Assembly (NCBI GenBank): GCA_963930775.1
Contig: OZ005693.1
Location: 1,984,001-2,048,000, forward strand
Length of the DNA: 64,000 nt
Reading direction: 5' to 3'
Source of the DNA: Cliona cf. orientalis
Taxonomy: Eukaryota > Porifera > Demospongiae > Clionaida > Clionaidae
In this document: positions 1-64,000 of the stretch, in pieces
Numbering within the stretch: the stretch's first letter is position 1
Layout: every line of letters begins with the position of its first letter
The notes under the pieces: model-generated
What the model saw: the letters and a program-made list of their open reading frames with translations, nothing else
Database searches by the model: none
Told to the model about the DNA's origin: nothing
Position numbers and translations under genes: made by a program

Positions 1-780
1 TCAGACTCCGCTGCACTGAGTACAGTTCCCGAACACTTGTAGTCCATGGTCTTCAATTCATGAAAAATATCAATGATGACTGTATTACTATACATGACTA
101 TCTTAAGTTTAAATTTTCAGCTTATATAGCTATAGCGTTTTATTAAATTTTTGTGACTATCTCCAATCAATAGGTTTTTAACTGTTTTTTTTAACAAAAA
201 ATAAACTTCATTAGTTTTTATGATCACAGAATCTATTTAATTATAATGCATGCTCATCAAGATCAGGTATTCTATTGGTGTGATTATTAATTTGCACAAT
301 TGTTGTACCCTTAATTTCTCCTATACATACATGACACCATCCCACCACACTAGTACTGTACCTGGCACATTAAATTTTATGTTGTATGATTGTGCTTTGC
401 AAAATTAGACATCTCACCTTACCTACCTCACATCTGATCCATTAAACTGATATGTGATATGACTATTCCATGACAGCAGAACCCATCCAAGGGATCAAGG
501 GGGCTAGGCTCAGACCTACTTCCTGGTCAATGTTGTCACTGATTTGTTGGTTAGCTGTGTCAACAGTGGCATGCCAAGATACTGCTGGTGTCTCTAGCTT
601 GCAATTGCTTGTCTAATACATTACACTGATAGTCTAAGAGTGATATCTGCACTGGTATAATATTATAGTAACTCATAGAATCTGATAATACGTTATTATT
701 GGTAGTCGCCTAAAGGACTAATTTAGACTATAGCTGTTGTACTATACATCGTGTTTCTTGGACTGAAGTGATCATGAGCC
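1..780. other. Intergenic DNA upstream of the FUT-like gene
   Basis: AT-rich sequence with stops in every frame and no exon I could connect to the gene that starts at 781. It presumably holds the promoter of that gene, but no clear TATA or initiator stands out. An alternative ATG at 773 in another frame gives only a short peptide. Confidence 0.4.
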
Positions 781-2410
781 ATGAGAAGACTGAGGAGATC
801 TTGCAGAACTTACCATCGACTAGTGATCTTTGTGGTCAACCTGACTGTGATAGTAGTGCAGATGTTTATATGGCCCACATGTGAGGTAAGATTATCATAG
901 CTGCTAATGGTACAAGGATTAATGACCTTGGTTGTATGATAAGTAAAGGATTTTTGTACCTCATATTTGTACAGGACATTGCTCTTGTGGATGATATGGA
1001 GTGGGAGTCATTTGGTGGCATTCCATCGAGGCCGTCGAACCTTCTCAACCCTCCAATGTGGAGCACCCACTCTGCCACGGCTAATGGCCACTGTGGAAAC
1101 TGGCAGAAAGAGTACACCAAGATGCACAGAGGTAGCTATTATAAAATCATAAGTTTAAGTGAAATAATGAAGTGCTAGAAATTAAACTTTGTTTGTTTAT
1201 CTGTTTCAGCGATGATGGCTGGAGAGCTGCCACCAGCCTACTTGGTCTATACGACAGGGACTGGATTCATGCCGAATATTGAGGGAATACCACAAGCAAT
1301 GAAGGGACTGGGAACCATATTCATGCTGGCATTACTAACAGGTAACAACATTACTCTGGTCAGAGCCCCTCACCCCCCCTCCTCCCTCCCCCCCAAGTAT
1401 TTTAACAATGACGATCACTTGTAGGTATAAAGATTGAGGTTTTATTCAAAATTAATCTCGGAATCCTGCTGTTACAGTATCATTATCTTCATGCAGAGAG
1501 GGCATTTATCATTGACTGGAAGTCCCCAGCTGGCTTCGACAGGGTCTTTATTCCACGCTATGCTGACTGGAAGTCTGATAAGATACTGACGGAACACCAT
1601 GAAGCATTCAAGCATGTCCATGAGATTGGCAGCCCTCCCTGGGTCCATTCCAAAGGAGCTGAAGCAAGCGCCAATTTCTTCGAAAAGACGAATTTTGATG
1701 AGTACTTTTCTAAGGAAGTTGAAGTAATACAATCGACAAGTTACGATTTCACTTACACACTTTTAAGAAACCTTCACCATCAGCGGAGAATCAGACACCT
1801 TGGCCTCCACACGGCAAAGTGCAAGCTGTGCTGTTTTTGGCATTATCTCTTGAAATTTTCAAACCTCTTCCATCACAACTTTCAAGTGGTTCTGAGAAAA
1901 AAATTAAAGATGTCTCCGTCCCAAGATATCATTTTCGTGGACCTTTCTCTTCAGCGTGAGAATATTCCCAAAAGAACCATGATGGAGTATGCAAGTAACA
2001 CTATGAAATGTGTCGAGCAAGTCTCAAAGAGTTTACATAACCCTATGTGGATTGTGGCTTCAAATTCTTACACGATTCTCGACGAAGTACCCAAAATCTA
2101 CCCGCACCAGATTGTGGCTGATCATGGTGTGTTTTTCAGTCGTGAGCGGTACAGTCTTGAGCTTGTTAGGGTAATAAATTCAACTACCAAGCACACTGTG
2201 ATGATACCTAAAAATGAGCACAACGCTGTTATGTACTTTTTCGTGGGTTACTACTTACAGTTGAACAGTACCGTGCTCTTCACGAGTCATCATTCACTGT
2301 ATTCTGAGACTATGGCTGGATTCAGGCACTTCTATCATACAAGTGGCAAGTATGTAGTGTACCCGGAGAGCAAGTGTCGCTTAGAGAGATACAGCTACCA
2401 CACCACTTAA
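781..2410 (+). CDS. Fucosyltransferase-like type II membrane protein
   Basis: Four exons join in frame: 781-885, 975-1131, 1210-1341 and 1497-2410 (435 aa), with GT-AG introns of 78-155 bp. Exon 1 is an Arg-rich stretch followed by a hydrophobic segment (VIFVVNLTVIVVQMFIW), a typical Golgi signal-anchor. Exons 2-4 follow the order seen in GT23/FUT8/NodZ-like fucosyltransferases: a Cys-Trp-Gln/Tyr/Met-His region, a degenerate glycine loop (QAMKGLGTIFMLALLT), then RAFIIDWKSP and an IPRYADW segment. The C-terminal half has a Rossmann-like IFVDLSLQRE and a late GYYLQLNSTVLFTSHHSLYS block. The usual donor-binding Arg motif is not evident at VDLSLQRE and the glycine loop lacks GNR, so activity is doubtful. 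It is the only complete copy of its family here; three others are broken. Family assignment is pattern-based. The upstream ATG at 781 was chosen because it gives the membrane anchor. Confidence 0.72.
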
Positions 2411-2467
2411 AAGTAGTGCCATGAACCTTAAATTAATTTTATGTCTATTTATGATGCTGTAACAATG

Positions 2468-2473
2468 AATAAA
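2468..2473 (+). terminator. Poly(A) signal of the FUT-like gene
   Basis: AATAAA lies 58 bp after the stop codon at 2410, at the expected distance for 3'-end formation of the upstream gene. Confidence 0.55.
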
Positions 2474-2671
2474 TATTATTGTTATTATTGTGATCGTGTT
2501 ATATTTCAAAGTTTCAAGTTTATTATCAAAATCAGTGTAAGCTAATCAGTGTCTGAATAATAATTATTATTATTTTTATGCCTGCACCACACATGTACTA
2601 CTGGTCATTAATTTGGTATATCGATGCCCAAAGGGAGTCCCATGATAAAATTAATAGCATCATTTACACAC

Positions 2672-4382
2672 TTATTTGGTGATGTGTTCATAAGCAACAT
2701 TATCCGTTGTAGAAATGGCAGTTGACTCACTCTGTTGATGCATTTCTATTTCTTCATATTCAGCTTTGTTTGACTCTTGTTCCTGACTTACATCTTTCAT
2801 ACATGTAGCCTTTGTCTTATACATGGCCAAGATGGCTATGGCAGTAATGAAGAATATAGACGAGACAATAAGGACAACTAGCGATACTGATCCAACCACT
2901 GTTGCTAACAGCACCCCAACACTGCCAGCTGCCTGATTTGTGCTGTCAATAATATTATCACCAGGTCCTATAATATTAAACCAAACAACAGGCATTAACT
3001 ATAGAGTGTAGCTAATGTTAACAGCAAACAAGCAAGTGCTAGCTACCATTGATGGTCATGATCAAACAACACAATACCTCTTGGCAAAAATATAACAGTG
3101 TTGGTGGTTGCAGGTCCCTCCTGATTATCACAATTGATAGCAGAAATGCTCAATGACATGGTAATACCTTCCATAGGCAACTGTCCAGTGCTATTGCACA
3201 CACATGGGTTGTAGAAAGGACAAAGTATTGGACATGACACTAGTATGGTGTCTCTGAATATGATTTCTGAGGTTATGCTAATAATATAGGATTCAATAGC
3301 ATGGCGAGTGCTGAAGACCAAGTCCCAAGTAAACGTTATCCTATGAGATGAGCTGTTCGTGGAGTGAAGCTTAACACTGAAATTAGCAGGTGCTGGTGGA
3401 CTTTGACCTACGTAAACCATGTGAAACGCATAGTAACATATATCACTCCTGCGGTGCCAAATTAATAGCTATACTGCTATTAAAATACTTACCCATCACA
3501 AGGGAATAACTTAGGTTCAGGGACTGTGATACTATCACAGTAGTACTAGTGGCACCATAGCTGCATCGTATTTCATCACCATTAATATAGAGGCCTTCAT
3601 CAACTCTGCCCACAAGTCTAGAGGATACAGTAGGGGGTTCACCATTAGTGATGTTAAGATAAAATTTTATTTCGAAGTGGCCACGCTCTTCAACTTGTAC
3701 GCCCGAGCTAGTGGTAGCGATATCAGACCTCCAAGGGCCTCCAGTAAATCGAAGTTATCTCGGCTCTGGCTAGGAGTACACTCACAGAAAAACATTCGCT
3801 AGGTAGCTCACTGAATGAGCTATCTACTGATGCCTTAACTGTGCAAATTGGTTCAGCGGAACCGCCGCTAGCTTCGTTTTTGTTTGTATTAAGTTTCTAT
3901 GGGGAAAGTTTAGGTGGGCGTGGCTACGTAACGGTTTTACGTACGGACACGTTACAAGCGCCGTTGGATAGAGCTCGTGGAGAGCTATCTTCTGATACTT
4001 GAACATTGATATTCCACTTAAAAATAATCCGCGGAAAAATCGGTGAAATTTGGAGGTCTGAAATCGCTACTAGTGGTAGGAATGTACCAGGATTCAATCG
4101 ATGTATCATTAATATGCCATCCAAAAGTCTCTACATTGCTTGCATTGCAAGTGAACTCAACAGTGGTACTTGAACAGACAGCATTGCCAGAAATGACATC
4201 AATAGGACTGGTCAGACTCAGAGATATACTTGGGGTCCCTGCGTAATTATAGTCATTGAATATTAAAACAATGCATGCAGGAGGTTTTAAGTACGACATA
4301 GCTTTACTCTGCCATACATACCTCCAAGAGTTCTTAGTGAAATCAGTATAAGCAGCGTGGTACAACTCCCGAACGAAGACAT
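2672..4382 (-). pseudogene. Receptor A: Ig/FN3 transmembrane receptor, N-terminal half disrupted
   Basis: Exon 1 (4382-4322) encodes a signal peptide, MSSFGSCTTLLILISLRTLG, ending in phase 1. Exon 2 (from 4238) is an Ig-like domain with C..VEFTCNASN. It runs into a stop near 4020, followed by about 210 bp carrying two copies of a GAGCTATC-type repeat (around 3800 and 3980), probably an insertion. A second Ig-like exon (about 3760-3493) needs a 1-nt shift near 3745 to read through. Downstream parts look sound: an FN3 exon (3407-3078) and the TM/tail exon (2967-2672). The tail has a 30-residue hydrophobic segment, then YEEI and VAYEHI about 18 residues apart. YEEI fits a Src-type SH2 ligand and VAYEHI fits the ITIM consensus. 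The gene has only one FN3 domain, unlike its relatives. It may survive through an unusual splice, but as written the reading frame is broken. Confidence 0.6.
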
Positions 4383-5037
4383 CTTATGATTTAATAGCGC
4401 AACAACCATGCACAGTGTAGTCTCCTGCATACGCGTACCCGGAGATAACGATCTTTTCCAACTATACGCATACTAGCCTAACTTGTATAACAGTGTAAGT
4501 CACGATGGAAGACATAGCGATCTTTTGGTAAAGGTCGTCAGCGCTTTACAATTGCATGCAGTCTGAAAAGCCAGTCTACTCTTCTGAAGTTCAGACATTC
4601 AAATTTATATAACATGCAGTGTTTTATGACTGTGCCAGGGTATCTCTTGTGTATAAATCTACCTGGCTTGTAACATAACTACTGCTTGTTGGCAGAGTAG
4701 CTAGCTAATAGCTAGTGGAGTCCAATGATGGCCAGATCATGGCCAGATACAGCATGTAACCACAACCCTATAGAGCTTGCTAGTCTGGGTGCCAGACCGT
4801 ACAACTATAGGTATATGGATCTTCATGACATTGCATTTGTATTTCATGGCTGCATGAGTATGATCCTTTTTGGGACAATCTCATTACAAGGAAGACGTGA
4901 AGGGGTCTCAGGCACTGACGGTCCCAGACTAAGAGCTTGCATGATAGTATAGTTGTACTACAAAAATAAGCTAATGGATACCATGCAGGCCGAGTCATGA
5001 GCTGTCTAGTCAATGTTCATGCCTACAAGTGTATTGC

Positions 5038-5180
5038 ACTGGGGTCCCCATTTTCATAAGAGGGTCCCCAAAATCCTAGGGGTCCCTAACATATTATGAA
5101 AATAGGGACCTGGGTCCCCATTTTTCTATGAAAATGGGGACCCAGGGTCCCCAATTTGGGGGGTCCCTATTTTCATATGA
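5038..5180. repeat. GGGTCCCC-rich foldback repeat
   Basis: Alternating direct and inverted copies of a GGGTCCCCATTTTCATA-type unit surround a hairpin (ATGAAAATAGGGACC against its complement). It resembles a small nested MITE and sits in the gap between receptor A and beta-helix 1, just before a FUT-like 3' scrap. Confidence 0.65.
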
Positions 5181-5233
5181 TACCGGCGGAGAGCAAGTGT
5201 CACTTAGAAAGATCTAGTAGCTACAGCACTTGA
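5181..5233 (+). pseudogene. Scrap of the 3' end of a FUT-like gene
   Basis: About 53 bp align with the last codons of the FUT-like genes (PESKCRLERYSYHTT and stop) with several substitutions and small indels. Nothing of the body is left. The rest of the 4383-5498 gap holds the repeat at 5038-5180 and otherwise featureless AT-rich DNA. Confidence 0.7.
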
Positions 5234-5498
5234 AACCAGTGGACTATTAAAAGCTACTTTTTGTATTATTAATGTCATCAAAATTAATTCCATCCATTTA
5301 TGATACAGCAAGTGTAACAATAAGATAATTATTATTAAGCACAAACCAACAGCCAAGTTTAAGCCGTAGTGTGAACTTAGAAGAGGACATCTAGACCAAT
5401 AAACTAGTCTAGCTATATATTATAGTATTACTTTGTTCTGTTCACCACATACACATTAATTTTAGTTAGCTACTTTTGTTCAAACACTTCTTTAATAC

Positions 5499-7187
5499 TT
5501 ATAGCAGGTAGATGTATAAATTTTGTATAGTCCCACTAGCATCAGGGATAGCACAGCGAAACTTGCCAGTTGGAGAAGTGACTCCTTCTCTTCGGTTGAG
5601 ACGAACCACCTGAGCACCCCTGTTACGATAGAAACCACGTTCAGCCTTCTTTACTGAAACAGTTTCACCACTGGGATAGTGAAACTCTCCGAATCGATAC
5701 GGTTGAGTGCCACAGCAGGTCACAAGGTCAGTCTTGCACAAAAGGGCATTCTCATTCTCACCCACCTCCGACAGAGAGATGACACTGTTGTTGAGATACA
5801 CTTTCCCATTCAGCTCAAAATACACGGATGCAGTTACGTTAGGCTTAGTGGGCTGGCTGGTTGTAACTGTGGTCTCAGAAGTAGCCATAGCTCTTTTCGT
5901 GGTTGTTGAAATATCAGCGATTGTAGTAGTATCAACTCGAGTATCAGTGGTCGCTGCGGTGGTTGGTTCAAGATCAGTATCATCAATATTGCCACTGACA
6001 AGGGTGCACACCGAGTAGACAGGATCTGTAGCGATGGTGAACTGATCTGAGACTGAGATGTCACTACTGCAGGCACTGATTACTTCACCAGTTTCAGCAG
6101 TATTGTTGAAGATGTTTGATGCTGTAATTTCCAGTGAACTTCCATGAACAGTAGCAAAACCTCCTCTGGTGGCATTGTTGAAGCCGATTGTACTCCTGCT
6201 GATCTTAACTTTGGTCCCTTTTCTCCTCAAGTACATCACACCACCTTGATTACTCCCTTTGTTGTTTGTGAAGGAGGTGTGGCTTATGAACAAAGTAGAA
6301 CTGAGATAATTTATACCTATTACTCCACCATGTTCAGCGGTGTTGTTATCAAATGTAGAACCATAAATTGTCATCTCACTGTCATCCACTGCAAATACTC
6401 CTCCATATCCTCTTGCTCTGTTCTGGCGGAATGTGCTGTTTAGAATTGATACAGTGGCATTTCTAATGGAAGCGACACCTCCATTATAGACAGCACTATT
6501 GTCTATAAAGCTACAATGACTAATAGTGACCACGCTTATTGTATTCTCTATTAATAAAACTCCTCTCTCATAATGATATCCAGCTTTATTATTGACAAAG
6601 TTAGTATGGCATAACTCCAATGAAGAATTGTCAGTATGTAAGGAGGGAAGATTACGATTGTTGGTAAAGTTACACCCTATAATTATTGCAGAGGAGCTTC
6701 GGATACGCAGACCTAACATCTGAGATAAACTGGATTCTTGTAATGTAAGATTCGCTACTGACTCACTCTGAAGCCTACAGTGCACAAAATCGATGCCACT
6801 TATATGAACACTCTGGACATTAGTGATTTGGTACTGGATATCCTCATCAATACAGTAAATTTCTGTTGAACCCACAGAGCTCATTATGAAAGAAGAAAGT
6901 TTAGAAGCAATGGTCCTCGACCTGGTGTTGCTGTATCTCTCACTAGCTCTGTGATGGCCAGCCTGAAACTTCAAGATAATCTCAGAAGGCTCAGACGTAT
7001 AGTATTGTCTGTAATCACCATGTAGATATTGAAAGAATGTAAGGCAAGGCTCTCCAGTAAGCTCCCCAGGACAGGGACTACTTGCTGATTGTATGATGTG
7101 AAACGTTTCAGAATCTTCACATGTTGCAGGCTGGCTTGTATAGAGCAAAAGAATGACCATCAACATCCAGGGTTGAAGTCTGGCCAT
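5499..7187 (-). CDS. Beta-helix 1: secreted right-handed beta-helix / Ig-like protein
   Basis: Single-exon ORF of 562 aa starting at an ATG with a clean signal peptide (MARLQPWMLMVILLLYTSQPATC). Residues about 125-385 are rung-like repeats of the form C.F..N....GGV..I....V.I..S.F..N, typical of pectate-lyase-like parallel beta-helices and bacterial Pmp-type repeats. A Thr/Ser-rich, mucin-like linker follows (about 405-445). The C-terminal 110 residues form an Ig-like domain with paired Cys (LLCKTDLVTCC ... KFRCAIPDASG). No GPI or TM signal is visible, so it is probably secreted, with many N-glycosylation sequons. It carries only one copy of the GGVFAVDD rung that is multiplied in its paralogues at 14581 and 59766. 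Ligand and role are unknown. Confidence 0.85.
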   Translation of the reverse strand: MARLQPWMLMVILLLYTSQPATCEDSETFHIIQSASSPCPGELTGEPCLTFFQYLHGDYRQYYTSEPSEIILKFQAGHHRASERYSNTRSRTIASKLSSFIMSSVGSTEIYCIDEDIQYQITNVQSVHISGIDFVHCRLQSESVANLTLQESSLSQMLGLRIRSSSAIIIGCNFTNNRNLPSLHTDNSSLELCHTNFVNNKAGYHYERGVLLIENTISVVTISHCSFIDNSAVYNGGVASIRNATVSILNSTFRQNRARGYGGVFAVDDSEMTIYGSTFDNNTAEHGGVIGINYLSSTLFISHTSFTNNKGSNQGGVMYLRRKGTKVKISRSTIGFNNATRGGFATVHGSSLEITASNIFNNTAETGEVISACSSDISVSDQFTIATDPVYSVCTLVSGNIDDTDLEPTTAATTDTRVDTTTIADISTTTKRAMATSETTVTTSQPTKPNVTASVYFELNGKVYLNNSVISLSEVGENENALLCKTDLVTCCGTQPYRFGEFHYPSGETVSVKKAERGFYRNRGAQVVRLNRREGVTSPTGKFRCAIPDASGTIQNLYIYLL

Positions 7188-7730
7188 TGTAATACTGGTA
7201 TCTGCTCACTGATTCAGGCTGCCAGGTAGCTAGAGAGAGACAACAATTCTGTTTGAGTTAAATTTGAAATATCTCGGTATACAGGTGCTGTTCCAATTCT
7301 GTATTGGTGGGCAAACTTCAGAGTATAATAGCTATTATAAAATTAATACAATGATTCTAGTCCCTCTTCTATTATATCACTGTAAAAACTTAGGTGGGCA
7401 GTGTCCACCATTTTGTCTCCCCTATCACACCAATTGCCCATTTGGTGTGCTGTGGGAGACAAAGTGGTGGGATCTACCTACCTTTATTATATAATCCAGC
7501 AGCAGAGCGGCTAATTCTGGCATTTATATTGACTATGAATACTTTTACCCTTGTTTGGTAATAATTATTATTATACTGTGCATGACAGTCAAGTTCAGGA
7601 GAACATTAATTAAGTAGCACCTATAGAAATGGGTATGTTAAATTCAAAAATGAGGGATCAAATTCTGTTATGCTGATTCTGTATTGTTATTCCATTCTTC
7701 CCATCACACAAATCCACAATCACCAATCAT
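7188..7730. repeat. Intergenic DNA with a foldback MITE at 7405-7470
   Basis: Presumed promoter side of beta-helix 1. The only structured element is a near-palindrome at 7405-7470: CCACCATTTTGTCTCCC pairs with GGGAGACAAAGTGGTGG around a small loop. The remainder is AT-rich and non-coding. Confidence 0.55.
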
Positions 7731-7851
7731 TCCCCACGCACCATCATGGTAAAAATTTGAAAAGATGATCTTGAGCAGCAAACACCCAAGAGATCGATAA
7801 TTATGTAGTTTACCCGGAAAGCTAGAGAGATACAGCTACCACACCACTTGA
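7731..7851 (+). pseudogene. Granulin/FUT chimeric scar 1
   Basis: The first about 70 bp match the granulin propeptide region (compare 12170-12245: GAAAAGAT..TCTTGAGCAG.AAACACCC..GAGATCGA). The sequence then jumps directly into the 3' end of the FUT-like gene (GTAGTTTACCCGGAAAGC ... CACCACTTGA). In the intact module granulin lies upstream of FUT on the same strand, so an internal deletion explains the junction. Two more copies of the same scar sit at 16853 and 62127. Confidence 0.75.
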
Positions 7852-8320
7852 AAGCAGTGGATCCGGACCTTAACTTTTAATTATAGCATTAAATTAAAGT
7901 ATTAATGTCATCAAATTCTGTTTATATATGATTCAATATCACGCAAGTATCTCATACTAAGCATAAACCAGCAGATAATCTCTAAATATCCATGCATGGC
8001 TGCTATAATATACGTATTACAATAATAATATTATTATTATCTCAATTAATTTGATTTCTGGTCATTAGTGTAGCAGAGGAGCACTTAGTCTATAGATTCA
8101 GTACCGGTAGCAAAGAGACATATTAAATACTATATGTATACAGCTGTGCTATGTACATATAATATTATTATGATCTTGGTTATAAATATGTTGTACTGAT
8201 CTCAAGTTTACTATTATCAAAGTATTATTATACATGCAGAATCATACAGACATGTACACTGGATTCAATTTGTTATTGTATATTGATGCCCAGGGGGTCC
8301 ATATTCAATAATATCATGGA
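7852..8320. other. AT-rich intergenic DNA
   Basis: Low-complexity AT-rich sequence with TATTAT/AATAAT runs. It holds the 3' flank of receptor B. I see no gene or structured repeat. Confidence 0.4.
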
Positions 8321-10581
8321 TCAGTCACACACTTTTTTGGTGATGTGTTCATAAGCAACATTATCTGCTGTAGAAATAACAGTTGGCTCACTCCGTTGAT
8401 GTATTTCTATTTCTTCATAGTCAGCTCTATTTGTTGAGTCAGACTCTTGTTCCTGACTTACATCTCTCATAGTCTTTGCCTTAAACATGGCCAAGATGGC
8501 TATGGCAGTAATGAAGAATATAGACAAGACAATAAGGACAACTAGTGATACTGATCCAATCACTGTTGCTAACAGCACCCCAACGCTGCCAGCTGCCTGA
8601 CTTGAAGTGTTAGTATTGGCAATGCCTATAATACAACCAAATAACAGGTGTTACTATAGTACTAGAGATGAAAATACTTACAGCAATTGTAAAAATAAGA
8701 AAATTGTGTGTCCATTATATTGACGTGAACAGGGTTTGATGTTGGTCCATCTCCAAACACATTAGTAGCATATGCGGTGATGACAAAATGTGTGACAGAA
8801 TCACAGACTGATGAAGAGCTGTCAAGTACGTGCCTACAGATCCCATCAGTGCAAAAACCTGAAAGCACTGGTATGGTAGCTGTTCCACAGATACTTCCCG
8901 AGAAGAATTAGCAGTAATAGGTGATAGTGTAGGAGGATGCAGAACCGTCAACACCGTCGGAAATATTGATGGGATTCTGGAGTATTAATTGATGGTCCAT
9001 GTTTATCGTGCAATATTTGAGGAAAAGAGTTGACAACATGTGCAGCTTACCACTGTGTTGATCATTGAATAGATCACTGATGAAGATGAAGATGTAGAGG
9101 AAAATAACTGTTTAGCTTCAACTCTAGGAGCATCTGGAACTGAAATGGGATGGCAGATAATTAAATAATTCAGCATGCATGGTGGCTCATAATGAGGATA
9201 GTAGTGGTATACCTACCATTGAGAAAAACTGAGATTGTATTATTTATTTGGCCAAAAATGTTTCCACAAACTTCTGTTTCAACAGCAAACGAGCAAGTGC
9301 TACCATTGATGGTCATATTTGTGCATGTTGCAAATGATGAAATTGTTGAATTGGGACATAAGCCACAGTTTAACGCAATGATGTTATAAACAAAAGATGA
9401 ACAGCTGCGCCACTACCAGCCCACGGCAAATCAGATGTGAGCTGATTCCAATGGAATATTAAATGTGTTTGAGCAACATCAATCAGATCAATGTTGCTTG
9501 GTGGAGGAATGGGTTCTAAAAATTAAGAATAATTGGGGTAGATAGCTAGCAAGCATGATAATTGTAACTTAATTATTAAGAGAAAGAAATATGCATGCAA
9601 AGTTGGTCAATAATAATAGTTCCCAAATACATTAGATTGCCTCACGTATATATACCAGCTTTATCATTATTTCTCTGTGTTTTAGCAAAGAAATGTTGTT
9701 GTTTGCATAAACAGTCGTGGATATGTAATAATTATTACGTATGCATGCATAGAACACTAGATGAGTTGACTGTTTGTCAGTGTTGGAATGTCATAAGACG
9801 CTGACAAACTTTAAATTAAATTTTAGGTAATTACATAATTATGGTGACAGCTATCAACAGCAAAGGATCATTATTGTGTGCATGTATTAAATAATATGCT
9901 ACACATGTGTATACCTGTTATGAAAGCAATAGTTGATGTATCAATAACAGATATATCAAGCCCATCAACATGGGAGCACATGACCGTTTTGTTGTTCATG
10001 CCTGTATTCGTAGAGATATTTAGCTGAGAAGAATAACATTCCCTCTCGGAGTGACTGCTGTTGGTGTCCACATGTACTCCAATGCTCTGGGCAACCACTG
10101 CTCCATTATTGCATTCTCCCATTGATCCATTGTTTGAGACCTCACGATGACGCAGGATAATTTCACCACGGGATCCGGAGCATTCAAATAAGCTTCCACT
10201 CCACACTGTAGCCCCAGCACCACAAACAGTGCACCTGTATACTGCAATATCTCCAGGACAGATGCTGTATTGGCCTTTAATCTGTACAAGGTTGCTGCCT
10301 GTTCTGGAGGCTTTAACATAGACTCAATAATTTAGTATATTATTGCTATACTAAGTTTCATGGGACATGTAGCTACATAAAGTGCATGCATATTATTATG
10401 TAATGCCCTTGATGCACAGAAATTGCTACAGGCTAATAATGGCCATGCGTGCATGCAGTATTAAAGTATGGTCATCAATATCACTGAATAGCTAGCTAGA
10501 GCTTATCTTATTAAAAATACCTTTGAAAGTGCTGATAACTAAAATTGCACTAACAAGGGCGCTTTCAACAGTTAGCGCCAT
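8321..10581 (-). pseudogene. Receptor B: Ig-FN3-FN3-TM receptor with stop codon and frameshift
   Basis: Exons by splice consensus: 10581-10521 (signal peptide starting MALTVESALVSAI), 10310-9915 (Ig-like; CPGDIAVYRCTVCGAGATVW), 9515-9227 (FN3-1), 9139-9051, 8976-8682 (FN3-2), 8625-8321 (TM plus tail). The tail keeps YEEI and VAYEHI. Two lesions are visible. A 1-nt shift near 9405 separates LPWAGSG from the expected SCSSFVYNI. An in-frame TAA at 8910-8908 in FN3-2 replaces sequence that is open in paralogue F (YYSFFSG becomes YYC-stop-FFSG). Either would remove the TM segment. A pseudogene is most likely; a secreted truncated form is a remote option. Confidence 0.75.
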
Positions 10582-10649
10582 CATAATTCGGGGCGAGCCT
10601 GAGCGAGCCCCGAATACACGAGGTACAGGAAGCGGTTTTATATGTATAG

Positions 10650-10980
10650 AGGGATTCCGCAAATCGATTATCCCGCGGTGCTAATTAGCTAAGCGGCAGA
10701 AGTCGACGTACCACGCCTACTGCCACACCCTTTGTGGGCAAAAAGGCCAATGCTGCATATTGTTGTATTGAAACGTGTCAAGTTTTTTTTTTCGAAAACG
10801 AGCGACTATTTCGAAGGTCTGAGCAATAAAGCGAAGAATCGATACAAAGAGAAGCTCCAAGCAGTCGGTCTTGGTATCCAAGACGATTCTTACAAGCCTG
10901 AGAACGGCAGTAGGCGTAAAACGTCGACTTCGGCCGCTTAGCTAATTAGCGCCGCGGGATAATCGATTTGCGGAATCCAT
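10650..10980. mobile_element. MITE with about 60-bp TIRs enclosing coding-like sequence
   Basis: The ends at 10650-10712 and 10918-10980 are inverted copies (GGATTCCGCAAATCGATTATC ...). Between them, on the + strand at about 10790-10938, is an open stretch encoding SDYFEGLSNKAKNRYKEKL and more. It is Lys/Arg-rich and looks like the start of a real protein of the LS.KA..RY..KL type seen in transposon-associated sponge proteins (recollection, not a search). It is probably a non-autonomous DNA element that kept or captured an exon. Confidence 0.65.
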
Positions 10981-11261
10981 CTATATATAATATATATATA
11001 TACTTGTATGTATGTATGTTTGTGGGGTGATCATTTCAGTGAGGAGAGAGTTAAATTTTGAACGCGTAAGGTAATGGTCGTCATGCGCATGCTCATACGC
11101 CCGCACTGCACGATCTATCCGAGAGACAACTCGAGTGTAGGCAAGGCATAAAACTGGAAAGGTGTGTGCTGAACCACTCTGGTAAGGCTCAGGTCCACGA
11201 TTAACATCTCTGGTAGACTCCACTTTCCTGAGCATGAAGATGACTGCATGGAGGCTTATCC

Positions 11262-11727
11262 CCTCAGCAGAGGGGTAGGAGCAGGGGGGCAGGGGGGCAA
11301 TCGCCCCCCCCCCCCCCCCCCCCCCCACTTTTCTAGGAGGGGGGGGGCATAGCCCCTCCACTTTTTGAGTCTGATACTAATTAGCTAATTTAGGAATTCA
11401 TAATGGCTTATATTATTAAAAGTGCAAGTTCAAAAGTTTTCATGTTCAAATACCAATTTTTCCTTGTGTATTTTTGTAGCTACCATGCATTGTTGAGGTA
11501 AATTTTCTTACTGTCTGAATGAGCCTAATTACACAGTTCAAATTTTAGTCCCCAAAATGCCTCAGAAAGCATCTGGTAATACATAAAATCTCAAAATTTT
11601 CTGGGGGAGCATGCCGCCCCCAGACCCCCCTAGGAGAGCTGCAAGCAGGGGCCTTCGGCACCAACCTATTCTTCGTCGCCCCCCCCCCCCCCCACTTGTT
11701 TATTGTTTCCTACCCCTCTGCTCAGGG
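11262..11727. mobile_element. MITE with CCCTCAGCAGAGGGGTAGGA ends
   Basis: The left end (CCTCAGCAGAGGGGTAGGAG) and right end (CCTACCCCTCTGCTCAGG) are inverted. The interior has two long C-tracts (around 11304-11326 and 11680-11693) and no ORF. Confidence 0.6.
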
Positions 11728-11983
11728 CCTGGCTACAGATACTTGGACTCATGGTCATGGCATGTAGACTAAATATAGTATAGGTCACTATCACTGTTGT
11801 GGTAGCTTCTCAGGCCTATCTGTTGGGGTACCAACCCCATGTGTGCATGCCTGTGTACTTTCAAAGAAATCTTGTGACTTTTGCGAAGGCTCGCCGGGCC
11901 CCGCACAGATGATTTTCATCACCACTAATCAGTATAAATACTGAGATGGAAAAGGTCGACGCGAGCCAAACGCGAGGAATGCA

Positions 11984-11991
11984 TGACGTCA
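11984..11991 (+). promoter_or_regulatory. CRE-like palindrome TGACGTCA upstream of granulin 1
   Basis: A perfect CREB/ATF palindrome lies about 112 bp upstream of the granulin 1 ATG at 12103, and a TATAAATA lies at 11933. The matching region before granulin 2 (42600-42798) lacks the palindrome, so if functional it is copy-specific. Single short motif, so confidence is limited. Confidence 0.35.
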
Positions 11992-12102
11992 CGTAGACCC
12001 TCTCTTATCTTATGGCCTTATGGATCATGGATGGATAGGAGGGGCTGGCGCGCGAGACTAAAGAAGACGCTGCTGGAGTTATAATTAGCTAACTTGGGGG
12101 AA

Positions 12103-12669
12103 ATGCGCTTAAACATAGCTGCTATTTTGATGCTCGTAGCAGCCTTCGGAGACCTCTGGCTGGCTCAGTCGTTCCCTACGGCACACCATAGTGTAAAAAC
12201 AGCCTTTGAAAAGATCGTCTTGAGCAGTAAACACCCGAGAGATCGAGACTGCCCATCAGGACGTTCGTGCGACGGGATTTGCTGTCCGCTCATCACTGAT
12301 AATTGTTGTAAAACTGCAGAGTCTACATCACTATGCTGCAGTGGTAGCTGTTGTGGGAAACAGGGCGGCCGTTGCTTGACCGGACGAATCTGCTGCGACA
12401 GTCAGGCGGACGAAGCACTGTGCTGCGACTCCTTCTCCTCTTGCTGTGGTCCCATATGCTGCTTGTACCATCAAACCTGCTGTGGATCCAAGTGTTGCGA
12501 AGCTGGTGAAATCTGTTGCGGAAGTAGTACATGTTGTAGCAGCACCCAGCAGTGCAATGGGACACATTGCATGTCAATGGAGAATCACTACGGGCCTATA
12601 GCTAAGCAGCCTGCTGTGGACCTGGATCTGGGACGTAATCCTGAGACAAAGAAAAAAGGGACTGTGTGA
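12103..12669 (+). CDS. Granulin-like Cys-rich secreted protein 1
   Basis: Single-exon ORF. The first true ATG is at 12103 (188 aa), giving MRLNIAAILMLVAAFGDLWLAQS as signal peptide. A short propeptide ending HPRDRD follows, then about 105 residues with closely spaced CC pairs (C....SC...CC.....CC ... CC...CC). This resembles granulin/epithelin modules, but the spacing is irregular, and another Cys-knot family is possible. The C-terminus is Cys-free and ends in a basic NPETKKKGTV tail. HPRDRD just before the first Cys could be a processing site. Granulin 2 at 42799/57124 is its disrupted paralogue. The product is presumably secreted; the receptor is unknown. Confidence 0.8.
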   Translation: MRLNIAAILMLVAAFGDLWLAQSFPTAHHSVKTAFEKIVLSSKHPRDRDCPSGRSCDGICCPLITDNCCKTAESTSLCCSGSCCGKQGGRCLTGRICCDSQADEALCCDSFSSCCGPICCLYHQTCCGSKCCEAGEICCGSSTCCSSTQQCNGTHCMSMENHYGPIAKQPAVDLDLGRNPETKKKGTV

Positions 12670-12879
12670 AATTCTTCTTTTTTGACTCAATAGCTATAAT
12701 AATAATATAATGTTATGCACTTGTGTGGTAACTATAGCGGCTACCATAGGTATACATGACGTGTGTTGACTGATAGCTAGCTATAATAATAATTATTATT
12801 ATAGTATGTTATGTATACTTAAACTTTACTTGTTACTGATTGTTTTTTTTAGCATAATTCACTGTTATTACTTCCAATG

Positions 12880-12920
12880 AGTCACTATCGTAAATCAACA
12901 TGATTATTACGATAGTGACT
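12880..12920. other. Conserved hairpin downstream of granulin 1
   Basis: AGTCACTATCGTAA at 12880-12893 pairs perfectly with TTACGATAGTGACT at 12907-12920 around a 13-nt loop. The same hairpin, stem and loop intact, recurs at 57589-57629 after granulin 2. It lies between two convergent genes (granulin + and LTA4H fragment -). Nothing else is seen in 12670-13023 apart from AT-rich runs. Confidence 0.6.
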
Positions 12921-13023
12921 TCAAGTCAGAAATCACAGTGGATTCTACTGTACTACACATACACGTATTAAGTGTAAACCATAAGGGTAACGATTACTGT
13001 GGTGTAGAAATTAAATTTTTGGT

Positions 13024-13144
13024 TCAGTTGAGCTGGAGGTCTTTGGTGAGCTGGTTGGCTGCCACGCTGTGATAGAACTGCTTATGAGCTTGAAACGTCG
13101 ATACAGCTAGCTTTCTCCCTTCTTCATTACAGGCATACAAGTTC
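13024..13144 (-). pseudogene. Last exon of a leukotriene A4 hydrolase-like gene (fragment 1)
   Basis: The minus-strand exon reads NLYACNEEGRKLAVSTFQ..., then HKQFYHSVAANQLTKDLQLN and stop. It matches the extreme C-terminus of LTA4H/aminopeptidase B proteins (LF+DL......A...Y..HK...H.......KDL). It has a proper AG acceptor at its 5' side, but no upstream exons or M1 peptidase domain are present in this copy; a MITE occupies part of the space. It is a relic carried along with the module. Confidence 0.75.
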
Positions 13145-13324
13145 CTGTAATAATCATTAACACATCACATGACATTATATTATCAGGTGAACTTGCATGA
13201 CATTGTATGAGGATACCCTCATGCCCAGGCTCATTCTTCAGTCCCCTCCCCTTCTAATTCCCCGAGAGCCTGTGTAAAAACAATTGAATAAAATTGAAGG
13301 ATGAAGTATGGATGGCAATGCCAA

Positions 13325-13612
13325 AAAGTACACGAACAAGATTTTTAGGGATAAGAGATAATCACAACCATGCACTATACATCCCTACACTTGCTTTTCT
13401 TGATAACCTATTGATGTCGACTTATTCAAGGCATGCTATCCTTGGAGTGTTCTTGACTTGCATGTGGGAGAAATTAATATTCTCCCTATCAGTAATTTTT
13501 ATATTACCGTATTATTATTTATGATCCCCATGCTACTCAAAAAGCAAGCGTAGGGATGTATAGTGGTTATGATGATCTCTTATCCCTAAAAATCTTGTTT
13601 GTGCCTATGAAA
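13325..13612. mobile_element. MITE with about 70-bp TIRs
   Basis: About 70 bp at the left (ACAAGATTTTTAGGGATAAG..., CCATGCACTATACATCCCTA) recur inverted at the right end (TAGGGATGTATAGTGGTTAT..., CTTATCCCTAAAAATCTTGT). It has no coding potential of its own. It sits where module 3 has the remaining LTA4H exons, between granulin 1 and the FUT pseudogene. Confidence 0.8.
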
Positions 13613-13679
13613 ATGTAACCAACTCTCATAAGCATTAATGTGATATATTACTATAGCATGTACTGCTTTATTGAAGAAC

Positions 13680-14321
13680 TCTATATAGGAAGAAGTCCTT
13701 CCATTCCAGAGTTGTGACGGCAGAAAATTTAAGCTTTGTCACGTATCTCTTAAAATTTTCAAACCTCTCAATTCCATCACTGTGACAACTTTCAAGTGGT
13801 TCTGAGAAGAAAATTAAAGATGTCACCATCCCAAAATATCATTTTCATAGATTTTTCTCTTCGACGTGAAAGTATCCCCGAAAGAACCACAATGGAGTCC
13901 ATATGCAAGTAGTTGATGTGTCGAGCAAGTTTCAAAGAATTTACATAACTCTATGTGGATTGTAGCTTCAATTGAATTGTTATATGATTTTTGACAAAGT
14001 ATACAAAATCTACCCGCATCAGGTTGTAGCCGATCATGGTGAGTTTTTCAGTCATGAGCGGTACAGTCTTGAGCTCGTTAGGGTAATAAATTCAACTACC
14101 AAGCACACTGTGATGATACCTAAAAATGAGCACAACGTTGTTATGTACTTCTTCATGGGGTACTACTTACAGTTGAACAGTACCGTGCTCTATACGAGTC
14201 ATCATTCACTGTATTCTGAGACTATGGCTGGATTCAGCACTTCTATCACACAAGCGGCAAGTATGTAGTGTACCCGGAGAGCAAGTGTCGCTTAGAGAGA
14301 TACAGCTACCACACCACTTGA
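13680..14321 (+). pseudogene. FUT-like pseudogene (module 2)
   Basis: Closely matches exon 4 of the gene at 781 from LKFSNLFHH onward, but the frame changes repeatedly. There is a small insertion in the SIPSL.QLSSGS region near 13775, a lost codon run near 13900-13920 ending in TAG, ILDEVPK altered to IFDKVYK, and a 1-nt loss in GFRHFYH near 14235. The first three exons are absent. The final bases of the gene body and 3' UTR are well preserved. Confidence 0.8.
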
Positions 14322-14580
14322 AATCAGCGGACTAAACTTAATATATTTGTGTCATTTATGTCTTCAAAATTAATTCCATTCATGATACAGCAAGTATAAT
14401 ATAATATCATTATTAAGCACAAACCAACAGCTAAGTTTAAGCCGTAGTGTGAACTTAGAAGAGGACATGTAGACCAATAAACTAGTCTAGCTATAATGTT
14501 ATTATTATTTTTGTCCTATTCACCATACACACACACATTATTTTTAGCTAGCTACTTTTGTTCAAACATTTCTTTAATAC

Positions 14581-16464
14581 TTACAGCAGGTAGATGTATA
14601 AATTTTGTATAGTCCCACTAGCATCAGGGATAGCACAGCGAAATTTGCCAGTTGGAGAAGTGACTCCTTCTCTTCGGTTGAGACGAACCACCTGAGCACC
14701 CCTATTACGATAGAAACCACGTTCAGCCTTCCTCACCGAAACAGTTTCACCGCTGGGATAGTGAAACTCTCCAAATCGATACGGTTGAGTGCCACAGCAG
14801 GTCACAAGGTCAGTCTTGCACAAAAGGGCATTCTCATTCTCACCCACCTCCGACAGAAAGATGACACTGTTGTTGAGATACACTTTTCCATTCAGCTCAA
14901 AATACACGGATGCAGTTATGTTAGGCTCAGTGGGCTGGCTGGTTGTGGTTGTAACTGAGGTCTCAGAAGTAGCCATAGCTCTATTCGTGGTTGTTGAAAT
15001 ATCAGCGATTGTAGTAGTATCAACTCGAGTATCAGTGGTGGCTGCGGTGGTTGGTTCAAGATCAGTATCACCAATGTTGCCACTGATAAGGGTGCACACC
15101 GAGTAGACAGGATCTGTAGCGTTGGTGAGCTGATCTGAGACTGAGATGTCACTATTGCAGGCACTGATTACTTCACCAGTTTCAGCAGTGTTGTTGAAAA
15201 TGTTTGATGTTGTAATTTCCAGTGAACTTCCATGAACAGTAGCAAAACCTCCTCTGATGGCATTATTGAAGCCGATTATACTCCTGCTGATCTTAGCTTT
15301 GGTCCCTTTTCTTCTCAAGTACATCACACCACCTTGCCTCCCTTTATTGTTTGTGAAGGAGGTGTGGCTTATGAACAAAGCAGACTGGATATAGTTTATA
15401 CTTATTATTCCACCATTAAATCCAGCAGTGTTGCTGTCAAACGTAGAGCCATAAATTGTCATCTCACTGTCATCTACTGCAAATACTCCACCATTAGCTC
15501 CAGCAGTGTTATTTTTGAACATAGAGTCATGTATTGTAATCTCACTATCATCTACTGCAAATACTCCACTATTAGCTTCAGCAGTGTTGTTATCAAACAT
15601 AGAGTCATGTATTGTGATATCACTATCATCCACTGCAAATACTCCTCCATTTCCTTGTGCTCTATTCTGGCTAAAGGTACCGCTTAGAATTGATACAGTG
15701 GCATTTCTAATGGAAGCAACACCTCCATTATAGACAGCACTATTGTCTATAAAGCTACAATTACTAATAGTGACAGTATTTATTGTGTTCTCAATTAACA
15801 AAGCTCCTCCACTAGGCTGGTTAGCATAAAAACGATCTCCTTCATTACTGATAAAGCTAGTATGATGTAATTCCACTGAAGAATTGTCAATATGTAAGGG
15901 CAGATGATAATTGTTGGTAAAGGTGCATCCTATAATAGTTGCCGAGGAGCTTAGGATATACAGAACTTTGTAAATGAACGGGGGAAAATAAAAATTTTGT
16001 ACCTGCGATAAACTGGATTCTTCTAGTATAAAGTTCGTTACTGACTCACTCTGAAGCCTACAATCCACAAAATTTATGCCACTTATATGGACATGCTGGA
16101 CGTTAGTGATCTGGTACTGAGTATATTCATCACAATAAATTTCTGCCAAGTTCTCTGAGTTCATTTTGAAAGAAGAAAGTTGAAAGGCAATGGTCATATT
16201 ATGCATCCTGGTGCTGCTGTATCCAGTTGTGTGATGGCCAGGCTGAAATTTCAAGACAATCTCAGAAGGATCAGATGTATAGTATTGTCTGTAATCACCA
16301 CGTAGATATTGAGAGAATGTAAGGCAAGGCTCTCCAGTAAGCTCTCCAGGACAGGGACTCCCTGATATGATATGAAGCGTTTCAGAATCTTCACATGTTG
16401 CCGGCTGGCTTCTAATCATCAAAAGAACGACCATCAATGCCCAGGGCTGAAGTTTGGCCATCAT
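14581..16464 (-). CDS. Beta-helix 2: secreted beta-helix / Ig-like protein
   Basis: Intact single-exon ORF of 627 aa with the same plan as beta-helix 1: signal peptide (MMAKLQPWALMVVLLMIRSQPATC), beta-helix rungs, Thr-rich linker and C-terminal Ig-like domain ending GTIQNLYIYLL. It is longer mainly because the 26-residue rung (GGVFAVDDSEMTIYGSTFDN...) occurs three times in tandem instead of once. An extra short insert, YFPPFIYKVLYI, lies near residue 165. It is transcribed toward the FUT pseudogene (convergent). The ligand is unknown. Confidence 0.85.
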   Translation of the reverse strand: MMAKLQPWALMVVLLMIRSQPATCEDSETLHIISGSPCPGELTGEPCLTFSQYLRGDYRQYYTSDPSEIVLKFQPGHHTTGYSSTRMHNMTIAFQLSSFKMNSENLAEIYCDEYTQYQITNVQHVHISGINFVDCRLQSESVTNFILEESSLSQVQNFYFPPFIYKVLYILSSSATIIGCTFTNNYHLPLHIDNSSVELHHTSFISNEGDRFYANQPSGGALLIENTINTVTISNCSFIDNSAVYNGGVASIRNATVSILSGTFSQNRAQGNGGVFAVDDSDITIHDSMFDNNTAEANSGVFAVDDSEITIHDSMFKNNTAGANGGVFAVDDSEMTIYGSTFDSNTAGFNGGIISINYIQSALFISHTSFTNNKGRQGGVMYLRRKGTKAKISRSIIGFNNAIRGGFATVHGSSLEITTSNIFNNTAETGEVISACNSDISVSDQLTNATDPVYSVCTLISGNIGDTDLEPTTAATTDTRVDTTTIADISTTTNRAMATSETSVTTTTSQPTEPNITASVYFELNGKVYLNNSVIFLSEVGENENALLCKTDLVTCCGTQPYRFGEFHYPSGETVSVRKAERGFYRNRGAQVVRLNRREGVTSPTGKFRCAIPDASGTIQNLYIYLL

Positions 16465-16852
16465 ATTATATTATGAGAAAATCCAGGCTGTCAGGTAGAG
16501 AGAGATAATTTAAGTTGAATTCCCAAATTTGAAATATCTCAGTGTACAGGTGCTCTGATTCTGTGTTGGCAATAATAGTTGGTGGGCAAGGTTCTGAATA
16601 TATACAATAGCTACTGTAGAGTGAATATAGCTGCAGCAGAGTGGCTAATTCTGGCGTTAATACTGACTATTAATACTTTTAACCTTATTTGGTAATATTA
16701 TACCAGGTCAGGTTCAGGAGAACATATATAACTAAGCCACATTCATAAAATTAAGGCATCAAATTTGGTTATAATTACTGATTCTGTACACGTGTTGCTA
16801 TTCTAGCTGTTCTTCCTGCCACACATGCAAATCTATTCATTCAAACTGCCAA
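16465..16852. other. Intergenic DNA, promoter side of beta-helix 2
   Basis: It aligns loosely with the equivalent regions upstream of beta-helix 1 and 3 (CTGGCGTTAATACTGACTATT and similar islands), so it is part of the duplicated module. No ORF or clear element is visible. Confidence 0.45.
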
Positions 16853-16988
16853 TCATTCCCCACGTGCCGTCATATAAAACTATCACCCTTTGAAAAGATG
16901 ATCTTGAGCACTAAACACCTATTAGATTGATGATTATTATGTAGTTTACCCAGAAAGCTAGTATTGCTTAGAGAGACACAGCTCTTGA
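16853..16988 (+). pseudogene. Granulin/FUT chimeric scar 2
   Basis: Same junction as scars 1 and 3. Granulin propeptide sequence (CTTTGAAAAGATGATCTTGAGC) leads within about 50 bp to TAGTTTACCCAGAAAGCTAGT and a degraded FUT 3' end. Confidence 0.7.
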
Positions 16989-17097
16989 AAGCAGTGGACC
17001 TTAATAAATTCTATTTATGCATGATACAATGTCATGCAAGTACATATTATCTCATGCAAAGTACCGTCCCGGCAAGCAAACAGATATCACTAAAATT

Positions 17098-17162
17098 AGA
17101 TGTTGGTTTTGCATATTCTATGAAGCGGCGAAGCCGTGAGTAGAATTGCGAAACCAACATCT
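17098..17162. repeat. Short foldback repeat
   Basis: AGATGTTGGTTTTGCATATTC pairs with the inverted GAATTGCGAAACCAACATCT around a GC-rich loop. It is a solitary hairpin MITE in front of the FUT 3' piece. Confidence 0.7.
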
Positions 17163-17215
17163 AACTGGTAGCTCATCTTTAATAGTATAATACCATTATA
17201 GTATGGCATTAGCGT

Positions 17216-17608
17216 TCTAAGAGTTTACACAACCCTATGTGCATTGTAGCTTCAAATTGTTACACGATTCTCGACGAAGTACCCAAAATCTACCCGCATC
17301 AGATTGTGGCCGACCATGGTGTGTTTTTCAGTCGTGAGCGGTACAGTCTTGAGGTTGTTAGGGTAATAAATTCAACTACCAAGCACAACGTGATGATACC
17401 TAAAAATGAGCACAACGCTGTTATGTACTTTTTCGTGGGGTACTACTTACAGTTGAACAGTACCGTGCTCTTTACGAGTCATCATTCACTGTACTCTGAG
17501 ACTATGGCTGGATTCAGGCACTTCTATCACACATTGTCAAGTGGCAAGTATGTAGTGTACCCGGAGAGCAAGTGTCGCTTAGAGAGATACAGCTACCACA
17601 CCACTTAA
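17216..17608 (+). pseudogene. 5'-truncated FUT-like gene
   Basis: Open frame from about LHNPMCIVASNCYTILDEV to the normal stop, 96% or so like the gene at 781 by eye, with a 2-residue insertion (YHTLSSGK). The membrane anchor, glycine loop and IDWKSP region are missing. The break lies at a repeat-bearing junction near 17215, so this is a transposed or recombined 3' half. Confidence 0.8.
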
Positions 17609-17689
17609 AAGCAATACTGGATAGAGCTTAAATTATATAGTAGTAATAATAATCTATTATTATGATAAATACATTATGATGTAATATCA

Positions 17690-17841
17690 AGAAGGTTACT
17701 TGGAGAAGGAACCTAAAGTTTGAATTGTTCCATAGTGACAAGTGTCAGGAACAACTCCTCAAAATTAATAATAATACTCGTAATTATAGCTACACACCAT
17801 CTTATTTTCAAGACTTCCTGTGTTATTTCAATGTGAAGGAG
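17690..17841 (+). other. Exon-like open segment of unknown family
   Basis: An AAG|-bounded open frame reads NLKFELFHSDKCQEQLLKIN and on to YFQDFLCYFNVKE, followed by a GTATGC donor. The composition looks like a real protein exon rather than random AT-rich DNA, but no partner exon is recognisable. It lies between the FUT 3' piece and the receptor Ig scrap. Confidence 0.35.
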
Positions 17842-17974
17842 GTATGCATGGCTTCTGATATTAAATTTATTCCTATTAGCAATCATTTGTGTTCTATTGG
17901 CCATGCCTATTCAGCTGCACCCACTGCACTTGTTTACGCTTAACATACATGCAGGTAAAGGTCGTCAACAGACT

Positions 17975-18127
17975 GAGTGCGGTATGGTGAAGGTAGATAT
18001 CATCCCGGTGCGTCATCTCATGATCATTGCCATGGCCAGGTTAACGTTGGAGAGATAGCTAACAATGGAGCAGACACTAACAGCAGTCACTCAGCGAGGG
18101 AATGTTATTCTTCTCAGTTAAATTTAT
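17975..18127 (+). pseudogene. Orphan receptor Ig-exon fragment (inverted orientation)
   Basis: On the + strand GCGTCATC...AACAATGGAGCAG, then ACACTAACAGCAGTCACTC and GGGAATGTTATTCTTCTCAG follow the coding strand of the receptor B Ig exon (9915-10310), with an internal gap. All complete module receptors lie on the - strand, so this piece is inverted. Confidence 0.65.
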
Positions 18128-19830
18128 GATAATAAAATAATTATGGACATGAATAGCAAAACTGTTACAGTCATATTATATATGTGCTGCTTCATGTTGA
18201 CAGCACTATTGAAACTGTTTTTGATATAATATAATATAGGTATATCAACTATATTATCATTTTCAAAACATATATTAAGTGAGGTACCATAACAATCCAC
18301 AAACTTCAATATTCTTGGTATCACTTAATTCTCCCAAAATTTATGTTATTCACCACATTGATGTATTGTTGTGCTACGCATAGCTACAATGCCTGACTGA
18401 CAATAATATTATTATTAAGGAGCTATGCACACGTCATACACTCACATAAATTATTAGAACTTGACAGTAGTGAATATTAATAATCTTTTTGAAATAACAA
18501 TGTATTATATCAACACAGGTGGTATACTATATGAATATTTGCTTGATTGACTAGCCTGGGGATCCAGCCGAGAGCCACCACGGTGCCACCATCTATAGTG
18601 CCCGGAGACAGGTGACATGCATGATCGTCACCCGGGGAGCTAGCTTTTTAATAAAATAGGTAAATGTCCCTATTATGAGTCACTTAAGCAAGTGATATGC
18701 CACATATGTAATTGGGGGGGGGGGGTTATTTTTTGTGGTTAAATTTTTATGGACTTCCCAATGTGTCTGGGTACGAATGAGATCTCCCCTATTAAAAGAT
18801 GTGATTTTTTTTTAAATTATCTTGTCAGCACTATTACTGGAGGTATTATGGACCGCCTGCTGATATTATGAGTTTTCAGTGCTATGAATTCAACCATGAT
18901 AAAGCTTCTTTAACAGATGGGATGTACTTAGCAGCCATCCACTGAGCGAGGCATAGTTGTGAATACAAGATAGGAGTGACTAAATATGCCAAATGATTCA
19001 TCGAAGTTTGAAAACCCTTCTCTAAATATAAAATAAGCAGAAACTAACATGAAAATTCAATTGGGAATAGAAACAATTTATCAGATAATAATATCCCATG
19101 ACGTACAATACGTTGGCCCAATAGTTGGATACTTGCAAATTAATTAGTCTTGATGACCCATAATACAGGCTGACTCATAATAGGAACATCAGGCACCATG
19201 ATCAATAGAACTACCCAGGCAGTGCCAGGGATATAGCATTCAAGGCCATAATATTATGGCATGGCAACAGGCTGAGCAACAAAAAATAGGCACCAATCTA
19301 CGGCAGATGTTCTGTCTGTGCTGGAAGTAGCAGTAGATCAGCTAGACTATCAGCATGTGCTCTGTGGCTTTTGCCTCTCTGTCTTTCTCCGAGTCTACAT
19401 CCCTGACCTCCTATTCTCTCTCCCTTTCTGACGGGCACTGCTCAAGCTGAGCTGCCGCCATGATAAGTTGGTGTGGTACAGGGTCGTTAGTCATAGTTGC
19501 CCATGCCAGGCGCCACTATTCCACCGTTCCACCATTCCACTATTCCATTCCACTGTTCCATTCTACCGTTCCACGTTCCATTGATCTGGACTCCCGTGGA
19601 CGCTCGGAATTATATAGTACGTGGGTGGGGCTACATCCTAGCTCGCGCGCGATTTAATCGTATGATATTGTTACGCGTGTGGTCTAGTTCAGGTTCGAAT
19701 GAATTTTATTATCAGTGACCTATACTAAGCTGAACTTGCATAAAATGCATAATATACCGGTAGCTACTCATATCTCACTGAGTCTTCGATTTATAATAGC
19801 TATTGCAAATTTATAGTATCTGAATAAAGC
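18128..19830. other. Intergenic DNA before the carrier gene
   Basis: AT-rich and mostly featureless. The notable part is 19512-19582, an imperfect TTCCA/TTCCACCA-type tandem repeat. A G-run occurs around 18714-18725. No exon could be connected to the carrier. Confidence 0.45.
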
Positions 19831-21428
19831 ATGCCTGGTGAAGATCTGAAGGGATTTATTGCAGGCTGGTTTGCAGGCTGTGTTGCTCTGATTGCAACTC
19901 ATCCAATTGATACTGTCAGGGTAAGTACAATAATGACAATGATAATAGCTGGTAATAATAATAATAATAATCGCATATATAATTACTTTCCCCTATATTA
20001 TAGTACTGATTAATCCCTAATTGTACTCAAATTATTGCCTGGGGCGTGGTTCATAATAATAATGGCACAGTACTCTTATTTTGAGCATGTTGTGCCGACT
20101 AATTCACAATGGTGTGCAGAGCTGTTGGCAAGGTTTTCAGTTATATTATAAATTTTATTATACTCTCTGTCCTGTCAACTAAAAGAAGACTTACACCTTC
20201 ATCTTATCCTGTATTGAAGTATAATAATATAGCATCACCGGTAGCTATGGCACTCATTACCATAATTATATGCATAAAAGTACCCAACTATAATATATAA
20301 TATGCAATCACACACATTCTCGTCCAATTAGAAAATAATTGTATATCGCGGCAATAGTTAACATTATAACTATAGACTTGGCTTTGCCTCGTCCAATTTG
20401 ATTATTGCTATAGCCCTAGTATATACGTAGTACAATTATTTCCCTAATTGGACTTGAATGTGTGTGATTATATCTATACTAATACCGGTAGCAATATTGA
20501 ATTCTGAATCTGATCATGAGTGGATCAATGAAAACTTTGTGCAGATTCGAATGCAAACACAAGGGCAAAGAAAATTTTGCTCGGCACAATTATTCATTCA
20601 AAAGATTATGAAAAAAGAGAAAGTAAGCTATAGCTATAATACTAATAAGCTATATAATTATAGCTATATATTATAATAAATTAATCAAAACTGCAGGTGA
20701 GAGGTTTTTTCAAGGGTTTGACATGTCCGCTTCTAGGTCAAGGTGCTATCAATGCGACAGTGTTCGGGGTTGAATCTATTGTGTATACACGACTTAAAAG
20801 GGATGCTCATGAAACTCTGAGTGCAACAAAGAGTGCTATAGCAGGAATGTGTGCAGGAGCTGTACAAACAATCATTGTGTGCCCGGTAGAACTTGTTAAA
20901 ATCCGAATGCAAAATCAATTCATTGGAAGAAAGTTATATCCAGAACAACGCACAGTATGCTACTTTGGTCCTGTACAAATTGCTAAGAAAATTTTACAGA
21001 AGGAAGGATTTGGAGGAATGTTCAGAGGGTGGTGGATAACACTGCTAAGAGAAGTTCCACAATTTGGCATTTACTTCGGCACTTACGCTTGGATGAGGCT
21101 ATACTTTGCCAACATCACTAAAACCTCCCCAGAGGAATTAGGAATTCTGCCTCTTTCTCTTGCTGGAGGAGTCACTGGGGCTGTGACATGGTGCTGGTAC
21201 CCTGTTGATGTAATAAAGACCCGCTTGCAGTATAATAGGACAATAGATGATAGAACGCTGAGGTACAATGGAATTACTGACTGTGTTATAAGAAGCTACC
21301 AATCAGAAGGAGTAATGGTCTTTATGAAGGGATTCCAGCTGACGATCATAAGGGGATTTCTCAATGGTTTTGTGACATTGCCAGTATTCACCCTAGCGAT
21401 GCAGTTTCTAAATGGTTATTATGTCTAA
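19831..21428 (+). CDS. Mitochondrial solute carrier, SLC25A20/29/45/47/48-like
   Basis: Three exons in phase 0: 19831-19920, 20545-20622 and 20697-21428 (299 aa, normal for the family). All three tandem carrier repeats are present with their PxD/ExxR/KxR/K signatures: HPIDTVR|IRMQ (across the first intron), CPVELVKIRMQ and YPVDVIKTRLQ. Each is followed by a G-rich second helix block such as GMFRGW and MKGFQLTIIR. TLLREVPQFGIYFGTY in helix 4 is typical of the carnitine/acylcarnitine and basic-amino-acid branch. The substrate cannot be fixed further by eye. The protein sits in the mitochondrial inner membrane. It is the only clearly conserved housekeeping gene here and seems unrelated to the surrounding receptor cluster. 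Confidence 0.92.
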
Positions 21429-23218
21429 CCATGCATTGCAGTAAATAACACAAATTGGATGTTGAATGAAGATATTGATATAATCTGATGCATTTTCAGT
21501 AGCTACTGTACATGTGGCAGTCTGTGGACCTTTATAGTTAGCTCGTCAACATGCAGTAGCTATCGTGGATGCAGTCTACGCATGCAGCTTAATGACATTA
21601 TGCAGGTGCCATATATCTTTATTTATAGGCTTACAAGAGAATCTGATACATTTTTGAAATATTATTACATAGTATTTGACTTTCAAATATCTCTATTCAT
21701 AATAATGATTATGATTATTTTCGATGGCATGCATCGGCATGCATTGCATGATCTTAAAGTGCCTTTGAATAATTATTTTTATTCATGAATATATATTATA
21801 CTATAGATTACTAGCTGAATTAATGAAGCTTATAGCTGTAAACAATTAACTGGCAATGCATGCATGTATAATATGTGAGTTAATATACGTATAGATGGTA
21901 CAAAATTAATCTTTCACGAGAGTTAGTTTCCATGTACGCGATTAATATTAAAGGAAAACTTGAACAGCTATAGCATATTATATACAAACCCATGTTACAG
22001 TATACTCAGCTATAATATATTATATATAGAAGTCACATATCAACAATTATATATTATTAATTAACCCTCGCTGCATTTTGAAAGCGTACCGTAGGTGGAG
22101 GGTTACTGCATGCATGCAATTATTTGGCTATAGTATTTTTGTCTGCATGTCCATCCATCTGTCCATCGCAACCCTCCCGTGTTAATGTATGCATTCAAGG
22201 TATATACCCAGCATAAAGGAAGAGTGGTCACATTAAGTCCTGTCCAATGGTGTAGTAGTGTGCAGCTGTTGCCAGTCTGGTATATACGTATACCGGTCTC
22301 AGCTACATGCATGAGAGATTGCCATTCTGTGCCTTGCTGCATGGTCATGCTGTTGTCAATGCAGGCATGCACAGTGTATAAATAGGCAGTGCATGCATGG
22401 CTCTTAAGTGCATAATAATTCAGTTTAAGCATATTATGTCACAGAGGCTTTCAGTTTATACAGTAACTGTGACATAGCCTTCCCATGCACTTCATGACTC
22501 TGATAGAACAGTACCAGAACCCTGTTCAGGTGTAGGATATGTAATTCGATATTGAACTGTTGGCATATACACGTGCATGCAGTCAGCCAATGCTATAATT
22601 ATATAGATCTATATACACGCGCATGCATGAGACTAGTCATGCATGCATGCATATATATTATTGCGGTGAGGGTTCTGCACTCCAGGACTTGTGCATTCAT
22701 TATCAGATTCCCATACTATTAGCTGCATACATAGACTATAATAAGTGCATCACTCACTGTTTTTGTGATGAGCTTGAGCCTATATAATAATTATATTAAT
22801 GATAGCTATTGCCTGTTTTTTTTTATGGCAGTATATCATATTAATAATTATTATTATATTCATAATATAGTATTATTATAGTAGCGCTGCTGTATGAGTC
22901 CAGCTATATGCATGCAGCACTAGTATACTGCTATAATTTTCTAAGGTATAATTATATACATGTATAGTACATTATTATAATAATAATATTATATATTATA
23001 TTATATGCATGATGGAATTTCAGGCTAGGCTTTACGTGCAATAGCCAGCTATCACATAAAATAGTATTATACCCATATACTGTATGATCGATACACTGCA
23101 TGTTAACTATTATAAGCATAATTATATTGCGACATTGAAATCGTTACTTATAAGTCTTAGCTGGTTACTAACTACCTATATAGTATTATAGTACAGTCCT
23201 TTGTGTCACACTTGCATA
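21429..23218. other. Intergenic DNA with microsatellites
   Basis: AT-rich sequence dotted with (TGCA)n/(ATGC)n and (TATTAT)n runs, for example around 22600-22660 and 22975-23010. No ORF stands out. It separates the 3' ends of the carrier (+) and receptor C (-). Confidence 0.4.
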
Positions 23219-26200
23219 CTAATTATTGATATGGCTGTATGCAACATTATCTGCTGTTGAAAGTGTTGGTGACCGATTCAAGCCTATTTCTTCATATGCT
23301 GACTCAGAAGGTGTCGCTTGTACAATCATTTTGTTTATAGTCTTTGTTTTCCTCTGTATGGAAATACACAGTACAACTACGGTAACTATATAAGTAATTG
23401 TTGTTATGAATAGAGCTGTTGAAATAAAAGATATTGGTAGAAGACACCCATTGACTTCTTCAGAAGTATTACCTATAAAATAAGAAATAAATATATATCT
23501 ATAAACATTGTTAATATGCGGCAGTAATCAATAGCCATGCATGCATGCATATTTAATTTATTATACTATATAGGCTCATTAGTTAATTAATATACTATTA
23601 ATAATCTCAGACTAGTTGATTTGTGCTATGTGCTATAGTCACACCATCACTTTAACCTATAGCAACAAAGACACTGTTACAGTACACCCATGCATGCAAG
23701 CTTTAAACATAATAATAATTATTATGATATATACTGAAGTATTATTATATTATACACCCTTATTGCATGCATGCATGCATGCATACAAGTATGCTGAGTG
23801 CTAGGGATGATGATTGTTGCAGGTTCAGAATATGATCCTTTTCCAAGTACGTTGATGGCATATACCCTCATAGTTACACCTCCAATCATTGCCGAAGAGC
23901 AGTGGGATGAAGAATTAGTACTGACTGAATGTCGGCATACTCCATTCTTACAAGAAGTATTTAGAATTTTATCTGAGCCACATTTAATACCAGAGAGATG
24001 ATCAACATATTCAATAATGTAGAACATTGCAGAACCATCTACTCCTTCGGTGATGTTAAATCGAATCTATTAAAAAATACATGACATTGCATGTATACAA
24101 GATATTACTATAGTAAAGTGTACAGTGGAACCCCTCTAATGCGGACACCATTGGGACCAAAAATTTTGTCCGTTGTAGCGTAGTCTCGTGCCCAGACCCC
24201 ACCCCAAAAAGGGGGAAAGGGGTCTGGTGAATTTGGACCGTTTCCTTGGTTTGGCCGGCTCGGTGGGCGCGCGCCGACATGGCAGTGGTCAAACAAATCT
24301 TAGATCTGATTGGTCGGCGGTCATGGGCGCGCGGGCCGACGATTCAAATTTATACAGCATGCAGGCAATAGCGCTGCGGTTGGCGAGTCATATGACTACG
24401 CTAAAGCTGCAATCTCATTGGAGCGCTCAAATTCCTTTCCCTGGCCCAAGGATTGTGTCCAAATTCACCAGACCCTTTTCCCTCCTCGAGGGTGGGGTCT
24501 GGGGACGAGACTAGTTGTAGCGAGGTGTCCTCAGCTCAGGGGTTAGTGGTTGACCACACCCCTCCTACAATCGCGGCCAGCTTTGATAAAGCACTACTGT
24601 GGACGACGATGAAGACCGTATTGATGTGAGATACGTCAACTGACAGCTTCTAAGCAAGAATATGAGACATATTTAGGCTTTTCAGTAGTTACTGGTCAAT
24701 GAAACCGACCGATTTTAATGGTGGGTGTGGCCTAACTGTCCGTTATGCGAGGTTGTTCACTATTGCGCAGGCTCGAACGGGACCAAAATAAGTGTCCGTT
24801 ATACGGAATAGCGGGGTGTCCGCTGTTGAATGTATTGAAGTCTATGGAAATATAATCCGGACATTCAGAATTGTCCGTTAATAGGTTATATCGCAGGTGT
24901 CCGCCGCTGAGGGGTGTCCGCTAAGCGGGGTTCCACTGTAATAGCTTACACTTTCATTGAACCAAACATGTGTGTTCATAATGAAACCTGTACTGTTGCA
25001 GAAAACTTCAACTTGTGATGATACCATAAGTAATGGGGCATCTACAGCTGAGCATATAAAATTATAATATATAATAATGTTATGATACTGACACTATCAA
25101 TGATATTAAAAGCATGCACCTTAAAGTTATTGGCTATACCTGATATTATGTCTGACAGTGTATACATATGCATGCATATAATAATTATAATATAATGGCA
25201 GTGTATTATACCTTGAAGTTTTATTTTAAGCGGTTTACTCTTCTCTCCAATTATACTTTCACAAACCTCAGTTTGTACAAATAGGTTACATGTCCGTCCA
25301 TCTATGGTTATATCTGTGCATGTGGCAGTTGTGTTGGTTGTGGTGTTAGGACAAACACCACAGTTGCTCTCTGAAGTAATGATGTATTTGAGTGAAGGAC
25401 AGTTGAGCAACAACGGACTCCATTTAAAAGTCATGTGTATCGGGCCAATATCACTGAGAAACATGCCATTCGGAGAAGAAAATGGCTCTGCGTGTACGTA
25501 ATAATTAAAGTCAATGTATTATATACATGCATATATACCTGGATGCATCATAAAATTTAATCTAATCCATCATTTAGCTAATGTTTTCCTACACAATTTT
25601 AGATTTGCAAGCACCTGTTGTGAAACTGATACTTCGTGTATCAATAACAGCTGCATTGATGCCATCAACGTGGAGGCAAGTGATAGTTTTGTTATTTGTA
25701 GGTATATTGGCAGAGATATTGAGCAGGGAGTGAAAACAACGACTGCTATTAGCATCTCTTTCCAAAATTCCAATGCTGGCAGCAGTTACTGCTCCACTGT
25801 TACATTCTCCAGTAATTCCTGATTCAAAACCTCCATGGCGTAAAATGATTTCATTGCCTGCACATTCAAACAGATTTCCAGTCCACACAGTGGCCCCTCC
25901 GCCACACACTGTACATTCATATGCCACTGCATCTCCTGGACAGTAGCAGTCATTCACTTGCACCAGCTGTGCACTGCCTGCTGAGCCTTTGACATTATAT
26001 ATGCATGGATTCATGGTTATGCAAGATAATAATAATTATTATGCATGCATGGCCACTTCAATGATGACTATACTACAGTAACTAAGGGTCTATACAGTGG
26101 AGTATTATAAGATTGAGTGAGGGAGTCCGGTATGCAGGGGACCATCTATATATACGACCTCTCTGCAGGATGTTGATATGTATTAATTATTATCTAACAG

Positions 26201-26730
26201 CTTTAGGCCTATACCTGTATACATGTGTTAATTATTAAATTTTGAATCCCATAGTTTTCTGGAGGAGCATGCAAGTTAAGTATCCATGATCCTTAATAAT
26301 ATTATTTAATAGCCATAATACATGCAGACGTTCAAAGGCCACATGCAAGTACAACAATAATTATACTATAGCTAGCATAGACCGCACTAAATCCGTATAT
26401 TATATACGTTCACATATTTGGCAATAATATATTATTATAGCTATTATATCCAGTCAGATGCCCCCTAACTATTTTGATGCATGCTTCTGATCAGGCTCAT
26501 GATCAGTATGACTAAGTGAATATTCCGAAAACATATACGCATGCATGATTTTCACCGTAGCTAGCTATCCACATCCAATAGCTATCAGCTACAAAATAAT
26601 AATTATATATATAGGCATGCAGAACACGAAATAATTGACTCACGTATCAGGGGCACTCACCTGAAAGAAGAAGATTACTTGTCAGGCTCAATAAGACTAT
26701 TGTAATCGCTCGCAGCGTACGTGGGTCCAT
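23219..26730 (-). CDS. Receptor C: Ig-FN3-FN3-TM receptor with YEEI/VAYSHI tail
   Basis: Six exons, all with GT-AG sites and compatible phases: 26730-26661 (signal peptide MDPRTLRAITIVLLSLTSN...), 25986-25615 (Ig-like, CPGDAVAYECTVCGGGATVW), 25487-25212 (FN3-1 with NCGVC and TCNLFV Cys), 25047-24950 plus 24066-23787 (FN3-2), and 23472-23219 (TM and tail). The TM segment is LPISFISTALFITTITYIVTVVVL-like. The 50-residue tail holds YEEI and VAYSHI, the same two tyrosine motifs as A, B and F. No lesion is seen. The third-to-last intron carries a pogo-like element. Its start faces receptor D about 745 bp away. The ligand is unknown; the tail suggests SH2-mediated signalling. Confidence 0.78.
24123..24938. 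mobile_element. Pogo/Tc1-mariner-like non-autonomous element
   Basis: It begins CAGTGGAACCCCTCTAATGC and ends GCGGGGTTCCACTG, flanked on both sides by TA (24121-24122 and 24939-24940), the target duplication of Tc1/mariner elements. The interior has many GTGTCCG-type repeats, no transposase ORF, and a nested MITE. It lies in an intron of receptor C. Confidence 0.85.
24181..24513. mobile_element. MITE with 9-bp target duplication nested in the pogo-like element
   Basis: The ends are TAGTCTCGTGCCCAGACCCC and GGGGTCTGGGGACGAGACTA, with about 55 bp of inverted similarity. GTTGTAGCG is repeated exactly at 24172-24180 and 24514-24522. A 9-bp duplication suggests mobilisation by a Mutator-type transposase. 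A 50-bp relative occurs at 26863-26913. Confidence 0.85.
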
Positions 26731-27474
26731 TCAGCTATGAATCTGTGAATTATCTATATACGTACTTGAATTAGCTACTGTATTCAGGAGCCGGGACCGT
26801 ACATGAAAAACTGACGCTCTCGGCCACCATAGACTAAGCCACGCCCATAATAGTTCTAGCTAGTCTCGTTCCCAGCCCCACCCCCAAACCAAAACCTGGG
26901 GACGAGACTACTAACACACGCCTATTCTTGTAAGTTAGCTACAGTAAATATCAAAGACGATTAATTCCAAGTTTTATCAATAATATTAGTCTATTTGGCT
27001 GAAAAAGGGAGGTCGTTTTCTCTTCTGTGCGTCGTAAGATCAAAGGTCAAGGCAAAATCGCGTGCCTATACTGCGTACGACATGGAGTGATGAAACCTAC
27101 TGGGCGTGGCTTAGTCGACGTAAGTATTAAATTTTCATCTCACGGTTGGCCCGGGGCCCGGGATTTGTTAATACGGAGTCCGTGCTTATAAGTGCGGCCT
27201 CCGGACTCCGGTCATGATTGATGATCGCGGAGTGCGGAGTCTGCCGCATTGTTGGCACCCGGAGTCCGGACTTTAAGACTGCGGCCGGATCCGGAGTCCG
27301 GGATTTTAACTTAGTCCGGACTCCGGTATTCCTGATCGTGTTCTTATTTCGGACCCGGAACCGCATTCGTATTCAGGAGCCGGGACCGTACATGAAAAAC
27401 TGCAGACGCTCTCGGCCACCATATAGTCACTCTGAGGCGGTATACCGAGCGGTGCGGCGATCTTGACTTTCGGT
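26731..27474. promoter_or_regulatory. Shared head-to-head region of receptors C and D
   Basis: It lies between the two divergent signal-peptide exons. It contains a MITE-like segment bounded by GACTAAGCCACGCCCA (26832) and TGGGCGTGGCTTAGTC (27103). A 50-bp direct duplication (TATTCAGGAGCCGGGACCGT..., 26781-26831 and 27370-27422) brackets it. A GC-rich block (27150-27340) has repeated CCGGAGTCCGG motifs. A bidirectional promoter is likely, but no core motif is certain. Confidence 0.45.
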
Positions 27475-30400
27475 ATGTCTCGCGGGAGAATAACTGTTTG
27501 TTACTTCATCTGTTTCATAAGTAAGCAACTCAGTTTACTCTTTACGAGTGAATGTGCATGCCGCACTGCATGAATTCCCAACGTTGGAGGTCCGCGGCAA
27601 ATTGATACGCCCGGGTTTCAAGTTCCCGGCACACATCTCGTGCATGTATAATTATCAGTAACTTCATTAATTGCCTTGCTTTATATACTTGATCATGAAG
27701 GTTGAACATCGTCAGTATTAAGATTGTAGCACAAGCTTATAGCTATGATTTACCATGGCTATAGTATAGTATATAGCTATGCCACAGTACCGGTCATGGT
27801 TTCAGGCTAAAGCCTAGTAGTCTTTCAAATTCTTTGTACTACACTGCATGACAGTATAATAATTATGACGTACTAGCAGTAAATAAAATAATATAATAAA
27901 CAGCTAAAATATTATAGGGCTAGAATGGTATAATTATAGCAGTCTATATGCAAATGTATGCGTTGATCAAGTATCAAGTCTGCTGCAAGCAATAGATTCA
28001 TGAATAACTAGTTGTGTAGACGACAAAGTAGCACACCTGCTATCGTGAATAACTAGAGAGTACATACCCCCCGCGCGGCGCGCGTTGCATCCTGCAGCAT
28101 TGTAGCGTTAGTCCTGTTGACGACCGTTACCTACATATTGTGCAAGGTTATGCGCTTGAATAGTACTGTGATAGGCGTGGTTACACACTCACTAAGTGTT
28201 ACATCCAAAGTAGAAAAATACTACCATGAATGTAATATAATGTAATTCACACAAAATTCCAAAAATCTAATTTTACTAACCAACTCAGTTACTGCTGACT
28301 CAGAAGAATGCGGTACACGGACGCGGAAATGGTCGTCAGTAGTAGAAGCGTGTAGTGAATTCATGCGTTTTTACTACAGACGATCGTATGACATTGTATT
28401 TTCAACAATAGAAGATACCGGTGACCTATAGCTACCCTGTCACAAGCTCGCAAATTTGGGTTTATGCCACTTGACTCGAGACAAATTCCTAGACGTATAC
28501 TCATGGGACAATTTAACCTAGAGCCTGTAACTCTATAGTCAGGGGTAGCTAGCTAGCTACCAACCCCTTCGCAATAGGCTGGTACTAGAGTAACTCATGC
28601 ATGGGACAATTTTACACCAATACAATCTGGAGTATAGCTAACGCTCTAGGGTCAATTTTGCAAAATCGGTGTAAAATCTTGAGTGCCAGTGTGGCAAGTA
28701 TATTGTATAGGCCTATATTATGGGGGAATTTTACACCACAAATGGTCAATTGCATTAAAATCAAGGGGTTTACTCGTGTAAATTAATTTACGTACCTCTG
28801 AGCTATAGCTACATAAGGGATAATTTTTACACCAGTTGCCACCACAGCAAGCTATATTGTAGTGGTAAAATCACGCTAATAGCTACTGTGAGCTAACAAT
28901 AGCTAACTGGAGCAAAGATTTACATGTGACCTTTAAAATTCTCCCATGATATATATTATAGTTGATGTGTACCCAAACTCTGCGAAAACTTTAAGAGTGA
29001 ACATCGACCTAGTGTAAAATGCTTCCTTGTATGAATACAGACTCAGATATGTTTCTACACACGTTCAATCCTCAGTTGCTGTAGGTAGCTATGCCATAGG
29101 GGGGGGGCATTGCAGCTAATAGCTAGCTAGCTCTCTTCCTGTAATTTAGCTGTGATGTTGAGAAATTTAGGGCATGGTCCAGTGGATCATAGCTATACTG
29201 ATCTGTCTCAATGAACTTCAAATGCTGCTTTCGCTCTCTTACAATGCCATCCTTCAGACTTCAAGCATGCACTGCCAGTGATTTTAGCATAATCATGGCT
29301 AATAATTGATGTTGATGTCCATGCAAGTCATATGTCATTGAGATAATATGCATAATAGCTAATGAGGCTTCTCTCTTTCCCATGGCAGAGGGAAAAAAAT
29401 ACTGGCATCCCAGGGCGGTCTAAACCCGGAGGCATGGGTGATAGCTAGAGAGTCCAGACTTGCAGTAGTGGTGAGGGCGGACCAAGGAAACGGCGATATA
29501 CACATCATCGGGAGTGGGGGTCATGTGAAAGAGAGTCATATAATTTATATATATATTATAGTTACTGTATGGAGAATGTACTATAGATGCCATAATACAA
29601 CATGAATAACTCACAATCTCCATGTTGAAGAGTGGGGAAATTTTCTTGCAAAACAGATTACTGTTGTTGCTCGAGAGGACCATATATAGCTATCCCTGTA
29701 GTTTCAGCCTTAAATATATAGCCAACCTGTAATTTCCTAGAATGCATATATTAATTATAGTGACCAGCCTCCCCCCCCTCCCCCCCTCCCCCCCCCCCCC
29801 CCCCCCCCCCCCCACCTTGCATTAGAGAGCTTATTTCCACTTAATTCACTGTATTAAATGATAGAAATTAAAGGGAGTGACTGTTTAACTCAGATCACCG
29901 TAAGCACATATATTTTTACCTCATAAACTATAAGTAGCTAATAATTAAAAGATTATCTTAATTGTTTCTATTTTATAGGTACTATTTGTTCTGCAAACAG
30001 ATTTCGTTCCCTTACTACATGCAACTGTTTGGGACAGAATGTGACTTATGAATGTATAGTTTCTGGAGAAGGTTTCACAGTGTGGGCAGGAAATGCATTC
30101 ACGTGTCCAGCGGGAGAAATTACTTTAAGACATGTTGGATTCTTGGATGTAATTGGAGAGTGCAATGGTGGAGCAATCATTGGGAGAGGGATCGATACCA
30201 CCAATAATAACTTTACCTCTTATCTCTACATAGTCCTTAGTTCTGAGCTAATTGGAAGATCCATCAGCTGTTCTTTAGACGATGGTACTAGTCTGATACC
30301 TGTAGGTGACGCCATCTTGACAGTCTCTGCAGGTCAGTCATTATAATAGTATCGGTTACTGTTGTATATAGTATGCAATAAAATTAGAAACTTAATAGCT

Positions 30401-33400
30401 ATATGTGTGAGGATGTGTGTATGGGCTGAATTCTACAGTGATCTTATTAAGTTGTAATTATTATATAGGTCACAGAGCCTAGCTACGAATTGACATGTGC
30501 CTAATCTAATTATATATAGCTACGTTCTGCCACAATGGTCATAATAATAATTATAATGTTTAATTGGCGTGTATACGGAGGGATCAGGCCATTTTATACA
30601 CTACATGAATCTTTCTTAGCCGCCAGAAAATGTCCGTACAATTATAAGTGAATATTAGCCCACCAATAATATTCAATTGATTGCTATATATTATGTACAT
30701 GCATGCTAATGTTATTCTTATTTGTTATACAGATTCCTTTCCACCACCCAGCACTGTTTACGTTGAACATATTGGACCAAACCAAATTTTTTTTAGCTGG
30801 AGTGCGATATCAAACCAAGAGAGTTGTCCATCATTTTTTTATAATATCAGTGCAACTAATTGTGGCATGTGTTCACCCAGTGTTACAACTTCGAACTCAT
30901 CTAATTGCACTAATTTTATGGCCACTGCATATGCAGACCACAATCAATGTAATTTCACTGTCCGGAGTGTTATATGTGGAAGTATTGCTGGAAATATCAG
31001 CTACCATCTCATTAATTTGGCAGGTGTATTGAATGAATCATTATTAATGAAAATTTGTTATCATAATTATTAATACAATCACTTTAGTTCCAGCGGCGCC
31101 AGTTGTTATGAGTGTTCCTCACTATGCCTTCAGAACAGCAAATCTTATGAGGCTTGTAACAAGTATTCAAGTGACTGTAAGCACCTACAGTATTAAACTT
31201 CAAATATTATAATATTATAACCGTGCATGTTAAAAGTGTAACTGTAGACAGCTAGCTGCTTCGGCCTAGCTAATTGGGTCTGGTGGTATGGCAATCCAAA
31301 CGTGACAAATTTATCAAAATTCAAACTCAAGGGTACAAAAGTACATTCCTGCATATGGAAGGGTGCAAAAGATCAAACTTGCAAACTCAAGGGTGCAAAA
31401 GTACATAGCTACATATATGGCAGGGTGCAAAAGGTCAAGCCTGTAAATTCAAGGAACTAAGTTTATCAGTACTTTTGACTTTGCAGGTTTGACCTTTTGC
31501 ACCCTTCCATATGCAGCTCTGTACTTTTGCACCCTTGAGTTTGCAGCTTTGACCTTTCGCACCTTCCATATGCAAAATTTGTGCTTTTACACCCTTGAAT
31601 TTGAAATTTGATAGTTTTGTCACGTTTGGATTGTCATACTGGTCATGCATGATCATTTCACCTCAATAGAAGATCTAATATATCCGGGTGCTTGATATAT
31701 GGAGTTCCATGGCAGGAGCAGTCATGCATTCTTCCCCAATATTTTAGGAATCCTTTAATATCTCCAATACACAAGGAATTGATGGCTCTGCACTTTCATA
31801 TACCATCATTTATGCTGGATTTCCTTCTGGAAGGATCTGTGACTCTGCCACCATCATGGCTTCCTCTTGCAAAACAGGAATATGTAATCACACATTTGAA
31901 ATCTTATCGTCATCATCTTGCCCATCCTCTTCAAACATCACAACCACTGTATTTGCCAGCAATGTACTGGGTAATGGAAGTGGTTCAATTCCAATTATTA
32001 CTGGTAATAATACAATAGATAGATCTAGGAATGCAATGCAATATTACTGATACCGTAGAATCTGATCTCGAAATTTTCGTGTAAAGAAACTTTCGTATGA
32101 TAAATTTTCGTGTAAAAAAAATTTCGTAGGAACGACCCTTACCGCAATACTAGCGTTAATAGTGCATGCTAATTTTCGTAAGATTAATAATTTTCATAGC
32201 CGCCATCGACTACGAAAATATTTTTACAACAAAAATTTCCAAATTTACGGTACATTTTCCATAATAATAGGTGGAATTAACAACTTTGTTGAAGTAAACT
32301 TCGATTCAATCACAAAGACAGTAACGTGCTATTTTCCAAATCAATCTGATTCAATGTTTGAAGACTCAAAACAATGCATTGCTAATGTCACCTATGGAAC
32401 TGATTGTGGTCAACATCTTGGTGTGTACCGGGCTGAAGGTGAAGGTAGCTCCGTGGTTACTCATACTATAGACTTCAAGGAAGAAGTGTCGTCTTATTGC
32501 TTGGTTGTTTCTGCAAGTAGCAGTGTTAAGACTGTGATCGTGGAGGGAAATCTTGATCTTGTTAATACAGGTATAATAGTATACGTAGTGACTGTACACA
32601 GTTGAATATGTTACTTTCATCACATAATTTTGCACAACTGCAGGACAGCAAAGCGTAACAGCAGCAGTTGTTTCATTAGTGGTTGTGGTTTTAATTTCTG
32701 GTTGCATAATCGCAGTAATAATAATCTTTATGTATGCAATATGTATCCATAAACGAGTAAGAACTATTGAGTTCGCAAATCATGAAAAATTATTTATGGA
32801 AGTCTTTCAAGTATTTGAGGTAACACATGATTATTATCATGCAATAATACATATAGAGCTATTTCATACTCTGTAGAATCGTGGGGTCAGTATTCTTGGG
32901 CTTAATACTCATTTGCATCATACTGGTGTCAATTTGGAGACTACACCTGGATTTACTGATAATTACATTTTTTGCACATGTTCCAAAAAAGAGAAAGATA
33001 AGCTGAAATCAGAATTGACAAAATTTAATATTGATTTCTTGATTGAAGGTAATTATTAAAGCACTTGCATAATTACTAAATTATTATCATAATAATGTAA
33101 CAAAACATAGAAAGTGCCACCAATCAAGATGATAATACCTTGACCATTGTGAAAATTTCAGTTAATAATAGCACAGCGTGCATAGACGAGGCACTAGATG
33201 TGTTTAAAGTAAGTTTCTTAGAAATTAGCATAATAATAATACTTTATTATTATAGAGAAATGGGATAAAAATTAGTGGCATTAACACTCCTACTGGAGAT
33301 GACAATATAAAATCAGTGATGTGTAAGTGTTCCAAGTTAGAAGAAACAGGAATACTCAAAGATCTGAAGAAAATGGACAGTGAAAACACGGATTTTATCC

Positions 33401-36224
33401 CCTGTAGGTTGAGTGTCATACATATAGGATTACTACTAATAATAAATTATTATTTAGACTAGCTACCTGTATAATATATATATTATTATTGCAGCAATTG
33501 TTTCCACATCAAGACCAATGACTAGAAGGATAAACTTTCTGGTTAGATCAGAAGCTGCAGGTGACATTGCAAGAGCGCTGAATGTCTTCAGAGTAAGTAG
33601 ATCTGAAGTTCACTTATATAATCGTATACTCTGCATTATTACTGTACATGGTAAGTTGTCCATCAATGCAATCCAGCTAATATTAATTTATTGGTTACAC
33701 TATGTGTGTTGCCATTCAAGTTACACAATCACATTCAAATGGATACTTTCATAGTAACTGTTACATGCATTATCAGGAGCATAATAATATTATTATGAGC
33801 CGCCCATATAATATTATCATGACCACATGGATCACAAATAGGACCTGGTGTATTCTTTAACTTTGACTGAGCATTATTAATAGAATTGGCTATTTATTAT
33901 AAGAGCACACTGTACCACTATGTGCATTCAAAACTCAGAGCACGACTGAAGAGAGAGGGTGCATGAGCACGCAGCTTTATACACATGGCACTAATCAAAG
34001 TTAAACATAATACAGGAAATTACATAGTGGGCGTTGACATGCATATTATGCTCCTGATATTACGTATTATTATTAAAGGCATCTATGATCATCAAGTGTG
34101 CTTGCATGCTCTTTATTTTGTTGAAGGACTGCAGTGTCAACATAACACAGATTAATTCAGACTATCTTATTACATTGGATACACCTAAAGGAATTAATAT
34201 TCTTGAAGGAAATAATTTAGTGGAATGTGTATGCAACCAAGGAACAAGAAAGACGCTCTTTGCAAAGCTTGGGGAAGAATATAAAGCCTACAATATTCAT
34301 TGTCTTCCTAATAAAGGTGAATACAATGATTGCATGTATACAAATTTAATAATAATATTATTATAATAAAATTTTTGGTAGATTTACCATCTCGAAGTGG
34401 CATAAACCAGGACTATTGTGTTGTTGCTTTTTCTGTTGTTCACCAGTCAGGATCACTTGCTTCAGCTTTGATGGCATTTGTGGTAAGCACTATTATATTC
34501 TAGCTAAGTGATATAATATAATTATGGTGCATGCTTATGCAGTGGAATCCCTCTATTCTGGACACCCTATAGGGACAGCTTAAAGTGTCCTGATTCAAGG
34601 ATTCATTTCAGAGATACTTTAATTTGTACAAGTCTCAGAGTCTATAATAATATAGCTTGGACGACGGTTATGTGTGGTGTCCTGATTAAGGTTACGGGAT
34701 AGTATTCAACGCGCTATTTATAAATGATTGCGCACGGACACAATTCACGTACGTTTTAATGTGGTTTTGTCAGAAACGCGAACGAGTGTCGACCATTTCC
34801 AGAAGTAAACAAAAGTCCGAATTTTTGCGTCAAGTTTTGAAGACTAGAGACTCGAACGAACTGACTTCGCTGTGTATCACGCTAGTCCATCGATCGGAGC
34901 AGTGCCAAGTATAGCGCTTTTTCGAAAACTCTAAGATGGTGAGTCATCAGACAAGGTTTTGTCCTGGAGGGCCGCCATTAAGCGAGTCACATGGCAGCTG
35001 AGCAGTAAGTTTTTATGTTCGCTTTCTGTTCGTGTAACTCGATAGAGTTCAAACGCTATACTTGGCCCTGTAGAGACTCGTTAGCTATCGTTTCGCTTGT
35101 ATGTCAATACATAGAGGCTGTTTACCTTGGCAAAAATTGACGCAGAAAATTGCAATACTTACCCGAGCTTGCAGACAGACGGTGGCAGATTTGCTTTTCG
35201 TTTTTGTAGACAATGGGGCAGGCATCAGGAGAGCTACATACCTGTGTCTTGACTGTGCAAAGAACGTGGACAAAAACTGGAATATAACTGTCTCATTTAT
35301 TATTCATAATATGAACTTTGACCATGCGTGGACGGAACACTATCCCGTAACCTTAAGGGAGATGTCGGGGTATCCTTATAGAGGGGTTTCACATAGTTTT
35401 ATGCACTGTTACAGTACTTACAAAATACTAATATAATAATATAGGATCTTGACATCAACATTCTTGGCATCAATACTCTTGGCTGTGCTGATCTTTCAAC
35501 TCTCCAAAAGCATATCAGTTACAGAAGATATACGTTGAAGACTAATGAGCAGCAAGTGAAACTTAGTCTTAGACTAATAAAAGAAATACAAGGTACTGGT
35601 GTCGTGGTTGAGAGTGAAACTTCAGTAAGCAGAGGTATACAAAATATATAATAATGAGACTTTCATGGATATGCAAAATTAATGCATTTCATATTTGCAG
35701 CAGCAGTTGAAGAGGCGATTGGGCAGCTTAATCTTTTGATTGAGGAGACTCTGAATCAAACAAGTGCTGGACCAGGTATACCTGAACCTCTCCAGAATGT
35801 ATTTATCATGCTCAAAGTAAGTGCAATACTAGTACTAGTACTCATGCATGCGTGTACATTCTACATATCTCCTCCAACGGGGTTGATGCTGTTGGAGACC
35901 CTTAGGCCCTAGTATAATAGTATATACACTTAATTTGCTCAGGATGCTTCAATTATAGCCTCAGGTATTTGGGTCTTTAATGCAAAGAATAATTATTTAT
36001 CATAGAAATCTGGTATTGCCATTACTGGCTTCGACTTGGACTCCACGTGTCTGGAAGTTGAATGCCAGTATCAACATAATCACGTGGAGTATGACTGTAT
36101 AAACGAGGAACAGAACCGACTGCTGATCAAAGAGTTAACAGCTACTGGTATTGTGAAGATTTGTGAAGATTTTGAAGTGGATGATGGTAGTTTTCCAAGG
36201 CCAGCCATGACTTGTATGTCATGA
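27475..36224 (+). CDS. Receptor D: Ig-FN3-TM receptor with five intracellular ACT-like repeats
   Basis: Putative first exon 27475-27520 (MSRGRITVCYFICFI, phase 1 like all family first exons), then 29979-30332 (Ig), 30733-31023 (FN3-1), 31088-31176 plus 31748-32003 (FN3-2), 32271-32570 (third FN3-like) and 32644-32819 (TM, VVSLVVVVLISGCIIAVIII). The cytoplasmic exons are 32877-33048, 33111-33208, 33256-33403, 33495-33592, 34127-34316, 34382-34482, 35445-35634, 35701-35816 and 36006-36224. They form five repeats of a beta-alpha-beta-beta-alpha pattern: a strand, a helix ending AL.VF(K/R), then GI.I..INT, a Cys-containing strand and a Lys-rich helix. This resembles ACT domains of the phenylalanine-hydroxylase type. 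Every repeat is cut in phase 0 after the helix and in phase 1 at its end. No tyrosine tail is present. The first exon assignment is uncertain. Confidence 0.68.
28585..29085. mobile_element. Solo diverged terminal repeat of the 14-kb element family
   Basis: It tracks the left TIR of the element at 43102 for about 500 bp (AGAGTAACTCATG..GGACAATTTTACACCA through AACTGGAGCAAAGATTTACA to TAGTGTAAAATGCTTCCTTG) with many changes. No opposite end is found nearby. It lies inside the proposed first intron of receptor D. Confidence 0.8.
29769..29813. repeat. Poly-C tract
   Basis: About 45 nearly pure C residues with a few T in the intron before the Ig exon of receptor D. It is probably prone to assembly error. 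Confidence 0.8.
31285..31645. mobile_element. Foldback element with GGGTGCAAAAG tandem motifs
   Basis: The left end (TGGCAATCCAAACGTGACAA) is inverted at the right (TTGTCACGTTTGGATTGTCA). Both arms consist of tandem AACTCAAGGGTGCAAAAGTAC / ATATGGAAGGGTGCAAAAGG units. It is intronic in receptor D. Confidence 0.8.
32050..32252. mobile_element. MITE with TACCGTA termini
   Basis: It starts TACCGTAGAATC and ends AATTTACGGTA. The interior carries several TTTTCGTG/TTTCGTA units. It lies in the intron just before the third FN3-like exon of receptor D. Confidence 0.6.
34540..35394. mobile_element. Second pogo-like non-autonomous element
   Basis: The left end CAGTGGAATCCCTCTATTCTG and the right end TATAGAGGGGTTTCAC are inverted. 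The left interior carries GGACACC and GTGTCC motifs as in the element at 24123. It occupies most of an intron between the two exons of the fourth ACT-like repeat in receptor D. There is no transposase. Confidence 0.7.
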
Positions 36225-37060
36225 CAGTACAACTTAAAGTTTAATTATTATAATAATAATTATACTAGTTATAGTATGTACCAGAGCTTTCTATGTAATG
36301 ATAGCTATAGTGTTATGATCTGTTTTTCTATTGTCATGCGAATTTAAGTATTTGCAGGGGTTTATAGCACCTATGGTGTTTATTAAAAACTGTGATATTG
36401 TGATACTTGATATATGACTGAATGTGACCATGCATTAATTTTTCTCCTTGTTTCCAAATTTGGGATTTGCAGTGTATCCAACAGGTTCTTAGAATTCATT
36501 GACGTGTGCCAGTCATCTTGGAGTAGATTTGACACTATAATAATAATAATATTATTATTATAGCATGCATGGCTGTGACCAATCTGAGTCACTGTGCATG
36601 CTTGTTTATATATATATAGCTACCTGTATTTATACTATAGCTAGTACACAATGTCATATTTTGTATACAACTATACTGCAGTGACCAGCTAACTATAGAC
36701 ATGGAAAGCTGATTTTATCGCACGTTCATTGTGGTATGATAATACCGGTATGCATGCATGTTCTGTACTTGCACTGTATATATGGCTCTACCATTCAGTC
36801 GATCTAGCCATGCTCCAGACCCCCCTTCCCTCAAAATCAACATTTATACCCCTTTCCCTCAAATTAAATGTAGCTATAGCTAGCTATTTCCAACCTTGCT
36901 TCCCTCAATCAGTATTTTTTATGTAGCTACATAATGTTTGCACTCCCAATCGAGTTGTCTCTAGCTAATACCGTTGACAGTATGCCACAAAGCTAGCTAG
37001 GCTAGACTTTTGTATTGGTAGAACTGAAAGCAAGTTGAGGCTACTTTATCAGCCCTTAGG
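36225..37060. other. Intergenic DNA after receptor D
   Basis: AT-rich sequence with TATA and AATAAT runs. No exon or defined element was recognised. Confidence 0.4.
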
Positions 37061-39295
37061 TACGGTGGCCGAGAAGGGCCATTCCAAACTTCCAATTTCT
37101 CGATTTGCATTTCTGAATTGGTCATTTCCAAATTCGTATTTCTAAAGTTATCATTTCAAAATCTTTACTTAAACCTTTATTTTAGCCAGTAATTAGACTA
37201 CTATGCTTAATGGCTTCTGCGAACTGTGCATACCCGTCTTTGAGTATAGATAGAGCGAGCACTCAAACGAGATAGCACACCGCGTCATAGTAGTACTCAT
37301 ACTCGAAAATTGTGTCGGTGTGCGGACTAGGGGGTCAAAGGTCAACACTACGTGGTTTTCGATTTCTATTTCTGAATTGACGATTTCCAATCCTTGGAAT
37401 TTCTAATTTGGTAGATTTCCTATTTCATTCTAGCTACATAGCGTTTGTATCCTTCCCTCCATCACCTGTACGAACTCTCAGGGAGTTACATAGGGCGCAT
37501 GCGCACAGAAATGCGAACCTTTGCGTGTCCAAGCCCCGCCCCTATCTGGGAAGCGCGTGGTAGACAATATTTAATATCGATGATGGTCACAGAAGAGCCT
37601 TAAGCTTACTAAATTATGCAATACCGGGTAATGGTGAAAATAAAATTATGAAAATTAAAACGCAAACAGATAGTCTTTAATACAAAAAAATTAATGTGAG
37701 GGGGGCTGGCTCAGAGCTAGAATTTTATCGGGGATGTATCAAGCCTCGTTTCCAGGCCACACCCAGTTGCACGCTGACTGGGAGTGGCCTGAGAACGAGG
37801 CTACGATGTATCACAACTTTGGAAATGAAGATTTTAGAAATGCAGCACAGCGAGGATTTGGAAATCGTTACCTCAGAAACAGATATCGACTCGATGAAAA
37901 CACGTCACTGTTGACCTTTGACCCCTAGCCTGCGCGCCAGCATTAGAGTATGACGCGGTGTGCTATCTGTTTGAATGCTCGCTCTATCTATGCTCAAAGA
38001 CGGGTACGCACAGTTCACAGAAGCCATTAAGCACAGTAGTCTAATTGCTGCCTAAAATAAAGGTCACAAGTTAAGTATTTAAAAGATTTTGAAATGACAA
38101 CTTTAGAAATGTGAATTTGGAAATGACCAATTCAGAAATGCAAATCGAGAAATTGGAAGTTTGGAATGGCCCTTCTCGGCCACCGTACATTCCAAACTTC
38201 CAATTTCTCGATTTGCATTTCTGAATTGGTCATTTCCAAATTCGCATTTCTAAAGTTGTCATTTCAAAATCTTTACTTAAATTTTTTTTATTTTAGCCAG
38301 CAATTAGACTACTATGCTTAATGGCTTCTGCGAACTGTGTGTCTTTGAGCATAGATAGAGCGAGCACCCAAACCAAATAGCACACCGCGTCATAGTACTA
38401 GTAGTACTCATACTCCAAATTGTATCGGCGCGCGGACTAGGGGGTCAAAGGTCAACACTATACGTGGTTCTTGATTTCTATTTCTGAATTGACGATTTCT
38501 AATCCTGGGCATTTCTAATTTGGTAGATTTTCTATTTCATTCTAGCTACATAGCGTTTGCATCCTTCCCTCCATTACCTCCACGAACTCTCAGGGAGTTA
38601 CACAGGGCGCATGCGCACAGGAATGTGAACCTTTGCGTGTCCAAGCCCCGCCCCTATCAGTGAAGCGCATAGTAGACAATATTTAATATCGCTGATGGTC
38701 ACAGAAGAGCCTTAAGCTTACTAATGCAATAGTCATTCATAATAATGGTGAAAACAAAATTAATATGAAAATTAGAACGCAAACAGATATTATTTAATAC
38801 AAAAAAATTAATGGGAGGGGCTGGCTAGAGCTAGGATTGTATCGGGGATGTATCAAGCCTCGTTCCCAGGCCACACCCAGTTGCACGCTGACTGGGAGTG
38901 GCCTGAGAAAGAGGCTACGATGTACCACAACTTTAGAAACGAAGATTTTAGAAATGCAGCACAGCGAGGATTTGGAAATCGTTACTTCAGAAACAGATAT
39001 TGACTTGACGAGAACACGTTACTGTTGACCTTTGACCCCTAGCGTGCGCGCCAGCATTAGAGTATGATGCGGTATGCTGTCTGGTTTGAGTGCTCGCTCT
39101 ATCCTCTATCTATGCTCAAAGACACAAAGTTTGCGGAAGCTACCATTAAATGCAGTAGTCTAGCTGCTGGCTAAAATAAAGGTTTAAGTAAAGATTTTGA
39201 AATGACAATTTTAGAAATATGAGTTTGGAAATGATCAATTCAGAAATGGAAATTGAGAAATTGGAAGTTTGGAATGGCCCTTCTCGGCCACCGTA
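37061..39295. mobile_element. Tandem dimer of a long-armed foldback element
   Basis: The first unit, 37061-38187, is bounded by TACGGTGGCCGAGAAGGGCC and its inverse. The second unit, from 38188 to 39295, shares the middle terminus and lacks its own outer left tip. Each unit has arms of several hundred bp in inverted orientation (for example the CGCTCTATCTATGCTCAAAG block). Each also has a central hairpin AGCCTCGTT.CCAGGCCAC / GTGGCCTGAGAA.GAGGCT. No ORF of substance. Confidence 0.85.
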
Positions 39296-39719
39296 ATAAT
39301 TAGTCATATGATTTTATGTTGATTGTAGCTTAGCCTGCCAATGAAACTGCATGGCCACATCAACGTAATTACTTTCAAAACAGGTAGTTGTAAATGAAGA
39401 TACAATTAGAATTCACAATTCAATAATTGTATTTTGTTGATAGTACCACTTGATTCTCCCAAAAGTTACGTTGCTCACACTGATGCAACAACATTCAGTT
39501 GGAATATCATAAAGCTTGCTCTCTCACAATAATACAACATCATTTATAATTTTATTTTGGGGTTTGCATATTATGATATCAATTTTGACTTGAGACAGAT
39601 CCCATGTTATTGCTTTTGTATGACATGTAGAAATTGAAGCACCCTTTATGAATAATCAGAAACAAAATTAGTTGTATACTGTTGCTGCTATAGCTAGCTG
39701 TATTATAATATGTGAGTCT
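39296..39719. other. Intergenic DNA, 3' flank of receptor E
   Basis: AT-rich, non-coding, no repeat recognised. Confidence 0.4.
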
Positions 39720-42596
39720 TCATAGTGGTACAGTCTTTGGAGGTATTGGAGGAGGAATACCTTCCCCATCATCATCCATATTTGCATCTTGGAGTGATAA
39801 CTGTTGATTAGGATCCGGAATAGCCCCCATGTCAGTCTCAACAGGTAATTTTCCTAGGATGAATATGAATAATTATTAGATATCAATGAGGCAAAAAGAT
39901 GAGAACGGCATGGGCCTCGGAATAGTATAATTTTAATTGATTAACATTACCTGTTTTATATACATTCAAAATTCTTTCGGCTAACCCATCATGACCAATT
40001 GCTCGCAGTCCCTCAGCTACATTTTTCCAGGTTGGTTTGCACTCCTTTTGAATCCTTAGCCAGTAGTCTAGTACTTCTATAATACATTGCTCTGTAGGAT
40101 ATCCAAGACAATTATCCAGGACCTGTTTTGGTATTCCAATAGCAAGACCAAACTGGTACCACTTTGAATTAATATGAGAGCTGATTTGAATCAGCAAGGT
40201 GTCCAAATTCAAATATTTATCTATAGGTAATGGGGTTGTAGATAAAATTTACTATTTAATATAATATGTCCTGGATGTATTTCTCATGTGTTATTTACAT
40301 CTTACCAGCATCTTGAAATTTTATTTCCTCTGATGTAGTAGCATCAATGACATGTGAGATTTGAGCATATTCTACCATATCATCATCTAGAATGTTCTGA
40401 GAGGTTGTTTTAGTAAGAGGACCAACTTCTGCATATATCATTTCCTGTAGTAAAAGTAGGTTATCATATGCAGCAGAGCTGATTTTAATGGCAAATAAAT
40501 CAGCATACAGTGCCGTTATCCTCTGCCAGTGGGCGTGTTATCTTAAGATCTGGAAAAAGAGAGTAGCTGTGTACACACATAAACATAACAGGAATTGCTC
40601 CAATCACAGTAACTTACTCAGAATAGTCTTTTGTTTATTGCAAATTTTAAAACAGGCTGTGCAAAGAATTACTATCACAACAACAGCAATTAACACGATG
40701 CTCATTAGAACAGCGATGATGACAATCAGAACTAATCAAAGGTATTCTATAATGAAATAGCTATAGTAGCCATAATGACTTACCATTAGAATAACTATTA
40801 GCAGTAGTCAACATAGTGGTGTTTTGAGTACCTATATTATTATTAATTAGAATTGACTCAAACCTGATATTTAAAATTATGCACTTACCAATAGAAATTG
40901 TAATAGGACTTGATTCTGATCCATTTCCAAATGCATTTATTCCATGAATTACAACTTTCACTACACTTGAAGTCGACTGGGTACAAGCAGGTAATAACTC
41001 TTTTATTGAATAACTGGTGTAACAGGTTCTGTTCATACAAAATGAAGCATTGAATGATGTTGAGCTACAGAAATTGCTCGAGGAATTATCATAGAAAGAA
41101 AGGACGTAGGAGATGACTGGTAGAAACTGAGTCACCGACAGATTCTCATCAGATTCTGAGATGTTTACTGAATCCTATAAAATAGTAGCTAAGTGTATGT
41201 AGGTATACAATTATTATACCATGATCAGATTACAGTTTCTTGAAATTTAATGTTGACCAGCATGTTTTGAACTTCAATCTTGATGAGGGTTGGTGGGTCA
41301 GGAGCTATATATATATGTAAAAATGCACAATTTTATAATAGCTATATACAGAATCTAAAACTTGATAGTGTCATGACAGGACTACTGAACTTATTATATG
41401 TACATGTCACGTGTACGTAGCTATAATAATACTAATTACATTTTTAGTGATCATAATAAATGTGTATCTTGGAAATTTAGTCAATGTCCATCTATCGCAA
41501 GTATAAACACCAATCTTACTCTTGAGTAGCACTCTAAGACTTGCAGCTACAAATCTTTCTGAACCCAATCCAGCTTGAATTGATAAATTGCATAGCTTTC
41601 CATTGATGGATAGACTGCTGCAAGTAATGCTAGAAGTATTGATGGGGAAGTTAACACAAGTCCCACAGTTTTCTGATCCTGATATTCTATAATCAATATC
41701 ACTATCGCAATGAGGATTCCAGCTTAGTGTAAAGTGTGTAGGACCAGCATCGATGAGATATAATACAGATTCTGAATCAGGAGAATTTTCAGCTATTATG
41801 TGCACATAATCATTAATTATTATTATTATTGGGCTAGAAAAACATTGTGCATGCTACCTGTTATGAAAATAATAGTTGATGTGTCGATAATAGATGTAGC
41901 ATCAACATCAACATGAAGGCATATGACAGTTTTGTTATTCATATGTATATTTGTAGAGATATTTAGCTGAGAAGAATAACATTTCTGCATTGAGTGACTG
42001 CTATTGGTGTCCACATCTACTCCAATGCCCTGGGCAACCACTGCTCCATTATTGCATACTCCGCTTATAGCCGACGCATTGTTTAAGAACTGATTATGAC
42101 GCAGGACAATTTCGCCTCCAATACAATCAAACAAGCTTCCACTCCACACAGTAGCCCCAGCACCACAAACAGTGCACCTGTATACTGCAATATCTCCAGG
42201 ACAGATGTCGTACTGGCCTTTAATCTGTACAAGGTTGCTGCCTGTTCTGGAGCCTTCAATATTAATATTATACAGAGTAATAATAGAAATTGCTATACTA
42301 TAATATTATATAGGTTTATGGGTCATATAAAGTGCCCATAGATCTGATTAAAATTTAATTGCAATGGCGTCCTCGATGCATGATTCACAGATGAGTTGCT
42401 ACAGGCTTTGATATACTAACAATGGCCATGCATGATATGCTAGTATAGTATGATCATCATTAAACATACCTTTGAGTATGGTCATCATTATACCAAGGCC
42501 ATTGGTAATATGCTTATCATTATTAAACATACCTTTGAAAGTGCTGATAACCAAAATAATTACACTAACAAGGGTGCTATCAACAGCTAGCGCCAT
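39720..42596 (-). CDS. Receptor E: Ig-FN3-FN3-TM receptor with ITIM-like motifs and death domain
   Basis: Ten exons: 42596-42533 (signal peptide MALAVDSTLVSVIILVIST), 42253-41858 (Ig), 41792-41520 (FN3-1), 41304-41234 and 41174-40889 (FN3-2), 40831-40784 (juxtamembrane), 40731-40618 (TM, VLIVIIAVLMSIVLIAVVVI), 40444-40316, 40220-39951 and 39853-39720. The cytoplasmic part has IYAEV and VEYAQI; the latter fits the ITIM consensus. It then has a complete death domain of about 90 residues (KWYQFGLAIGIP..VLDNC ... VLDYWL ... PTWKNVAEGLRAI ... LAERIL). The last exon is acidic and ends PPPIPPKTVPL, a class II PxxPxK SH3 ligand. No lesion was seen. It is divergently paired with granulin 2. It would plausibly recruit SH2, SH3 and death-domain adaptors. 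Confidence 0.82.
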
Positions 42597-42798
42597 TACT
42601 AGTAATACTGAGATGGAAAGGACCTAAATAATTCTCATCACTACGTCTTTCGCACATCACATGACCTAGATTGCTGATCGATCACGTAACGTAAGCACCC
42701 GCATGCGCGCGCATGCGCATGCATACCAGAAAGCCCCGCCTAGCCTGGAGCTAGCCGAGTCCACCTCGAGAAGACGCTGTGGAGCTACCTTGGGGGAA
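42597..42798. promoter_or_regulatory. Compact divergent promoter between receptor E and granulin 2
   Basis: Only about 200 bp separate the two start codons. The first part (TACTGAGATGGAAA) and the last part (GAAGACGCTG.TGGAG...TTGGGGGAAATG) match the corresponding flanks of receptor B and granulin 1, so divergent pairing predates the duplication. Confidence 0.55.
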
Positions 42799-43726
42799 AT
42801 GTGCATAACCTTCGTAAACGTAGCTGCTATTTTGCTGCTCGTAGCAGCCTTCGGAGACCTCTGGCTGGCTCATTCGTTCCCTACGGCGCACCACAGTGTA
42901 AAAACATCAGCTTTTGAAAGATCATCCTGAGCAGCAGCATAGCAGACACCCCAGAGATCGAGACTGCCCATCAGGACGTTGGTGCGACGGGATTTGCTGT
43001 CCGCTCATCACTGACAATTGCTGTACATCACTATGCTGCAGTGGTAGCTGCTGTGGGAAACAGGGCGGCTGTTGCTTGACCGGACGAATCTGCTGCGACA
43101 GGGTCCTACATATTTTAGTGTAAAATAGAGTATTAGCTATACCTAGAGTAACTCATGGGACGACTTTACACCAGCAAAACCTAGAGTGACTCATGGGATG
43201 ATTTTACACCAATACAACCTAGAGTAACTCATGGGACGATTTTACACCAGCAAAATTGGTGTAAAATCCTGAGTATTTATTGTATGCCAAGCATATTATT
43301 AAGGGAGGATTTTACACCAAATCAAAATTAAGGGGCTTACTCATGTAAATTCTCCCATATAACTTACCTCTGCTATATATAAGGGACGATTTTACACCAG
43401 TTGCCACCACAGGTACTGAAGTGGTGTAAAATCATGCCATGTAATACTGATGGCTAACAGTAACTGGAGCAAAGATTTACATGTGACCTTTGACCTCACT
43501 TAAAATTGTCCCATAATAATAAGAATGTACATCCATACTCTGCTAAAACTTTAAGTGTGAACTTTGACCTGGTGTAAAATGCTCCCTTGTATATAGCCAC
43601 TGAATCCAGACTCAGGTAGGTTTTTAAGTGAGTTCCGAATGCTCACTTGCTGTGGGTGTGGCTGTAGTGCATGCACTTGGTGGGTGGGGCTATCCTGCAG
43701 CCGGGACACTATTTTGGGCTTATGCT

Positions 43727-43767
<41 letters not shown>

Positions 43768-43872
43768 CTCTATAATACTTTATGCAGGATTGCAATGGAT
43801 ACACAATAGTGCATACACTAATCTTCGTGTGCACCCAGAAATAAAGTAAGAATATTAACTTAACTACAAAGT

Positions 43873-46662
43873 TTATACATTGTTAAACTTTAATTGTTTC
43901 ATGAAAGATGTGTAGGAGGTACATGTGACACAGTTGTTGTTTAGGGAATTCCATGCCGACATCGTATGAGGAAAGTATGAAAACTTGTATGCGTTTGTAC
44001 GAGCAAATGGAGGGTCAAGCTGTAGTGGATGGGACACTCTCAAGTTGGAGAGATTTTGACGAAAATCAGGAATGTCAGGGAAGTAGCAAAGGCGATGGAT
44101 AATCTTAAACATGAGGCCAAGCTTGAGATCTAATCTGCGTTGCTCCAGTGATTGAAGCTCAAACAGATTAAGTAACTCCTGATAGCCCAAATCCCATTGG
44201 TATGCAGCAAGCCTACACCCAAACTTTTGGACATCCTCCAGTGCTTTCTTGTCTTTCACAAGATGGGGGTCCCACACCTGGCAGGCATATTCAAGGTGAG
44301 GACGGACCAGCGAAGTGTACAACTGCTTGAGAGTATCCTGGTTTGCAGAAGAGTAAAACCGTCGATAGATTAACCCAAGGATCTTCTTGGCACGGGAGCA
44401 TACCGAGTCAATGTGAGTAGACCAAGTTAGATTATTGGTTATCAGGAGCCCTAGATATTTATAACAATCAACACTTTGCATTGGGCATCCAAAGAGCCTC
44501 AGAGGGTATTCAGGAGAAGGTGGAGACCGTTTCCTTGAAATTATCATATACTTACATTTAGCAGCATTAAAATTTAAGAAGTTAGTTATCGACCATTCTT
44601 CAATCAGTGAGATTGCACGCTGGAGTGTTGCATAGTCTTCCAAGACAGAGATCAAATGGTAGAGTAAAATATCATCAGCAAATAAGTTGACCTTTGAGAG
44701 GAAATTTTGGACGACACCAGGCAAGTCATCAATGTAGATAAGGAACAACAAGGGTCCAAGTACAGAGCCCTGTGGGACTCCCGAGAGAACAGAAGCAACA
44801 GAGGATTCAGACCCATTCACAGCAACCACTTGAGTTCTGTTGGCAAGGTAGTTGTTGATCCATCGGCTGATGGTCTCATGAAGATCAAGTGAGCGAATTT
44901 TATCCATTAGTGGTAGGTGAGGCACGGAGTCAAACGCCTTACGAAAATCAAAGAAGACGGCACAAATATCCAGGCCTTCCTCCAACGCTTGAAGCCACTG
45001 GTCAGTCAGGTGCAAGAGCGCTGTCACAGTGGACCTTCCTTCAAGGAATCCCCACTGGAGAGCCGAGAGAGGATGGCTGTGGTTGAGATGATCCATGAGT
45101 AGCATGTAGATGTGACGCTCAAGAATTTTACTAACTATGGGAAGAAGAGAAACAGGACGATAATTGCATGGACTAGAAAGCTCTTGACATTTTGGTATTG
45201 GAACTATCAGTGATTTTTTCCAGGATAGTGGAATGGTGCCTGTTGAGATCGATAGGTTAAACAGCTTAGTGAGAGAAGGAGCAATATTAGGAGCAGTGCA
45301 CTTCAACATCCTAGCTGATAATCCGTCCGGACCACTGGCTTTTGTAGTGTCGAGGGCTGCCAAAAAGTCATACACCTCCGGTTCTGAGCAAAGGAATTCT
45401 TCAGGACAAGTTGAAGTCAAACCTGCTGGAGTAGACTGATACTGGACGGGAGGGTGAGATCTGTTGAAACAGGAGCTGAAATATGAATTCAGAAGGTTTG
45501 CTTTATCCACTTCAGAATTTGCCACTCTACCATCCAAAGAGAGGGTTGGAATTGACTGCTTACTCTTGTTCAAGAATTTAATTGCCTTCCAGAATTTCTT
45601 TGGATCCTTAGGGTTGAGTGCCTGAAAGTATCTTCGTTTGGCAAGTCGAAGCTGAGCAACAGTGCGATTACGAGCAAGCTTGAAATGATGAAAGTTTCCC
45701 GTTCTTTTGGCCTTTTTAAAGAGCTGATTCCGTTTCTTCATTGATTTAATAATGCCCCTATTCAACCATGGCAAGTTTCTTCGCGTGGGAATGACTCTGT
45801 TAGGAATCGACTGGGCCATTATTGACATAAATTGCTTGTGCCACAATTTCCAAGACAATTCAACGTTTTCAGACAAAATTGAATCCCAGTCAAACTGATT
45901 AATTAGATCACAAGCTTTGTCCCAATCTGCATAACCATAGCGCCAAATTAGTCGGCCCTGAGTTTTTTCAGCCTTGACTATCTTCCGAGAGATTTCCATT
46001 AGAATTCCCCTATGATCAGAGTTGGACAATGGAGGAATGGTATCACAGGTATTCAAGAGAGAGGACTCAGACACAAACACCAAGTCGATTGTTGATTCGG
46101 AGCCGTCGTGATGAACATGTGTTGGTCCTGTTACAGATTGATATAGACAATACAGGGTTGTAAGATTGCACAAACTAGAGTACATGGGGTGACAAGGGTT
46201 GTCAAAATTAACATTAAAATCACCTAAAAGTATAAAGTTATTAAGACTACAAACATTAATAAAATCTAGGTATGAAAAAAGGTTATCAAAAATAGAACTA
46301 GATGAACTGGGTGGTCGATAAAAAATGCACAAATATACTTTAAAATTATTAAAAAGCACAGAGAGTGTAAGAATCTCAAGGTTATGAGGGGAGGGAGGCA
46401 TAACTGAAACATGAAATGTTGAGGAAACATACATTAATACCCCACCACCATGACGGTTTCTATCGCAACGAAAAAGCTGAAACCCAGGAATAAAGATCTC
46501 ACTGTTACTGATCTCATCTGAGAGCCAGGTCTCAACAATACAAATAATATGGGGATTATAAACCTTAACTGAAAGTAAAAGATTATCAAATTTCGGTAAC
46601 AAACTCCTAGCGTTATAATAAAGAATCTTTAAGTTACATTTGTTAACTGGTGTGTGATGCAT
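43873..46662 (-). CDS. LINE ORF2: APE endonuclease and reverse transcriptase
   Basis: A 929-aa ORF. The N-terminus has the apurinic-type endonuclease signature: YYNARSL, VETWL, GGGVLMYV, GDFNV near residue 147 and SDH near 214. The reverse transcriptase follows with YRPVSLLP, FFDFRKAFDSV, GVPQGSVLGP and the catalytic LFADD near residue 660. The C-terminus has a Cys/His-poor thumb region and LVRPHLEYACQVWDP, typical of CR1/L2/jockey-clade ORF2. Endonuclease and RT motifs are all present and no stop interrupts it. It acts in target-primed reverse transcription of its own RNA. Confidence 0.95.
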   Translation of the reverse strand: MHHTPVNKCNLKILYYNARSLLPKFDNLLLSVKVYNPHIICIVETWLSDEISNSEIFIPGFQLFRCDRNRHGGGVLMYVSSTFHVSVMPPSPHNLEILTLSVLFNNFKVYLCIFYRPPSSSSSIFDNLFSYLDFINVCSLNNFILLGDFNVNFDNPCHPMYSSLCNLTTLYCLYQSVTGPTHVHHDGSESTIDLVFVSESSLLNTCDTIPPLSNSDHRGILMEISRKIVKAEKTQGRLIWRYGYADWDKACDLINQFDWDSILSENVELSWKLWHKQFMSIMAQSIPNRVIPTRRNLPWLNRGIIKSMKKRNQLFKKAKRTGNFHHFKLARNRTVAQLRLAKRRYFQALNPKDPKKFWKAIKFLNKSKQSIPTLSLDGRVANSEVDKANLLNSYFSSCFNRSHPPVQYQSTPAGLTSTCPEEFLCSEPEVYDFLAALDTTKASGPDGLSARMLKCTAPNIAPSLTKLFNLSISTGTIPLSWKKSLIVPIPKCQELSSPCNYRPVSLLPIVSKILERHIYMLLMDHLNHSHPLSALQWGFLEGRSTVTALLHLTDQWLQALEEGLDICAVFFDFRKAFDSVPHLPLMDKIRSLDLHETISRWINNYLANRTQVVAVNGSESSVASVLSGVPQGSVLGPLLFLIYIDDLPGVVQNFLSKVNLFADDILLYHLISVLEDYATLQRAISLIEEWSITNFLNFNAAKCKYMIISRKRSPPSPEYPLRLFGCPMQSVDCYKYLGLLITNNLTWSTHIDSVCSRAKKILGLIYRRFYSSANQDTLKQLYTSLVRPHLEYACQVWDPHLVKDKKALEDVQKFGCRLAAYQWDLGYQELLNLFELQSLEQRRLDLKLGLMFKIIHRLCYFPDIPDFRQNLSNLRVSHPLQLDPPFARTNAYKFSYFPHTMSAWNSLNNNCVTCTSYTSFMKQLKFNNV

Positions 46663-46677
46663 CGATTTTGTTGCTAG

Positions 46678-47676
46678 TCAGTTAGTTCCAGTCCCAGGAC
46701 AATCCTGTTGGCTGGACTGGTTTTGAGCACTAGATTGACTAAGATTACGGGTAGTGGGTGATTGATCTGTAGGGGTTGATGAGCCATGAGAGTTGGCATC
46801 AGTTGCAAGCTGAGTAGTGGTAGGGTTCCCGGTATCACTTTCAGATACACTTGGTGACAAAGGTGATCCAGAATCCTCAACATCTCGGGGTTTAGAGCAT
46901 AATTTTAGTAACCAGGAAGTTTGCGTGCTGAGAGAATCCCATTTGCTCTCCAGGTCATTCAGTACAGACTCCTCAGCATGTATCACAAACCACCAACTAG
47001 ACTTCCCTGATTGATCATTCCTACTGACCTTACGCCTAATATTCAGTCCTTGTATGTTACAGAATCGATCAATAGCATTCTCAACGGTCCTAGTCGTGGC
47101 GTGTGGGTGAGTGCCCCATATTCTTCGAGCTCCCTCCACTTTCACCCTCGCTCGTGATCTCGGATCCGTAACTGCACCCGCGGTGGAGCTGCGGGCGTGC
47201 GTAGCTGACTCGGTGCTGATTTCACGAATGGCCGGAGCTCGAGAACTAGTATTGGTGCGAGGACCTTGGCGCTGTCCTTGACGATGTTGCCGTCTCCTTA
47301 GTTGTGGCAGTTGGGAGGCAACTGATGCATAGCTGCCCGTAGGAGGTGTACGTTCCGTCTGTTCACGTTGTTTGGCTAGCGCTTCTTTGGTAGCAGTCAG
47401 GTCAGACTTCAGAGAGGCTACTTCAGCCTTCCAAGAGATTATCTCGGCTTGTAGTTGCTCAATAACGGATCTTGACATCTTCATGGAGCACCACTGACAA
47501 ACGAACGGTTTACGGTCCTTATTCAGACTCTCAAAGTGACGCTTTGTTACACCGGCGCAGTAACGATGAACAACACAGCCACACTCACCCTCGCACTTCA
47601 ACGTGTCTTGTCCTTTCTCAAGAGCATCGCAGCACAGCTCACAAGTAGCTTTCTCGGCGGACTTTCTTGGAGGCAT
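46678..47676 (-). CDS. LINE ORF1: PHD-like zinc finger and coiled-coil protein
   Basis: A 332-aa ORF. It starts with a Cys4-His-Cys3 PHD-like finger (CELCCD...C..ECGCVVHRYC...CQWC, residues about 13-62). A coiled-coil heptad region follows (IEQLQAEIISWKAEVASLKS), then a Ser/Arg-rich basic linker, an RRM-like or ORF1-specific block around IDRFCNIQGLNIRRKV, and a Ser/Thr/Gln-rich tail. This is the expected RNA-binding, multimerising partner of ORF2. The ATG gives the finger in full. Confidence 0.85.
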   Translation of the reverse strand: MPPRKSAEKATCELCCDALEKGQDTLKCEGECGCVVHRYCAGVTKRHFESLNKDRKPFVCQWCSMKMSRSVIEQLQAEIISWKAEVASLKSDLTATKEALAKQREQTERTPPTGSYASVASQLPQLRRRQHRQGQRQGPRTNTSSRAPAIREISTESATHARSSTAGAVTDPRSRARVKVEGARRIWGTHPHATTRTVENAIDRFCNIQGLNIRRKVSRNDQSGKSSWWFVIHAEESVLNDLESKWDSLSTQTSWLLKLCSKPRDVEDSGSPLSPSVSESDTGNPTTTQLATDANSHGSSTPTDQSPTTRNLSQSSAQNQSSQQDCPGTGTN

Positions 47677-48778
47677 CTTAGCTTGATATTCAGTATGTCA
47701 ATAGTAGTATGTCAAGAGTTGCTAGATCCTTCCCCCTTGACTGTAGATTAATAAGCTATCTCAGTTTGATCTGATACGGTATTACTTTCAGTTTAATAGA
47801 ATGATAGGCCGGGGCTCACTGTGTGCACGAGTTAGAGTTATAAAGCATGCCGCAGGGTAATTTCTGCAGTACAACCTTGTGTTTAGAGTGATAAGGGTAG
47901 AAATGATATGATCACCATTGACTTATAGCTATAATACCTGTAAGAGCGATATGGTACCCCCCGTGAAATGGGCCCCCCGTACCCCCATATCGCTAGCGGT
48001 ATGGGTCCCCCAGGGGCCCTATATATCTAGAGGTTTGGGCCCTCCCAGTGATATGGACCCCCCTAGCCCTGAGCCCTATGTGTGACGAAGCGCCTTAGGA
48101 TGGCGTAGTAACAGCGTCCATGGCTGCCCTCGTACTCACTTCGTCGCTTACAGCACGAGCGTCGTGGCCATAACTTGCACAATTCACTGTAGCAAACGTT
48201 CGATCATCTTTCATTTTTTATTGATGTAGTCTGGCGTCCACTTGGACCGTTCTGCCACGCCCCATTTGCATAAAATTAAAGAAATTTCCTTGCTGTACTA
48301 AGGGAAATTTTTATGCCAATCCTTTCTTGCTGCACCAAGAGACACTTTTATGCCAATCTTGCCTTGCTGTACAGCAAGGCAAACTTTAATGCCAGCTAAC
48401 TCAGCATAAAATCGCCTTGTGATTGCTAATTATACTAACATTTATAAAGGAAAGATTTTATGCCAGATCATTTAATTACAGGAGCATACCCTGATTAACT
48501 TAATCACAGGGTTTACCCACTATACTTCATAGTCGCAGTGAGGTTTTGGCATAAAATCTTGTCTTAATGAATATTCAAGAAAGGCAAGCAATTCTGCTTG
48601 ATACCGTGAAGTTGCGCGCGGGACCGAGGCGACAAGAAAGGGGCGTGGCTAATAAGCAATCGAGCATGCGCGTTGCGTATGCGACTTGAAGTTAAAGATA
48701 GAGGTGGGGCTGCTTTAGCTGCAGCTGTCAAGCATGCGCAGGACAATCAGTCAAGTTTTGGCGCTCTCGAATTAAGAT

Positions 48779-51700
48779 ATGAGAAGACGGCAGAAGATAG
48801 CGTTGGTTCTCTTTCTCCTGTGTTTGCCAGGGAGGTTGTTCTTTTCAGAACAGCAAGCTAAAGCCGCAGTTCCTGAGTCTCCAAGGCATGTGGACAGCTC
48901 ATCCCCTCCAAATCCGGATATTACAGCCAGTCAGATACTGCTCAACCCCCTATTTATTGCCCATCTACTCTTCTGGATCATCTTGCTCTCTCTCTTTGTC
49001 ATTGCTCTCATGGATGTCACGCTTAAATGTGTATTCTACACATGTGCAATTGGTGTCCACATGTTCAGTTCACCCGAGCATAAGAAGAAAGGTAGATATT
49101 TCGCGGACGATGGCAGGTAATTATCTAGCTATTCATTTTTAATCAGACCACATTATTTTTTGTATGTACAGGCCGCCGATGCGAATTTACCGTTATTGCG
49201 CATGCGCATAAGCGACCCTGTACCAAATATCTTATCTCAACACATTACTTTTATTGCAGGCACACTACAACTATTGATGTATACATTCAGAGTGCTGCTC
49301 ATTTACCTCTGTGTATTACATTGAGTAGAAGGAGCCGTGGTAGAGTTCTTTACAGGATTATGAAGGATCTTCTTGATATACCAATAGAATTGCAACTTCT
49401 TATTTGCGCTGGAAAGGCTGTGAAACCCGACTCTACCCTCACATCACAAGGAATTAAGCATGGAAGTACAGTTTTCTTTTGTATTAAGGGCATGGGAGGT
49501 GGTGGTAATGATGACCACAAGATTATACTGGGTAAGTTAGACCATCATGTTGCCATATTATAACGATGAACTATGTTAATTTTACCTGCGCAGATGAATG
49601 TGTCTCATGTGGAGAAAATGCTACCTATTATTGTAAAGAATGTGAAGCAATGCGTTGTCAAATCTGTAATGAAATGTGGCACAAACATAAATCAAGGAGA
49701 AATCATTCCATAGAGGTAAATAAATTATATTATTATTGTATATTAATTGAATTTTTATAAAATATAATTATACAATATTAGATTGTGACCAGTATTAAAT
49801 CTGATTTGACTACAATGGAAACATCCTCTAGTCTTGCCAGTAATAATGTTGATAATAACGACAGCTTCTCGCTCAATGGTGACGATGAATTTGACTCAAT
49901 AGTTGGTACTGTTGATGTAAATGAGGCAACAAAGACCTTCTTGCTGGCAGAGAAATTTGGTAATACCCGATTTAAAGACTTTCAGAAGGAATCAATTGAT
50001 GCTGTTCTCAACAAGAAAAATTGTCTGGTTATTCAACCAACAGGTAAAGGCAAAAGCCTCTGCTATCAATATCCAGCCATTTATATGGGGAAAACTACCC
50101 TTGTAATAACACCAACTATTAGTTTAATGCACGATCAAACCCGTGAATTACAGAGTAAAGGAATAGATGCAGTATTTCTTGGCTCTGCTCAAACTGATCC
50201 TGACGCTGACACAAGAGCATTTGACCAAAAAAATCCAGCCTCAGTAATATTTGTGAGTCCTGAATGGTTGTTTGGTAAATCCAAGAATATGGACAAAGTC
50301 AAGACCCTGCATGAACATAAACAATTGGGACTAATAGCCATATTAGATGAAGCTCACTTAATATATGAGTGGGATGGATTCAGAGAGCATTATCAACAAT
50401 GTGAAACAATTCCACAACTATTTGATGGCATTCCTGTCATGGCTCTTACAGCCACTGCAACACCTGTAATTTTTAATAAACTTACCAAATTCTTGAATAA
50501 TCCAGTAATAGTACAATCTTCTGTGAACAGACCCAATATATACTTAGCTGTACATCAATGCAACTTCAAGAAAACAACAGGGCCTAGTAAATCCTTTAGT
50601 CTTGATCATCGTGATTTCAATGAATTTGCTGATCAAGTCGCAGGCATGGTAAAGAATGACTGTTCAATAATCTATACTGACTTTGCAACTCATGTCGGAC
50701 CTATAGTACTTGCTCTTCGTGATCGTGGAGTGAATGCTATTGGATACTATGGGAAAATGAAGGAATCAGAAAAAAGTGACGCTTATCTACGATGGAAAAG
50801 TGGCAATGTACCCGTGATTGTGGCAACAAGAGCATTTGGATTGGGCATTAGCAAGGAAAATGTCAGATTTGTCATCAGGAATGGCTTGCCACCCTCCATA
50901 TCTGCCTGGGCCCAAGAGCTTGGAAGGGCTGGGAGGGATGGCAACTACTCAGAGGCACATATCTTCTATTGTGATGAAGATATTCATCATGTAGGATTCT
51001 GGAGTGGTGACCTTGCTCGCCAAAATAGAATAAATGAAATTTCAGACACAAGTAAGAACTTTAGTGAAGCCATGCAATTTTGCTATTCTCACTTATCAGG
51101 GAGATGCAGACGAAAAGTATTGGTAAATCTTTTTGATGAAAGTGAAGACCATGCAACATCCACAGGCAAATGTTGTGATATCTGTGATCAGGGTGTCATC
51201 CAAATGGAAGATAGAGCCACAGAACTAAAGTTGTTGTTAGATGCCATAAAAGAGCTAGGAAATAGAGGTGAAGTCAAAATTGCAGAGTGGATTCGTGGAG
51301 GCCAGCTAACATGGATGAAAGATATACAAGCTGAAAGGAATGAGACTTCTGCATACGGCAAGAGTCCTAAAGGACTGAGCAAGGCTTGGTGGAGAAACTT
51401 CATTCGACAAGCTGCAGCTGCAGGCTACATTACACGTACTGTAAAGACAGCAAAGTTTGGCAATAGCAATGGAGTGTATGCTTCACTTTCTCCTAATGAT
51501 AAAGGAATCAAGGCAATTGAAACATGTGCATCAATAATGCTCCCTTCTTTTTCAGTTGAAAATTCACATGATAGTCATTTATCACCTATTTGTTCAACCT
51601 CCCACAGAGTTGATGATGATGATATTGCTCCAAGAAAAAGAAGAGGAAAAGGTTGTCATTTACTACCGCTTGTTAAGAAGCTCCTTGAGTCAAAAGAGAA

Positions 51701-52259
51701 CTGGAAAAAGATTACAGATAAAGAGAACTATCAGTTTTTGGGAACATTTTCATTTCCAGCTCATAACATGCTATGGTATGTTGAAGATGTCACTAAATTG
51801 CCACATTATACAGCATCTGACCCAGATTTCCTATGGTCTGACGTGCAATTCAGCAAAAATAGTTCAACAAAACAACTAATAGAGGTAAAGAATGATAGTG
51901 GGATACAAAAATTATGGTTCCATAGGGCACAGTGTAAAGGTGCCAAGAAATGTGAACAGTGCGATCACACTGTGTGCAATTCTACAATCCGCAACACATG
52001 TCGTGAGCATAGCAAGTCTCCATTGGTTCAAGTATCAGATTGTGATGTCGAATTTGTGTATCTGAGACCTGAAGATATGAACGATAATCAAAGATGGGTT
52101 GGTGGTCTGCTGAGAAAGCACAGTTTTCCAGTAACAGAAAACTTCCATTCACATGGAAAAATTGCGTCACACAGAATTCCCCAGAAAGTACGCCAGGAAA
52201 TTACGTCAGCAGTTATTGCAAATCCATCATTGACAACTTCACAGATCTCCAATGGATAG
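48779..52259 (+). CDS. UBL-B-box-RecQ-type helicase (N-terminal part of transposon protein)
   Basis: Exons 48779-49116, 49260-49531, 49594-49715 and 49782-52259 splice in frame (1069 aa to a TAG). The N-terminus has two hydrophobic segments (ALVLFLLCLPG; LLFWIILLSLFVIAL). Exon 2 is a ubiquitin-like fold (VYIQSAAHLPLCITL ... LLICAGKAVKPDSTL ... GMGGGG). Exon 3 is a B-box type zinc finger (DECVSCGENATYYCKEC...CQICNEMWHKH). Exon 4 has SF2 RecQ motifs: QPTGKGKS (Walker A), TPTISLMHDQ, DEAHLIYEWDGFR, LTATAT, VATRAFGLGI and QELGRAGRDG, then a CC..C zinc site and a winged-helix-like region. The last about 200 residues have a Cys/His cluster (C..AKKCEQCDHTVC...CREH), perhaps a FLYWCH/WRKY-like DNA-binding finger. 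The frame continues past the TAG into transposase sequence. Start choice is uncertain. Confidence 0.8.
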
Positions 52260-53827
52260 GGAATTGAATATCGTCCATCAGCTGCTGATTTATCTGCTAC
52301 TCATTCCGGACGACTGAACTCCATTAGAAAGCAAGCATTAAAGCAAGCATTGAAAAAAAGTGAAGTAGTCTCTAACAGTAAGGGACATAAAGGGCACATG
52401 ATTCTGTTGGAAATGGAAACGCTAGCAGATACCATAGACAGTGCAGATCAGGCTGTTGAGGGATCTAGCAATGTTTCAAGTGAGTACAGAGTCAGAGGAC
52501 GACCATATATGAGGAAATATGCACTTACTTCTTCACTGGTATACCAGCTTATTATGTCCCCTCTAATGAGCTCCATCCTGGCGAAGGCTGAGTATATAGA
52601 AGTAGACATGACTTACAATGAAAATACAGATACCCTACCTTTGGAATGTTACAGCATTTGATTATAATGTGATGAGATGGGTAGCGGTTGCGAGAGTTCG
52701 AAGCAATAAAGAAGATGCAAATTTTTATTCTGTAGCGTTTAAAGCTATATTTGATCAATGTAAAGAAGACCACAAGGAGTTTAGTGTTGGGAAAACTTTA
52801 AAAGGAATAGTCTTAGACTGGAGTGATGCATGCTGAAAGGAAAGGATTACAGCTAGCTATCGGTGAAAAACTCTGTGATAAACTTCTCATTGGATGTAAA
52901 GTTCACTATGGCCGCTCTTACCAAAGAGTTGCTGACAAAGTCAGCAGTCCTCTTCCTAATCAAATTCGTTGCCTAAGTCGTGAAGCATTTTGTATAATTT
53001 CTAGAGCTATTCCACTTCAAAAGAGTAAATCTGATGTGATGAAGCTATTCAATTCACTGAAAGGCGCTGTGAACATTGGGGAGATACCAAATGTTACCGT
53101 ACCAGCAGAAGTATTGGACCATTGGAAAGAGATTGCTGCAGCATGGAAAGAGGCAACCCATTGGGTTGAATGGTGGACAAGACTTCCTCACCTACACATG
53201 CTGTGTGATGCATTTCGTGATCCCTCCAGCGCTTATGAGAAGGCTCCAAGGGACACCAATGGTGTAGAAAGAATCAATCAAGATAGCAAACAATCATTCC
53301 CTACATGTTTGAAAATGGCCATGGAATATGTCTACAAGAAAGATAAGTGTCTTGCACTTTCATATATAGCAGCAGAGAAACAATTTAGTTTATCCTATCG
53401 TGAAAAATCAGAGGAAAGCCGAAGAAGTTGTGCAGCTAAAAGGAAGATTCAGCGGTCCCATTCAGTCAATCCAGACTACCAAGCTCAGTTTGGACCTCCA
53501 GACAAGACCAGTAATTTCTGTGGCTCCTCCTCTATGAACGAAACTTGCATAAAAGCTCCAAAAAAGAGATATCACTATGTGGACTCATCAGACTCTGATT
53601 CGGATGCCAATGTATTGCCTAAATCAACCAAGAGGAAGAAAACATGCAATGCTGAATTTGCTGGGATTGGCCAGAGAGTTGAAGTTAGATACGATGATGG
53701 AATATGGTACAAAGGAACCCTTGTCAATTTTGATGTTTTCAATGGACAATGGAAAGTTGAATTTGATGATGATGACGAAGAAGCTTTTGTAAAATTTCCG
53801 GATAAGGATGTACGTCTAACAGTATAG
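52260..53827 (+). pseudogene. Mutator-like DDE transposase with Tudor-like C-terminus (frameshifted)
   Basis: Directly after the TAG the same frame continues (GIEYRPSAADLSATHSGR...). It reaches the first catalytic Asp in EVDMTYNE near 52605. A 1-nt shift near 52640 is needed to continue PYLWNVTAFDYNVMRW. The second Asp lies in VLDWSDA near 52815. Another 1-nt shift at about 52830 leads to GCKVHYGRSYQRV, and the Glu lies in NGVERINQD near 53270. GC..H and N..E..N are hallmarks of MULE transposases. The end (about 53660-53820, GQRVEVRYDDGIWYKGTLVN...) is a Tudor/agenet-like barrel, possibly a histone reader. Two frameshifts and a stop make this copy inactive. Confidence 0.75.
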
Positions 53828-54119
53828 GTGGATATATCTAGGTGGACCATGCACTGAACATTTCATAAGCATGCATCAATCATGATCATAATAATATTAT
53901 TATAGAAATAGCAATTATGTTATCTATTTAATCTGTATCAGCATAATATTGATTCCTGGTATGATTATAATAAATTATGTATAATTCATGATTATAATAT
54001 TATAAATAATTATGATTATCACAATAAATAATTATTATGCCAGATGTGTATCATAATAATAATAATAATAATAATGCCATGAATGCATCATGCATGCAGG
54101 ATAATAATCGTCAATTGGC
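53828..54119. other. AT-rich 3' flank of the helicase-transposase gene
   Basis: (AAT)n/(ATT)n-rich DNA preceding the right subterminal repeats of the inner element; no gene. Confidence 0.4.
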
Positions 54120-54980
54120 TATATTATTATTTGGCATAAAATTTTCCCTTTCATTAGATACACTATGGTAAAATTTTATGCCAATTGTGATGTATAGTCT
54201 CTCAAAATGTATTGGGTATATTCCTGTAATAAAATTAATTAGGGTAAGCTCCATATCATTATTTATCTGGCATAAAATTTCCCCTTTTGAATAAACACAA
54301 GTATAGTATTATAAGAAGGCATTTTATGCTAGAGATGATGGCATATAAAAGTGCCTTGCTGTACAGCAAGGCAAGATTGGCATAAAAGTGTCTCCTGGTG
54401 CAGCAAGAAAAGATTGGCATAAAAATTTGTCTTAGTACAGCAAGAGAATTTCTTCTGTTTTATGCCAAACTCTGCATGACCATCAGATGTGCAATAATTT
54501 TTAATTTTAATATGTACGCTGCGCAAAGCAATCGAGATAATAATTGTTATATAGCGTTTTTTACGAAACTGTATAGAGTCCAGATACTCGAATAGGTGTC
54601 TGACTTCATGGGACTAGAAAAAAAAAACTGAGAAGCTCTACTTCACAATGGGAACTGACTTCTCCGAGTTATCGTATGTCGAAGGGGTGCATGTGGCTTG
54701 ATTCAATCACCGTGCGGTGGAGAGGCGACGATCATCTGAGTAGCTAACATTACCTGCAGCTGCTAGAGTCATCAGGAACTTGCATGATCCGCAAACAAGT
54801 GACAAGAAGCAGCAATAATATGATTCTGGAGCTGGGGGAAGTGGGGGGTGCATATCCCTACGCGGGCCCTGGTACGGGGTCGCATATCTCTAGCGATATG
54901 AGGCCTGGGGGCGTATATCACTAGAGATATGGGACCGGGGGGACCCAAAACTATGGGGGGCCCATTTCTCTACTACACCG

Positions 54981-56524
54981 GGTATTAATTTACTGTTTTA
55001 GAGTTTATAGTAATCATGACTCTGTGGTAGCTACATTCTCTCACTTGGATGCTATTGTAGCTAATTTATACTAATCTTTCTAAGTCTTCATCATCAAAAG
55101 ATGCCTCTTCTGTTTGTCTGTAGCTAGATACCATAATATTATACATACATATACATGGGAGTGAAACGTCACTCAATTGCACCCTATACTTTTATTTGGT
55201 AGTATTTTACTCTGCTTAATGAATACATAGATAATAATAATAATTATAGCTATAATTATTACAGCTAAATCATATTTCACTCAAAGAGAAATAGCTATCA
55301 CATTAAAAAGAGATGTAGCTAAGTCACTATAATTATAATAGTAGCTGCTATCAGGAATATCACTCATGGCTAGTCTCGAACCCAGACCCCTCCTATTTCC
55401 GCAGCATTGGATGTATTGCCTCACCAGCTAGCACGACTCACCCATGTGTTTGGTATTAAAGTATAGCTATATTATTATGGAGATATAATTATTAGGGTTT
55501 CATCTAGCAACAAAAATTTGGGGTGGAACGTATTTTAGTTGTTCATTTCCTCCAGATTGCTTTTGGATAATTTTGAAAATTTAATGGTTTGATTTGGTGC
55601 CTTATTGTAATATTACGATATATACTTAATTTAATTAAAGCCAAATTCTTAGGGGGGGAAGCTAGGGAATTTGGAGGGGAAGCTTCCCCCCTGTCTCCCC
55701 ACTGGATGAAACCCTGATTATTTATTATGAGATAGTTGGTATTATGGGACTGTCGGACATCCGCATACTAACGAAGATGGAAGCTTCCAGTTTGGGGGTA
55801 ATTGTATACCTAATTAGCTGCCTATAAAGTTGGATTTGCTAGCTATCTACCTTTAAGTTATTTTGATATGGGTGTTTGTGGTAAAACACGATTTTTGGTG
55901 TATCAATTTTGCAACTTTGCTTATTTGGCACATCAAATTAGCTATACTTAGCTATTTTTTTTTGTCATTAGCTAATACCCAAGGCTAGGACATCAATTTT
56001 AAATAAAATACCTCATTTGGTATGTGTCTCGTAATAGGGACAGATATCCCATAATACTCAGTGATCACAAAAAATGAAAATCATCTGTGCGGGGCAATCG
56101 TGAGCCTTCGCAAAAGTTATAAGATTTCTTTGAAGGCACACACCGTCATGGCTAGGCCTTTATGTGGATTTTTTTAAGCTCAGACTACCTATGGCCTCTA
56201 ATCCGTGTATTAGAGGGCATAGGTAGTCTGAGCTAAAAACCCACATAAAATACTCCTAATAAACTGTTTAAAAGCAGTCAATAGTTAAGTATCTCATATC
56301 TTAATCTTGTACACTATATATGATACTCTATGCATAGCTATAATTATTTCCTTCTCATACTCGTCTTCTTTCAACCAGTTCACAATGGCACTACTCCCAG
56401 ACATGCTTCACAAACAATTGTGCACGTGGTGAGTACCATTCTATTAGTAAGAACGCGAAGCAGAGATGTCCTGATGAGGAACTCTACATTGCATGCATTG
56501 TAACTCGTGTACATAGTGAGCCCC
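54981..56524. other. Non-coding interior of the 14-kb element, with MITEs
   Basis: It holds a MITE at about 55496-55714 (GGGTTTCATCTAG ... CTGGATGAAACCC), and a long hairpin at about 56159-56249 (AGCTCAGACTACCTATG pairing with its inverse). A segment around 56060-56150 is the inverse of 11860-11930 (CTTCGCAAAAGT / TTTGCGAAGG). No ORF belonging to the outer element was found. Confidence 0.6.
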
Positions 56525-57588
56525 ACCTACCATTCTGCACTACATGCAGCCACACCCACAGCAAGCAAGCATTCGGAACGCACTTAAAAACCCACCTGAG
56601 TATGGATTCAGTGGCTTAGATATATATACAAGGGAGCATTTTACACCAGGTCAAAGTTTACACTTAAAGTTTAAGCAGAGTATGGATGTACATTCTTATT
56701 ATTATGGGCGAATTTTAAGTGAGGTCAAAGGTCACATGTAAATCAGTTACTGTTAGCCATCAGTATTATAATATGGCATGATTTTACACCACTTCAGTAC
56801 CTGTGGTGGCAACTCAGGTGTAAAATCGTCCCTTATATATGGCAGAGGTAAGTTATATGGGAGAATTTTACATGAGTAAGCCCCTTAATTTTGATTTGGT
56901 GTAAAATCCTCCCTTAATAATATGCTTGGCATACAATAAATAGCTACTCAGGATTTTACACCAATTTTGCTGGTGTAAAATTGTCCCATGAGTTACTCTA
57001 GGTTGCATTGGTGTAAAATCGTCCCATGAGTTACTCTAGGTTGCATTGGTGTAAAATTGTCCCATGAGTTACTCTAGGGATAAAACTCTATTTTACACTA
57101 ACTTCTACAGGACCCTGCGACAGCCAGGCGGACGAAGCAATGTGCTGCGACTCTTTCTCCTCTTGCTGTGGTCCCATATGCTGCTTGTACCATCAAGCCT
57201 GCTGTGGATCCAAGTGTTGCCAAGCTGGTGAAATCTGTTGCGGAAGTAGTACATGCTGTAGCAGCACCCAGCAGTGCAATGGGACACATTGCATGTCAGT
57301 GGAGAATCACTACGGGCCTATAGCTAGGCAGCCTGCTGTGGACCTGGATTTGGGACGTAATCCTGAGACAAAGAAAAAGGAGACCGTGTGAAATTCTTCT
57401 TTCTTGACTCAATAGCTATAATTATAATATTACGCACTCGTGTGGTAACTATAGCGGCTACCATAGGTATACATATTATTATGACATTGTGTGTTGACTG
57501 GATAGCTAGCTATAATAATTATAGTATGTTATGTATACTTAGTTACTGATTGTTTTCTTAGCACAATTCACTGTTATTACTTCCAATG

Positions 57589-57629
57589 AGTCACTATCGT
57601 AAATCAACATGATTATTACGATAGTGACT
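57589..57629. other. Conserved hairpin downstream of granulin 2
   Basis: Same 14-bp perfect stem and 13-nt loop as at 12880-12920, retained although both flanking genes are pseudogenes here. Confidence 0.6.
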
Positions 57630-57734
57630 TCAAGTCAGAAAACACAGTGGATTCTACTGTACTACACATGTATTAAGTATAAAACCGTAAATGGTAACAG
57701 TTACTGCATGTGGTGTAGAAATTATTGTTTTGGT

Positions 57735-58507
57735 TCAGTTGAGCTGGAGGTCTTTGGCGAGCTGGTTGGCTGCCACGCTGTGATAGAACTGCTTGTGAAC
57801 TTGAAACGTCGACACAGCTAGCTTTTTTCCTTCTTCACCACAGGCATACAAGTCTCTATAATAAATAATCATTAACACATCACATGACATTATTATTATT
57901 ATCAGGTGAATTTGTATGAGGATACCCTCGTGCCCAGGCTCATTCTTCAGTCCCCTCCCCCTTCCCTGAGAGCCTAGCTGGGCACAAGGTTAGTACGAGG
58001 ACCCAATAGCCTAACCTGTACAGAGGTCATACAAATTTCATTCTTCCTTGCTTTATGATGAAATCAACGACAGATGGGAACACCTCCTCCAGTGTAAGCT
58101 ACATGAAGAAATGTTTGCTGGGATGAAATCTAGTGTAAGGGTGTATCGCACTTTCCAAAAAAGAGGAGAGGAAAGGGATCGATGCACTTCACCTGAATTT
58201 GATCTCTGAATTTTCACTCTTTGATAGATGGTAGACACTGTCTATGGCTTCGATCACCTCCATCAATAGAGATTCCTAAACATTATATGAGATGAATCCC
58301 TTGCATTAATGCCCCATATCCTGGAAGTCTAGGTCTATAGATACAAGGCTTGCGCCAGATAAAGCCTATGAGGCTATGACCATAGAGTTATGATTGTGTG
58401 TAGCTAACTACCTTTGTAAGAAGCTGAGTGAGAAACTCTTGGACAACACTAGAGGATGCAGCGTTTTGGTCGCTGGGAGAGATTTGAGATAGAGTAGCAT
58501 CTGACAC
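57735..58507 (-). pseudogene. C-terminal fragment of a leukotriene A4 hydrolase/aminopeptidase-like gene
   Basis: Recognisable exons: 58507-58412 (VSDATLSQISPSDQNAASSS...), 58275-58193 (IEAIDSVYHLSKSENSEIKF; compare NSEIRFRW of LTA4H), about 58098-58016 (LEEVFPSVVDFIIKQGRMKF) and 57855-57735 (DLYACGEEGKKLAVSTFQ... KDLQLN). They reproduce the helical C-terminal domain of LTA4H. The arginine expected after GRMKFV is a TGA (58029-58027), consistent with CGA to TGA decay. One exon between IKFR and LTLEEVF is missing or out of frame. The zinc-binding HEXXH domain is absent, so this is a dead relic of the module. Confidence 0.8.
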
Positions 58508-58799
58508 CTGCATGGGGGTAATAATATCACAGCATGTTATTATTACTTGTTTTGCTCAGAATGTCCATGTCATCACATACCTCTATAAGAGAGGACTATG
58601 CACTTATTGGCAAGAGCAGCACTCGTATTGGCTAGAGTGCATGGTATCATAGCTGTTGCACATGAATTATAAAAAATTTCCACTCATGTGAAGTTACAGT
58701 TTATAGATTTATCACGGTCACTTAGTATGCTGGAGTGAAGGGTGGCATACCAGGATCATAGAACCTTATCCCACTCTACTCCACTAAATACACCTTCAC

Positions 58800-59487
58800 G
58801 TGCCTACGGAAATATAACCAACTCTCATAAGCATTAGTTATTTATAGCATGTACCGCTTTATTGAAGAACTCTAGGAGAAGTCCTTCCATTCCAGAGTTT
58901 TGACAGCTGAAAATTTAAATTTTTTCACGTATCTCTAGATCTTAACCTCTTAATTCCATCACAACTTTCAAGTGGTCCTGAGAAGAAAATTAAAGATGTC
59001 ACCATCCCAAGAGATCATTTTCATAGATCTAGATCTTTCTCTCCAAAGACAATGTGAAAATAGAACCATAATGGAGTATGCAAGTAGTGCTATGAAATGT
59101 GTCGAGCAAGTTTCAAAGAGTTTACAGTGGATCGTAGCTTCAAATTGTTATAAGATTCTTGACGAAGTACCCAAATCTACCCGCATCAGATTGTGGCTGA
59201 TCATGCATGGTGTGTTTTTCAGTCGTGAGCGGTACAGTCTTGAGCTTGTTAGAGTAATAAACTACCAAGCACGCTGTCATGATACCTAAAAATGAGCACA
59301 ATGCTGTTATGTACTTCTTCGTGGGTTACAACTTATAGTTGAACAGTACCGTGCTCTTTACAAGTCATCATTCACTGTATTCTGAGACTATAGCTGGATT
59401 CAGGGACTTCTATACACGAGCGGCAAGTATGTAGTGTACCCAGAGAGCAAGTGTCGCTTAGAGAGATACAGCTACCACACCACTTGA
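58800..59487 (+). pseudogene. FUT-like pseudogene (module 3)
   Basis: It retains most of exon 4 from about NLLIPSQLSSGP onward. Lesions relative to the gene at 781: a lost A in CCCAAATCT (VPKIYPH becomes VPKSTRI), a 4-bp insertion in GATCATGCATGG, a lost segment in VINSTTKHT, CAG to TAG in the YYLQLN block (near 59336), and a 1-nt loss at TCTATACAC. Several independent hits show it is long dead. Confidence 0.85.
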
Positions 59488-59765
59488 GATCAGCGGACTA
59501 AACTTAATATTCTTTGTGTTATTTATGTCATCAAAATTAATTCCATTCATGATATAGCAAGTATAATAAGATATAATATCATTATTAAAGCACAAACCAA
59601 CAGCTAAGTTTAAGCGTATAGTGTGAACTTAGAAGAGGACATCTATACCAATAAACTAGTCTAGCTATAATGTTATTATTACTTTTGTCCTGTTCACCAC
59701 ACACACACGTGCACACACATTAATTTTAGCTACTAGCTACTTTTGTTCAAACACTTCTTTAATAC

Positions 59766-61635
59766 TTATAGCAGGTAGATGTACAAATTTTGTATAGTCC
59801 CACTAGCATCAGGGATAGCACAGCGAAACTTGCCAGTTGGAGAATTGACTCCTTCTCTTCGGTTGAGACGAACCACCTGAGCACCCCTATTACGATAGAA
59901 ACCACGTTCAGCCTTCTTCACCGAAACAGTTTCACCACTGGGATAGTGAAACTCTCCAAATCGATACGGTTGAGTGCCACAGCAGGTCACAAGGTCAGTC
60001 TTACACAAAAGGGCATTCTCATTCTCACCCACCTCCAACAGGAAGATGACACTGTTGTTGAGATACACTTTCCCATTCAGCTCAAAATACACGGATGCAG
60101 TTGCGTTAGGCTCAGTGGGCTGGCTGGTTGTAACCGTGTCAGTAGTATCGACTGGAGTATCAGTGGTGGCTGTGGTGGTTGGTTCAAGATCAGTATCATC
60201 AATGTTACCACTGATAAGGGTGCACACCGAGTAGACAGGATCTTTAGCGATGTTGAACTGATCTGAGACTGAGATGTCACTACTGCAGGCACTGATCACT
60301 TCACCAGTTTCAGCAGTGTTGTTGAAGATATTTGATGTTGTAATTTCCAGTAAACTTCCATGAACAGTGGCAAAACCTCCTCTGGTGGCATTATTGAAGC
60401 CGATTGTACTCCTGCTGATCTTAGCTTTGGTCCCTTTTCTCCTCAAGTACATAACACCACCTTGATTACTCCCTTTGTTGTTTGTGAAGGAGGTGTGGCT
60501 TATGAATAAAGCAGACCGGAGATAGCTAGTTTATACTTATTACTCCACCATTAGTTCCAGCAGTGTTATTGTCAAACGTAGAGCCATAAATTGTCATCTC
60601 AGTGTCATCTACTGCAAATACTCCACCACTAGTTCCAGCAGTGTTATTGTTAAACGTAGAGCCATAAATTGTCATCTCAGTGTCATCTACTACAAATACT
60701 CCACCATTAGTTCCAGCAGTGTTGTTGTCAAACGTAGAGTCATGTATTGTAATCTCACTATCATCCACTGCAAACACTCCACTGCTAGCTCTAGCGTCGT
60801 TGTTATCAAATATAGAGCCATGTACTGTCATCTCAGTGTCATCTATTGCAAATACTCCTCCATTTACTGCTCTATTCTGGCTAAAGGTACTGTTTAGAAT
60901 TGATACAGTGGCATTTCTAATGGAAGCAACGCCTCCATTTGTAGCGAAAGCACTATTGTCTATAAAGGTACAATGACTAATAGTGACCATACTTATTGTG
61001 TTCTCTATTAATAAAACTCCTCCACTTCCTTCATTATCGACAAAGTTAGTATGATGCAACTCCAATGAAGAATTGTCAATATGTAAGGAAGACGGATAAC
61101 GATTGTGATTGTTGGTAAAGTTACACCCTATAATTATTGCGGAGGAGCTTCGGATACGCAGGCCTAATATCTGACTCCGAGATAAACTGGATTCTTCTAA
61201 TGTAAAATTCATAACTGATTCAATCTGAAGCGTACAGCGCACAAAATCGATGCCACTTATTTGGACACTCTGGACATTAGTGATTTGGTACTGGGTATAA
61301 TCACTCTGACAGTAAATTTGTGTTGACTTCTCAGACTCTGAGTTCATTACGAAAGAAGAAAGTTGAGAAGCAAGGGTACTGTATCCAGTTGATATTGCAT
61401 GAAAGCCAGGCTGGAACTCCAGGACCATCTCAGAAGGGTCAGATGTATAATATCGTCTGTACTCACCACGTAGATACTGAGAGAGTGTAATGCAGGGCTC
61501 TCCGGTAAGCTCTCCAGGACAGGGACTACTTGTTGATAGTACGATGTGAAATGTTTCAGAATCTTCACATGTTGCAGGCTGGCTTGTTATAAACAAAAGA
61601 ATGAACATCAATGCCCAGGGCTGAAGTTTGGCCAT
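59766..61635 (-). pseudogene. Beta-helix 3, split by a 4-bp insertion
   Basis: It has the signal peptide (MAKLQPWALMFILLFITSQPATC), rungs and Ig-like C-terminus as in its paralogues. At about 60527 the sequence AACTA-GCTA-TCTCC carries an extra GCTA compared with AACTA-TATCC / AATTA-TCTCA in the others. This ends the first frame right after GGVISIN. The remaining 228 residues (60452-59766) are open in the shifted frame. The GGVFAVDD-type rung is present four times, more than in either paralogue, while the Thr-rich linker is shortened. With a single small indel it may be recent, or a sequencing/allelic difference. Confidence 0.82.
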
Positions 61636-62126
61636 TGTAACACACTGCTCACTGATTCAGGCCGGCTGCCAGATAGAGAGGGAGACAATATTATAATTAT
61701 TATTCTCTTTGAGTTTAGTTCGGTAAATCCCAATCCGTGTATACAGGTGCTGTTCTGATTCTGTAAAATTAATATATTGCATATCTGGTGGGAAAACTTC
61801 AGAACGATACAATGGCTATTGTAGAGATTATAGTCCCTCTTTCCTAACCCAGCAGCAGAGATTCAGTGGCTAATTCTGGCATTAATATTGACTATTAATA
61901 CTTTTATCCTTATTTGGTAACTAATAATAATATACCGTGACAGTCAAGTTGCATTGAGAATATTAATTTTTTACATAGCTAATTATTTTATTATTTGATA
62001 ATCGTGGTAGGTATAATGAAATAGTACCTGTTAAATTCATAATTAATTTTGGTTATGCTGATTCCGTGTTGCTATTCTATTCTTTCTGCCACACATTGTC
62101 AAATCCATTCAACTGCCAATCATTTC
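61636..62126. other. Intergenic DNA, promoter side of beta-helix 3
   Basis: Alignable in patches to 7188-7730 and 16465-16852. No gene. Confidence 0.45.
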
Positions 62127-62275
62127 CCACGTGCCGTAAATGACGTATAAAACTATCATCCTTTGAAAAATGATGATCTTGAGCAGCAAAAACCTATAAT
62201 AATAATTATGTATATATAGTTTACCCGGAAAGCTACCATTGCTTATAGAGAGATACAGCTACCACACCACTTGAA
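62127..62275 (+). pseudogene. Granulin/FUT chimeric scar 3
   Basis: Granulin propeptide sequence (CTTTGAAAAATGATGATCTTG) runs into TAGTTTACCCGGAAAGCTACC and the FUT 3' end (TACAGCTACCACACCACTTG). It has the same order and junction as scars 1 and 2, upstream of a beta-helix gene each time. Confidence 0.75.
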
Positions 62276-62687
62276 ACCAGTGGACCTTAACTTTTTAAAT
62301 TAGCTATAGATTAAATTTAATATTATTATGTCACACAAGTTTCTCATACTATATTATTATATTAAGCACAAAGGTAACCAGCAGATAATCTCTAAGCATC
62401 CATGGCTGCTATATTATTATGTATAATAATATTATTATTATCAAGGGCTTATCAAGCCGCCGTAATATATATAGTTTCGCTAGCTACTGGGAGCAAAGAA
62501 ACATAATACTACATACACAGTTGTGCTCTTTGTTATGAATATTATTGTGTATTTCAAAACTTAATTGATTTCAAGTTTACATTAATGTCTGAATAATTAT
62601 TATACATGCAGAGCTACACAGTCACTGGTCCTGGATTTGTTTTTGTATATTGATGCCCAAGGGGGTCCATGTTCAATAACATTATAG
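62276..62687. other. AT-rich intergenic DNA
   Basis: Matches the 3' flank of receptor B (7852-8320) in patches, confirming the module boundary. No gene. Confidence 0.4.
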
Positions 62688-64000
62688 TCACACATGCACT
62701 TTCTTGGTGATGTGTTCATAAGCAATATTATCCGTTGTAAAAATGATAGTTGGCTCACTCCGTTGATGTATTTCTATTTCTTCATATTCAGCTCTGTTTG
62801 TTGAGTCAGACTCTTGTTCCCGACTTACATCTCTCATTGTCTTTGTCTTATACATGGCCAAGATGGCTATGGCAGTAATGAAGAATATAGACGAGACAAT
62901 AAGGACAACTAGTGATACTGATCCAATCACTGATGCTAACAGCACCCCAACGCTGCCAGCTGCCTGACTTGAGGTGTTAGTATTGGCAATGCCTATAATA
63001 CAACCAAATAACAGGCGTTACTATAGTACTAGAGATGAAAATACTTACAGCAATTGTAAAAATAAGAAAATTGTGTGTCCATTATATTGACGTGAACAGG
63101 GTTCGATGTCGGTCCATCTCCAAATACATTAGTAGCATATGCGGTGATAACAAAATCTGTGACAGAATCACAGACTGATGAAGAGCTGTCAAATACATGC
63201 CTACAGATCCCATTAATGCAAAAGTCTGAAGGCACTGGTATGGTAGCTGTTCCACAGATACTTCCCGAGAAGAAGCTGTAATAGGTGATAGTGTAGGAGG
63301 ATGCAGAGCCATCAATACCACGGTCGGAAATATTGATGGGACTCTGGAGTATTAATAATAATTGACAATGCATTAATTTTTTGAGGAAAGGAGTTGTATC
63401 CATGCAGCTTACCAATGTGTTAATCATTGAATAAATCACTGATGAAGTTATAGAGGAAAATAACTGTTTAGCTTCAACTTCAGGAGCATCTGGAACTGAA
63501 AATGGCATGCAGACGGTAATAAAAAATAATTTGGTTAGTGGGTGAGGATTGTTGCTAGCTAATAGTGTTCCATTTCAGTCTCACTCTTGAGTATCACTCT
63601 TGTTACGACCCTCTCTGAACCCAATCCAGCTTGAATTGATAAATTGCATGGCTTTCCATTGATGGACAAGCTGCTGCAAGTAATGCTAGAAGTATTGGTG
63701 ATAACATTGACACAAGTTCCACAGTTTCGAGATCCTAATATTCTATAGTCAATGTTACTACTGCAATGAGGATTCCAACTTAGTGTAAAATGCGTAGGAC
63801 CAGCATCACTGAGATAGATAGATTCTGAATCAATAGCTGTATCAACAGCAAAGAATTATTGTGTGCACATAATATGATTACTATAATTATTATGCTAGAA
63901 AAAGTGCATGCATGCATACATAAATAGCTACCTGTTATGAAAATAATAGTTGATGTGTTGATAATAGATGTACCATTGCCAGTAGCATCATCACGAAGGC
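62688..64000 (-). CDS. Receptor F: Ig-FN3-FN3-TM receptor (5' end outside window)
   Basis: Exons 64000-63932 (Ig, cut by the window edge), 63836-63585 (FN3-1), 63495-63413 plus 63343-63049 (FN3-2) and 62992-62688 (TM and tail). FN3-1 is nearly identical to that of receptor E (DAGPTHFTLSWNPHC...). FN3-2, TM and tail are nearly identical to receptor B (VFGDGPTSNPVHVN...). The tail has YEEI and IAYEHI. Unlike B, no stop or frameshift is seen in the visible part, so this is the likely working member of that pair. Confidence 0.8.

Follow-up and report, generated by a model that had tools for sequence, protein, structure and literature searches.

Here we analyzed a 64,000-nucleotide stretch of the Cliona cf. 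orientalis genome (hereafter the window), in which comparison with sister copies places an element at approximately 48251 to 54483. The element is bounded by terminal inverted repeats (TIRs) of 148 nt that are 85% complementary (48265-48412 and 54321-54468). On the left (plus strand), a weaker inward extension continues to approximately 48587, the outer end lies at about 48251 as judged from the sister copy L028, and the outermost 14 nt or so differ from that sister. The right TIR (54321-54481, minus strand) ends in GCATGACC and had at least 40 scored matches in the genome. Between the repeats, all on the plus strand, we found a candidate exon 1 that begins like a signal peptide and contains a single transmembrane segment (48779-49116; donor CAG/GTAATT, with predicted splicing to the next exon), an exon with a ubiquitin-like domain and a Gly-Gly end, GMGGGG (49260-49531; exon ends predicted, no in-frame ATG upstream), an exon with a B-box zinc finger (49594-49715; Pfam PF00643, 27.4 bits, over the cut-off of 24.1), a RecQ-type helicase (DEAD, Helicase_C and RQC domains) with a linker (49782-52256), an in-frame TAG (52257-52259), a MULE-type DDE transposase (52260-53560) and a Tudor-like C-terminal domain recognized by sequence and fold match (53657-53824). 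The interval between helicase and transposase contains a cluster of Cys and His residues (C..C..C..H, C, H.H; 51933-52154) in invariant alignment columns. A sequence-only reading had described a helicase-transposase gene with an intervening zinc finger at 48779-53827. Its helicase and transposase were correctly recognized and do lie inside the element, but the element itself is longer and includes the TIRs, and the upstream exons (ubiquitin-like, B-box and probably signal/transmembrane) had been overlooked; the zinc finger corresponds to the conserved Cys/His cluster, which presumably binds zinc.

In the window, the transposon family is represented by a dead copy. Its RecQ ORF (49785-52259) ends in the TAG, and the same frame remains open beyond it to 52661. 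When relatives were aligned with the window by tblastn, the alignment crossed the TAG in one frame to approximately 52640, continued in a second frame from approximately 52630 to 52830 and ended in a third (52832-53824), which amounts to one in-frame stop plus two shifts of reading frame, at about 52640 and 52831. Both the run-through of the TAG in an unchanged frame and the two frameshifts, as originally proposed, are therefore confirmed. An extra codon adjoins the DEAH motif in comparison with the close relative P0001. The transposase landmarks VDMTYNE, LDWSDA, GC.VH and NGVER.N are present in the window, again as had been read, and they coincide with positions conserved across the family.

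In the 216.8-Mb genome that contains the window, the mitochondrial COI matched its best named cluster, Demospongiae, at 91% identity (unnamed rows, up to 96%), in keeping with a demosponge host. Fifteen sister stretches from the same genome were analyzed together with the window (16 stretches in all), and at least five families could be distinguished in the genome: F1 (the window and L026-L028), F2 (L021-L023), F3 (L024 and L035), F4 (L025 and L030-L033) and F5 (L029 and L034). A genome search for copies free of the stop and frameshifts, proposed earlier as a check, was successful: helicase and transposase occupied a single unbroken ORF in 5 of the 16 stretches (1329 aa in each of L021, L022 and L023, which differ among themselves by 1-2 aa, 1358 aa in L024 and 1310 aa in L025). 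An internal deletion was present in the 1113-aa ORF of L031, and the ORF was broken in the remaining 10 stretches. Unbroken helicase-transposase fusions were also observed in two metagenome proteins, P0003 (1272 aa) and P0004 (1287 aa). These were among 20 relatives detected at 311-1576 bits in a protein search (7999 candidates scored; best 120 of 998 hits considered), in which the next proteins, cellular RecQs, reached at most 212 bits, so that the observation is beyond chance; the other 18 relatives were shorter or partial. At least 33 proteins were matched by a transposase profile, and none of the 20 helicase-search and 33 transposase-profile proteins listed had a name or an nr/UniRef source. 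Searches for related loci, from which own-genome records were possibly omitted, confirmed none of 39 pattern stretches in viral contigs and none of 64 in genome contigs. Our results support the reading of RecQ, Cys/His cluster, MULE-type DDE domain and Tudor domain as one protein, and the single-protein ancestor that had been postulated is borne out by the sister copies and by P0003 and P0004. Adding the ubiquitin-like and B-box exons, which that reading had missed, brings the protein into line with its suggested size of about 1,500 residues.

With regard to these upstream exons, a ubiquitin-like domain with a Gly-Gly end followed by a B-box was present ahead of the helicase in all 16 stretches, and also in P0014 and P0016. 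The Pfam ubiquitin model scored 26.6 bits in P0014, over the cut-off of 25.4, and 15.2 in P0016 and 18.0 in the window exon, both below it; from these sequence comparisons, we assign a putative ubiquitin-like domain. Within-family counts of synonymous and nonsynonymous changes indicated little or no constraint on this exon.

Further upstream, between the left TIR and the ubiquitin-like domain, an ORF that starts like a signal peptide and has a transmembrane segment was found in all five families (113 aa in F1, 93 in F2, approximately 173 in F3, 141 in F4 and 97 in F5), compared with 2 of 32 other window ORFs of 80-180 aa, the family ORFs having been chosen beforehand by eye; it was looked for and not found in the L031 and L032 stretches. 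Among the 10 possible pairs of these ORFs, only F2-F5 (score 96 versus 47 for the best of 300 shuffles) and F3-F4 (72 versus 57) beat all shuffles and are homologous. The F1-F5 score was reached by 1 of 300 shuffles and the F1-F3 score by 3 of 300, and the other six pairs looked unrelated. Synonymous change per site exceeded nonsynonymous change in F4 (0.038 versus 0.009 and 0.013). The excess was weaker in F3 (0.068 versus 0.035) and F1 (0.060-0.078 versus 0.041-0.052), and there were two changes in F5 and none in F2.

There is a little less than an even chance that this ORF constitutes a small transposon gene of its own, outside the fusion protein. Such a gene would agree with the stop found inside the ORF in two of three F1 sisters, and with the in-frame ATG that the ubiquitin-like exon itself possesses in F2 (3/3), F5 (2/2) and F4 (4/5 copies). 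In-frame candidate splice pairs from exon 1 to the ubiquitin-like exon occurred in every family, but no more often than expected by chance (19/58, a count that left out the F1 acceptor touching the domain start, which is used in the window exon model), and splice phase was rejected as cross-family evidence for this reason. On the other hand, an in-frame ATG is lacking from the ubiquitin-like exon in F1 (4/4) and F3 (2/2), so an upstream exon must supply the start, and predicted GT..AG introns in the window link exon 1 to the exons for the ubiquitin-like domain, the B-box and the RecQ helicase while keeping a single frame open.

Because in-frame splice pairs occur only at the chance rate, we put forward a joined membrane precursor conditionally. 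It is conceivable, if rather unlikely, that the transposase is synthesized in membrane-anchored form and released to the nucleus by a host ubiquitin-type protease acting at the Gly-Gly end. The precursor would comprise a signal peptide, a lumenal stretch, one transmembrane helix and then the cytosolic ubiquitin-like domain; cleavage by host proteases would free the B-box-RecQ-transposase-Tudor part. If this were the case, transposition would be gated by a host signal, like membrane-held transcription factors. To our knowledge, no transposase that is membrane-anchored and released in this way has been described.

The helicase and transposase halves are both constrained in F4. The dN/dS values of L025 versus L030, L032 and L033 were 0.12, 0.10 and 0.11, respectively, and the same three comparisons gave 0.13-0.16 for the helicase and 0.07-0.12 for the transposase; the value of 0.35 for L025 versus L031 came from seven changes. 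In F2, dN/dS was 0.14 (three changes) and 0.27 (four changes). Values of 0.16-0.22 were obtained for the helicase of the window versus its F1 sisters, 0.42 for F5 and 0.70 for F3, with a stop in nine codon pairs of the latter. The stop in the window might suggest two neighboring genes whose frame runs on by chance. The single unbroken ORFs of five stretches, P0003 and P0004 and the like constraint on both halves in F4 make this highly improbable, and the reading was rejected. The same ORFs exclude that the two are always separate genes, an arrangement named in the sequence-only reading as contrary to it, and one that did not occur among the copies.

The F2 elements measured 9478-9523 bp, L025 11570 bp and L028 6212 bp, and the sister copies had TIRs of approximately 275-660 bp with GGTC..GACC termini. 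Exact 9-bp target duplications were found in 6 of the 11 copies with both ends read: GGTTGCGAA at L021, AGATGAGTG at L022, GACAAAAAT at L023, GGTGGACAT at L025, GTGAACAAC at L028 and GTCCTGCAC at L026. No target duplication was found at the ends of L024, L035, L027 or the window copy, and that of L029 was ambiguous in the same comparison; L030-L034 were outside this sample. The presence of nearly identical intact copies in one genome indicates recent activity, and thus the family has been mobile recently.

The assignment of the transposase to the Mutator/MULE type is supported by profile comparison, fold match and the 9-bp duplications, in line with the initial MULE reading. First, a 35-row profile (29 rows used by hhalign) matched MULEs of the same genome with an E-value of 1.5e-6 (controls, 0.28-0.42); an earlier 8-row profile had given a weak match. 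The DDE core has D1, D2, C..H and N..E..N in MULE register. Second, the best fold match was the transposase of ISCth4, presumably a bacterial member of the IS256 family, whose target chain of approximately 355 residues differs from the sponge protein in having no room for accessory domains; a sequence search against solved structures gave three matches, all with E > 1. Third, TIRs, which in MULEs are often long, are present, and the 9-bp duplications (not in the window copy) fall within the 8-11 bp given for MULEs in the excerpted text of PMC6446971. The Pfam MULE model (PF10551) scored 14.2 and 13.0 bits, below its cut-off of 27.6, which is a detection rule and not a defining feature of the superfamily, and none of its 58 genome matches lay on these elements. 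HMM searches had been suggested for RecQ, MULE and Tudor; the DEAD, Helicase_C and RQC domains exceeded their cut-offs and the MULE model did not, and the Tudor-like end, below the cut-off in the window, was supported by Pfam in P0013, with which the fold match agrees. Thus, the element resembles MULEs in its DDE landmarks (D, D, C..H and N..E..N), inverted repeats and 9-bp duplications, but differs in carrying ubiquitin-like, B-box and RecQ domains N-terminally in the same chain and a Tudor domain C-terminally, as well as in scoring below the Pfam MULE cut-off.

DUF6589, which we take to be the Academ transposase domain, was found in at least 122 places in the genome (102 of 338 first-look candidates scored) but in none of the 16 stretches, and it was absent from three intact transposase halves scanned at E<=10. 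These results largely refute an AcademH identity, that is, membership of the Academ lineage that bears a helicase and is known from animals and fungi, and make it very unlikely. The sponge element does share with AcademH a helicase-encoding DNA transposon design and the length of its duplications, which are 9 or 10 bp in the excerpt of PMC10045372; animals and fungi are named in the title of the paper on AcademH itself. RecQ has been reported in Academ in the excerpt of PMC3627910, and in these two sources Academ elements bear RecQ or other helicases. Beside three DUF6589 places (C13, C3 and C1), RecQ matched weakly on the opposite strand, and AcademH-like arrangements of DUF6589 and RecQ probably exist in this genome as a different element.

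In the helicase half, DEAD, Helicase_C and RQC exceeded the Pfam cut-offs in the window. The RecQ zinc-binding domain (cut-off 25) scored 22.2 bits in the window and 25.9 in P0011, and was below the cut-off in P0003, P0004 and P0014. At least 65 helicase matches were detected genome-wide (55 of 318 first-look candidates scored). In a tree of 17 family rows and 29 other RecQs, hand-picked for spread from 100 listed (P0021-P0120), the element helicases formed one clade with support of 100/100 and a stem length of 1.5, which suggests that the helicase was acquired in one old capture. Since RecQ belongs to the core gene set of hosts, capture of a dead transposase by a host RecQ gene might be imagined; this is hardly credible and is ruled out by the separate helicase clade and by the many copies that have TIRs and target duplications, of which three are nearly identical, with the TIR also shared by short copies. 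Helitrons have neither TIRs nor target duplications, and this identity is ruled out by the TIRs and 9-bp duplications found here; they do encode a helicase, as part of a Rep-Hel rolling-circle protein in the excerpt of PMC6431247, in place of the DDE domain of the sponge element.

Therefore, the element is very probably a cut-and-paste-type Mutator/MULE DNA transposon with one gene for a ubiquitin-like(..GG)-B-box-RecQ-Cys/His-DDE-Tudor protein. The fusion, its conservation, the recent mobility and the 9-bp duplications are demonstrated here, and we infer the splicing and all biochemical roles. The DDE domain would cut at the inverted repeats (GGTC..GACC ends) and join them to the target with a 9-bp stagger. 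For the helicase, carried in cis within this polypeptide, a role in unwinding or remodeling DNA at the transposon ends or during repair of the donor gap is probable. Oligomerization or assembly and contact with chromatin are the probable functions of the B-box and Tudor domains, and trimming of the precursor by a host protease is probably made possible by the Gly-Gly in which the ubiquitin-like domain ends.

RecQ has so far been reported as a companion of Academ and Kolobok transposons, the latter being another superfamily with TTAA targets, whereas in the present element it precedes a Mutator-type transposase, in cis, within one protein. KolobokH of fungi is also a DDE transposon encoding a RecQ helicase, but with the helicase downstream of the transposase in the excerpt of PMC9587614, as opposed to upstream in the sponge element. 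No RecQ-MULE or ubiquitin-bearing fusion was found in the literature searched, which was limited and did not extend to Repbase. The union of helicase and transposase in one protein, preceded by ubiquitin-like and membrane-like N-terminal parts, represents an unusual DNA-transposon design; the ubiquitin-like and B-box modules are common to all five families, and the protein has a Tudor-like end. The fusion could allow a direct test of the role of a helicase in DDE transposition, and of ubiquitin-type processing or membrane holding as a transposon's control of its own transposase.

Finally, some genome matches of the right TIR form close opposed pairs. One of these short elements, L051, is a 0.65-kb TIR pair and likely a non-autonomous copy; an automated check based on GGTC/GACC ends reported no duplication there, and inspection by eye revealed the 9-bp duplication TCTGAAGTT.

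On the 5' side of the fusion element, all five families carried an ORF with a signal-peptide-like start and a transmembrane segment (window 48779-49116 and the upstream regions of the copies L021, L025, L029 and L035). The 0.65-kb element L051 (G000:C1:11494200-11495000), which had TIRs in common with the window copy and appeared by eye to be flanked by a 9-bp duplication, TCTGAAGTT, is likely a non-autonomous copy, and L027, a copy of the same family as that in the window, contained an insert of ~2.1 kb (~6868-8968 of the oriented stretch).

Beyond each end of the element in the window lay G/C-rich inverted repeats (47983-48022 and 54876-54947), perhaps belonging to another repeat into which the fusion element had inserted. 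Next to the fusion element, two minus-strand ORFs probably represent a non-LTR retrotransposon: by eye, the 929-aa ORF (43873-46662) resembled an endonuclease/reverse transcriptase, and the 332-aa ORF1 (46678-47676) had a Cys-rich (PHD-like) start.

Elsewhere in the genome, MULE-domain ORFs of 1190-1308 aa (G000:C1:14284149, C1:14189595, C6:528560 and C2:6606199) and of 1022 aa, the latter three with equal scores (G000:C2:11402029, C8:9710000 and C19:1052913), are, judged by sequence, further large MULEs; none of these seven places was among the listed genome matches of the fusion-element helicase. Finally, DUF6589 domains with an adjoining weak RecQ match on the opposite strand, at G000:C13:8246665-8249044, C3:1266103-1268482 and C1:19726116-19730206, probably mark AcademH-like elements.
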